NCBI GenBank assembly: GCA_950295325.1 | Contig: OX485806.1 | Coordinates: 11,966,001 to 12,030,000 of the forward strand | Direction: 5' to 3' | Origin: Polytrichum commune | Taxonomy: Eukaryota; Streptophyta; Polytrichopsida; Polytrichales; Polytrichaceae | DNA length: 64,000 nt | Shown here: positions 1 to 64,000 of the stretch, in pieces | Layout: every line of letters starts with the position of its first letter | How positions within the stretch are numbered: position 1 is the stretch's first letter | Notes under the pieces: generated by a model | Told to the model about the DNA's origin: nothing | The model's database searches: none | Seen by the model: only the letters and a program-made list of their open reading frames with translations | Translations under genes and position numbers: made by a program

Positions 1-492
1 AAGGGGATTTGGCTACATGTATAGGAAGTTGGGAAGGAGTAGAATGAACACTTCTAAATGGAAATGGCGATGTGTTTGAAAGATCAACAGATGCACAAAT
101 GTCATCTTCTGAATATGATAACACAAACACACTATCATCAAGGGGTTCCACCTTAACAAGTGTGATAGAGGGAATTTGAACTGTGGATGTACCGGATTCG
201 TTTGTCAAAATGACAGTTGAAGCTTGCATCTGAGACTCAGAAAGTCCTATCACCCTAAATGAACCAGGTCCTAAGATCCACATAAAATCAACATCAGTTT
301 TATTTTTTGAAACCAAAATCGTTTCATACACCTCTCCATCTGCAGAGTACATCTCATGTTCTAAATACATGGTTCATATCTGGAGGTTGAATCTCAAACT
401 AAGTAAATCCTCTGAAACACTCACATGACCATCATCTTGGAGTGGCAAGATGAAGGGAACAAAAGATCCATGAGCTCTAATGATAGCCATAG
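1..492 (-). pseudogene. Leftward ORF of divergent cassette, copy 1 (unknown family, runs off window)
   Basis: Read on the minus strand from an ATG at 492, this gives about 160 codons to the window edge, starting MAIIRAHGSFVPFILPLQDD and continuing through segments such as GPGSFRVIGLSESQM. One in-frame TGA interrupts it near 378, after LRFNLQ. The rest reads cleanly and looks coding, so the copy was probably lost recently or the stop is a private mutation. A second fragment at 5878-6021 has the same first 20 residues with a single substitution and continues to the EDLLSLRFNLQ segment, which supports a real protein family. It is divergent from the methyltransferase-like gene that starts about 520 bp to the right. 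I do not recognise a domain. The acidic, Ser/Thr-rich tail gives no assignable function. Confidence 0.5.
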
Positions 493-1012
493 AAAATCAA
501 AAGAACATATGAACAACACATCACAAAAATATGGAGTGATTGTTACTTTTGTATAGAGTTGTGTGAGGAAATGAATGGAAATGAAAACGTGTGATACAAT
601 AATGGATGGAGATGAAAGCGTGTGATACATAGCATCTAATAATACAGAAGTGGACATAACACAATAATAGTCAGAGAATATTTACGAGCAAGATATATAC
701 AAAATGACGTTAAATATTAAAAGTATTGGTAGAAATTTAAAATATATATGTGTGGACTGACGTAGATGTAGAAAGAATTAAAATTGGTTGGAGAAATAAA
801 TTATTGATCATTATGAATAGAACAAAGTAGGTGTCAGAAAATTTTGGCGGATATAACAAAAATAAACACATAATGACAAACGCGTCGAAATATCTCGTTC
901 ATTGAACGCCAATTACAACATGTGATCGTAATATACGCCGGATTTTGTGAGATAGATACATTGGAAGAATAAATTATAGTACCTGATAGAAAACATATCA
1001 TAGATACCAGCA
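493..1012. promoter_or_regulatory. Shared intergenic region of the divergent cassette, copy 1
   Basis: This ~520 bp spacer separates the leftward ORF start (492) from the degraded start of the rightward gene (1013). Much of it aligns by eye with 6022-6661 of the second copy, for example around 505-530 and 840-960, where both share phrases such as aacaacacatcacaa and cattg-acgccaa. Conservation of a non-coding spacer between two copies of one cassette suggests a bidirectional promoter, but no TATA box or other element can be assigned with confidence. Confidence 0.4.
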
Positions 1013-1498
1013 ATAGTGGACGATGTAGAGAGAACACCCGTGAGGCCGAAGAGAAGACGTAGGAAAGCTTTGTATTTCACTTCCGAGAAAAAGAGGTTCA
1101 AAATCAGTGTGGGAAAGAAGGATGCAAATAAGGAAGGGAAAAGAAACTTGTTGAGTACGGTAGAAAAAACTGTGAAGACACTGGATTTTGATGCGATGGA
1201 GGATGATGAAGGTGCAAATAACAAAGAAGATGTAGACGATCGTATATCAGAGTCCGAATTGAAGACGGGTTCAAAGAAGAGGACAAACAAAAAGGTAAGT
1301 CAGTTCAACGTTCACATAATTTGATAGTGCATAAGTTGTAAGTTAGGACGGAGAACCTTGTACGTTCACTCACATGTCATGTAGTAGCAATTTATAGAGG
1401 TTATAAATTGGAGAAGAGAAATCCTATACGTTAATGCACATGATATATAACAGAAATTTAAGAAGGCTAGAAGTCAGGAGGAGAACGCACAGGGTTTA

Positions 1499-3107
1499 TG
1501 TGAGGCCAAACCCACCACCCTTAAGCGTCCTAGTCCGGGTGATGGTTTTGAGAATCACATGTATTGTTTGTGTATTGAAAATGCTCCCTTCACATCCTAA
1601 GGCATTCATGTCATCTTAATTCACCGTGTTTTATTAATATTAGCCTCTTGGCTTATGGTAGAGTTTGATTTCTCAAGAGTCCAACCCGCGGCTTTGGCCA
1701 CACATGCCCTCAAGGAAATTCCCCTTGCACCCTTAGTCTTGATTTCCTTTGTCTGGCCATCGCTAGAGTTGTTAACATTCTCCATCACTTGCGCACTTGA
1801 TTTATGTTGACTTGGGAGTGTGAAAGTGTTAAGAAACACTTTACTTCATAGTCACTGTTACATGCAATCACGTGTGACTTCCACACACACATCACCTATC
1901 CTATTGAGCTTTAACACTTGTCTAGGAACTATTTTAATCTACAATTAGTCTAACACCCTCATGACTAGTTTTTAGTGGCACCCTCTACTTTATCCTAGCC
2001 TCGGCTTGCTAAACCGACCACCCGGCTAATTAACCTATTGGTCCAAATCCGGCCTATTTACCGGCAGTCCCTTGGTTAACATGGACGCAGCAACTAAGTA
2101 GATTCAGTCTTAGCTGCCAGCAGCAACTAAGTAGATTCAGGACCAGCTGCCCAGCAGCAACTAAGTAGATTTTTGTCCCAGCTGCCCAACAACAACTAAG
2201 TAGATTCAGGCTCAGCTGCCCAGCAGCAACTAAGTCGAGTTCAGTCCAGCTGCCCAGCAGCAACTAAGTCGAGTTCAGTCCAGCTGCCCAGCAGCAACTA
2301 AGTAGATTTCAGTCCCAGCTGCCCAGCAGCAACTAAGTAGATTCAGGCTCAGCTGCCCAGCACCCTAATCCCACAAAGATCCAACGCCTAAATAGGCAAC
2401 CCAGCTACTAGTTGCACCTTAATACAAACCCCTTCATATACTAAACAAATGTTTTCTAGGTCCTTCTTCTTCTTCTTCTTCTGTTCTTTGCTCCTAAGTC
2501 ATGAACTAATCTAACACACTAATTTCACTAACTACTACCTAATCACCACGTGCAATCTTAGCTCTAAGAGCTCACTTACTTGGGAGGTATTGGGAGAGAG
2601 AGCTTAACTAATTAACTTCACTAAAAACTAATGTCCCACACACGTGGCTCAAGCTCTTAAGAGCTTGCTCCCTTGAGAGCGCTTGATGGAGAGAGTTGAA
2701 AATGAAAGAGAAAACACTTTAAGTAGCAAAGAGGGAGAGAGGGAGAGAGGGAGAGAGGGAGGATTAGCACCTCCAATCACAATCCCTTAACCTTCACCTT
2801 CAAAGTAGGGACTAATCCCCTTCCACCAAGCTTCCTTTTTCCTAAACTACCAAGGTGGATCCAAAAGTGGGCATTTAACCCGCGGAGCTCACCTTGCCTC
2901 ACCTTACCCTTTACTCACATAATCAAGGCATCCTCTTATTGAATTCAACCTTGAAATAATCACACAACACATTCTAAAGTCTAAACTTAAATCCAAACCA
3001 CACTTCACTCTTTTTATGTTTTGTGAATAATCATAACACATCAAAGTCAAACTAAAAGTGGTTTCGAAGAGTTAATCACCACATGTGGGCACCATTTTGG
3101 GCTCACA
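1499..3107 (+). mobile_element. LTR of a retrotransposon inserted in intron 1 of the methyltransferase-like gene
   Basis: The segment begins TGTGAGGCC and ends GGGCTCACA, giving inverted LTR termini. It is followed after four bases by TGGCGACCATCGGGGGG (3112-3128), placed like a tRNA primer-binding site. A second copy at 14774-16260 has the same first ~45 bases and the same 3' end features (a run reading cttcactctttttat, then accattttgggctca). Inside it is a 34-38 bp tandem array (2085-2365) and a GA-rich tract (2731-2762). No gag or pol sequence follows; about 120 bp of leader remains before gene sequence resumes near 3240. A gttta motif borders both sides (1494-1498 and ~3231-3236), which may be a target duplication or chance. 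The missing internal region makes this a remnant. Confidence 0.7.
2085..2365 (+). repeat. Tandem array inside LTR 1, ~8 units of 34-38 bp with a CAGCTG core
   Basis: Eight imperfect units share the phrases cagcagcaactaagt and agctgcccagcag; spacing is 33-38 bases. Each unit carries the palindrome CAGCTG. Variation between units is mainly at the agattcagg/cgagttcag segment. The array sits in the part of the LTR that would be U3. Confidence 0.85.
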
Positions 3108-3111
3108 TAAT

Positions 3112-3128
3112 TGGCGACCATCGGGGGG
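3112..3128 (+). other. Candidate primer-binding site of the LTR element
   Basis: TGGCGACCATCGGGGGG lies four bases after the LTR end. A TGG start is required for pairing with a tRNA 3' CCA, and TGGCG-type sites are common in plant LTR retrotransposons. I could not match the remaining bases to a particular tRNA. Confidence 0.5.
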
Positions 3129-5877
3129 TGAATCCAAGATCGTTTGCTTCGAAGGTAAATGCCGAATTCACGCCCGGTATTGCTTACAACGACTTCCCGA
3201 GGTCCGCGTAGTCAAGAGCTCTCCGTTAAACAAAGTTTAATTAACATGAGTTGTTGAAAAACACCTCATTTACAAGTGAGAGAGTAACCCAACCACATGC
3301 GCTTTTGTGCGGAACTCGGTGATGTGTAACTCCTTGGGATTAATAATAACACCATTGAAGGTTAGACCGATATCTAGGCCATTTTTCCGAAAAAGGTGAA
3401 AGAGAGGAGTTCTCTCCATGGTCTTCGGTCCGCTCATGGCGATATTGTCTACTCTCTCCGATGTGCCTACTCTCTCCGAGTATATCCAAACCTGGAAGTT
3501 TGCGGCTTTCAATTCAATATTCTATCGTGAATTCCAAAGCGGAAAAGTCAAAAAACACAACGGTTGGGATGAGCAACCTAATATTGATCTTGCTATGAAA
3601 CGTGTATTATACAGGTACAACCTAATCTTATTATTTTTTTGATTTTTTTTTATTCCATTTGTCAAATTGTCATGGAATATTTGACTTACAATATTTTTGT
3701 GTGTAGGTATTTTCGATATGTTTTGATTCCACATAAATGCGTTATAGAGGAACCTCGTTTTTTCCCAAATTGGCGTGACACTGGTGCAGGAGATTCATGC
3801 ATGTTCACTACTGAGATTTGTTTGGATTGGTCGCTCCCACACTATGAGGATTGTGGTTGGTATCTTAATTGTCCTAAGGATGTATGTCTGTCGAGTGAGA
3901 AGACAATCCGTCAAATAAATGATGCTAAAAATGTGGATCCTCGTGATACTGCAATTTTGCAAGCACAAATTGTGCAGCTTAAACTTAGAGAGTCAGAACC
4001 AAAAGAAACAAAACGTCGTAAGAGGAAACATGTTCCTGAAACCAAAATACAAGATCAATCGGAAATTTCACAACATGAAGAATTGTTTGTTCTTTCCAAT
4101 GATTTGGATAAGAATCCACTTGGAAGCGAAAGTTCAAAGTTTGGGTGCGTATTGGAATTTTATTACTCGAGCACCTATGACGCTATTCATCGTGCGCCAA
4201 CGAATGTTTTGAGAAAAGAGTTATTCATACTGAAGAACTTTCTCACGCTCTCTTTTGCTCAATCTACTGCTGTCAAGAACAAGTCTGAAGGGATTGAAGT
4301 AGGCCCTCCTGAGTGGATCCAATGGCGGGCATTTCTTGAAAACGTAAGTATTATTGTTTTGGTATTTTCTGTAATGTTCTTACTTTCATTTGGATTTTAT
4401 TTTGTGTCTTATATTGTGATATGTTGTGGTATTTCAGTTCAAAGACAATCGCGAATTTCATGTCATGGGAAGTCCGACTTCATTTGCCGTTGACTTGGTT
4501 TTTCTGCAATTTCCCGACGGTCTTGACTTCAACCTCTCCAATAGACCTGCTGAAATTCCTCTTTGGAATAAATATGACAAGAACTGGATGGTTGCAACAA
4601 TGTCCTTGTGCAAGTCCATCTTGTCTGATGATGGCGTCCTCATAGTATTTTCTATTATCGATATGCAAACCAAGAAGGTTTTGAATTCAACCTTACACAA
4701 CGGCAACATGAAAGTTCTTAGGACTTTTATTTGCCTCAATTCGTACATGGTGTTCAAGGATCCGGAGTCTCCAACCTACACCGTAAGTATAACACATCAC
4801 AATTGTTTCTATTTAATTATTTTGGTGTTATTTGCATTGTATATAGTTTTAACACAATTTACATTTTTTTGTAGACTCCGGTATTTATGGCTCATGTCTT
4901 GGTAAGGGATTTTACTACCACAAAATCCACGAGACAACCAAACTCCATTTTTTTTTGCACTGGATTGAAAACCAAAAACTTGCTTTTCAATTTTGTGGAT
5001 GAAAAAAACATGCTTCTTAAAAAATCGGGAAGACCTTGGAGGGGGCCATATCAAAAATCGCCGCGTTTTTTTTCAAGATCTTATTGAATTGTTTACACCA
5101 TCGAATGGACGCGTAATTGATTTGACATGTTCCACTGGAGCTTCTATCCTAGCAACACGCGCATGTGGCAGACATCTTCTTGCATTTGAGGGTGATAATG
5201 ACATGTTTGAGCACATATTGAAACCGCTTTTAGAAAACGTTTTGAAAGAGGGGTCATCTAAGGAGAATATACAAGATCTCACAAAAGAAGATGATAACCT
5301 CTCAGATGAGGAGATGCTTGAATTTGAGTGTAAGTAAGTTTTAATACAATAAATTTTTATTCAATTTATTCGTTTCATTCAATTCATTGGTTCATTTTTA
5401 TTTCTTCACATTATTTACATGTTTCATCGATTTGATTTCAGGAATACGATTGGAAAGAAGACATGTCTCCCGTTTTGGGCACATAGACAATTCCTACGAA
5501 GTCCAAGCCGTAGCCCGCGTCTCCCATCATATGCCGAGAATGTTGCAATTGCAATGTTGAATCTCGAAGATTCGGATCCAAATGAAGAATCTTGCTATAG
5601 TTCCAAAATCAATTCGCAATGCAAAGGTGCTCGAATATATATAGATGACGAGGCAAAAGATAGTTTCATGTCTAGTGCTACTACTGATGAATAAATTTTT
5701 GGACTTCATGTTGTTTATCCTTCTCAACCCTCTTATTACTAACCCTAAAATCATCATTTTTAAGGCCACAATTCCACGGTTATAGGATATTGGTGGCCCT
5801 ATTACCAAAATTTTCATCTTCCTCACTGCTCATAAGTTACCGCTCATTGCTCACCGCTCATAAGATAGCACTCCCCT

Positions 5878-6021
5878 CTCATGCTCTAAATACATGATTC
5901 TCATCTGGAGGTTGAATCTCAAACTAAGCAAATCCTCCGAGACATCTTGAAGTGGCATGACCATCATCTTGAAGTGGCAAAATGAAGGGAACAAAAGATC
6001 CGTGAGCTCTAATAGTAGCCA
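5878..6021 (-). pseudogene. Leftward ORF of divergent cassette, truncated copy 2
   Basis: On the minus strand from an ATG at 6021 this matches the start of the leftward ORF of copy 1 (MATIRAHGSFVPFILPLQDD). A short duplication of the phrase encoding PLQD shifts the frame, after which the EDLLSLRFNLQ segment continues in another frame. Homology ends near 5878, shortly before the 3' end of the first methyltransferase-like gene. Only about 45 codons remain, so it is a relic. Confidence 0.6.
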
Positions 6022-6661
6022 TAGACAATAAGGAATAGATGAACAACACATCACAATAATATTGGTTTAACGTCGTTTTTTTCAGTGATGTACAATATAA
6101 TAATAGATGGAAATAAAAACATATGATACCATAGCATCCAATAATACAGAAGGAGACAGATCATAACAGTAGTCAAAGAATATTTGCAAACAAGGCATAG
6201 AATCCTAAACCAAATCCTAAAAAATAATATCTGCTTTAGAAACTAAGCCATAGGAAATTTGAACCCACAAAGGAGTTGTGTAATTTAAGATTACCACATG
6301 GGAGAAATGCGGGTACGGATATCATGAAGAAAACGGCGTCAAATTATAAACAAGTTGGCAGAGTTTTAAAATGTGATTGTGTAGGCTGGATGTAGATGCA
6401 GGAATAATTAAATTTGGCTGGAAAAGTAAATAATTGGCCATTATAAATAAAACGAAGTGGATGTGGAAGGTTGGGATATCAGATAAATTTGGCGGATATA
6501 CTAAAAATAAAAATAGAATGAAAGACGCGTTGATATAACTTAGTCATTGGACGCCAAGTGCAACACGGATGATCGTAATACGCGCCAGGTTTATGTGAGA
6601 TATAATCACTAGAAGAATGTATGAAAGTGGAGTGGTAGAGGGCATATCATAGACACCAACG
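6022..6661. promoter_or_regulatory. Shared intergenic region of the divergent cassette, copy 2
   Basis: This ~640 bp spacer aligns with 493-1012 in several blocks and again separates the two divergent starts. It is longer than in copy 1 and has an unshared block near 6190-6320. It supports the idea that the two ORFs moved or duplicated together with their control region. Confidence 0.35.
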
Positions 6662-6979
6662 ATGGTGGAGGATGTAGAGAGAACACCAGTGAGGCGGAAG
6701 AGAAGGCGTAGGAAAACTTTGTATTTTATATCTGAGAAAGAGAGGTTCAGACTGAGTATAGGAAAGAAAAATGCAAGTAGGAAAGGGAAAAATATCCTTT
6801 TGAGTACAATAGAAAAAACTGTGAAGACATTGGATTTTTATACAATATCAACAATGGCGATGGAGGATGATGAAGGTGCAAAAAGCAAAGAGCATGCAGA
6901 CGATCGTATATCGGAGTTGGAAATGAAGACATTATTGTGGTATGTCAAAAGTAAAGTGGGCCACATCAATAGGTGTTAA
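6662..6979 (+). pseudogene. First exon of the methyltransferase-like gene, truncated copy 2
   Basis: It starts with an intact ATG (MVEDVERTPVRRKRRRRK). It matches copy 1 exon 1 through RISE, with a small insertion giving YTISTMA. Homology fades after about 6930, before the donor site used in copy 1, and none of the later exons is found downstream. The lysine/arginine cluster near residues 10-18 could act as a nuclear localisation or nucleic-acid contact region. This copy shows what the copy 1 start codon looked like before it decayed. Confidence 0.6.
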
Positions 6980-7009
6980 AGATGTAGGTACATCTGATCT
7001 TCACTCATA

Positions 7010-7146
7010 ACATTAGTCAACAAGCTTAGGTACTTTGGTGGGCCATGGAATCGAGGGAGTATTTCTTGGGAATCTTGTAGCTTTTCGCCATACAAAGCAA
7101 CAATGTCAGCATGATGCGGGGAACTACCTAAGCTTATTGACTAATG
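7010..7146. repeat. Inverted repeat with ~22 bp arms
   Basis: cattagtcaacaagcttagg near 7010 is the reverse complement of cctaagcttattgactaatg near 7127, with one mismatch. About 90 bases lie between the arms. It could form a stem-loop or mark a short MITE; no target duplication was seen. Confidence 0.6.
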
Positions 7147-8278
7147 TCATATTCTACTCACGTGCCTTTTATTGTTATGGAATTGGGAGTTGCAAGGAGG
7201 TTGCAAAGCCTCTCTCACTTTCTCCTCAATGGACATCTTGTTGGTCTTGTATGTATTTGCACTCTATTTTTTAACTTCACACACACAACATGTATGAGTA
7301 GACCATATGTCATTCAGGAAGAGTATAGGCAAAATTTATTGAGTTATTCACTACCATCTTTCAAATCCAACATCTGCATCATAATCCATACCTAGCCCTC
7401 AGATCCACGCACCATCATTGCACCGTATCCTAGTCCATAAGAACCTCCCATCCAAAAAACCATACCCCTTGATACATATAGTAACTACATATTACTTCAG
7501 TTTTGATGGTATTCTATGATAATTATATGAATATGTTATCAATCTTCTCCCATTTCTACCCATATTACTAAACTTCTAAACATTTTGTTTTTTTGTAACC
7601 TCCATGAATCAAATCCATGCCATCATTGATCTCGTGTTAGTTTTGAAGGGCTCAAACTCGAACAACCATATCCCCACAACATCCTCAACAATAGAAATCA
7701 CCTACACCTTCAACAAGCCGTTGCGATCCTTCAAATCCATGATGATACATACGAGAAATAAGGTGACCATAAAATAAACTAAAAATACCGTCACTGCTTT
7801 TATTTTGCACCGACGTGAATGGGAGCCCGTTCTTCCTTACCTTGATCACTTTTCACTACGCGTCAGGGCTAAGGTGACCATTTGTTAAAGTTGACATGCT
7901 TCAAGTCATCCACAAGACATGTGAGAATCCACCAAGAAAGGCATTTTTTTAGCCATGAGCATACAAGACCTTCATATCTCTCTATGCCACACAAGTCAAT
8001 CGCATCATGGTTGGAGCAAAGTGCTTCAATCATTTCCCACCGTACTTGTCCCCCCTTCTTCTTCTTATTTAACTCTTGTGTCAAACAAATAAAGAATGAA
8101 ATAAAGAAATAACAATGATTCTAATATTGTCACCAACGTGAATTATGGCATTGCTTCATTTTTTTAGTTTGTCTAAGTCTATATGGAATCTTGAAATAGG
8201 CGTTATGAGAATTACATGGTCCTCAAAGACGATTGCCTTTTTTGTGAAGGTGAAGAACCTGAATAGGCATTGGACAAG
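7147..8278. other. Unassigned AT-rich sequence
   Basis: No coding region with a recognisable domain and no TIR pair. A stretch at about 8125-8225 (phrases tgaattatggcattgcttca and gtctaagtctatatgg) resembles the repeated segment in intron 1 of the fibrillin gene at 49220-49330, so part of this gap is dispersed repeat. Confidence 0.5.
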
Positions 8279-8330
8279 TGTCAGCCACAAACTCCCACCC
8301 TTATGCGTCGTAGTCCGGGTGAGAATTCAT
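8279..8330 (+). mobile_element. Possible truncated start of a third LTR of the same family
   Basis: The phrase cacccttatgcgtcgtagtc followed by cgggtga matches the first 45 bases of the LTRs at 1499 and 14774 with a few changes, and is preceded by TGTCAGCC in place of TGTGAGGCC. No matching 3' LTR end was found in the next 2 kb, so only a 5' fragment can be supported. Confidence 0.4.
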
Positions 8331-10509
8331 GGCCCACACGCTCTTAATGCAATCAACATGTAACTTCAACCTTCACCCCTTTAATGTCATCGTTCAAGTG
8401 TAGCCTACCGCTCACATGTTCGAATCAACCTGTACAATCCTCCCAGCCATCTTGGTTGGTGTATTAACAAATGAAATCAATGCACACATGCGCTTAATAA
8501 TGAAGGAAGTGCCATACATTAGCATTCACCAATGCTTGTAGAAGAGACCTAATTCTCAATCACTACCCTAACCCCCTTTGATCCTCCCCATTGAGATATT
8601 GCAATGCCAAAGGGTGCATAGGCATTGAGAGTCCTAAGCCCCTAAAAATGGAACCAACTTCCTACCAGCTGCTAATAAATCTCACACACACTAACTATAC
8701 CCTACTGGCCAAAAATCCTAACTGTCGTTAACCCCAACCTGTGGTCTGTTTTGAGGGTAGCAGCCAGCCTCTGTAGCCTCAGTTCGGTCTCTGGGCCGAG
8801 CCCATCTTCCCCTTGAGTGGCACCACTAAGGAATAGGCAGCACTCCTCAGTTAGGTTCAGTCCCTCGATCCCCGCAGCTGAGAGCATCACGGTATCCAGA
8901 GGCAGCCACCCTATCCTCCCTTCTGATCAGTTCCAGCTCCCCATCATGCCGCTACATTCAACTTGATCTCAATCATGGGGAAGTCATTTTCCACCCCCTG
9001 CTCTCAAATTGCACAACACTGGTATGAATGTGGGTGTTCTTGTGGGTAAGAATTCGGTGCCCAACTCACCGACGCTCCGTGCTTCCCCTTCCCTCTGCTC
9101 TCATCCATCACTGCCCAACACTCTCCACCTAGTGCAACCCAACTTTCACATTTTTCTCCCGCATTCGACCACCGTCCTCATGAATTCCGCTGTCCAATTA
9201 CCCTAATCCCAACGCCCTACTAATCGAGCTGCAGTTGTGGATTGCACAGCATGTTAGGCAGCATTGGAGGAGAATGTGGCTGGGTCGATTACAGGTAACT
9301 CACCCTTTCTGCATCTTTGAACTCCACTTGATCTCCTCCCTTGACTGCCGCCTTTGCAGTTCATTGAGCACTGATCCGCACTCGCCTTCTAAGCAAGCCT
9401 GCCACCCACCACCACCACCAGCGCATCCGTCCTCGAGGAAGAACATCCTGTTCTTCCTGGCAGTCGCATCATCCCCCTTCACGAAAACATCTCCTGCATT
9501 CTAACGCCTTCCCCTGCTGCTGAGGAGAACTCGGTAGGCCCCTGTTTCCTTCTTCCTCCCCATGGATAAGCCCCTCCTGAACTCAATGCTCGGTCCCTGT
9601 GTTCACCGGATTCTTCTTTTCTGGAGGGGGCTTCCCCCCTTCCTTGCTGGCAATTTCTAAAAAGAGAAAACAATGTATTCTAAAACAGAAATTACTTCGG
9701 CCTAAACACCTTCCCAGCCCTGCAATCATTGGGTATTCCGTTTACCCAACCAACTTCTTTTGTTTATTTTTTATTTCGTTAATAACTCGGCTTCCGTAAG
9801 TAACCCAATCAAATCCCACTCGACCCACAACTCCACCCTTTTAACTAATTCTAAGCTCTTGTTTATGTAAATATGTCTAAAGTCAAAACTTTCATTTAAA
9901 GCTTTCATTTGACATCTCAATTTCAATGAGTAATCATTACCCTTGGCTCTAGATAGTCAAACTTTAGGTTTGACATACAACATATCATACTTGTTTTTAG
10001 TGAACTTGTCCTTGGATAATATAGGATTACCATTCAACTCATTTATTGGATGAAATATTCATTTGGACCTATTGTGGATTACCCGCATCGTTATAATTGA
10101 CCATGAGCCTAAAGGTAGAAATACAACGAGGAGTATTTCAATAACACGCCTAGTATATTTACAAAGTTAGAATAAATAATGACCATACCTTATGTATAGT
10201 TTATAACCCCTAAGCACAATCAACACCCCTATTGTGCACCCACGTGGGTCCAGACTTTTAACAATGAGTGCACTTACCGAGCCTCGTGGCTCCCAACATG
10301 TACCCATACTCAAACTTACATGTTTACAAAGGAAAACAACCAAAATTATGACTACACTCCAAAATCTCTTTGACCCTACATCTATTTATTGGTCATAATG
10401 CATGAGAGAAGAGCTAAACAATAATGAACTCCAATTGAAACTTATGATTTTTTTTTCTTTTGTTTCACCGTCTATCTAATCTTTTCAAGATAACTTTAAT
10501 ATAATACAA
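8331..10509. other. Unassigned sequence; slightly GC-richer block 8700-9650
   Basis: Short open frames at 8700-9700 occur on both strands in a GC-richer block and show no family resemblance. 9700-10509 is AT-rich with nothing recognisable. Some of the block may be decayed LTR sequence following the fragment at 8279. Confidence 0.4.
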
Positions 10510-10511
10510 TA

Positions 10512-11141
10512 ATCTCCTGCTTAAGTACGCACCCGTTTAAGTACGCATCCCGGTTAAGTGCGCAAATTTTTCAACAAAAATAAGGATTTATACTTTATTG
10601 TTTGAACATGTCATGCAAAGTCATTTGCCACGAATGCATGAATTTTTTATGCTTGACATTAAATGTCAGTTTGTTAACGTTTTGTTGAAACGTTTCAAAT
10701 GATCGTCGCAGTTCATCATACATCTGTTTAGCTTCCGTTTGAACATCGGAGCAAAACAAATGGTCGTCGATGTCGAGGACAGTGTTGACTAGAGTTTCAA
10801 AGCCTTTGAAATGGGTAGCCCTTTCATATTTAGCAATATCTCGATAGGTTGGATTTCGTTGCAGTATGTTCTCCTGATTGTCCCAAACTTTTCAGATGGC
10901 ACCTTCACTGACTTCATAATCCTGACCCAAGGCATGCTTGCTCAGTGTGTTCAGCTTGCTCAACTTTGCATTGATTTCGCATCATTGGGCTTCGGCCAAG
11001 CGGGTTGCCTCAAGTTTCATCCGTTTCCCATTGCGATTCATGGAATCAGAGGGTCTAGAAAGCGATATGGGTAAAGTAAGCACCTACCAACTAAGTGCGC
11101 ACCAACGGCTCCGGTTCAAAGTGCGTACTTAAGCGGGAGAT
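10512..11141 (-). mobile_element. Non-autonomous pogo-like DNA transposon with ~21 bp TIRs
   Basis: Left end TAATCTCCTGCTTAAGTACG is mirrored on the right by CGTACTTAAGCGGGAGATTA with one mismatch, each bounded by a TA that fits a Tc1/mariner/pogo target duplication. Inside each end, further copies of a ttaagtacgca-type motif repeat. On the minus strand the interior still reads as a DNA-binding N-terminus: LSKLNTLSKHALGQDYEVSE, then GAI, a stop, and KVWDNQENILQRNP. This resembles the CENP-B/psq-type helix-turn-helix of pogo-like transposases. Two in-frame stops interrupt it and no DDE catalytic region remains, so it is an internally deleted element that would need a transposase in trans. Confidence 0.75.
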
Positions 11142-11144
11142 TAC

Positions 11145-14100
11145 TATACCCCACACAAAACTTTAGAATAGTGTGAATAATACACAAACTGGACCACATC
11201 AATTTTTGAATGCCTTTAGAAGTTAGAATGAGAGTAGACATATAATAGTATCATACCAACATTATCACAAGGGCCATGATACGTCACATGCCAATACAGC
11301 CAATTACGTATCCAAGAACATAAGGGTCATCAACATTGGTCACAATGTTTCATCCGTAGAGGTACAATATCATCTACAATTCCCAAATTATGTCCATGAG
11401 CTAATCAATTATAACCGATAGTCAACTACCAGAGTGAGTGGATACTCACCTATCCCACGGCTCGTCATCTGCACTTCTCTTGTTAGTTATTTAGTCCATG
11501 CATGGTATTATGCACACCAATGATAAATATGATGCCACATGACATACAAACAAAACATCTACATTCTTTAATATCAATACCACATCTTAGATCAAGCACA
11601 AAAACATCCACAAGATATAAGCACCCTATTTTAAACACCAACTTTGTTTTTGTGGAACACTCCAACTTGTTATAAGCAATATTTAATGTTGAATTCATAT
11701 TTATAGTTGTGTTGTCCACATTTAGTTTAGAATGTGGATGCTTAGAATAAATGATGTATATACAAGTTGCACTAAATGGTTTCTTGAGTCTCATTCATGA
11801 AGTTGAAACAATATGCTTAAGAAGTAAGGCTCTTATTTATAGTTGATGTGGATCAAAAAATGTTGCGGTGTGATTGATTACACACATGAATTTTGACATT
11901 GTGGAAATGAAGTCACTACGGACTAGTTTTGTAGAGGCTATGACTAGACAACCAACTATTGTTGATTGTGAACAATAGGGGGGTCAATTTTTAATAGATT
12001 GGCAATAATTGTGGAAGGCTTTGAAACATATCAACATGCCTAAGCTTTAACATCAACAACGATTATTTTATAACTATACATAATCAAGATCACTATCATG
12101 CTACTTTGCTTGTCAATAATGGGGTGTGTGAAGTTGATAACTTGATTGCACCAAGACATCCTCTCAATCTACACCAAACTTTCTAATCCTTCACCTTACT
12201 AAATGTAGCCTATTGAGTATGTGCGACATATATTGTTTCTTAGACAAATGTGTGATAAAGTCGCCTCAAGGGGTGCACCTTTGTTTAAAAGCCAAGAACC
12301 ACGTGTGTTCACAACATATTCTAAAAACTCCTTATATGTATGTATATTTATTTTTTGCAAAATCAAGCATCGTACGTAAAATTTCAATGATAAAATTACA
12401 AGTGACAATATGTATACATAAAGAGATGTACATTCGTATATAATTATTAACATAAGTACAAAAATATGTTTTTGAGTAACAATCAACACCTATCATATAT
12501 AAAATGGAAAACCCAAGCATCCATCATAAAGTTGTTGAGGATTTTTTCATCCCATGGATGTAACTCATAAGCATCTAAGTCTATAATATATGTCAAAGAC
12601 GTTGATGCAATATTGTTTTAGAAGATCAATTTGATCATAGGAATGTTTTTCATCATTCCATAAGATCATTTGTTTACTTGTTGTTGGTCTTTTTGATGCC
12701 AACGTGAGCCAATTTCCATGTTTGGTGGACGGTCTATCAAGTCAATTGGATCCCCCACCCAATGATTACCAAATGTTTTATGCATCTCATAAATTCAAAA
12801 AAAAAATTTGTATTTACCATAAAGAATTTATTAAACAACATTTGGGCATTGACAATCCTTCATTGTAATTTTCAAAATACACCAATTTGACCTTAACAGT
12901 TAAGTTGCATCATGAAATTGAATTTGTAGGTTCATCACAAAACTATCAGTTCTAAAGTCAAATTAAAGATATGTTCTAATATTTTGTTCAATAGCAACAT
13001 TTAGTATAATAAATTTTGACTTTTTGAGTATTACTTAAGTGAAATATGTATCAAATAAAGGGCTCCGCAAACAATGAAAGTCTTTTTCCAATAATACCAT
13101 GATGATAGTGTCTATTGCCCAAAATAGTTCCCCAAATTGAGAAGGAACAACATGAGAATGAGATTGAAGCCCCATCGCAACATGTATTAATTGGACCAGG
13201 GAATTGAAAAAACATTATTTTGTTTCATTTTCACTAACAACAATAAGCATGAATTGTTTTGATGTCATTAACTTTGTTGCACACATATGTCATTTTAAAA
13301 TTCAAACAATCCTTTTTAAATCAATTATTGTTTTTTATAGACATGCCAAATATAACATATTTGTTGAGTTTTTGTGTGTGAAAATTAGTTTGTGATTAAC
13401 TAATGATCACAACTAGTGCAACTCATTACCCATTCTTTTCATCCTATAGAGTCATTTGGTACCCATAGGCAAGGATGTTCAATTGAATTGCAATCCCAAA
13501 TTGAAAGCATGGCATAACCTCTTTGTTTGAATGCATACTACAACCAAGCAATGAGACATGTACGACCTACTTGTGTGTGTTGCCAAATAAGTGGAAGAAT
13601 TTGGTGTATGTATCCAAGTTCCCAATGTTGTCACATCTACTTTGACGTCAACTTCAAAGGCAACCCAAAAAAAGGAGTGTTGCCATGTACTTAAAAAAAG
13701 TAGTTACACAAATGATTTTGACTCCAGATCTCCCTACATGGATGCCGTGGTTTTCATGTTTTTGGTTTGGTTGGGGTTGTGTTTAATCACTTGTATTCTT
13801 TCAGATGTCATGTCATTAGGAGCAACATCCTTCACTCCTTTGCATCTTCTGTCAGGTCAATCACCAAATAGCTCAAAGACTACCTATCATTATTTATATT
13901 GGAGGCATGGTTCCACATTTGGATAGTTTATAAGGAGTGAACAGACGTATCTAAGAGTCTATCGGATTCATTTGCAACACATAATTGCTTCAAGTTTTGT
14001 CATAATTCTCATGTTTTGACTTTTGGTTGTTACACACAAACGTGCATTGTCTATCATTGCAGCACCTGGAGCTTGTTGAATTGTGGTTCCAAATATAGTT

Positions 14101-14671
14101 CATTTGCATCAAGATGTTATTTCATTCCAACTTGTGAAAGGCCTTTACAATTTAACCCCCTAAAGTTATTTTGAAACTTGAGTTTATCCAATTTCAATTG
14201 CAATTGGACTTTAGCCAATAACATTCCATTTTTTAAACTTATTGCCAATCTCTATAGCAAGATTTGATTTCAAGAATTTGTTCCATTATGTCATAACAAC
14301 AAATTGGAAAGCCATGTTTATTTATTTACATTCTTTTGTGCTCAAAAACCCTAAAATACATAAAATCATCCTAATCTTATAAAACTAGTACTAAAATCAT
14401 ATTGTTTCATTATTTTCTTGGCTATTGCTTATTATGGCTTTTTTTGTAGTAATGTGTTGTTATTTGAGATACCAAAATGTAAATGATAGAGTAAACATTG
14501 TATACATGTTACTCATATCAAACAACACATAAGTTGTGCATATTTTCATCAAGAATCCAACATTAAAACTACGTCATAAAGTTTCCATGCTTTCAACTTC
14601 TACTTTATTGAAAGAATGTGTGCGTGTATGTTCACATGTTGCCTATTTCATAAAAATGAACACAAGAATGC

Positions 14672-14675
<4 letters not shown>
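11145..14675. other. Gene-poor AT-rich stretch
   Basis: No recognisable gene, RNA gene or element ends were found. Open frames such as the 111-codon one at 13591-13926 have no family resemblance and unlikely composition. Sequence is low-complexity AT-rich throughout. Confidence 0.5.
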
Positions 14676-14735
<60 letters not shown>

Positions 14736-14773
14736 GAATCTGATAGGAAAAAAAAGTTGTGGGGGGGGGGGGG
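14676..14773. repeat. (CT)n microsatellite followed by a poly-G run
   Basis: About 27 CT dinucleotides at 14676-14731, a 30-base spacer, then a run of 13 G at 14761-14773. The G run abuts the start of the solo LTR and supplies its apparent target duplication. Confidence 0.95.
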
Positions 14774-16260
14774 TGTGAGGCCAAACCACCCACCCTTAAG
14801 CGTCCTAGTCCGGGTGAGGGCATGGTGATCACATTCATGTTCACATAACTCTAATTCTTTCTACGTAATTAAACTCCCTTACATTCCACATCAATCTTGG
14901 CACACCAATCCATTCCACGATAAGATTACAAGCGTTGACAAACGCTCTTCTCTATTATGACAATCCTAACACACCCTCTTACGACCCAAACATCACTCAC
15001 ATCCAAGTTCACCCACTAATCCTACCATCTAATGCCTCGTGTTCCCCTAACTTGCTAATGAACTAATCATCTAAATTAATATCATGTAATAACCTCATGA
15101 ACTAACTATCACATAATCTAGTGTAGTACTATTGACTTCCCCCCTTTATATCACCTCAGTCTCATCCCCTTTAGGCATCTACCTAAATCCCTCAAGGCCC
15201 AGCCTTCTAAGCTTCGGCAGCTGCCACTCAAAGTCCAACATTAAGCTTCGGCAGCTGCTACTCCAAATTCCAGCATTAAGCTTCGGCAGCTACTACTACA
15301 AATCCAGCACTCCCAATTCACCTTCTAAGCTTCGGCAGCTGCCACCCAAAGTCCAGCATTAAGCTTCGGCAGCTGCCACCCAAAGTCCAGCATTAAGCTT
15401 CGGCAGCTGCCACTCAAATCCAACATTAAGCTTTGGCAGCTGCTACTCCAAATTCCAACATTAAGCTTCGGCAGCTGCTACTACGAATCGAGCACTCCAA
15501 ATTCCAACATTAAGCTTCGGCAGCTGCTACTACGAATCGAGCACTCCCAATTCGCCTTCTAAGCTTCGGCAGCTGCCACTCAAATCCAACATTAAGCTTC
15601 GGCAGCTGCTACTCCAAATTCCAGCATTGAGCTTCGGCAGCTGCTATTACAAATCCAACACTCCCAATTCGCCTTCTAAGCTTCGGCAGCTGCCACTCAA
15701 ATCCAACACTAAGCTTCGGCAGCTGCCACCCAAAGTCCAGCATTAAGCTTCGGCAGCTGCTACTCCAAATCCAGCACTCCCAATTCGCCTTCTAAGCTTC
15801 GGCAGCTGCCACTCAAATCCAGCATTAAGCTTCGGCAACTGCTACTACGAATCCAGCACTCCCAATTCGGAAGCAAGGGGAGGGGGAGAAGAGAGAGAGA
15901 GGGGGGGGGGAGAGAGGGCCCCTAAGCCACACACCCCTTAACCTTTCCAACTAAAAATAGATCAAGCCTATCCACTAAACCCTCAACCTCTAAAGCAACA
16001 CGGGAAGGCCTCAATTCAAACAATTAAACCCCAAGGCCCTTCCCCTTCCTTAACACACAACTCTCAACCTAATTCAACCAACCCCCTAATGCCACTAATC
16101 CTTTAGTTAACCACACAAAAATAAGCCTAAGGCCTAAAACATAAATCCACACCAAGCTTCACTCTTTTTATACTTTTTGATGTTTCAAAAATGACCTCAA
16201 ATGCAATTCTAAGTAAATCCTAAACATAAAACAAATATGAGCAACCATTTTGGGCTCATA
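14774..16260 (+). mobile_element. Solo LTR of the same family as the element at 1499
   Basis: It starts TGTGAGGCCAAACC and ends GGGCTCATA (the terminal CA of the family has become TA). It is flanked on both sides by GGGGG (14769-14773 and 16261-16265), consistent with the 5 bp target duplication of LTR retrotransposons, though the left copy lies in a G run. No primer-binding site or internal region follows, so this is a solo LTR left by recombination between two LTRs. It shares its first ~45 bases, a GA-rich tract (15885-15918) and the last ~100 bases with LTR 1, but its tandem array is a different sequence. Confidence 0.75.
15195..15865 (+). repeat. Tandem array inside solo LTR, ~17 units with an agcttcggcagctgc core
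   Basis: Units of roughly 33-50 bp repeat the phrase aagcttcggcagctgc, with spacers such as cactcaaatccaacatt and tactccaaattccagcatt. Longer super-units ending in cactcccaattcgccttct recur about every 110-130 bp, showing block duplication. Each unit keeps the CAGCTG palindrome also seen in the array of LTR 1. Confidence 0.9.
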
Positions 16261-16265
16261 GGGGG

Positions 16266-17641
16266 GTACATGCGCAGTTATAAATAAATTACCACATCAA
16301 ATGTCTTTCCATATTCTCATTCATATAATGTATCAGGTCTAAATATTGTATATATAAAAATGTGAAAATAATCTAATGTTCCAAACTCAAATTATAATCT
16401 TTTGTTCAAATAATAAAAGGACATAACAACCATCTAGTATTTTGAGACGCATCTTGTCTTTGGTGTGTTAGCTGAAAACTCTATGATTCCAACAAATACT
16501 GCGGATAAAGACATGCCAACTCCACCACCCTCATAGTTTCCTCGCCGCTCCCAAGACATCTCCAACTTCATTCTACAAGTTTTCAATAGAAATGATTAAA
16601 CTTGAGACCAGTGGAGACAAAAATAGGAAGAATATTTTAACCTAAATTTGTTTACTGGTCATGACACGGAAGAGGCAAGCTATACAAGAATAGTGTATGA
16701 AACTCATGTCTTCTTCTTTTTTATTGTGTTTCACACTCTACATATGACCTTTTAAAGATAACTTTGATCTTAGACATCCACTCAAAGAGAATGTCTGAGA
16801 GGAGATGCTCGATTAACTAGGATGCAAGAGTCACATTAGAATTCTATAACTTCCGCTTTCCTTTTTTACATGCCTCAACAAATTACATCCAGTTGTGAGC
16901 CCTACATGGTCATTCCTTTTAATTGGGCACCTAAATTTGAATGGAATATGTCAGGCTTGAAATTTAGAACAAACACCAAGAAGACACATGTTATAATAAG
17001 ATTGCACTATGTGTTCAAATTGGTATACCTACATAAGTTCAATAGTTGACAAAGTTAGGAACTCACTTGTGTGACCAACGTTAGAAAATCATCACTTTGA
17101 CTTCTTCTAACTTTTGCATCTCAACTCCAATCTTGAAACTTGAAATGACAATCTTTGTGATTTGCAAATGCAAACCTAGGTGAGACGATCCCCAAGCCAA
17201 TCCAATCCAATCCAATAGTCAAAATAACATGTGAAGCGGAATAGCACCCACAATGAGGGCCACATATCTTAACAAGTTCAATTGTTATCAAGAATGCAAT
17301 GTTGTCACATTTTTGCGTCAAATATGCATACATGTTGTCAATTGAACTCGATAACAATTGAAAAATATGTATACATGTGGGGTTGTAGGTGCCCACATTG
17401 GGAACGACATTAATGTAACAAACTTGTCCGCTTTGGTGGTGTCCTTATTAGGGCCACGCACCTTACTTGATGGGGAGCTCATGGTGTTCTTTGGTGCAAC
17501 TTAGAAGGTCTCCGTAACATTATTAATCGTGTGCATTGCTTGTACTATCCAATAGAGTAACAAGTTCACCACTTTATCCCAGTTGTCCAATTTCAAGTGT
17601 CAATTTTGTCCCACACTTTGATGTTGATTCAATTTAGGCAT
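16266..17641. other. Unassigned intergenic sequence
   Basis: Nothing recognisable on either strand. Only short accidental open frames. Confidence 0.5.
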
Positions 17642-17876
17642 GAGATGACCCTAAACTACCGGATGATAGTGGAGAGGTACCCAAATCCGAACGGAGGGTT
17701 GGCAGTTTGATTCCCAGCCATGAAACCTTCTCTCTACTTGACGGAAAAACCAAGAGCCCACCCACCGCAAGGTAGGCAGTAAACTCCACCCTGCACCAAA
17801 GGGATCCTTGAGCAGGGTAGGGCCAACATGCTCAAATTCACATCAGATTGCCCAATGTTGTATATTATTATTATTA
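17642..17876 (+). mobile_element. tRNA-like SINE, copy A
   Basis: The head reads like a tRNA-derived RNA polymerase III promoter. A B-box-like ggttggcagtttgattccc lies about 55 bases from the start. The body carries phrases such as cccaccgcaaggtaggcag and ttgagcagggtagggcc, and the tail is (TTA)n. It is flanked by imperfect direct repeats, ttgattcaatttaggcat on the left and ttgatccaatttgcat on the right, as expected for LINE-driven insertion. Its head recurs at 57818 and its body at 36222. Confidence 0.7.
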
Positions 17877-17892
17877 TTGATCCAATTTGCAT

Positions 17893-18686
17893 CAGAAAAT
17901 GCGGTGGGCTAGTTTTTGTTGTGGCCTTTGGCTCACTTGTCATGAGCACTAAGGTAGACACAAGGCTCTAAAATAGTTACCAACTTTGCTAGATCGCACC
18001 CACTTCTTCTAGATACCAAAGTTGTGACCTATACAAGCCAATTGATGATTACCAACGCAATTGATGTTGTAATCGTTATGTTCATATTGCTTTTGAAGCT
18101 CATGTGAAAATCTCAATCATTATCAAAGTAATTTGAGATTGTTTATTTTCTTAAATGATCATCTAACCTCCTCTCCCCCGCTTCCCCAAAATTCATACCA
18201 AATCCATAACAATGAACAAAAATTGAGCATGTAATTCAATCTCTTTTAAACATGTGTTTTTTCTATGTCCATTTTTTCTTCATAATTAACCACGATCATA
18301 GGTCTTTTATCAAGATAAGTAACCAAATTAGGCCCACTTATTTTATTTTGCATTGGCACATCTTTTAGGTTGTTTGTTATGAAGACTAAAGGCTTTTTTG
18401 AATCATTGATCATTTATATACCTTATCTTGATTCTTTTATTTTATGTATATAGGGGATTGTTAAATCAACCACACATTGGTTAAAACGACCACAACGAAT
18501 ATGTAAGGTGTCAACTAGGCTATGACTTGTTATCCAAGTTGGCCAAGTTTATCAATTCTGACACAAAATTGATACCTTGCTCCATTTCATGTGTGCGATG
18601 AAGAATCAAAGCATGACAAGTCATATTACCTCGCAATGCATCTTTGTGGTCGTTTTAACAAACTACGTAGTCAATTTAACAAATCC

Positions 18687-18690
<4 letters not shown>
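17893..18690. other. Unassigned AT-rich sequence with one dispersed-repeat match
   Basis: At 18317-18350 the phrase gataagtaaccaaattaggc matches a dispersed repeat also found near 37140, 40156, 48619, 56976 and 59949. Nothing else is recognisable. Confidence 0.5.

Positions 18691-18693
<3 letters not shown>

Positions 18694-18770
<77 letters not shown>
18694..18770. repeat. Compound (TG)n(GA)n microsatellite
   Basis: About 13 TG units (18694-18720) run directly into about 24 GA units (18723-18770). Open frames here are repeat artefacts. Confidence 0.97.
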
Positions 18771-18773
<3 letters not shown>

Positions 18774-19599
18774 TTTAGAGCTCCACAAACATGACGTGTT
18801 CTCATTCACACAGTCCGGGGAATTCTATACAAAAATCGGTGCATTTCCTACCTTTTATAAAGAGGTTCGGATTTTTTTCTTTTTATTGGGAAGCTACCGA
18901 AAGCCAATTTTTTTCTCAGTTAAATTCCTACATTTACCTTTACCATTCGGTAATTTTCTTAGTTTTTTATTTTACTTTGGTATGTTTCTAAAGTTGTGTA
19001 TAGTAAGTGGGATTTTTGTTGTTTTCCTTTTATTTTATAAAAGAGAATTGGTGTTATGCTTTTAAGGGGTGAATTTGTGTTGAAAGAAATCCCAAGTATC
19101 CCTGGAAGGAGTTGAACCTTGCCAAGCCTTCACCATCTTGGGGCCAAGAATGTAGCCTTTGAAAAATGCATGGATCCAAAGAGGGTGCATCAATGAACAG
19201 GGAGAACCAACTGCTAGTTGTCCCTAGTCCCTTCGCCTACTTGCCTAAATTTTATAAAAAATTACTCTCGGTAAATTTCCCAAATTATGATGCCTCAACT
19301 AGCCATATTGCCGGTCTATTCTCCCTCGAACCAGTCGATTTTTGACCTCAACAATTTTCCATCAGTTCCTCATCCCAATCATTACGAACTCATTCAAAAA
19401 TCTCCAAAAACAAATCGGTCAACTTGTAACTAAACCTCAATATTCCCCATACATTGCTCATCAATACTCGAAAGAACCCAACAAAATATCACAAAACCAT
19501 GTGAAGAATGTTCCGGAAAGTTAGGATGTACAAGGTGATGTAAAGTGGGCATGGTAATCTCCTTTTCAAGTGGACATGCCAAAAAGGGCACCCCTCTAT

Positions 19600-21345
19600 C
19601 TATAAACCGCCTTGCCGCACACAACCTAGTACCTCCACACTAGAATGGAATTGCAGTTATTGTTGGAGGCCAAAGAGTTGCATGGCAAAGATGTGGACCA
19701 CCAACTCATATGGAAGTTTCACCTCCTTTCATCCATTAATCCTCAAAGGTCAAAGGGCGTATTTGAAATTTGAGATGACAAAGGGAGGGTCCAAAGTTTG
19801 GCACCATATTACCCAATCGTGGATAGTGATGGCAAAAACACTGGCATAGCTCTCCCCGACAAATCCAGAAGATATTATGCAACTCAACCTTTGGTGGAGG
19901 ACTGAGTACCAAAGTTTATACTTTAGCATCATCATGAGCAGGGCCTACACCTTGTACAAATTTGGATTAAGATACTTTAGGGATATCTAGGACCCAGGGA
20001 AACACGACTTTCTGAACTGGGAGGATACTAGAGTAAAGTTCTCTTTGTAAGGAGACCACCAAGATTTTTGGCTTAAATTTGGAAAGTCAAAACCCTTATA
20101 CGGACCTTTCCGAGATAGGATGCTCAACCAACAAAATGCCCAGCTCACTTCACAAGAATGGGTTGGCCTCTACAGGAATACGGAGGATGCATTACCAGAA
20201 TGGGTTATCTGCGTTGGTTACCTTAAGGAACATAGGCATGGCCTAGTTCAATTTAGCGCCGAGTTCATGAATATTTTCCCCAAATCTACTGTGGGCTCGC
20301 AATATTTTACCCTTATTGAATTAAACGGAACACTGAGAATGCATTTCCGCCTACATCCTTTGAAGGTTGGATGACGCGCATTAGGGTGGATAGCCTCACA
20401 AGAGGAAGCACCAAAACTAAAGTCAACTTGTTCTATGGGAAACTAGATCAGTTTTTCTTTGACCTTCCTCGTTGGTGGAGGCCAGAGGTTTCCCCCTTCC
20501 TCGCTTACTCGGCCAAAGAGGGGGGGAACTGGAATACTAAATAGACAACCCTCAAGAAGCCAATCCCGGACAAATGGGAGATGAAATCCCTCCCTCCACC
20601 TCCCCCAAGTGGAATATCATCTAGCACAAAGATAAGGCACAAAAAGGAGTGGTTTTCCTCTAGTCGGTCATTCATAAGGCGGTTGCGGTTAATGAGTGGC
20701 ATGGTAAAATCTCGATTGAGATTGACAAAATTTGCCCTCATCAGTGTGGCCTCCAATCAATGGAATTAGTGGAACATAGGTTCTACAATTGTCCACTGGC
20801 TCAACACGGGTGGCGATACACTGCCAACATCATTTGGCAACTCTTTGCCAAAAAGGAGAATCTCGGCCCACGGAAGTCCTTTTCTATGATGCAATGTCTT
20901 TTTTATCAACCTTTGTGTAATACACTTAAACGGTTTAGTCACATCTGGTTCTTTCTGAGAAGCGGTATTCCGTAGATTATCTGGCGTCAACGAAATGATC
21001 TAGTTTTTAACAATCTGCAGTGGCCCATTGAGAAAAACACGTCAAATCATTTGGGACGCCTTGCAGGATTATGGTAGGATTGAGTGGAAACAGACTCTCA
21101 GGGATTTGGAAGAGGCCCCGGATGTGGCCTATTAGGACGTCCTTAAAAGAATTCAATTCGACTTGGGGGATCAAAAACCTTATTATGACCCAGAATAACT
21201 TAGTTGTCACTTGGATGGATGAACCACATATGGGCATTATTTCTTGATTCCACTTGGGTTGTGCTCGCTTGCCCGGGTTGGTTGTATTTTGGTTCTTTCT
21301 TGCAATTGAATTTTTCAGTTTGTGCCAAATTAAATAAATAAATAA
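19600..21345 (+). mobile_element. Decayed LINE (non-LTR retrotransposon), 3' half
   Basis: Several adjoining frames on the plus strand resemble the region after the reverse transcriptase of plant LINEs. Around 19740-19800 one reads GGSKVWHHITQSW. At 20760-21000 one reads HRFYNCPLAQHGWRYTANI followed by IIWRQRNDLVFNN, matching the zf-RVT (reverse-transcriptase zinc-binding) domain with its C-P-x-A-x-H-x-W core and the IW-x-x-RND element. Many frameshifts and stops break it. The end carries an AT-rich tail with aaataaataaataaa near 21329-21345, as expected for a LINE 3' terminus. The 5' boundary is uncertain because decay is heavy. Confidence 0.6.
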
Positions 21346-21862
21346 AGATGACTTAAGATGAAAAGTGTGTTTTTTTGAGGTACAAGAAGAAAAATTATGA
21401 ACCACTCAAAGTTGAAATTACATCCACACAGTTGAAATGAAAATCGACATGCCCAAAAACATTGCATAAGCTTTAAATTGTAAGGGATGATAACACCATG
21501 TCCCAAGCCTCAAAATGAAGATGTGTACAATACATATTGAAAGAAACATAACAATTATACAGATGTTTAGAACACATTGTTGAGAAGTATCTTAAAACAA
21601 TTCAAAACCGTCTGAGTATCTCCAAGTCGGATATTTTAAGGTTTGTGTAATGAGGTGTCAAAAAAACGGAGAATTTTTCACCTTGATTTCTTGTCAAGCT
21701 CCATACTTCTTGGGCATGCATCGAGATCAAGATTAGACCGGTATAAAGGTACTAGAATTATCAAGCACATGCAACCTACAACTCCCACAAATGCCACCTT
21801 TTGAATTTTGGGGGGCCCTTGTTATGGAAAGTGAACATTGTCAAATCAAGTCCCAATCTTTT

Positions 21863-21893
<31 letters not shown>

Positions 21894-21960
21894 TTGTGGA
21901 CTTCGAAATCAGAATACCAATGGTAGATGTTTCACAAAGAATATTTATTTATATAAATTA

Positions 21961-21996
<36 letters not shown>

Positions 21997-22609
21997 ACAC
22001 ATAAATTTCAAAATCAAAGATAGATGTGGCCCCCAACATTTTACACCTTAAACCCCCTATACCAACCGGCGGTGGGGGAGGGGGGGGGTTGACAAATGCA
22101 CTACAATTCCTAGTCGGTGAGACTTTGAAAACTTCCACATGCTAAGACTTTGCCACATCCCAAAGAAAACAGACTCCAACACATTTCAAAACATAAAGCC
22201 CACAACAACCTAAAAAATTAGGGTATTTAAATATAATTAGCCTACCCAAACCTTTGAAAAACACTCTCGTTTTGGTTGATTGCATCCTCTTAGGCATTTA
22301 GGGGTGAAGTAACACTACTAGCTGCACCCTACCCTTTGAATTCACGGAATTTACACTTATCGACAACCATAACATACATAAAGGCATGTAAACTAAAGGT
22401 GAAAGGTGAACCTTGCTTTTTGGATCCGACCCCCTCCTCCGCCCCCCCCCCGGTTTATGACCTTAAGAAATATTTTAGATTAGCAACTACCTTAGTTTAA
22501 AACCTTGACTGCCACTTGTCCATTGGTTCGTCCTCTTTATGCCTTTCATAAAGACTCATCAATGAATCCTCATAAATGTACCACCTAAAAACATAAATAT
22601 AGTATAGGT
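21346..22609. other. Unassigned sequence with AT/GT microsatellites
   Basis: (AT)n at about 21862-21888 and (TG)n(TA)n at 21960-21996. A G run lies at 22075-22088 and a C run at 22442-22451. Otherwise nothing recognisable. Confidence 0.6.
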
Positions 22610-22982
22610 ACACTAAATATGATACTTAGTGTCACCAATTCTAATTGTCTTGCTCAATACTAATTATAAACCGCAGTATAGTGTCACCAACACTAAATGT
22701 TAACCCAACATTATTTGTCATTCCTTGTAAATGTTTTGGGGGATTATAGATTTACATGTTGAAATTACTGTCACTTACCAAGTGAATTCCATCCAAATTT
22801 CGATCAACCATGACAACGTTTCATCACAAATTGCTGACAAGAGAAGGTAGGGTTTTGGCCAATGGATGAACTCATCCATCATCCATGACAAAATTTGTTC
22901 ACTTATTCATAAGAAGTGTCATCCAAAAAGTTACCATAATAACATTAAATACCATATGACACTAAATATCATATTTAGTGTA
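22610..22982. mobile_element. MITE with palindromic ends, copy A
   Basis: Both ends are near-perfect palindromes of the type acactaaatatcatatttag plus tgt (22610-22633 and 22959-22982). The interior aligns closely with 57540-57817, for instance tgctgacaagagaaggtagg and ggatgaactcatccatc. About 373 bp long with no coding capacity. Related ends occur at 44840-44910 and 45140-45165. Confidence 0.75.
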
Positions 22983-23095
22983 GTTCCATAGCCTTTACTA
23001 GAGAAAGAGCATCAAATGCAGATGCCTACATTTGATGCTCTTTGGAGAGACCCCTTGGGCTTAGTTACTTCTTCTTTCCAAACATTACAAACATA

Positions 23096-24676
23096 CAGTG
23101 ACTTCAAGAAATGAGTCTATGAGGGTATTTGATTTAGAAAAGTAACAACGTAGAGAGTATGAAGAATCAAAGCAATAAATTTTGAACATGAAAGTTTGAG
23201 AGCATGAAGTAACTGACAACCTCAAGAAAATTGAAAAGAAATTGCCACTAGATTAAAAAAATACATAGTGCCAAAGTTGACTATGTACATAGACTCATTT
23301 TTTGAGGCATTATAGAAAGAGTCTTGTCCACTTTCCACGAGCAGCCAAAACAGCTGCAATTCGATCCGGCATGCTAGCATACAATCTCTCACACTGCTCT
23401 GTAGTGATCGTCTTATAAGTCTCCTCCACACGCTCCCATAATTGCAAAAGACCTACAGGAGGAGTTGGATAGGAATTCAAACGATGTTTGAGAATTGCCC
23501 AAACATGTTCTATGGGATTTAGGTCTGGGGATTGAGCTGGCCACTCTAAAATAGTGAATGGTTGCTTTAAGAACCATTTCTGAACAATCTTTGCCTTATG
23601 TATAGGAGCATTATCATGCTGGAAAATGACGTTATCAAGGTTCAAGTATCCTAATCTCTCTAAACTCAAGTACAAATCTCCATGCAAGATTGTAATATAG
23701 TCCTTCGCATTTATACGCCCATCCACCTTTTGTAAATCACCTACACCTCTTGTTGTCATACAACTCCATAGCATCAAAGACCCTCCACCATGCTTCACTG
23801 TTTGCTTCACCGCACGATCAGGGAAGCTTTTTTGGTCATTGACCCAACACCAAGTCCTCCCATCCGCATTGAAACGATTTATCTTCATTTCATCACTGAA
23901 TACAACTCTCTTCCAATCCTCTATTGTCCACTCTTCATGAATTCTTGCAAATCGTAACCTCTCATACATTTTTATGTGACAAACAAGACTTAGGAATCTT
24001 CTCACAGGCACTCAATCCAGCATCTCTCAAAGCAGACCGCAAAGTGTTATCACAGAAACCCACTTCTCTACCCTCTCTCAACACATTTGTTGCATGTACT
24101 GCCGTTTCCAGCCCTCCAACCGTGACCAAACGCACAGCACGTCGTCTCTCTGAAGTGCTAAGAATCTTTGGAACACCTCGTTTTGGCAATTCTAAGTTAC
24201 TACAATGTTTCTTCCTCACTCTATTCACCGTACTCAGTGAGAAACCCAATGACTTCGCAACCACTCTTATACTCTTACCTTTCATCAAAATAGCAACAAT
24301 ATCTCTCACTTTGTCTCCTGAAATTGGCTTCATCATGCCAATTCTAATTCCTATTCTCCACAGTATGGTCCACAAGAAGGAAGAGAAGAGAAATCACAAA
24401 AAAATTCATCAAAAAACACAAATTTCTCTATGTTCTACACTCATGTGAAGTTGCTCCACAAGCCACCTCAAAAAATGAGTCTATAAGGGTACATGCACAT
24501 TTGTGATCTTAACTCACAATGTAGATATTATTTAGGCAAAGCACCATGTGGCATGTGTTAAGAGTGCATGAGGCACAATACATTTTTTTGCTCGGCTTCA
24601 TCCACCTTAATGTTTCCCAGCTAGCCCCCATCAATGCTCCTTGATAGGGGCATTGACTCATTTCTTGAAGTCACTG
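23096..24676 (-). mobile_element. Tc1-like DNA transposon, 1581 bp, TA target duplication
   Basis: Terminal inverted repeats of 22 bp are perfect: CAGTGACTTCAAGAAATGAG plus TC at 23096-23117 and its reverse complement at 24655-24676. A TA dinucleotide flanks each end. Subterminal copies of a related motif (ctcaaaaaatgagtct) lie at 23291-23308 (reverse) and 24466-24484 (forward), resembling the paired binding sites of IR/DR-type Tc1 elements. The single transposase gene lies between. Length, CAGT start and TA target all match the Tc1 family. The perfect TIRs and only one clear coding lesion suggest a fairly recent insertion. Confidence 0.92.
23310..24375 (-). pseudogene. Tc1-type transposase (DD34E), one frameshift
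   Basis: The first frame (24375-23962) begins MWTILWRIG and carries the N-terminal helix-turn-helix DNA-binding region, with the phrase KGKSIRVVAKSLGFSLSTVN. The second frame (24011-23310) carries the DDE catalytic domain: first Asp in VVFSDEM, second in FQHDNAPIH, Glu in DLNPIEHVWAIL. I count 34 residues between the second Asp and the Glu, the DD34E signature of Tc1 transposases. The two frames overlap. The break falls at an A5 run near 23975, between SHKN and YERLRFARIHEEWT, which read continuously across the junction in family members. Combined length is about 345 residues, typical for Tc1. One homopolymer indel appears to be the only inactivating change; a sequencing error would also explain it. 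Confidence 0.9.
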
Positions 24677-24678
24677 TA

Positions 24679-25633
24679 TAAATAGAATTGGTGACCAACT
24701 ACAAACAGCTGCATGTAGTCTAAAACACCTCTATACAACACTCATAAGTCCAATATATACCACTTTGACCTTTAAGGTTAAGGTGGTCGCAACTATTTGT
24801 AACACTTTGTCTATTTTTTCAAAGTAAATTACCAAGTCAAATTTTCCAAAACCCATTGTGATCATATTGGACTATCCATTTGAATTACCCATCTAAATTT
24901 ATAACCCATTCTTTGCATGAGATGCAGTGCTTCGGGAGTAACCGTTAGTTGTCTTGTCACTTGTGGTTCACAATGCCCCAATGAACAAGAATCCTTGAAA
25001 GAAAGAAAGAAAGAAAAGACTTAAAACTCCTGCAAATTAGGCAATTCAGACTATAGTTGCAGGGTTGCCGCAAGCTTTAGGAGAGCAAGCTCTACATGTA
25101 AATCAAATGATAAGTATGTGTTATAACAGCAAAATGATGCCAAGTAAAGTACATTGCAATCGATGAGTGGCATACATGGAAAAGCAAGAGTTGCAAAGGA
25201 CCTCCCGAAACTCGGAAAAGGGAATATACACAATTTTACTTCAAACCAGGGAGGTGAAGTTCAGTAGTGCCTGCACCTATTTCTTGATGCACTTTATTTA
25301 TTGGTCCTGACCATGACTTCAAAGAGCAGAGACCACTTAAATTGAATCAACTTAAAAGAGCATGTGTATACCTGTGTGTACCTAGACGCCAAACCATTTA
25401 CATCTACCTGCTTACATTAGATAATCAGCAAAGTTTTGAAACGCACCAGTGCTGAGGCCTGCCATTTGAAACAATGGGGTACCAACAGGCAGATCCAAAG
25501 TACAAGCAAACCGGCATGTAAGGTCAGGGATTTGAGCAATGCTATAATGAATGAAAGGAATAAAGAAAGAAGTTTAAAAAAAAAAGGGGGTGGGGGTGGT
25601 TGGGGGGGGGGGGGGGGGGTATGGGGACAGAAG
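24679..25633. other. Intergenic sequence and NDR kinase 3' UTR
   Basis: No gene seen. The part nearest 25633 should be the 3' UTR of the kinase gene on the minus strand. In transcript sense it begins with a long pyrimidine tract (complement of 25576-25619: a run of C and then U). No polyadenylation signal can be chosen with confidence; an aataaataaag-type sequence on the minus strand near 25290-25300 is a candidate. Confidence 0.5.
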
Positions 25634-33272
<7,639 letters not shown>

Positions 33273-34223
33273 CTTACACCACCAATCAGCTTCTAACTAC
33301 TCTAATTACTGCTCTCTGCCTCTTAAAAACCCAAACCGCAACACCATCATCTCTCTAAGCACGCAGCAGCAGCAGCAAGTCCTCTCTCTCCTGTGTGAAC
33401 GAATTCCTGTTGCCTGGCTTCTCCTGTATCCAGAAATTCTTCTCTTAAGAAAAAGACCTAAAAGATAAAACACGATCCCCTGTTCCGAAAAGTCAACATT
33501 CCATCAATTCCCCCGATCTTATGATGGCTACAAAGAGCACAAAAAAGTCTCGCTTAAATTATGGATGTAAACCCTTCTCTTTACATCATCATCTATGATG
33601 ATGATCCCCAATGGCCGAATGCCTTGGTTATGGCTGATGAGGTCCTAATGCTGCAGCGGCAACAAGATGACATAAAATCCCACACCCTACCCTCAGTCCG
33701 CCATGCGAGAGCTTGAGCCACATCACACCGTCCATCACACAAAACCAAAACTCAAACCAAGACTACCAGGGCAACTTACTAACTTAACCCCCTCGGAGCC
33801 GCAATGAATTTGCCCTCGTTTCAACCTCGTTTTTGGCATGCGGAGTTATGCATGTATGTAGCTGGCTCGAGGCTCGAGGCTCCAAGAAAGCAGACCAGAA
33901 ATGATTTCTTACACCGCGTGCTTGCTCTAATTCTGAGAGTCTTAAGAGGGAGTCATTTACATGCTGAGTAGGCTATTCCATAATGGCGATGATGCCAATT
34001 CCGCTCCGTAAGTGCTCATTTCTGCACCGTTTCCGGTGATTCCAAGGCCACCCGAGAGGCCGGAACATTATCCCGAGGATGATTCGCGTGTGGGTGGGGG
34101 GTGCAGTAGTGCGAGTCGGAGTGATGGCGAGCGACAGATTTGGCTTTCCGGTCTGTGAGTTGAGTTGGTGCTGCTAAAGAAAACGTGGAGCGGGGACGGG
34201 GTAGGGTTTTACCTCGAAGGAGG
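33273..34223. other. Upstream region of the NDR kinase gene
   Basis: This contains the 5' UTR and probable promoter on the minus strand. A cagcagcagcagcaag tract and CT-rich runs near 33360-33395 are typical of plant 5' leaders. No core promoter element can be placed reliably. Confidence 0.4.
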
Positions 34224-35440
34224 GGATAGCATTGACTCGTCACCGAAGCACAGCAAAGAGCTCAACCATGGATGAAAGATGGATGAAAGATGGATGAAAG
34301 ATGGATGAAAGATGGATGAGACTCTTTCTTCAAATGTAAAGAACCTCGATGATGATGATAATAATAATAATAATAATCTACCTTACCCAAATGAATGGGA
34401 AGAACCGATCGCTAGTTACAGATGAACCAGTTGCGTTTGATCAGGGGCTGATCACACCAACCAGTTCTAACATCATCCGTCGGCATCTCCGTCTGTAATA
34501 GTGTGAAAAGTGATGGGCCAACATCTATTTTTGAACATAATCCCCAACAATTTCACGGCTAGAATTGGACGGAAAGTTTGGTGTGATCGGGGCATGAGAA
34601 ATAACGGGTTGAAGTTCTAAGACTTCGGGAAAATTATTGACCATTCTAGAAGAATCTGTAAAATGTACCCCATTTTAATAAAGAAAAACCGAAAGATCAC
34701 AACATGTAACTCGTTCGACTTGGAAACACTAGGATCTTGACCGATTGTGCCTAAAAATCTCCCCGGACACGAACCTTACCTACTTTCCCTTCCAAGAGTT
34801 GGGGCACTTATGGGCCAACTCTTGGCAAAAGTCATCCCACCTTTCTTTAGGAGGGCAGAGCATTGACTCATCACCGAAGTGAGCGTCCAGCTATGGATGG
34901 ATGAAATATAGTAGATAGATGGTGGATAGATGAGACTCTCTTCCTTCAAATGTAAAACACCTCAAGAAAATTTCTATACCTACTTTTTCCTTCATTTGGG
35001 ACACTTATGGGCACTTATTACTGTAAAAAGCCATCCCACCCTTCTTTAGGAGGGGATAGCATCGACTCATCACTAAAGCAAGCGGTCAACCATGGTTGGA
35101 TGAAATCTAGTAGATAGATTGTAGATGAATGAGAATCCCTTCCTTCAATTGTAAAGAACCTCAAGAAAATCTCCCATGCCTACTTTTTTTCCTTTCAATT
35201 GGGACACTAATGGGCACTAATTAATGTCATAAAAACCCATCCCACCCTTGGGATAGCGTTGACTCATCACCAAAGCAATCGTTCGATTATGGATGGATGA
35301 AATAAAATGGATTATGTGGATGGATGAGACTATCTTCCTTTCAATCGCAAAGAAAACTTACACCTACTTTTTTCCTTTCAATTGGGACACTTATGGGCAC
35401 TTATTTATAATAACCGAAAGCGGACGGGGGAGGGGTGTTG
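34224..35440. repeat. Degenerate ~195 bp tandem repeats (gcattgactcatcacc units)
   Basis: Units recur at about 34224, 34852, 35050 and 35250. They share gggatagcattgactcatca, then a gatggatgaaa-rich tract, tcttccttcaaatgtaaa, and gggacacttatgggcac. Related sequence reappears near 38035-38130. The first copy is separated from the others by the left arm of the foldback element. A pure (gatggatgaaa)n run lies at 34268-34320 and (taa)n at 34359-34378. Confidence 0.7.
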
Positions 35441-35618
35441 AAGGCCACACGTTTTGGAACTCATGCCCCGATCACACCAAACTTTATGTCCCGTTCCAGT
35501 CGTGAACTTGCTGGGGATTTATGTTGAGAAATAGATGTCGGCCCACCACTTTTCTCACACTATTGCAGCCAGAGATGCCGACAAACGATGCCAGAGCTGG
35601 CCGGAGTGATCAGCCCCT
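34443..35618. mobile_element. Foldback-like element with ~156 bp inverted arms
   Basis: The left arm, 34443-34598 (starts aggggctgatcac, ends gtgtgatcggggcatgag), is the inverted match of 35461-35618, at roughly 75-80% identity by eye. Shared phrases include gtcggcatctc, atagtgtga and gtttggtgtgatcggggcat. The interior holds three of the ~195 bp tandem repeats. Long inverted arms around tandem repeats resemble foldback elements. No target duplication is clear and no transposase is present. Confidence 0.65.
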
Positions 35619-35639
35619 CATGGTTACGCAAGATCATTG

Positions 35640-36221
35640 ACCTCACGGCCAGCCCCCACGTCCAACATATCCCTTTTCCACACCTTCCTAACCACAAAGT
35701 GCTATTAGGTTGGGTGTCATAGTGAATGGAGTGAGGTGTATGTGTGTTTGTTCCATAGCTCTATCAAGTTTTGGTTGGGATAGTTTATAAATGAGAGCTT
35801 ATTATTTTCGGGTTACCTCTTCACAATCACGGACAATGCCGATGTGTAAGGTCAATGAACGATCTTAAGCCCCTCCGTATTGACCTTGGAAGTTGAGGAT
35901 GGGCCTTAGGCTCATGCATGTTCAAGTTGAGGATGCATATTCAAGTGTATTTGGGTGCATCCCGATGATGTTGGACAACACCCCCCCCCCTTGCATTCAT
36001 GGACATTTATTGTTCGTTGTTTAAGGAGTATCTTCAAAGTTGAGATGTCATGTTACATGTGAATTTTGGTACCATAGGTCGTAGGTAGGTAGGTGGGTCC
36101 CATGGCAACTTCGATACTGCTCATTCATTTATTAAAATGGAATTGTCACGGCTCACAAACTTTCACATTAAAAGTTGTGAAAGAGAATTGATGTGGGACG
36201 AATTTTAATGATATGATACCA
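35640..36221. other. Unassigned sequence
   Basis: Nothing recognisable beyond a C run at 35980-35990. Confidence 0.5.
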
Positions 36222-36325
36222 GCAAAGCCCACCCGTTGCAAGGTAGACAGTATACCCCACCCTACACCAAGGGGATTCTTGAGCAGGGTAGGGCCAAAGG
36301 GTTCATATTCACGTCATATTGCCTG
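36222..36325 (+). mobile_element. 5'-truncated SINE body, copy C
   Basis: The phrases caaagcccacccgttgcaag and ttgagcagggtagggcc, and the following cacgtcatattgcc, match the body of the SINE at 17642-17876. The tRNA-like head is absent. The copy abuts the inverted repeat that starts at 36331. Confidence 0.6.
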
Positions 36326-36330
36326 CCTTC

Positions 36331-36656
36331 ATCACATCTTCATTCGACTGGGCCCCGGCTTTCCCACGCCTCCTTCGCTACCTAGTCTTCCTGCCCGCAC
36401 CTGCCTGGGAACTCTTCCTCGTTGGGAACCAATGTGATAATACCTGGTCAAAATTACAGATATTCAAGTTGACATCACTTCCATTATTCCTAGGTGAATT
36501 GACAGAGTTCCTTCACATGCCAAAGGAGCTTAATGGCTTAAGTGACCGGGTACTGTCACATTGGTTCCCATCATGGAAGAGTTCCCACGCAGGTGCGGGC
36601 AGGAAGACCGGGCAATGAAGGAGGCAGTGAAGGGCCTAGTCGAATGAAGATGTGAT
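36331..36656. repeat. Inverted repeat with ~100 bp arms (potential long hairpin)
   Basis: The left arm 36331-36437 (cacatcttcattcgactggg, cttcctgcccgcacctgc, gggaactcttcc) is the reverse complement of 36556-36656 with scattered mismatches and small indels. The loop is about 120 bp. The arms are GC-richer than their surroundings. A transcript would fold into a long stem. Confidence 0.85.
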
Positions 36657-37198
36657 CTAGCCTGGGGCGTCGGTTTCTCATATCGATCCGATCAATGTGA
36701 TGTGACAAAACTCTTTGTGCAAGCCATTAAGTATGTACTCCCAAAGTTGGAAGTAAGTGAGGGATACAAGATTAAAAAAAAAAGGACATGGTACGTAAGG
36801 TAGATGGATCTTGAATGGTTAGTTTTCCAACTAGCCCACTTTCTCCTTATACACGGAAGCACACAATTAGTACGAGATGGTTAGCAAATCCAAATGGAGG
36901 CCATTGTCACTTTCCTCGAGGCTCATTTCCCGAGCTCATATGAATGTTCTATTGGCTATGAAGCTTTCTCATGCTTATCGAATGGCCATATATATAGGGC
37001 CCTTTAATTTTGTCGATTATTGAGTTTAATATGGTTATCATAATTTGAGCTTGCAATCCAATCTCTTGTAACACACATTTCTCTTTGGTATCCGGTCTTG
37101 AAGGCACACAAAACCACATACCACTCAAATATAAGCACCTTCAAAATAAGGAACGTAACCAAATGAGAGGGGGTGTCTACCTTATTAGGGAACATTGT

Positions 37199-37684
37199 AG
37201 ACCTTGGACAACTAAAACAACTAATTCAACTATTAGTTAAGTAGTTGCCTTCCGTAACTATAGTTATTTGCAATTTGACCTACCAGAAAATGTAGTTAAC
37301 TATAGTTGGTTTAAATTCGGTCTGCCAAAAAAGATAGTTAATTATAATTTTATCTAGTTAACTAAATACATAGTTAACTAAAGTTAAGCGCAACATGTTC
37401 CCATAACTATGTTGTAGTGTCACTACTGTAGTGTGTTATTTGTGTTGGTGGTGTACATGGAGGTTGTTCTAGAGCCCAACACTGTGAGTCATTGTATAAA
37501 AACGTTTCTTAACGATCCTCAGTGGCCCGAGCATATTAAAGACCCTCAACAAGAGGCGAACTTTTCCCAACATATAAATAATAATACTTGTAATTTTTTT
37601 TCTAGTTGACTACAATTGTTCTTCAAATTGGTTTGAAATTTTTCTAGTTAACTATTGTTATTTTGGCAGTTGTCCAAGGTCTGC
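37199..37684. mobile_element. MITE, ~485 bp, 8 bp target duplication
   Basis: The left end agaccttggacaact (37199) is mirrored by agttgtccaaggtct at 37668-37682. AACATTGT flanks both sides (37191-37198 and 37685-37692), apart from a GC step on the right. The interior is rich in tagttaactatag-type motifs and non-coding. An 8 bp duplication suggests a hAT-type family; ends of other families cannot be excluded. Confidence 0.65.
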
Positions 37685-37699
37685 AACATTGTCGAAGTG

Positions 37700-40600
37700 C
37701 CCTCCTTATTTCATGCAACTTGGGAAGACATTAAGTTAACTGTGGTGACTTGTCAACAAAGGAAGGAGCCGGAGAGGTTCACCTATGATTGGATGATTGG
37801 TTTGGGCGGATGAAAAACTGGCTGGATGATCTGAAGGGGGAGGGATGGATGGATGGAAAGTCCTCCTTCAACTCCCAAGAGTCTTACTTTACTTGGATGT
37901 TTTTTGGTTTCCTTTTCGTTCACGGAAGGTAAACCCCCGATTGTGCATCTCTTCAATCCCACTAGCACGGAGTCCATCTTTTCATGAAAATAATGAAGGA
38001 GACTTTCGTAGTTCTTGGAAGGAAGGAATATAAATTATTGACTCCCCACCAAAGAAACCTAAATGTTCAACCATGGATGTATGGGTGGGTGGGTGGGTGG
38101 ATGGATGAGAATTTCTTATTGGGAAGTCCTCCATCTTGTAATAAGGGTAGACTTTCATGTGTCATTTGTTTTAGTAAAGACAGTTAGATTTTGTTGATGT
38201 TGGCAAAGTTTTGGACAAAATATGCTAACATTTTTGTTAATCGATGTGGATTATCAATAGATAGATAGATTTTATAGGAGGGGGGGGGGAGCAACTTACA
38301 AGAGAATACAAATGTCTTAATATCAAACGAAATGCCAAGCCATAGTTTGGTTGAGGAAAGGTTGAACTTGAGAACCTATTGTGCTAGTAGATTGACGAGC
38401 GGGCTAAAATATTTGATTCTAAAGCATTGGGTAGGTGTATTGGTTGTAGGATTGATCGGGAAGTAAGTTCAAAAGCCATCCCTTTCGGTTCTTTGATATG
38501 TGTGCATGTTAAGGCTTATATCAAACATAATTGCAAATCAATAGTCTAATTGATTGAGGGGTATGTTTATGCAAGATATTAACATGGATGGAGTGGATGG
38601 GTCTATGCTTTCAAATTTGTAGTATGTGAGGAACGTGGGTGTGACTGACCAAAGGCATTAAATTTGCAAGTGAGAAATTCACATCATTGACTATAGGATT
38701 TGCAGACCCCAAATTATATGTGATAAAAAAAAGTATGAAAAAGAAAGAATATTTACATGGAAGAAAGGTTCGATGTCTACTAAGAGGAAGAAACAATTGG
38801 AATCAGTGAAAGACGATTGTTTGACTAATTTATTAGTGTTCGGGCTTGCAATGGAGCTAAGTTGGATATGAATAGTTGAATGTCAAAGGGTAATTGTCAT
38901 AGTAGAAATCGAGGCTAGCATTTATTTGGTTTCAAGTGAGAAGAGGGTGGAAGCTAAAGGGTGATTTGGGAATGACAATAACATGACATTTCATGGCTTC
39001 TTATTTAAGTTCACCCTACCTTTCAAATGTCAACCATTCGTATTTATGGAATACTGAAAAAATCAACAGCATGTTGTACAAACCTATATATAAAAAAAAC
39101 TCATGTTAAGAGTACCTTGGGACGTAATTTTGATTCTAGGATTCATGAAATTATTTCATTTGTGTGGAATGTATTATATTCTTGAGTGATTCTTGGTGGT
39201 TGCTGTCTACCATGATGCGTATATAAATTCATATATACACAAAATCTTAAAGATTAAATGAAAGAATTATGACAAATTAAAAGAAAGATTAAAATATGGA
39301 CCTTTAATGAGCTTTGCGGTATTGGCTGATGGTTACAATTGAGTTGGCATTTGGTCACTTTTGTCGAGACCAAGTAAAAAAATAGAATCTTTGTATAATG
39401 TTATTAAACTAATATTTAATCAATGAAAACTAGAAATCATGGAAGGGTGACTACACCGCCATTTCAAGTTTTACTGAAAAAAAACATGCTAGTTGATAGG
39501 AGACTATTGACTACACCACAATGCTATCGGCTTTGGTGAAGAGGCCAAAAAAAAAGGTACTATATGCATGGATATTGACAACGGTTGTGTCTATATTTGT
39601 GCATTGCACAACGTCCGGTTAAAATGAATTCATTGCCAAACTATTGCATGGGTAAAATAGCATGAGATTGATAGATTGTCATCAAATGCATGTACTGTGG
39701 TTGAGAGGCTTCTAAACCTTTATGTGCGAGTCTATGAATTGTCCACCCAAAATACTAAATAATAGTATGAAATAAACCAAACATGTTTTTTTATTAAACT
39801 TATGTAAGACACTTAAACAATGTAAATATCACCTTATAAGTCTTCCTTGGGTGTTTCCTTGGAGTCTGTCGTATTCAAAACCTAGACTACAAGCACATTT
39901 GAGCCCACTATCACCAACATTTCTATCAATAACCCTTGATATGGACCTTAAATGGTGTGATCACATACACCCTCCCCCCCCCCCCCCACACACACACACA
40001 ATTAGTGTCGTATGTTGAACGTACAATTGTTAACAAATCCTGAGTAGATTGTCCAATCTTTTGTTATGCATAAAAAAAAAAAAAAGTTGGTATACATCCT
40101 TAGATTTATACCTAGCCATACACCTCTCAAATACAAACGTTTCATTAAGATAAGTGACCAAATTATGCTCGGTCAATCCATGACCCTTGGTATCATAGAG
40201 CCCTCCACTAAAATATGACAATAGCTTGAGGACAAAGAACCTCTTCATTTATGTGTTGTTTACTCATGAAAGCAGTGTGTCCATACATCTATACATTCAC
40301 CTACAATGATGTGAGGCCCTTGTGGTGGGATTTACACCTACTGGGTAGGTGGAGGTGGGGTTCTTATTTATTGCAATTGGGTCCCACTAGACTAAATCTC
40401 AAGTATAAAGAAAACCCATTGGGATATACAATGCTACTTTGCGTTTTCACAATCCCCCCCCCCCCTTCTTTTTCTCTAGTAGGTGTCACAAAACTTTACT
40501 CCTTTCATGAAGTTTCAAGTTTCATGCTAAAGAAGTAAGGTACATGTGAAACATTGAAGTCTACAATCGTAGGAAATGCTATCCATTTTGTGCCACATAG

Positions 40601-43600
40601 GATTTCAAGTACAATATACATTTCGTTTGCATGACCCTCCAAGGCCTTTAGTGTAAAGCACACTCCAACTACCTCCACGTTCCCCACCAAACGAGAGGCT
40701 TTGAGATGGAGTTTGCATGGACCCTTAGCATTGTTTAAAAAAAATGCCAAGTGGCATGGTCTTGTACACCTTGCACTCCAAAAGGCCTACTCCAAAATGG
40801 TATCCATTTGATGCCACGTAGGATGCCACGTAGGATGACACGTCATCGTTATATCAAACCACTTTTTCTTACACGTTGGGTCCACGGGTAGATCACTCCA
40901 TTGTCAAGTTGAACACCATGTGCGACCAAGAAAAATCTTCTTTTGGTAAGTTGCACCACCAAAATGGGTCAAAAGTTTATCAAATGTTTTTCATGAGTAG
41001 ATATACACAGTACCTATGACATAGTTAAAAGTGGTAACTAAATTTGATGATTTGTTTTTTTTCATAAAACATACCATTTCTAACTAGAATGACACAAAAT
41101 TGAACTAAAACAATTACTAAAAAAATAAAGATGACTAAAAACTTCAAAAAAGTATACAAAAGATACTATCAATGGTTATGTATATGTAGAAAAAGTATCA
41201 TAAATTTTAAAATTATATATGGCATGTAATATAGGGGTAGCAAACTTTGTCCGAACGTGGTGTCAACTTGACAATGAAGTGACCTCCCCGTGGTTGGGTC
41301 CCTCAACCGTCCATAGTGTCGGCTGGGTGTGAATCGAATCTAGGTTGTTCTTGGTGTTTTTTCCATGATGGAAAACTTTGATCACATGATGAGAGGTTCA
41401 CCGTACCTTCGCCCCCAACTTTCATGTGAAGTGGCCAATAGACACATTGCTTTCCCTTTTTGGGTTTGTTACCCATTTAAGGTCAAAAAGGTCTCAAAGT
41501 CCGGCCTATAATCAACCATTTTCCTCATACGGGTGCATTTAATTGAGAAAGAATTTTTTGGACCACCGTTGACTTTGAGGGCCTTTTGTTTCACTTGCTA
41601 CCCTTGCAATTTGGATTGGGCATTCACATAGTGTAGGTGACTTCAATATACATCTACAAGGAGAAGAAAGAACACAACTTTGGACCACTTTGAGAAGACC
41701 CGAGAGTTGCAACATATACATTTCCATGTGAGAGTGCTCAATGAGAATAATGTTTTGGTTGATATTGGATGATGGGATGGATGCTATGTTATTGTGTACA
41801 ACTAAGCTTGGAACCATACATATGAGGATTTAAATGTCTGATTATGGAAGATATGTGTTTATTATAGTTTGTATGGTGTCAAAGTCCGTTATTGGGTGGT
41901 GAGTGTCTCTTGTATTGGTCTGGAGTGCCATGTGTGGGCATGTATATGGTGTTGCCCAAAATGCTAAAGATAGAATCTTATAACTCAACGAGCAATAACC
42001 ACGAGCAAGCAAGCTTGCCTCCACCTTGAGCTTTGTTGACCACATATTGAAGAATGATTATCCTTATATTTAAAGTCAAAATACATGAAACTTGCATGAA
42101 TATGTATATTGTTCAAAACATCTACCACTTTGTCCACATGACGAGGCAATGAGTTGGGTTTCTATAGGAAAAGCAGGCCACATGAATCTTCATAGCATGA
42201 AAGGTTAATAATTTCAATGAGTCCTCGCCAAGAGTTTAAATCGTTCTTTTTAATGTGTTCAAAACATAATCTAGGCCATGGATAAATAAACATATAGTTA
42301 TAAGTGACATTGATGCTCAACACTAGTATGTAATAACCATGTCATGTACCTTGATGTAATCACCTTTGACATAAATAGCATAAAATAATTATGTGATTCC
42401 CAATATGTTATTGTGCATAACAAGTCGGGATGAAGCCTCTCAAATACATCTACAATTTAACATATATTTTTTTGCATACAATTATTCATGTTGCCCTCCT
42501 TTTGTGTTGTTACCCCAAGGTAGGTGTTCTTATGACGATTTGTGATCTCAAGGGTCCTAGATCAAGGGTTCTTGAAACCCACATAAGCTGAAGGTGAAAA
42601 TGTTGAAAGCTCTTTGTAATTTGACATTATCTTTCTTAAAAGACCAACCCCATAGTTAACATCTAGAGAATGTGAATCACTCTAGTTAAATGTTAGATGG
42701 AATGAATTAGGTATAAACCTCAGGGGGGGGGGGCTATATGTTACATCAGACGCCCCCAACATGATTGCCACAATGTTGTCAGTTAGTGTGTTGTGACTGT
42801 ACATAACATGAAACATTTATGACTTTAGATTTGACCATCCAAGAACCTCTATTAAGTTTATAAACTCGTGGATTGATCCATCATAATAGTTTAGTTTCTA
42901 TTAAAATATTGTTTTATGCAAAAATTCTATGACTTTTGATTTGACAACACAAGAACCTCTATTACAAATTTGAAATTTATTCATTTTAATGATTATGATT
43001 ATTTCTATTTGCTTAAAAAATATTTGACAAAGTAGTTGTAATGAGTACCACTAACTTATATAGAACCGATGTGCATAACAATAGTCAACCTATGAAACTT
43101 GTTCTTTCCCTAAACCCAATAAAACCTACCTTCTCTCTTCCATCCACGCACGCATCCACTTTATAATCATTAAATCAACATCATGCATCATGCACGCACT
43201 TTCATTCTAGGTTCATAGACAAATTTTTAAGATTACTCCCAAAGAATGAGAGCAAGTCTCCCCCACTTTAAGTGTTATAAAGCCATTATAACACCGACCC
43301 GAAATCCAATGGTATAACATGCTTATGGCAATTTTGGCTCCTAAACCAAGGCCTTTTGCAACGGACCTCAAATCATGGTCATTATTTAAGTGACACATTC
43401 AATAGAGGACTACAACGTTTATGTTATTTTAGTGTCACATGCGTAAGAGTGTCACTTCCCCTGTTTTGAGGCGTATGCTAGGTTATATTGATGATTAACA
43501 ACTTCACCGTAATTGTCACCTCATGACACTTGGCATTCACGCGTGGGTAACACCTTCGCATGAGCATGTTCAATAGTGTTACAGGGTGCATGCCTATGTT

Positions 43601-44100
43601 ACACAATGATCCACAAGCTGACCAAAGTATACACAAATGACACTTGCCATTAGTATGCACACGAATATCGTTCTCTTGCATAATGAATTTTGTTTCAAGT
43701 TTTGAAAAGAAGAGCAATGGCTAGAATGATTAGAGTGACGAAGCCACATACGGATGATTATACAAACAATCATTCAAATTCACACACATTCATGCAAAAG
43801 TTGGTATCTTGTCCAAAATTTATGATATTTTTGGTTATTTTATCCAACAAAAATCACGGGATACTTGCATAATATTATATTTTTTATTTGTAGACTCGCA
43901 AATCACCGGCACGTAGCCAGATTAGAAATTATTGCTCTTGCAAATAAATGGCACTTGCCATTAGTACGCTAAAACTATCTTCCCTTGGATATATACTAAA
44001 ATGCATGACTATCATCTAAAGTATCCTAGTGTGCTACTCTAAATGTCACAATGTAGATTTTTTTTTCACTTGAAGAAGTGAGTTGTGTTGACAAATGGAA
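37700..44100. other. Gene-poor sequence with simple repeats and dispersed-repeat fragments
   Basis: No gene recognised. Fragments of the 34.2 kb tandem unit occur at 37770-38130 with (ggtg)n and (gata)n runs. Dispersed-repeat fragments occur near 40030-40200. C runs lie at 39974-39987 and 40456-40466 and a G run at 42723-42733. The remainder is AT-rich with only short accidental frames. Confidence 0.5.
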
Positions 44101-44106
44101 TAAGGA

Positions 44107-45560
44107 CCGGTTTACATTATGAACCATGAAGTCGTCCCATGGCGTTGTAAGAGCACTGATTGGCTGCTGAACTTGTCCCGGGACCACTTCGGTTTACTCT
44201 AAGTCAAAAATGGCAGAGGGACCATGGAGGTTGAGGTCCCCCAAAATACAAATTTCAAGGCCTACTAAATGTACTCACATGGTCCAACGGCTTTTGCGAT
44301 GAGAGAGGCAAGAGAGGTGATCTGGTAGGAAAAGGCAAGGGCCTATGGCAAAGAAATGATGTTTTTATAAATTTTCAATGAAATTTTTTGGGGGCTTAAT
44401 ATACAACTCTTCCCACTAGGTAAGGTACACAGAGCACACTTTCTTCAACATATCTACCTCTATGTGCCTTGATCATATCATAGCCCATGAGACATACCAA
44501 TTTTACCTTGCCCTACCCCTTAAACCGGTTCCCACATGTTTCACCAAACAACATGGGACATCGAGAACTCAAGAATTAAAGTGCAGATTTGTTTTTGTGG
44601 TCTACCAACTGAAATGTTTGGATTTTGGGGGCGTGTAATATACCGTTGGAAAGGTCTTGAAAATACATTTCCAACGGTGTGTTGCACGTCCCCCCCAAAA
44701 AAAATAAAAAAAATAAAAAATAAAAATAGAGTTGCAAAACGAAAAAGAAAAATATGTAGTCGTTTAACAACTGTAGATCAGGGTGGTCAAAAGAACCACA
44801 ATAGGAAAACGATTGCGGTTCTTTTTGCATAGTTTTTACTACATTAAATATGATATTTAGTGTTTGATACACTAAATACAAACGCATACACTAAATATCA
44901 ATAACCCTATGAAAGTGAGTAACATCAAATGTAAACTCAAACACTAAATATCAACTATGGTAATATGTGGAAGTTACATGTTTGAATTTAGTGTTAGGAA
45001 GGATATGAAAAATAATAATAACAATGTTAAAAGGAGAATTCCAAGATATCTTCTAGCAAATCTTTTAGCACTAATTATCAAAGAATTGAAAATTAGTGTT
45101 GAGCAAGGTAGAGTGGTAACAACATTAAACATAATCAAACACTAATTATACTATTTAGTGTACTGACAACACAAGGTACATGTCACATGTAAATTGCATT
45201 GAACATGTACAAATTAAATCCCTCATTTTCTGTAGAAATTGTTGTAAGAAGATTTGCAAGCCACATCTTCGACACATTTAACAAGTGAAGACAAGTGAAG
45301 CCCAAAAGAAGACATGAGAATGGTCAAACTTGATTTTTTTAATTTTCTTCAAAACTACCTTTTTTGGGCACGTATTAAAAAAATTTAGCACATTCACTTT
45401 TTGGTGCATGGTCATTCTTCTTGGTTCACATTCAGTTTACACCTGGTGAGGGGCCCAAGACTTTCAAAACTAATGTTTCAAGAAGTTGGATCATGAAAGT
45501 CATACCATGAACTCGGACCATTGAAAAAGGACCTCTTCCATGGTCCGACTTCATGGTCCA
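44107..45560. mobile_element. Probable DNA element with degenerate TIRs and nested MITE-like sequence
   Basis: The left end ttatgaaccatgaagtcg is mirrored near 45543 by cgacttcatggtcca. The first 290 bp match 56197-56480 (for example ggttgaggtcccccaaaa, ggcaagggcc), and the stretch near 45300-45370 matches about 56500-56570, so both loci carry the same element. Between them, 44840-45165 here contains several actaaatat palindromes like the MITE ends at 22610. No transposase frame is visible. Confidence 0.5.
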
Positions 45561-45579
45561 TATATTGACAATTAGTGGG

Positions 45580-48500
45580 TGTGACACTTTGAGACCTCTA
45601 GGCATCTAGTTTAGGCCCTTTGCAAATAGTGCACATGACACTAAATTCCATAAATGGTATACTACTAAGGCGTTGTTGACTAAGCAACATTAACTCCTCT
45701 CTTGAATCATGTGCCCACTTATGGCACTTGAACATGAAACTTGTTAAAAGAGGTTCAACTAATTGGTATCACTACTGCTAATTTTAAGGTAGAGAGACCC
45801 CTAGCAATTGCACACAAGTGTGATATTTGAGTGATTTTTCGCAAGCTTGGAAATTGATATCACGATTAAACAATTTTTTTTTTGAAGTATTGAAATATTA
45901 GTAAAATTCTCTCCCAACCCATATATACAACATAGGTTGAATTTTTTATTTTTTGACAATTGGTAGATGTAAACTTGAGTACTATCATTATTGTTTTCAA
46001 GGAATCCAAATTTGTGTCCTTTTAACATTTTTTTTTCATCTCGCTAAACTCTTCAACAACTATGACTCATCTCTCACTTGGTCACTAATTATTTCCAACA
46101 TTTCAAATTATAGATTGATGCCTCCAAGTTTGGAACTTCGCAACTATACATGACTATGTGTATTATGAATGGGGCGGTTATCATAAATGACTATGTCAAA
46201 CCATATTATGCTTACATCACAACCTTCCAAATGATGGTGACATGTGATACGTGTCTACTATAACTAACTTCTGATTTCTCTTAATGATGTATATTGTAGT
46301 TATCTTCTTATATAACACCCATTGATCTTATATTAAAAATACTTCATAATAGTATAATGTGGCACATAATAGAAAAGAATATTGTGTGATTAATGTGAAC
46401 AATTGTGTTGATAGATATGTCAAGTTTACGACCCTACCTATAAGAATAAATTTGTGATTGTAGTGCAAAGAACAAGGCTTCTTGAAGAAGGTTGCTATGC
46501 GTATGTGTGCATGTAATCTCCCTTCAACTCTCAAGCATCTGAATGTTTTGATGACTGATCTACTTATGAGTTATATATTCCAATAATTATGATAGGCGGC
46601 TCTGTCCACATGTTAGTTCATGTTTACATGCAATTGTGTTACCTCCAAGTGGTCTACATTCTTATATGAACTTACAACCATAAGATTTTATTTTTTTCCT
46701 CCACTTCTAGTGCTCTCATTCCTGAAACCCCTAATTCACAGGGCGAGGATTTGCAATGTCTATGCAAGCTCATCTGGTAACAAATTTTGGATGAGTTTAT
46801 CAGGTGGTTGGGATGGAGCTCGTTTTAGAGGGTGGGTTGCAAGTTGGTAAGTAGGCCCTCCTTGTCCCCTCTTTATTAATTTAAAAAAAAACTAAAAAAA
46901 CATGTGCACATGATGAGCTTGGATTGTTATTTTCCAAAATGATTCAGGTAGAGTGGAAAAGAAGGAGTGCATGATGTGCTTTTGAATCATTATTCTTAAG
47001 TTTGGCAATCGATTAACATTGTTTGTCGACGTAAATTTGATAAAATTTTATTGACAATCCACCTTGCTTGTTGGATTGCTCGTATCTTCAACTTTTTACC
47101 AAGTTTTCATTTTATTATTAGTTTTGATTATTATTTTAGCACATATTTTCTTCCACAAAATCATGATCTTTGTTATGGCACTCTATCGTGGCAATCCAAA
47201 CACTTCAATTGAGAACATCAAATTATAATGTTGAGTATTAGATTATACACAATAATATTATATGCATCAATTTTTAATAATATAATATATAGTTAGTACT
47301 ATTATATGGAATTATGGACTCACATTTCATTGGTTAGGTGGGCTCAAATGCCTTGGTTAGGACATCAACTGAGAGCATGTGTTACATGATAACTTCACCT
47401 ATGGTATGTTAGTTTTGAAATTTTTCTAACATAGTCAATTTGTAAACACCCTAAGTTATTTATACCATGGAGTTCAATATATAACTTGAGTTTTGTTAAA
47501 AGTACATGTTTTATAATTTTTAGGCTGCAACTTTAATATATTTGTTCTCTTGTAGTTTTGTAAAATACGAGAGTATTCCCCCCGGGTATAAGTGACATCC
47601 AAGGGATGAAAAAGCCTTCAACAACTTTAGTGATAAATACTAGGGTTTTTGCATTATACATAGGGCAAGGGTTGATTGTTAATCGGAAGTGTATTTGTAT
47701 ACATATGTTAATGACTATAAATAAAATTTTGATGTATACATATTATCACTTTTATAATAATCATTGAAATTGCATATGTCTTGCTTGATTTTACAAAACC
47801 TTGTATATAGGTTATTATTATTATTATTATTAGTTGTGAACACACGTGATTATTGGTTTTCATGAAAGGTGCACCCCCTGGGCTCTCCTCTAAAGTAGTG
47901 TTACCCAATTTAACACCCTCTTTGTGTTAGTGTTTGGTATGTAGTGGTGTTATGTAAATGGTGCTTTGTATGTTATATTCTCCTCAATTGAGACACATGG
48001 ATGATTGAGTTTTTGTTGAACTATCCCAACTTTACAAACATGCCATTCGTATGGTTAGATCCACAATTAGAGGTACACGTTTTCTTTATTGAGTTGTTAA
48101 ATTGGGGTGAACTCTTTAAATCGTTTTGGGGAGATTTGGGGTTGGGCTTTTTAGGGGTTAAATACATGTATTTCCAGTGTTTGTTTTGAGGTTTGCACCT
48201 AACCACCCAACACTCAAATACATGTGTCCAATTGAGATATGCGGGTGTTATTCGGTTACTTTTCTTAATCAAACACCTATATTTGATTGGTGTATTGTTC
48301 AGTGAGGATCAGAGAACTACACCTTAAGGACACAAGTATAAAAGGGATGAGACTACGTCTTCAGATTTTATGAAGCACTTCACATTCAATAGTGAACATA
48401 ATTAGGAGGACCTAGCTATTCATTATTCAGTTACGAAATCAACAAACATGCACTTCCGATAACCACAACTCAAACATGGAAGGTCCAAATTTTCAATCTG

Positions 48501-48737
48501 ATTTTTGCGGATGCTTCATTATAGATTTCCTAGTGCAATACAAGCTAGACTCATTATGTGAAAGATAAGCAGTAGAAGAAGTTGGAGAGCCTGAAAAACG
48601 AACCAAATAACAAGCTTAAGATAAGTAACCGAATTAGGCCCGCTTACCTTATGAAGACATTGAAAGAAGAATGTTGGAGAGTGCTTAAGCTAACGCTCCT
48701 TTCGAGAGTCTCCGCCACTCGCACAAGCAGCCTGGCT
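45580..48737. other. AT-rich intergenic sequence upstream of the fibrillin gene
   Basis: No gene recognised. A dispersed-repeat match (gataagtaaccgaattaggc) lies at 48619-48640, just upstream of the proposed fibrillin start. The last few hundred bases should contain the promoter, but no core element is clear. Confidence 0.5.
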
Positions 48738-51700
48738 ATGGCGATGACGATGATGGATATGGCGGTGGCTATGGCGCCTGTAACCGCACAGCACACTGCA
48801 CTTCGGATTGCAGGGCTTCCAGCTCGGCCACTACCTGCATTCAATCTGCGCTGGACCGGCGCTGGACGAAATTGCGCTTGCGTAAAACTCGACATCACGA
48901 CGAATGTCACAATTTCGTCAACGAAGCAGCGCTCAAGTGTCCGTGCGGTTTCGGCGGGTGCAATGGCCGAGGTGTGCTACTATTGCCCTACGATCTAGAT
49001 TCTGTGCGATACAAGTGGAATGTCTGTTCTTGTATGGTGCAATTTGTAGCTAACTCTCCGTGAATGGAAGAAAGTGATTGGTTTCTCCTGGGGTTAGGCG
49101 ACCTGAGGATGTGTTTCTTCTTTGGATAAATTCGATTTCACACAATTGGTAGAGTGTTGCATGTCGCCTATGTATGTCATTGATTTGAGCAAGGGCTTGT
49201 GTGTTTTCTCTCTTAGAAGAAACGACTCCGATGTTGCCACCGGCGTGAATTATGGTGTTGCTTCATCATCGAGTTTGTTTAAGTCTATATGTAATCTTGG
49301 AATCCCGAAACGGCCATCATGAGCATTACCTTTCAAAGGTTCCCACACGGTTGGCTGAATTATCCATAGGTGGTAGGGTGCACCGGAAATCGAGTTGTCA
49401 CCCATCCGAGGACTATTCAGACGGACTATTCAGGCTTATTCAGGCCTTAGGCGGCTTCACATACGGGACGAGTGTTGCGTGTCGTCCCTGTCACGACGTG
49501 CATGGGACCGGGGATTTGATTTTGGCAAACGCATTATGTGTTTCTCTCCTAAAAGAGATGAATCCGATGTTGCGATGTTGCCACTGGTGTGGATTATGGT
49601 GTTGCTTCTAAGTCTATATGTGAGCCCAAAATGAGCATCACGAGAATTAGCGAGCCCGTAGGTTTCCACATGGTTAGTTGAGAATCTCATGTTCACCCAT
49701 ATATCCCATTTTGATTAATGATAGGGTGCACTGGAAATCAAGTGCTAGGAAGGTCACGTTTAGCATTGGATAAGTGTTGCATATGCTCTGTGTCACATGC
49801 ATTATGACCATGCAGTTCATTTTGTTGAAAGGTTTATGTGTTTTTCTCTTGAAAGAGATGACTGTGATGTTGCCAGCCACAGGAGTGCATGGATTTTGGT
49901 TTTGCTTCGGCTTCAAGTTGATTTGAGTCTATGGGTGTTTAAAAAATAAGAGGTCCTCCGAAGACTAGTGCTTGTTTTCAAAGGTGAACTCCTTGAATGG
50001 GTGTGGACAAGCTGGTTTCACCTATCTCCCCTAAGGAAGCCCCTTGGTTCCACATGGTTGGTTGAAAATATCCGGTTCACCTGGACACCTCCACTATGAT
50101 TGGGTGGACCATGGGTGGCAGGGTGCACCAAAAATGAAGTGCTAGGAAGGTCACCTATTTGAGTACTATTTTGGCCTTAGGTGGCTTAACCTTGGAGTTC
50201 CCATGGGATCTGGGTTACGGCCTTGGTTTAAAGCCACCCTCTTGTTGTATGGTGTTTATGTCACATGCATCGTGGCTGCCAATTTGAATTTGGCACAGGG
50301 GTCAGTCTTATCTCAATGCTGAGTTGGGGGACGGACTTTAGATTTATGACTGTGGTAGTATATTTTGGAAGGTGTTGAGTTTTCTAGTGCTGGAAAAGTT
50401 TTGGAGTCTGAAATTGCAGTATCTGTGTGAGCTGAGGAGGGATTTTATTGGTGGCCAGACAAAAAACCAAGCTCGGGATGATCAGGAGAAGGAGCAGGAG
50501 ATTGAGAGGGCTAAAATGCAGCTTCTACAGGCTGTGCTGGACACAAAGCGAGGTGCACAGGCTACGGCCGACCAACGTGCCACAATTGAAGAGGCTATGG
50601 TGCGTCTCCTTTGCCTCAGCTAAGAATTTTGCCTCACAGAATGGCAGGTGTTACCAATGCAGAGATAGATGAAGTGGTATTGAAGGCCATCTCAGGTAGT
50701 GGCCCATTCATGAAATGTGTAAAAGGGCAAGGGCCTTGCTATGGTACTTCGATGAATGGAATGTGTCTTGGTGTTCTTGGATGTGCTTTGATGGTTACTC
50801 ATGACGCAGGCTAATCTGGATGAGAAAGCCAGGTGGGCGTGGAGAAATTCAATGCTGGAACAGCGGTAGAACTTGACCGGCTGCATGGCACATGGCTCCT
50901 TCAGTACACAACAGCCCCTGATGTCATTTCCCTTTTACAAGCTGCTGAATTGCCTTTCCTCCAGGTGCTTGTACCCTCGTACATAATTATTCCTTTCTTG
51001 GGGAGCCACTTTTGCGAAGAGTTTCTGAGGGATGAAGATACTTTTAAGGATTCATAACCTTCTTGGCCTTTTCAGGTAGACCACATTTTGTCTTTATCTA
51101 GTGGACATCTCAAGAAGTTCAGCGTGTAGAAAGAGGCCAGTGCTTCTCATGACTATTGGTTTTGTTCAAGTAATGTGTCCACTATGGTTCTAATATGAGA
51201 ATTTTGTCTTTGAGAGGCAAGGACCAGTGTAATATTTATAATCCTCATAACCTTGCGTTCATAATTTGAAGCCAGGATATGCTTGTCATATTCTGTATGG
51301 TGGATATTTATGTGGACAATTTTGTGATGCGTAGGTTGGACAAGTGTACCAGAAATTTGATTGCAAGGGCAGAACAGATGGTGGAATAGTTGAGAACATT
51401 GTTCGGTGGAGCATCCCTGGTCTTTTACAGGTGTGCAACTCTTTCCGTCTCTCTCCTAGTAACCACTCCTAGTGAACATTTTTTTATTAATTTACTGAGA
51501 CTGCATGAGTGCTCATGCTAAAGATGAATGGAAAGCATAGGTCATGAATAAATATTGACTTAACATGTATGAAGACTGCACTGTTGTCACGATTCTACAC
51601 CATATTCTGATGCTTGAAAGCATTGATTTTTTAATTTCAAGGTTAGTTATATTCCAATTGGTAGGATTTTGATAAGGATCTCACTTGGCAAGCGTGTAAA

Positions 51701-53636
51701 GGCTAATTCGCAATATATATCTATCTTTTGTCATCCTTCACTTGCTTGCTGTACCTTGCAGCTATTGAAGGAGGGAGATTGTCTACATGTTTGAAGTGTA
51801 GTATGGAACTGTGTCAGCATGTAGAGAAATGTTTATTTTATTAAATTCGCTTTATTCAGTGGAGTTCCTGTGTAGGAGAACGAGGGTGCAACACTCATTG
51901 TGACAGCAAGTTTCTCTGTAGCTAGTTCCCGCAGTATCGTCCTGCAATTTGAAGAGGTAAATTCAGTTACCCTTTTGAAATTATATATGAATAACAATGT
52001 TAAAATTATTTTCATTTGTCATCTGTGCACTTTTGGTTCTTCAGTTCAGCCTAGGTTAGTGAGGATGATTTATATGAGAAAACTGTTGTAAACCTGTTGA
52101 ACTCAACTTGGATGGAAAGAATAGCAAACAGTTTCTATGGACGAGATCATTTGGGCCAGCTTGATATGGTACTATTGTTTCAGATAACATTTGTACTAAT
52201 GTATGAAGTCCACTGTGATCATAGAGCTTTGGAGTTGTTGAAAGGTCCAGAATCAGGTGGACTTCACATGTTATTGCAAATACAGTTTACGTCAATGCAG
52301 GAAGTAATTACTTAAGGTGTAGGGTTTAGTTGCTTGCTCTGTTTTTTTATGTTAAGGCTTTGTTGGAAGTGATCAACAGGCTAGGGTTGGAGAGGTTGAG
52401 ATAAGTCCGGATTTGCAGGCATTCCTTGCTCCAGCTGTTCTTCCAAGGACTTTCATCAACTTGCAGGTTTGTTAGTGATCTTGCACCCATTTTTGTATCC
52501 ATATTGACACACAACTCCCATGTCCGTGAACTGATTATTTGTAACTAATTTAAGGCTGTACAGATTATCTGATAGCCAGGTAACTGGTTCCTACATTTTT
52601 ATTTGTGTAATGTGCTGTGTCTGGTATTTCTAAAGCAGGTTGCTGCTTAAGTCAATTTACAGATAAATATATGAACAGCCTATGAGTTGTGTTTGCAGAT
52701 ATTGCAATTTTTACGAACATTTGATGTGCGGTTTCCTCTTTTAGGGCCACAGAAAAAACCTGATGATGCCAAAAGGTATGATTTCTGTCCTGTGTTCCGT
52801 TCCATGCTTTCAGTTCCAAATTCATCTCTGCTTCTAATATTTCCCTCCCCCCCAAAATAATACTGTATAAAAATTTAGGGAAAGAAAATTCTATAGAGGT
52901 GCCACATCATTTGAAAGATGACTATACATAGTTCAACAAAACCAAGTAAACTTTATCCTCCCTCCATACCATCCTCTCTTCCTCCCTTTTACCTCTCTCC
53001 CTTCCTTCCTACCTTATGTATTCCTCCTGTCTTCCCTCGTCCTCATATACATTCTTATCATTGAAAGCTCTAGTAAGTTTGAAGTTTATGACTATATGTT
53101 CCAAGGAATAAGCAAAGACATGCAAGAAGCAATGAAATAACCATGGTAAATAAATGACACACAACTACTAGTTAACACAAGAAACACTGCATTGATGGCC
53201 TTGATTGTCCACTGCATCCTTCAATTTAGTTTAGGGATTATGATTATATAAGGAATGCGCACATGACCTAATAGGCCCTTACCCCCAATTCTTGTAGACT
53301 TACTATCCCCAGCTTCCATATCAGTCATTGCCCCTTGCTCTCAAAAGGTTGTCGCTATTTAATATCTAGATGTCTATGGGGCTCCCTAAACCAATGACTT
53401 GAAATGGAAAGAAGGCCCACATTTCTATGGAATGGATATAATGCACATGTATTCGTCTGTAGATATTTGAAAAGGGAAGGGACATGAGTGTTAATTGTTG
53501 CTTTCTCGTTTTCTGCAGGACACCAATTGGATTGCGGTACTACCTCACTTTTTTGGACAATAACATGCTGTTGGGTAGGGCGCTTGGTAATGGGGGTATC
53601 TTTGTCTTTAGTCGAACACAACCCCGTCGGACTTAA
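48738..53636 (+). CDS. Plastid-targeted fibrillin / plastid-lipid-associated protein (PAP), 7 exons, 334 aa
   Basis: Exons: 48738-48971, 50420-50599, 50833-50964, 51335-51430, 51876-51956, 52380-52466, 52699-52775 and 53519-53636 (the last pair shares one split codon). All phases agree and the total is 334 codons plus TAA. Exon 1 starts MAMTMMDMAVAMAP and has the Ser/Thr/Arg-rich, acid-poor make-up of a chloroplast transit peptide, ending near SSVRAVSAGAM. The mature part shows fibrillin hallmarks: LLQAVLDTKRG, the lipocalin-like strand GTWLLQYTTAPDV, VGQVYQKFDCKGRTDGGIV, LAPAVLPRTFINLQILQFLR, and a C-terminal YYLTFLDNNMLLGRALG followed by GGIFVFSR. Fibrillins bind lipids in plastoglobules and thylakoids. 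The C-terminus suggests a group near FBN9/FBN10, but I cannot fix the clade. The exon 1-exon 2 link and the exon 2 acceptor are the least certain parts; counting the final split pair, eight coding blocks are listed. Confidence 0.82.
49200..50290 (+). repeat. Three degenerate ~300 bp tandem units in fibrillin intron 1
   Basis: Units starting near 49200, 49540 and 49840 repeat, in order, gtgttt-tctct-aagagatga, gatgttgcca, attatggtgttgctt, ggttccacatggttg, agggtgcaccggaaat and ctaggaaggtcac. A further match to the start of the unit lies at 8125-8225. The unit is non-coding. Confidence 0.65.
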
Positions 53637-53639
53637 GTT

Positions 53640-54895
53640 CTTGGAGTAAATTAGGAAGCTCTTAGCCCATACTTTATTATTTTGTTCATCGTTTTCTCCA
53701 ACTCTCCTTGTCATCTGATAAGAGGTCTTGAGGGCTGCACTCAATGTAGCATAACCTGATGTATCAAAACCTAGTTGTTTCACAATTTTTTGGACCCAGA
53801 AATAAAAAAACACTTCATTTCTAAATGGCTGTGATGATTTAAAGATTCCCTCCAAATATATGCCATAGCTTAGGGTTCATGGATCAACATGGTTTAGCCT
53901 ACAGAGACCAGGAGCCTGCATGGTCTTCAATTTCTACCTTGAGCCACAGATCATAGCCATCACATTGTGATACATCAAACTACTTGTATTCACATGGAAG
54001 TCACTGCAACCTGCTAAAGGCTTGTGGAAGAAAAGAAAAGAAAACATTGGTATTGCAACACGTGGAAGGCCACCAGGGTTGGTGTTTACACTACACAATG
54101 TTTTTGTATAATGCATTATGTGGTACAGAAAGCCTAGACACCCTAAATTTATACTCATTCACAGTTGGGAGCGTGCCAACTTTCTAAGTCCTTCCACCTT
54201 CACAAGTAGGATCAAGTCATGAGTAATTCTCTGTCCACCACAATAGTAAGTTAGCTCAAGGTCTCGATCAAGGATGACAAGCAAACAAGAGTTGTGGTAC
54301 ACATCTAATGCTCGTATTTGTTATTTATTTCCATCACCCGACAAGCCAATTGAATCGTATTTGTTATTTCATTATGTCCATAATCAGTACATAAGTTCAA
54401 ACTTTCTTCAAGACCAAGTTCCCATGTGCCTCTCACTACCTACATTGTGCACCCCCAATGCTTCCATCAAAAGTCACATCATGGGTGTGCTACGAAGCTG
54501 GGTGTAGAACTCTGGCCTTTATAATATCTAGTATCAGAAGGATTGCGCATGTTGTGGATAACAACAGACTTGGGTACTTCAATCGAATGCCATACACAAC
54601 GACAAGTGTCAAAAATGATTATTTTCTTCAACCCTTCGATGGTCTTGATGAAGATCTTTTCAATCACACCAACGCATGACATTCTGTAAAAACACCCATC
54701 CTCCATGAACGCTTTGCATGAAGGAGTTGGCATTTGTGAAAGATGGCACCATGATTGTTCTGTCACATCAAGCTTGAACACATGCACATTGCCCCTTCTG
54801 TCAATGCTCAAGTCCATTGTCATGAGCATCATGATGTCCCTCCCACAAGTCGTATGTTGTTGGCGGCAATTTGTCCAAGTGTTGGGCCTTTACAT
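53640..54895 (-). pseudogene. Decayed ORF fragments, possibly F-box/kelch-like
   Basis: On the minus strand, 54832-54479 reads 117 codons with GNVHVFKLDVTEQSWCHLSQ and then CFYRMSCVGV, a pattern like the F-box-associated or kelch repeats of plant F-box proteins (a display element followed by a W then a hydrophobic strand). Further down the same strand are pieces such as YDLWLKVEIEDHAGSW near 53930-53980 and FWVQKIVKQLGFDTSGYA near 53760-53810, separated by stops and frameshifts. No F-box itself was found. The assignment is weak; it may equally be an unrelated gene relic. It lies tail-to-tail with the fibrillin gene. Confidence 0.3.
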
Positions 54896-54904
54896 TGTTC
54901 GCTA

Positions 54905-56065
54905 CGATGCCAAACTGTCGACTACTATGGTTCATTAACTGGAATATAGTTGCATCTTACAGAATACAAAACACCCATATATATACAAATTGCTTGGATA
55001 CACCGCTAATACAAATGCATGGGAGGTCAAATTGTTGACTACTACGGCTCATTAACCGGAACAGAGTTGCATCTTACATAATACAAAACACCCATATATA
55101 CACAAACTGCTAGGATACGCCACTGATACAAATGCATGGGAGGTCAAACTGTCGATTACTACGGCTCATTAATTGGAACTGAGTTGCATCTTACAGAATA
55201 CAAAACACCCATATATATACAAACTGCTTGGATACGCCACTGATACAAATGCATGGGAGGTCAAATTGTTGAATACTACGGCTCATTAATTGGAACTGAG
55301 TTGCATCTTACAGAATATGAAACACCCATATATATACAAACTACTTGGATATGCCACTGATACAAATGCAAACGGTCGACTACAATGGCTCATTAATTGG
55401 AATTGAGTTGCATCTTATAGAAGACAAAACACCCATATATATATACAAACTGCTTGGATACGCCACTGATACATATGCATGGGAGGACAAACTGTTGACT
55501 ACTACGGCTCATTAATTGGAACTGAGTTGCATCTTACAGAATACAAAACACCCATATATATACAAACTGCTTGGATACGCCACTGATACAAATGCATGGG
55601 AGGTCAACCTGTCGACTACTACGGCTCATTAATTGGAACTGAGTTGCATCTTACAAAATACGAAACACCCATATATATACAAACTACTTGGATATGCAAC
55701 TGATACAAATGCAAACGGTCGACTACAATGGCTCATAAACTAGAATTGAGTTGCATCTTATAGAATACAAAACACCCATATATATACAAACTGCTTGGAT
55801 ACGCCACTGATACAAATGCATGGGAGGTCAAACTGTCGACTACTACGGCTCATTAATTGGAACTGAGTTGCATCTTACAGAATACAAAACACCCATATAT
55901 ATACAAACTGCTTGGATATGCCACTAATACAAATTCATGGGAGGTCAACCTATCGACTACTACGGCTCATTAACTGGAACTGAGTTGCATCTTACAAAAT
56001 ACGAAACACCCATATACATACAAACTGCTTGGATACACCACTGATACAAATACATGGGAGGTCGT
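54905..56065. repeat. ~117 bp satellite array, 10 units with three-unit higher-order period
   Basis: Unit starts (gtcgactactacgg or variants) fall near 54915, 55036, 55152, 55268, 55375, 55495, 55612, 55717, 55837 and 55952. Each unit contains gagttgcatcttacag, aaaacacccatatatata, caaactgcttggatacgcca and atgcatgggaggtca. Units at 55375 and 55717 are ~107 bp, lack the tgggaggtca segment and share private changes (tcgactacaatgg, cttatag). The distance between them is 342 bp, three units, and the neighbouring units repeat at the same distance. No coding potential; spacing is head to tail without spacers. Confidence 0.92.
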
Positions 56066-56196
56066 TGACCTCAGGGTTCTCACGTATTTGTTGCAGAACC
56101 AAAGATGTCTATGGAAGGCGGGGCAACGAGAACGGGTGGTGCAACTTGATTATCGTGTAGCTTCTAAAGTCTTCTTGTTCTACCACTAAGGGGTTG

Positions 56197-56480
56197 TTTA
56201 CACCATGGACCGTGAAGTCCTCGCAAAGCTCTGTAAAATATGTGATTGGTTGTTGAACTCGTCTCAGGACCACTTCAATTTACACCAAGGAAAAAAGGTG
56301 GGAGTGATCATGGAGTTCGAGGTCCCCCAAAAACATATTTCAAGGCCTACATCATCCACTGACATGGTCCAACAGGTTTTGCGGTGGGAGAGGCAAAAGA
56401 GGTGCTCTAGTAAAAAAAGGCAAGGGCCCATAGCAACAAAAAAATGTTATTATAATAATTAGTCAATGATTTTTTATTTT
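56197..56480. mobile_element. Second copy of the 44.1 kb element end
   Basis: It aligns with 44107-44400: gtttacaccatggaccgtga, gaggtcccccaaaa, ggcaagggccc and the final cagtcaatgattttt-type end. The stretch at 56500-56570 (ggtcaaacttg, ccctttttgggca) continues the match to about 45310-45370. The intervening ~900 bp of the 44 kb copy is missing here. Confidence 0.6.
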
Positions 56481-56579
56481 TTTTTTGGGAGAAGAGAAAC
56501 TAAAGACAAGAGTATGGTCAAACTTGAATTTTTCACGAAACTGCCCTTTTTGGGCATATATATTTTAAAAATGGTGAAT

Positions 56580-57515
56580 TTAAATTATGTAAAAGTCATG
56601 AACGGAAATGTAGAAGTATTGAAGTAGCCATGTCACGTTGTGGTTACTCCTCAGGGCTATCCCAGTCAAGCATGGAACCTAAAAAATATCATGCAAGCTA
56701 GTTGGGTGTTTTGTTTCCTTCTGTATATGCAAATTTAAGGAGCCATTGTATGAAGTTCATGAGGAGTTCACTTCAACGATGGTCTTAAAAGTGAAGATTC
56801 TAATTTTCATTAAATGGTCATATAGTTCCTTTTGATTATGTTGACTATTGAGCATAGAATGATTATCATAATTTGAGCACGCAATGTAATGTCTTTTAAA
56901 CACATATGTTTTTGTATGTATTCTTGGAGCCATGCTAAATCCACATACCACTTAAATATAGTTGTCCGACTAAGATAAGTAACTGAATAAGGCACGTCTA
57001 CCTTAATGAACTGATGAATAATTCCTCACATAACATAACATGCATGCATAGAAAGTAGGACTCAATTATGGGTATCCTGACATCTTAGAGTAGGACTCAC
57101 AAGGAGGAAGATGTATCCAATAGTGAGAATCTATATTAACCCTTAGAAGCCAAGGTGGACACTTTAAAGAAAAAAGCAATCACCTCTAGCCTCCGCCCAA
57201 CAATACTAGTGTACACGCACACTTTGCAATCTTTTGATTTTGAGCACATGGATGACTCAAAATTTGTGTGAACAATCCTAACTTTACAAAACTTCCAATT
57301 GTACAGTTAGATCTACAATGGCATATACCTCAAATTAATAAAGAGAAACCAAAAGATCAAAACACGTAACCGGTTGGACTCGGAAACTCTAGGATATTTG
57401 CCGATTATGCCAAAAATCCTCCATGGACCTGATGTGAATTGTCATTCTACCCATTCATCTGTTTTTTTAAGTAAGGGATCTTCACCTTGCAATGTTGGAT
57501 TCCCTCAATGACACT
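56580..57515. other. Unassigned sequence with dispersed repeat
   Basis: 56805-57005 matches dispersed repeats at 36990-37190 and 59795-59985 (phrases atatag-tccttttgattatg, accacttaaatatag, taagtaactgaataaggcac). Nothing else is recognisable. Confidence 0.5.
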
Positions 57516-58080
57516 ACACTAAATATGATATTTAGTGTCACGAATTGTTGTGCTCAACACTAATTGTAAACCACGGTTTAGTGCCACCAACACTAAATGT
57601 CAACCCAATATTATTTATCATTCCTTGTAATTTTTGGGGGAATTACAGAGTTACAGTTACTGTCACTTACCAAGTGGATTTTTCATCCAAAATTTAATCA
57701 TCCACAACAATATTTCATCACAAGTTGCTGACAAGAGAAGGTAGGGTTTCGTCCAATGGATGAACTCATCCATCTTCCATGACATTATTTGTTCGCTTAC
57801 TCATAAGAAGTGTCATCTGATCCGAGATGATCCTAAACAACTGGATGATGGTGGAAAGATACCCAAATCTCAAGGAAGAGGTTGGCAGTCCGAATCCCGA
57901 CTGTGAAATCTCCTCTCTACTTGACGAAAAACTTGCCAGGCATGTCAACTGCTTCATGTGCTTTGACGTTGGCATGTCGGCCTTCTGTCTCTAAAAATTT
58001 TAAAAATAAAAATAAAAATAAAAAAGTGTCATCCGAAAAGTTACCATAGTGAGATAAAATACCATATGACCCTAAATAGT
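57516..58080. mobile_element. MITE with palindromic ends, copy B, interrupted by a SINE
   Basis: The left palindrome acactaaatatgatatttag (57516-57539) and interior (tgctgacaagagaaggtagg and following) match the MITE at 22610-22982. After 57817 it is split by a SINE and resumes at 58024 with aagtgtcatccgaaaagtta. The right palindrome is eroded to ccctaaatag. Length without the insert is about 355 bp. Confidence 0.75.
57818..58023 (+). mobile_element. tRNA-like SINE, copy B, with 10 bp target duplication
   Basis: The head matches the SINE at 17642: gagatgatcctaaac, then a B-box-like ggcagtccgaatcccgac. The body differs from copy A and the tail is (AAAAT)n. The direct repeat aagtgtcatc flanks it exactly (57808-57817 and 58024-58033), and removing the insert restores the MITE sequence. 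Confidence 0.8.
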
Positions 58081-59328
58081 TGTCCACTTTGTTTATGCCA
58101 ATCCATGGCTATTTACTATACCTATTACCAAGCCTTCCTTGGATTTTGTGCATCTTCTTCTCAAATGCGGGTCAAGGATTGAAGCTACTCATTTATCACC
58201 CAATTTTTTTAAAAATAAGTAATTAACAATTGCCATTATAACTATAGTTAACTAGATTTTTTTCAATATATTTTAGGGAGTAACTATAGTTAACTAGATA
58301 TATATATATATATATAAACATAGTTAACATCCACATTAAATAAATTGGACCAAAAATAGCAAGAACAAGTAACGTCCAAGTGTGAACGCAAAGTGGTTAG
58401 GAAATTTCCTCTTGAAACAGAGAAGTCAATGCATAGTATGTGTCCTACCAACAGAGCCCACATAAAGGCAAGCCTTCAAAATAAATCCCAAAATAGTAAA
58501 TCATTACTACATCATTTATGGTGCTCACTGTCACATGCATAATGGCATCGCTTACCCTATTTCGAGGCATATGTTGCGTTACACTAATGTTAGGTTATTG
58601 CCATTAATGTGCTTCATAGTATCTCCCTCCCATCAAGACTGCAATGTGGTATTAACATTGAGGATTAAGCGGTTCACAATACTTGTACATGGTTTAGGGG
58701 TTAGCCAACACAAGCAGAATTGTTTTTGAGATCGGTTGATCATTGATATCCAAATGGTTATGCACCAAGCAAAGGAATGCCATTGAAACCAGTAAAATTG
58801 TCATGACTTCTTCACCCCCCTAGTACCCAGTTTGAAAGAGATCCATAAAACCTTGGCGATTTGCTGCACTGATATTACTTACACAAGGGCAAAGCACATG
58901 TTTTTGCTTCTGCTACCTTGACATTTGACAAGGCGACAGTGCTCAAGAATCTGGGACCTATTTGATGCTTTCAGAGAAGATCAAAAATTTACCCCCCATG
59001 CAAACTTCTGTCAATGATTACATTTGTGCACTAGTCAGAAGTCACTCAAACTAAGTCGCCGCTGCATTGATTGTCAAACCCTCATCGTTTGAGTGAATAT
59101 GAAAGCTTCAACTGTGCCGCTGTGATTCTCATAGCCGATGAACATCCTCCTCTCAAGCTGGATGTATGTATAACCTCAAGCTTTCAAAATAAGTAACGCT
59201 CAAGTCAGCACGCACTAGTTGGCCTGCTCAGAAAACTTGTAAGAGCATCGAACTTAACATCAACCATGATTGTCAATGGCTCTCGGAGGCAGGGTCCATG
59301 AGTTTTTGAGAAAATGCTTGACTGGTTT
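58081..59328. other. Intergenic sequence downstream of PWP2
   Basis: Motifs of the tagttaactatag type occur at 58238-58325 with an (AT)n run, as in the MITE at 37199. The rest is unassigned and includes the PWP2 3' UTR on the minus strand next to 59328. Confidence 0.5.
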
Positions 59329-61792
59329 TTAAGGTGTAACCGGTGCAAGTGATGTTGGTGATGGAGCTGTCGATATGTATTGCAACATGTACAAATTGGA
59401 GGAGCATAATTCAGAAAGATCCTCGTGGATTGTTATAAGACTTTTCTGCAGAGTCCGCAATGAAGGTAACATCTCAGCTTGACGTCCCTCCATGGTTTTC
59501 CCATGTATAACAACAACTTCCTGCATGCATAAATCACCCCCATTAGTGAATACAGACTTGAACCCATTATTAAATACATCACTTTGGATTGCACTGATCT
59601 CTACTGCACTTGCTGTAAGGTAAGTGGGTCTTAAAGGAACTTTCCTCTCTGCACCCACTCCTCATAGGATATTAATAACGCAACGAGTGCGAGATGTTTA
59701 GCAAATCCAAATCTTGCCGAGTCACTTTCCTCATAATTTTCAGTCCTCATAATCCTATTCATTGTCAAAGTGAAGATTCTCTTAATTAATGACTGATCAT
59801 ATATGCCCCCCCATTTATGTTGACTATTACGTCTAAAATGGTTCACAAAATTTGAGTGCACAGTCCAATCACTTTTCAACACATGTCTTTTTGGTGAGTT
59901 CTTAGATTCACACCCAACCATACACCATTCAAATATAGGTGTCTTTATGATCAGAAATCGAATTAGGTACATCTACCTTATATTGTACTTCAACATCATG
60001 CAATAAAACCTTGTCACATTCCCCAAAATGTCTCTGCTCAATGTTTAATCAGGACACAAGAGGCATGGGATAGGAAAATGGATCTGCACCTGACACCATA
60101 ACAGCAGAAACTCAAGGTGAATGGATCTCTCCAAGTAGTCTGCCAAAACATTGCACAGAGTGGCCAAATAATTGACTGGAACAGCAGCGACAACAGCTGT
60201 AATTTCAGAGGGATTCACCGCCTCCACACACTTCTTGATGAGCTTGGGTTCGTTAAGGCGAAGAGCAAGAATGAGTGCCCGGGATGTGAGCTTTTCTGCA
60301 AGTGCATTATTTATAGTCTGCAGCAAGAACCAGCATTTGAGTCAAGTCAGAGTCATACATGACAATCTCTTGCTCATGGTACAGAATTAATCATACTTGT
60401 GCCAAATCTCAAGCTACCATGAATTTGGAAACTACCAAAGTGTAAGTAATGTAATGAACGAACCTCAGGTGTGACATCAATGGCGATGTCTGCTGGATCA
60501 AAAATGAGATTGTCATCCATGGAATAGATAAGCAGGCCTTCGGTTGTAGCAGCTGCAAAAGTCCTCCCTGTTGCACAAAGCTGTAGTGCTTTAGTACGTG
60601 CAATAGGTCGCCCAAAGTTTGCCTGTGTTCCTGGCAATTTATGTCCCAACTGTTTATATGATTGTTTCATGCTGTCATCATCACTGTCATAGTCATCAAT
60701 CAAATCCAACGGTCCATCACTAGTCATGTTCTTTGAGTTCAAAAAATCCAAAACTCCGTCCAAAGCTTTATTGTTTGTAATTTGGATTCTTCTAAGCAGT
60801 ACCTGCACAACATCCATATACATTTGTGAGTGAATGACATGACATGACATGACATGACAATGATGAAAATAACGAGGTGGCTCAACAGTTTGAGTGAACG
60901 ACTAACACATGAACACTTCAAATATGCAAATGACTTGACAAAACAGAACCATCTGCATCATTTGAATACATACACTACAAATTGATTACAAAAGTATGCA
61001 CCCTTTCATGAGCAGCATCAAACTCCCACATACACTATTCTGACTTTCTAGAGATGAACCAAAAATAAGAGTAGACATGAAACTGTGAAGAAGGCAACTC
61101 AACCTGTTCAGCTACATCATACATGCAGATATATTTGCTGGAGCCTCCAGCTAGGATAAAGGAACCATCAGCAGAATAACTCAAACTGCTAAACGACTTT
61201 CCTGCACTAGAGTTGGCGGCTGTCCTCCGGTCACCCATAAGGCGTCCACCTGTGATGTCCCGCCTGCCATCAATACTGGCAGATTCAATTGCCTCAATAG
61301 GGTCCCAGAAATGGATGTGTCCATCAAGTGTACTGCAAGCGATTTGTTTACCATCTGGACGGTAAACAACTGTAAGCACATCATGGGTGTGAGTTAGGGT
61401 CTCAACATTGCCCTTTCCTTCAAATACATCCCAAAGCTTGACGGTCTTGTCCCATGATGATGAAGCAAGCATTTCCTGGTACAAGCAACGGAATGTGTAT
61501 GAATATGCAGGCTAGATACTCAGGTTCAGATTATATATTAATGAATTTCAGAATCATAGTCTTTCAGAACCCCACAAAATTCTGCACCTGCTTAGAAAAT
61601 ACTGTCCTTTGAATCAGATTATACCTTCTATCATCAGGTACCATTAGTTAGGACAATGATTACTAGTCTGTCTTCATCAGACTCTAACCACAGGTAAGGC
61701 AGACTGGTCCTGGCATTTTTCCAACCAAGTAGATCTTAGAAGCTTTGTGTGGCATCGTCTCAATGTACATACAAAGAAGAGCAGAGGGGAAA

Positions 61793-61842
<50 letters not shown>

Positions 61843-64000
61843 TAACATGGGAAAATAAGCATACTTACAGAGACAGGGGAGAAAGACAATCCATGAACTG
61901 GTCCTTCATGTCCACTTAGAACATCCAGCAGCCTTCCTGTTTTAACCGACCAAACATAGATCTGGCCACAAACTCAAATTAGTCAAAAATCTGTCCACCA
62001 TGAAGCTTAAATTTGCAACCCTACAACTTACCAAGCCAGAAATGATACTTTGACACTCAATGTCTGCATTATAGGTCTTCAGAAAATTCTAATTGATGCA
62101 TCAGCAATGCTGTCCAACTTCTCACTACAACAGGGAGTAAATGATCAAGATAATAACCCAATCCAATTTGCCTTTGTCATTTGACTGAAGCATTAGATCC
62201 TCACACCACATAACCCCACAGACTTGGGGAAGATGTTGAAGTAGGCCCTCAAAGGGAAACTTCAATTGTACCTGAAAACCATCAAGACTTCCAGCACAGA
62301 GGATTTCGCCACTCTGATCTGCTGCGAGTGAAACAAATTGTGCCGGCTTTGGTGTGGTGAACGTCCTGAAATTCCGGTACCGCACCAGATCATATGCCCT
62401 TACAGTTCCATCCAGGGAAGCACTGACCACCACATGATTTGTAGGAAGGAAGAGGACAGCTGTGATGGAGTTTGTGTGCTCAGTGAACGTCACATAGCAT
62501 GAACCAGATGCAACATTCCAAAGCTGTATACAAAAAAACCTGTTCACTGTCAGAGGAGGCCAAGTTGCTTGAAATGACACTGCACAATAGCTGACATAAC
62601 TTCAATAGCCTACCACATCAGTAGAGTGTACAACCCCAACCCTGTTTTAAACCCCAGCCTTAGGATAAGAAAGTATGAGCCCACTACATGAGGGTATGTA
62701 AGACACACACGATGATGCAATGTTTTTAAGGAGATGGTTGCTACATTGGACTTCCTTTCTGAATGTACAATTGACAAGAATAGACAAGAATAGATCCAAT
62801 ATCATCAAGCTGAATGTATGTGAATCCTGTGGTGCACTGACACACCAAGAGACAGTGACCATGTGTGCTCTGGCAAGGGCTTTAGGATATGAAAGGATGA
62901 GCATACTAGAAGAGGGTATAAGACATACACAACATGGACTGACGTTAACCCTAAAAGGAAGTGGGATGTGTGTCTATATGGGACACATGACGACTTCTAC
63001 GAACCTGAACAAACAATGAAATATTACTTTATGCGGTCTATTGTATTGGATCAATTTTTAGCACTACCTCTTCAAAAGCGGAAGTGAAAACAAAGTCATG
63101 CGTGATAACGGTGATTAGATATACAGGGTATGTATTTAAGTCTAGGTCATTTATACGAGATCAAATGCCCTAATATTCCATTAAACATATATGAATGATC
63201 CAATTGGAATTATGCATATGATGAATGGGTTTGTTTCATACAGGGTAGATATTTATATGTTTGGCTGAAAATATCCTTAATTTAAACTTAAACCCCTCCG
63301 TACGACATCTCCAGGCCCAGACTGGGCCTCTCGGAAGTTTAAAGGTTAAGGAGATGGTGGAAGAATCAAAATGCAGCATGTAAAAACTTGAGAAGTCTGA
63401 AGTAGAGGATTAGGGTTTTGGGTCCAAACCTTGAGCTTACTGTCATCTGCACCACTAGCCAGGTACTGCGAATCAGGTGAGAAGGCCAGAGTGTTGACAT
63501 CGAAGAAGTGACCCTGCTGCTTAAGAATCTGTGTCTCAGTCCGCCACTCCCACACGAGCAACTGCCCCAAACTTTTACAGCCCATTCCAATCCAGTTTCC
63601 CGCACCATTGAAAGCCACTGTTGTAATCTGCTTGCTGGAAATGGAGAGAATATGATGGCAAGTGAACTCCGGAAGCTGGTAAATCCCAAACACTCCGGTG
63701 GCGAATCCTGCTACTAAAAAGCTTAAACCTTGGTGGTAATCACAGGATGTCAATTTAGCATGTTGCATGAAGAAATTCTTCTTAGTTACCTCCCATTTCC
63801 CGGTTGTAAGGTTAACCCCACCCTGTTTCTCACCAGCCCCATCCTTAGCCATGTAGCTCCATTCAAAGATGGCTCCATCTCTCGAAACGGTATAAAGGCC
63901 AACATCTCCCCCCAATACCATCGGCTTTGAGAAGTAAACCCCCTGCAAAACATCTCTGTGCCCTGTAAGAGTCACAGGCAGCCTCTCTTCAAGCCTGTTG
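59329..64000 (-). CDS. PWP2: PWP2/UTP1, WD40 protein of the small-subunit processome (3' part, 5' end outside window)
   Basis: Seven exons: 64000-63430 (partial), 62523-62272, 61961-61869, 61475-61104, 60802-60464, 60317-60090 and 59520-59329; all introns are phase 0. The visible ~680 residues cover WD40 repeats (GHRDVLQGVYF; CDYHQGLSFLVAGFATGVFG; GHFFDVNTLAFSPDSQYLAS; SASLDGTVRAYDLVRY; SGHEGPVHGLSFSP; MLASSSWDKTVKLWDVF; YSADGSFILAGGSSKYICMY) and then the Utp12-type C-terminal region (ILALRLNEPKLIKKCVEAVN; LPSLRTLQKSLITIHEDLSE). PWP2 is a nucleolar UtpB-complex subunit needed for early cleavage of pre-rRNA and 18S rRNA production. About 200 N-terminal residues should lie beyond the window. 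No lesion seen. The protein ends with a short Pro/Ser-rich tail (TAPSPTSLAPVTP). Confidence 0.95.
61797..61852. repeat. (TG)n(TA)n(CA)n microsatellite in a PWP2 intron
   Basis: A compound run of TG, TA and CA dinucleotides that forms a palindrome (tgtgtgtg ... cacacaca around an AT core). Confidence 0.95.

Follow-up and report, generated by a model that had tools for sequence, protein, structure and literature searches.

The two divergent gene pairs at the start of the 64,000-nucleotide stretch of Polytrichum commune DNA analysed here (the window) belong to a repeat family, family A, which in its anatomy is almost certainly a two-gene, Mutator-like DNA transposon of moss. The element is 10–12.7 kb long, is bounded by terminal inverted repeats (TIRs), and holds the two-gene cassette; its host genome measures 408 Mb. 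A preliminary description of the window had noted two pairs, each of a leftward ORF and a rightward gene, and had suggested a mobile or functionally linked unit. Both pairs are indeed present, at 490–1 (−) with 1013–1294 (+) and at 5887–6022 (−) with 6662–6931 (+), and a mobile unit is borne out by shared termini, 10 bp target-site duplications, and many copies. The left part of the element has 40 matches in the genome, and the 39 outside the window are 95%–97% identical. For 37 of the 40 left halves, a methylase exon follows downstream in the same orientation at a distance of no more than 20 kb (random positions gave a mean of 0.165). The two genes therefore stay together: they travel as a pair in a high-copy element. 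Given this linkage, the ORFs do not lie apart at most loci, nor are the pairs a single local duplication with no other copies. An ordinary gene pair is excluded by the copy number.

The ends of the element were defined in several copies. The TIRs are about 38 bp long and imperfect, and exact matches to their core number 200 in the genome, compared with 0 in the control. Perfect target duplications of 10 bp flank six of the eight elements examined; one of the others (c14) has none, and the right end of the last (c15) was not found.

The younger of the two copies in the window spans C4:11961814–11971876 (10,063 bp), of which the leftmost ∼4,187 bp fall outside the window; its right part occupies positions 1–5876, as delimited by alignment to seven other copies and by the junctions of the TIR and target-site duplication (TSD). 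The right TIR (5839–5876, −) abuts the right copy of the target duplication, TCTCATGCTC, at 5877–5886; the left copy is at C4:11961804–11961813. The sequence that follows, 5887–6931 (copy 2), is the right remnant of an older element, 77%–82% identical to element positions 4567–5482, in which a spacer separates the transposase start from the first exon of the methylase-like gene. Ungapped blocks common to both pairs, including the spacer, are 73%–92% identical, far above chance. The left part of the older element is found to the left of the window. A young family A copy has landed inside an old one and split it, and copy 2 is one half of the latter. What had been taken for co-duplication is instead a nested insertion; a local segmental duplication is excluded because the pairs are of unequal age and an exact TIR and TSD junction lies between them. 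Neither pair is complete in itself; both are pieces of a larger transposon. The first copy, described as full, is not: foreign sequence at 1500–3459, absent from the seven other copies and by eye a fragment of an LTR retrotransposon, replaces ∼3.4 kb comprising most of intron 1, exons 2 and 3, and most of exon 4. In addition, the start codon of its rightward gene is ATA, its exon 7 is frame-shifted, and its leftward exon contains one in-frame stop.

The leftward ORF (1–490, −, with an ATG at 490) corresponds to the N-terminal part of exon 1 of a gene that has two exons in other family A copies. It had been assigned to no known family, and the Pfam MULE model (PF10551) finds no match in the protein; nevertheless, it reads as the first exon of a transposase, presumably a DDE enzyme that moves the element. 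The D, D, and E contexts were seen by eye only, and the transposase is called Mutator-like from the target duplication and from motifs judged by eye. PF10551 finds 142 places in the genome, and the 15 kb around each of the 40 left halves contains none of them. A CxCx..CxH pattern is present, for which the Pfam SWIM model returned E values of 0.077 and 0.14, below its cut-off. No relatives of the transposase were found in viral contigs. Exon 2 of this gene has a pN/pS of 0.20, and exon 1 of each of the two genes is under weak constraint (0.79 and 0.70).

The divergent spacer (491–1012), which both window copies and the other copies have in conserved form, separates the transposase gene from the rightward gene, which comprises eight exons. 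The parts found in the young copy, all on the forward strand, were assigned by exon mapping and comparison with other copies: the basic exon 1 (1013–1294, mapped in seven copies), the start of intron 1 (1295–1499), the remaining 3′ part of exon 4 (3460–3614), exon 5 (3707–4343), exon 6 (4438–4782; includes the motif IV region), exon 7 with motif I (4875–5333; DLTCSTGAS at ∼5119–5145), and exon 8 with the stop codon (5442–5694). pN/pS is low in most exons; exons 2 and 4–8 are under purifying selection (0.22–0.58). The C-terminal half of the protein matches the PHROG_67 methylase with an E value of 6.5e-8. The protein scores 16.1 bits against PF01555 (N6_N4_Mtase), below the curated cut-off of 26.7. 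A second methylase family in the same genome, family B, is 23% identical to family A and scores 32.5 bits, above the Pfam cut-off. Alignment to family B and PHROG_67 places motif IV before motif I in family A. These comparisons support a relationship between the C-terminal half and the β-class N4/N6 amino-methyltransferases. The β-class layout proposed earlier is thus backed by homology, but the catalytic motif is degenerate.

NCBIfam gave no match, searches of solved structures gave weak matches only and nothing useful, and tblastn of the family B methylase part against phages gave no match. There is no transposase in the 900 bp upstream of the family B gene, and the surroundings of its 11 loci, taken out to 500 kb, contain no Pfam MULE match. 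Families A and B have in common a stretch in exon 2, IWDGNHR. The ParB domain that it brought to mind is unsupported by Pfam or hhalign: ParB_N (PF02195) has four matches in the genome, all on the small contigs C10, C12, and C23, and hhalign with four bacterial or phage ParB-methylases, using shallow profiles, indicated no relationship.

The introns of family A contain tandem arrays of two 22 bp palindromes, P1 and P2; in other copies, intron 1 runs on into such arrays. Arrays are absent from 32,480 bp of flanking sequence and from window positions 7000–64000, and their length differs between copies. P2 has 444 sites in the genome, and the 50 that were listed all fall in family A. Outside the family, P1 is common and its period varies; of 100 listed P1 sites, only 22 have a family A marker nearby. 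Among listed P1 sites, the centre bases vary and both half-sites are exact, as the search pattern itself required.

Taken as a whole, a Mutator-like two-gene transposon with a methylase-derived anti-silencing accessory protein is the explanation that we find probable, if only slightly so. The missing MULE match, the SWIM scores below the cut-off, the frequency of P1 outside the family, and the weak constraint on exon 1 of each gene count against it. The anti-silencing role itself, somewhat less likely than not, is proposed tentatively, by analogy with VANC. Homology supports descent of the rightward protein from a β-class amino-methyltransferase; it would have lost catalysis and been kept as a DNA- or S-adenosylmethionine-binding accessory protein. 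It might recognise the element's own intronic palindrome arrays and so protect the element's expression from host silencing, in the manner of VANC in the VANDAL elements of Arabidopsis. In its strongest form, which is unlikely to hold, a captured bacterial-type methylase would have turned into a self-recognition protein, catalytically dead and sequence-specific, which binds family-private arrays in the element's introns and blocks silencing; the VANC strategy would thus have evolved independently, out of a methylase, and sister families of the same genome would span the step from a site with DIPY to a dead one.

In the young copy the motif IV region reads LQFPDG (∼4504–4521) where active enzymes have DPPY, and QF[PS][DN] stands in its place at all 30 family A loci examined (QFPD at 26, QFSD and QFPN at 2 each), so the rightward protein is probably a pseudo-enzyme. 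Were the protein instead an active DNA methylase whose motif IV is non-canonical, marking element DNA with 6mA or 4mC and thereby protecting it or tuning transposase binding, this would agree with the largely retained motif I, the constrained exons, and the DIPYG kept by family B. Yet both the acidic or polar first position and the aromatic last position are altered at every one of the 30 loci, and the Pfam score falls short of its cut-off, which makes this distinctly improbable.

The rightward protein could also serve transposition, as a co-factor like maize mudrB or as a partner that binds strands or ends, and have no part in silencing. A divergent, linked second gene is what other two-gene Mutator elements have (PMC6446971), but the palindrome arrays are intronic and away from the TIRs, and we consider this role rather unlikely. 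We are equally doubtful that the arrays are mere minisatellites without a binding protein and the accessory gene a passenger. The wide occurrence of P1 outside family A with various periods, and the variable array length, would fit that account. The exact P1 half-sites around a varying centre speak against it, with the reservation that the search demanded them, as does the purifying selection on the gene. The confinement of P2 to family A among the 50 listed sites also tells against it, and was counted in favor of self-specific recognition by the proposed accessory protein.

Mutator-like elements have TIRs and target duplications of 8–11 bp, and MuDR carries mudrA and mudrB. Mutator elements with accessory genes are the nearest known kind: MuDR-type elements share with family A the TIRs, target duplications in this range (10 bp in family A), and a transposase with a second gene. 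They differ in that the second gene of family A is methylase-derived, its transposase is missed by the Pfam MULE model, and its host is a moss. Among the papers listed by full-text searches, judged by title and the opening of the abstract, none describes an N4/N6-methylase gene in a Mutator element of plants. VANC motifs are arrayed in VANDAL introns, and VANDAL/Hiun elements of Arabidopsis resemble family A in combining an accessory gene with family-specific short motifs in intronic tandem arrays (PMC5735166), whereas the motifs of family A are 22 bp palindromes. In family A, such specificity holds for P2, not for P1. Virus-borne Mariner elements are likewise DNA transposons with a methyltransferase gene, but of another superfamily, in a viral setting, with an endonuclease partner and other methylase families (PMC3627910). 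Fungal DNA transposons with TET/JBP dioxygenases also carry a protein of a DNA-modification family, with a proposed anti-silencing role, although it is a dioxygenase instead of a methylase (PMC12730594). The N4CMT of bdelloid rotifers is a bacterial-type amino-methyltransferase in a eukaryote that is tied to transposon control; unlike the family A protein, it is a host gene product with a chromodomain, silences transposons, and is an active enzyme (PMC8885841).

In family A, a probable methylase fold that lacks the usual catalytic residues is maintained by selection within a transposon. To our knowledge, most accessory genes of Mutator elements in plants are poorly understood. VANC lets a transposon reverse its own silencing in a sequence-specific manner. 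With a second accessory family, apparently unrelated to VANC and associated with a palindrome array of its own, the question whether such anti-silencing arises repeatedly could be tested directly.

The genome searched amounts to 407.8 Mb in 64 contigs, seven of them large; the window corresponds to C4:11966001-12030000. Light-harvesting genes are plentiful in it, and one LHCII protein shows 8 differences over 208 residues, as counted by eye, relative to PDB chain 8htu_U, an entry from the moss Physcomitrium patens; the host is therefore most likely a moss. With window 1-3000 as query and 40 scored of 2,351 first-look candidates, window 1-1499 was matched at no fewer than 40 places, its own included (below, the left halves of the element); the other 39 matches are 95-97% identical to the window over this stretch. 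DNA around seven matches was read and aligned to the window extended leftwards. Homology sets in sharply at position 11961814 of the same contig (C4:11961814) and stops at window 5876; the window copy is 10,063 bp long, and six others with both ends read measure 10.2-12.7 kb. At both termini stand inverted repeats, imperfect and ∼38 bp long (GAGGGAAGCTATCTTATGAGCG... and, reversed, GGGGAGTGCTATCTTATGAGCG...), a 28-base core of which has 200 exact occurrences in the genome versus 0 for its reversed control. The 10-bp sequence TCTCATGCTC flanks the window element on both sides. Of the eight elements examined, six (the window's, c9, c10, c12, c13, and c16) have a perfect 10-bp target duplication, different in sequence in each; in c14 no duplication is present, and for c15 no right end could be located in the 17 kb read. 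Many copies, common termini, and these duplications bear out the guess in the preliminary description that the two-gene cassette is a mobile unit.

The suspected linkage of the two genes is upheld as well. At least 37 of the 40 left halves have a methylase exon downstream, in the same orientation and no more than 20 kb away (random-position mean, 0.165), a lower bound because the comparison was made against the best 150 of 1,367 methylase candidates; those without one are C6:7958366, C2:50411671, and C3:8742564. The genes are thus not apart in most loci. The cassette had also been described as present twice. A second pair does exist at window 5887-6931, but it belongs to an older element. To the left of the young element, 1,314 bp were read; they align with element positions 3242-4576 at 85% identity, and window 5877-6931 aligns with positions 4567-5482 at 77%-82%. 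The two pieces overlap by ten bases, the target duplication. Since the halves match adjoining positions with this overlap, the second pair is the right-hand piece of an older copy, which was split when the young element inserted.

The young element itself holds a foreign insert (window 1500-3459), by eye resembling an LTR, primer-binding site, and 5′ leader, whose first 44 bases are repeated at window 8279-8322 with 80% identity. Elsewhere in the window, an open frame at 23310-24011 (minus strand) looks by eye like a Tc1/mariner-type transposase, tandem repeats with a 117-bp period occur at both 54851-56185 and 15209-15813, and exons of a WD40-repeat protein, recognized by eye at 60374-63999 (minus strand), probably belong to a host gene.

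The leftward ORF (window 1-490) extends in other copies into a two-exon gene of ∼1,165 residues. Inspected by eye, the protein shows D, D, and E in surroundings like those of Mutator transposases, and an end of the form CxCx..CxH that resembles SWIM. Pfam SWIM scored under cut-off (E=0.077 and 0.14), and the Pfam MULE model found no match in this protein; it matches 142 other places in the genome, none of which falls closer than 15 kb to any of the 40 left halves. Exon 2 is under purifying selection (pN/pS 0.20; 21 pairs, one of seven copies aligning badly there), and exon 1 weakly so (0.70; 15 pairs). In its anatomy the element is Mutator-like and carries an accessory gene.

Eight exons of the rightward, accessory gene are common to the copies. 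Its introns are mostly GT..AG, with exceptions at the exon 3 acceptor in c9, the exon 2 donor and exon 3 acceptor in c13, exon 2 and the exon 8 acceptor in c14, and exon 4 in the window copy, with foreign sequence in place of its 5′ part. As far as checked, with each copy covered in part, none of the seven read is undamaged in both genes. Values of pN/pS are 0.79 for exon 1 (7 copies), 0.27 for exon 2 (4), 0.22 for exon 4 (6), 0.39 for exon 5 (31), 0.55 for exon 6 (35), 0.54 for exon 7 (36), and 0.58 for exon 8 (36); exon 3, with too few equal-length copies, was left out, as were unequal-length copies, window exon 4, and c14 exon 2.

The beta-class methyltransferase layout proposed for this gene is supported by homology. 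With a composite query, the C-terminal half of the protein shows a match to PHROG_67 (DNA methyltransferase; E=6.5e-8) that spans the regions of motifs IV and I, and a second family in the same genome, family B (L062), shows 23% identity across 537 aligned positions (E=2e-37). Family B, with ∼11 close copies and a Pfam methylase match near 10 of them, exceeds the N6_N4_Mtase cut-off of 26.7 bits (32.5), whereas the present family, A, stays under it (16.1). Exons 2-4 have counterparts in family B, with an IWDGNH motif whose DNA pattern occurs 117 times in the genome versus 0 and 1 for two reversed controls. At motif IV, the catalytic DPPY-type site, family A reads LQFPDG where family B reads DIPYG; among 30 family-A loci fetched of 150 scored, 26 have QFPD, two QFSD, and two QFPN. 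Weaker matches suggest further families. Two of these, with weak similarity to the exon 4 region of family B, fall at C5:32575094 and C5:17579712, each within one open frame (1,820 and 1,823 codons) that may be a long gene belonging to another element or to the host. The small contigs C10, C12, and C23 (L060, L061), of bacterial- or phage-derived look with canonical ParB domains, are likely assembly contaminants; C10 and C12 carry DNA methylases, and a single ORF on C12 has both ParB and methylase.

Introns of family A contain tandem arrays of two 22-bp palindromes. P1 (GTTTGGGTCGNNCGACCCAAAC) occupies the transposase intron (in c9 that part, and P1 with it, is absent) and intron 1 of the methylase-like gene; allowing up to 3 mismatches, six elements have 5-24 sites each. 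P2 (CCCTGTGCGTTAACGCACAGGG) occupies the latter intron, with 8-20 sites per element. Neither was found in 32,480 bp of element flanks, in window 7000-64000, or in the window's own copy, where the array part is lost. P2 has 444 exact genome occurrences (control 0). Among the sites listed, 45 of 50 have a family-A marker no more than 7 kb away; the remaining five fall between a left-type terminal repeat at C1:433664 and a right-type one at C1:483241, where a family-A copy is located. The element has a private palindrome in arrays. P1 has 9,231 exact occurrences (control 0), and because only 22 of 100 listed sites have a family-A marker at a distance of 20 kb or less, it is common to other repeats, which counts against a purely private recognition system. 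Clusters of P1 of ∼10 kb without a nearby marker have several periods, e.g., 78, 64, and 57 bp (C1:616088-626110, C1:1180627-1190831, and C1:2115505-2125765). The rival reading of the arrays, as plain minisatellites, has to be weighed with this spread of P1 and with the confinement of listed P2 sites to family-A loci.

In the literature, Mutator groups carry extra genes or motifs of SET, ovarian-tumour, PMD, FAR1, MutB, and unknown type (Table 1 of PMC6446971, which has no bryophyte phylum); "methyltransferase" and "Physcomitrella" are absent from the main text. Virus-borne Mariner elements carry methyltransferases and MuDR-type elements Fanzor1 (PMC3627910), fungal transposons carry TET/JBP, with oomycete MuDR carrying SET also mentioned (PMC12730594), and N4CMT of bdelloids is reported (PMC8885841). 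PMC7466625, on P. patens transposons, reports fungus-like Mariner elements, and the words MULE, Mutator, and methyltransferase do not appear in it.

On sequence grounds, the accessory protein appears to be methylase-derived, with its catalytic motif lost, and still under selection. It could instead be an enzyme still active despite its unusual motif, a reading that shares the homology to PHROG_67 and family B and has to accommodate QF[PS][DN] at motif IV, or a transposition co-factor, to be set beside the linkage of the two genes and the palindrome arrays. According to PMC5735166, VANDAL elements have VANC-binding motifs repeated in tandem, both within introns and upstream, and VANC strips DNA methylation at these repeats. 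Because VANDAL elements carry such arrays where VANC acts, a VANC-like role is proposed for the methylase-derived protein, which would remove DNA methylation at the motif arrays of its own element.
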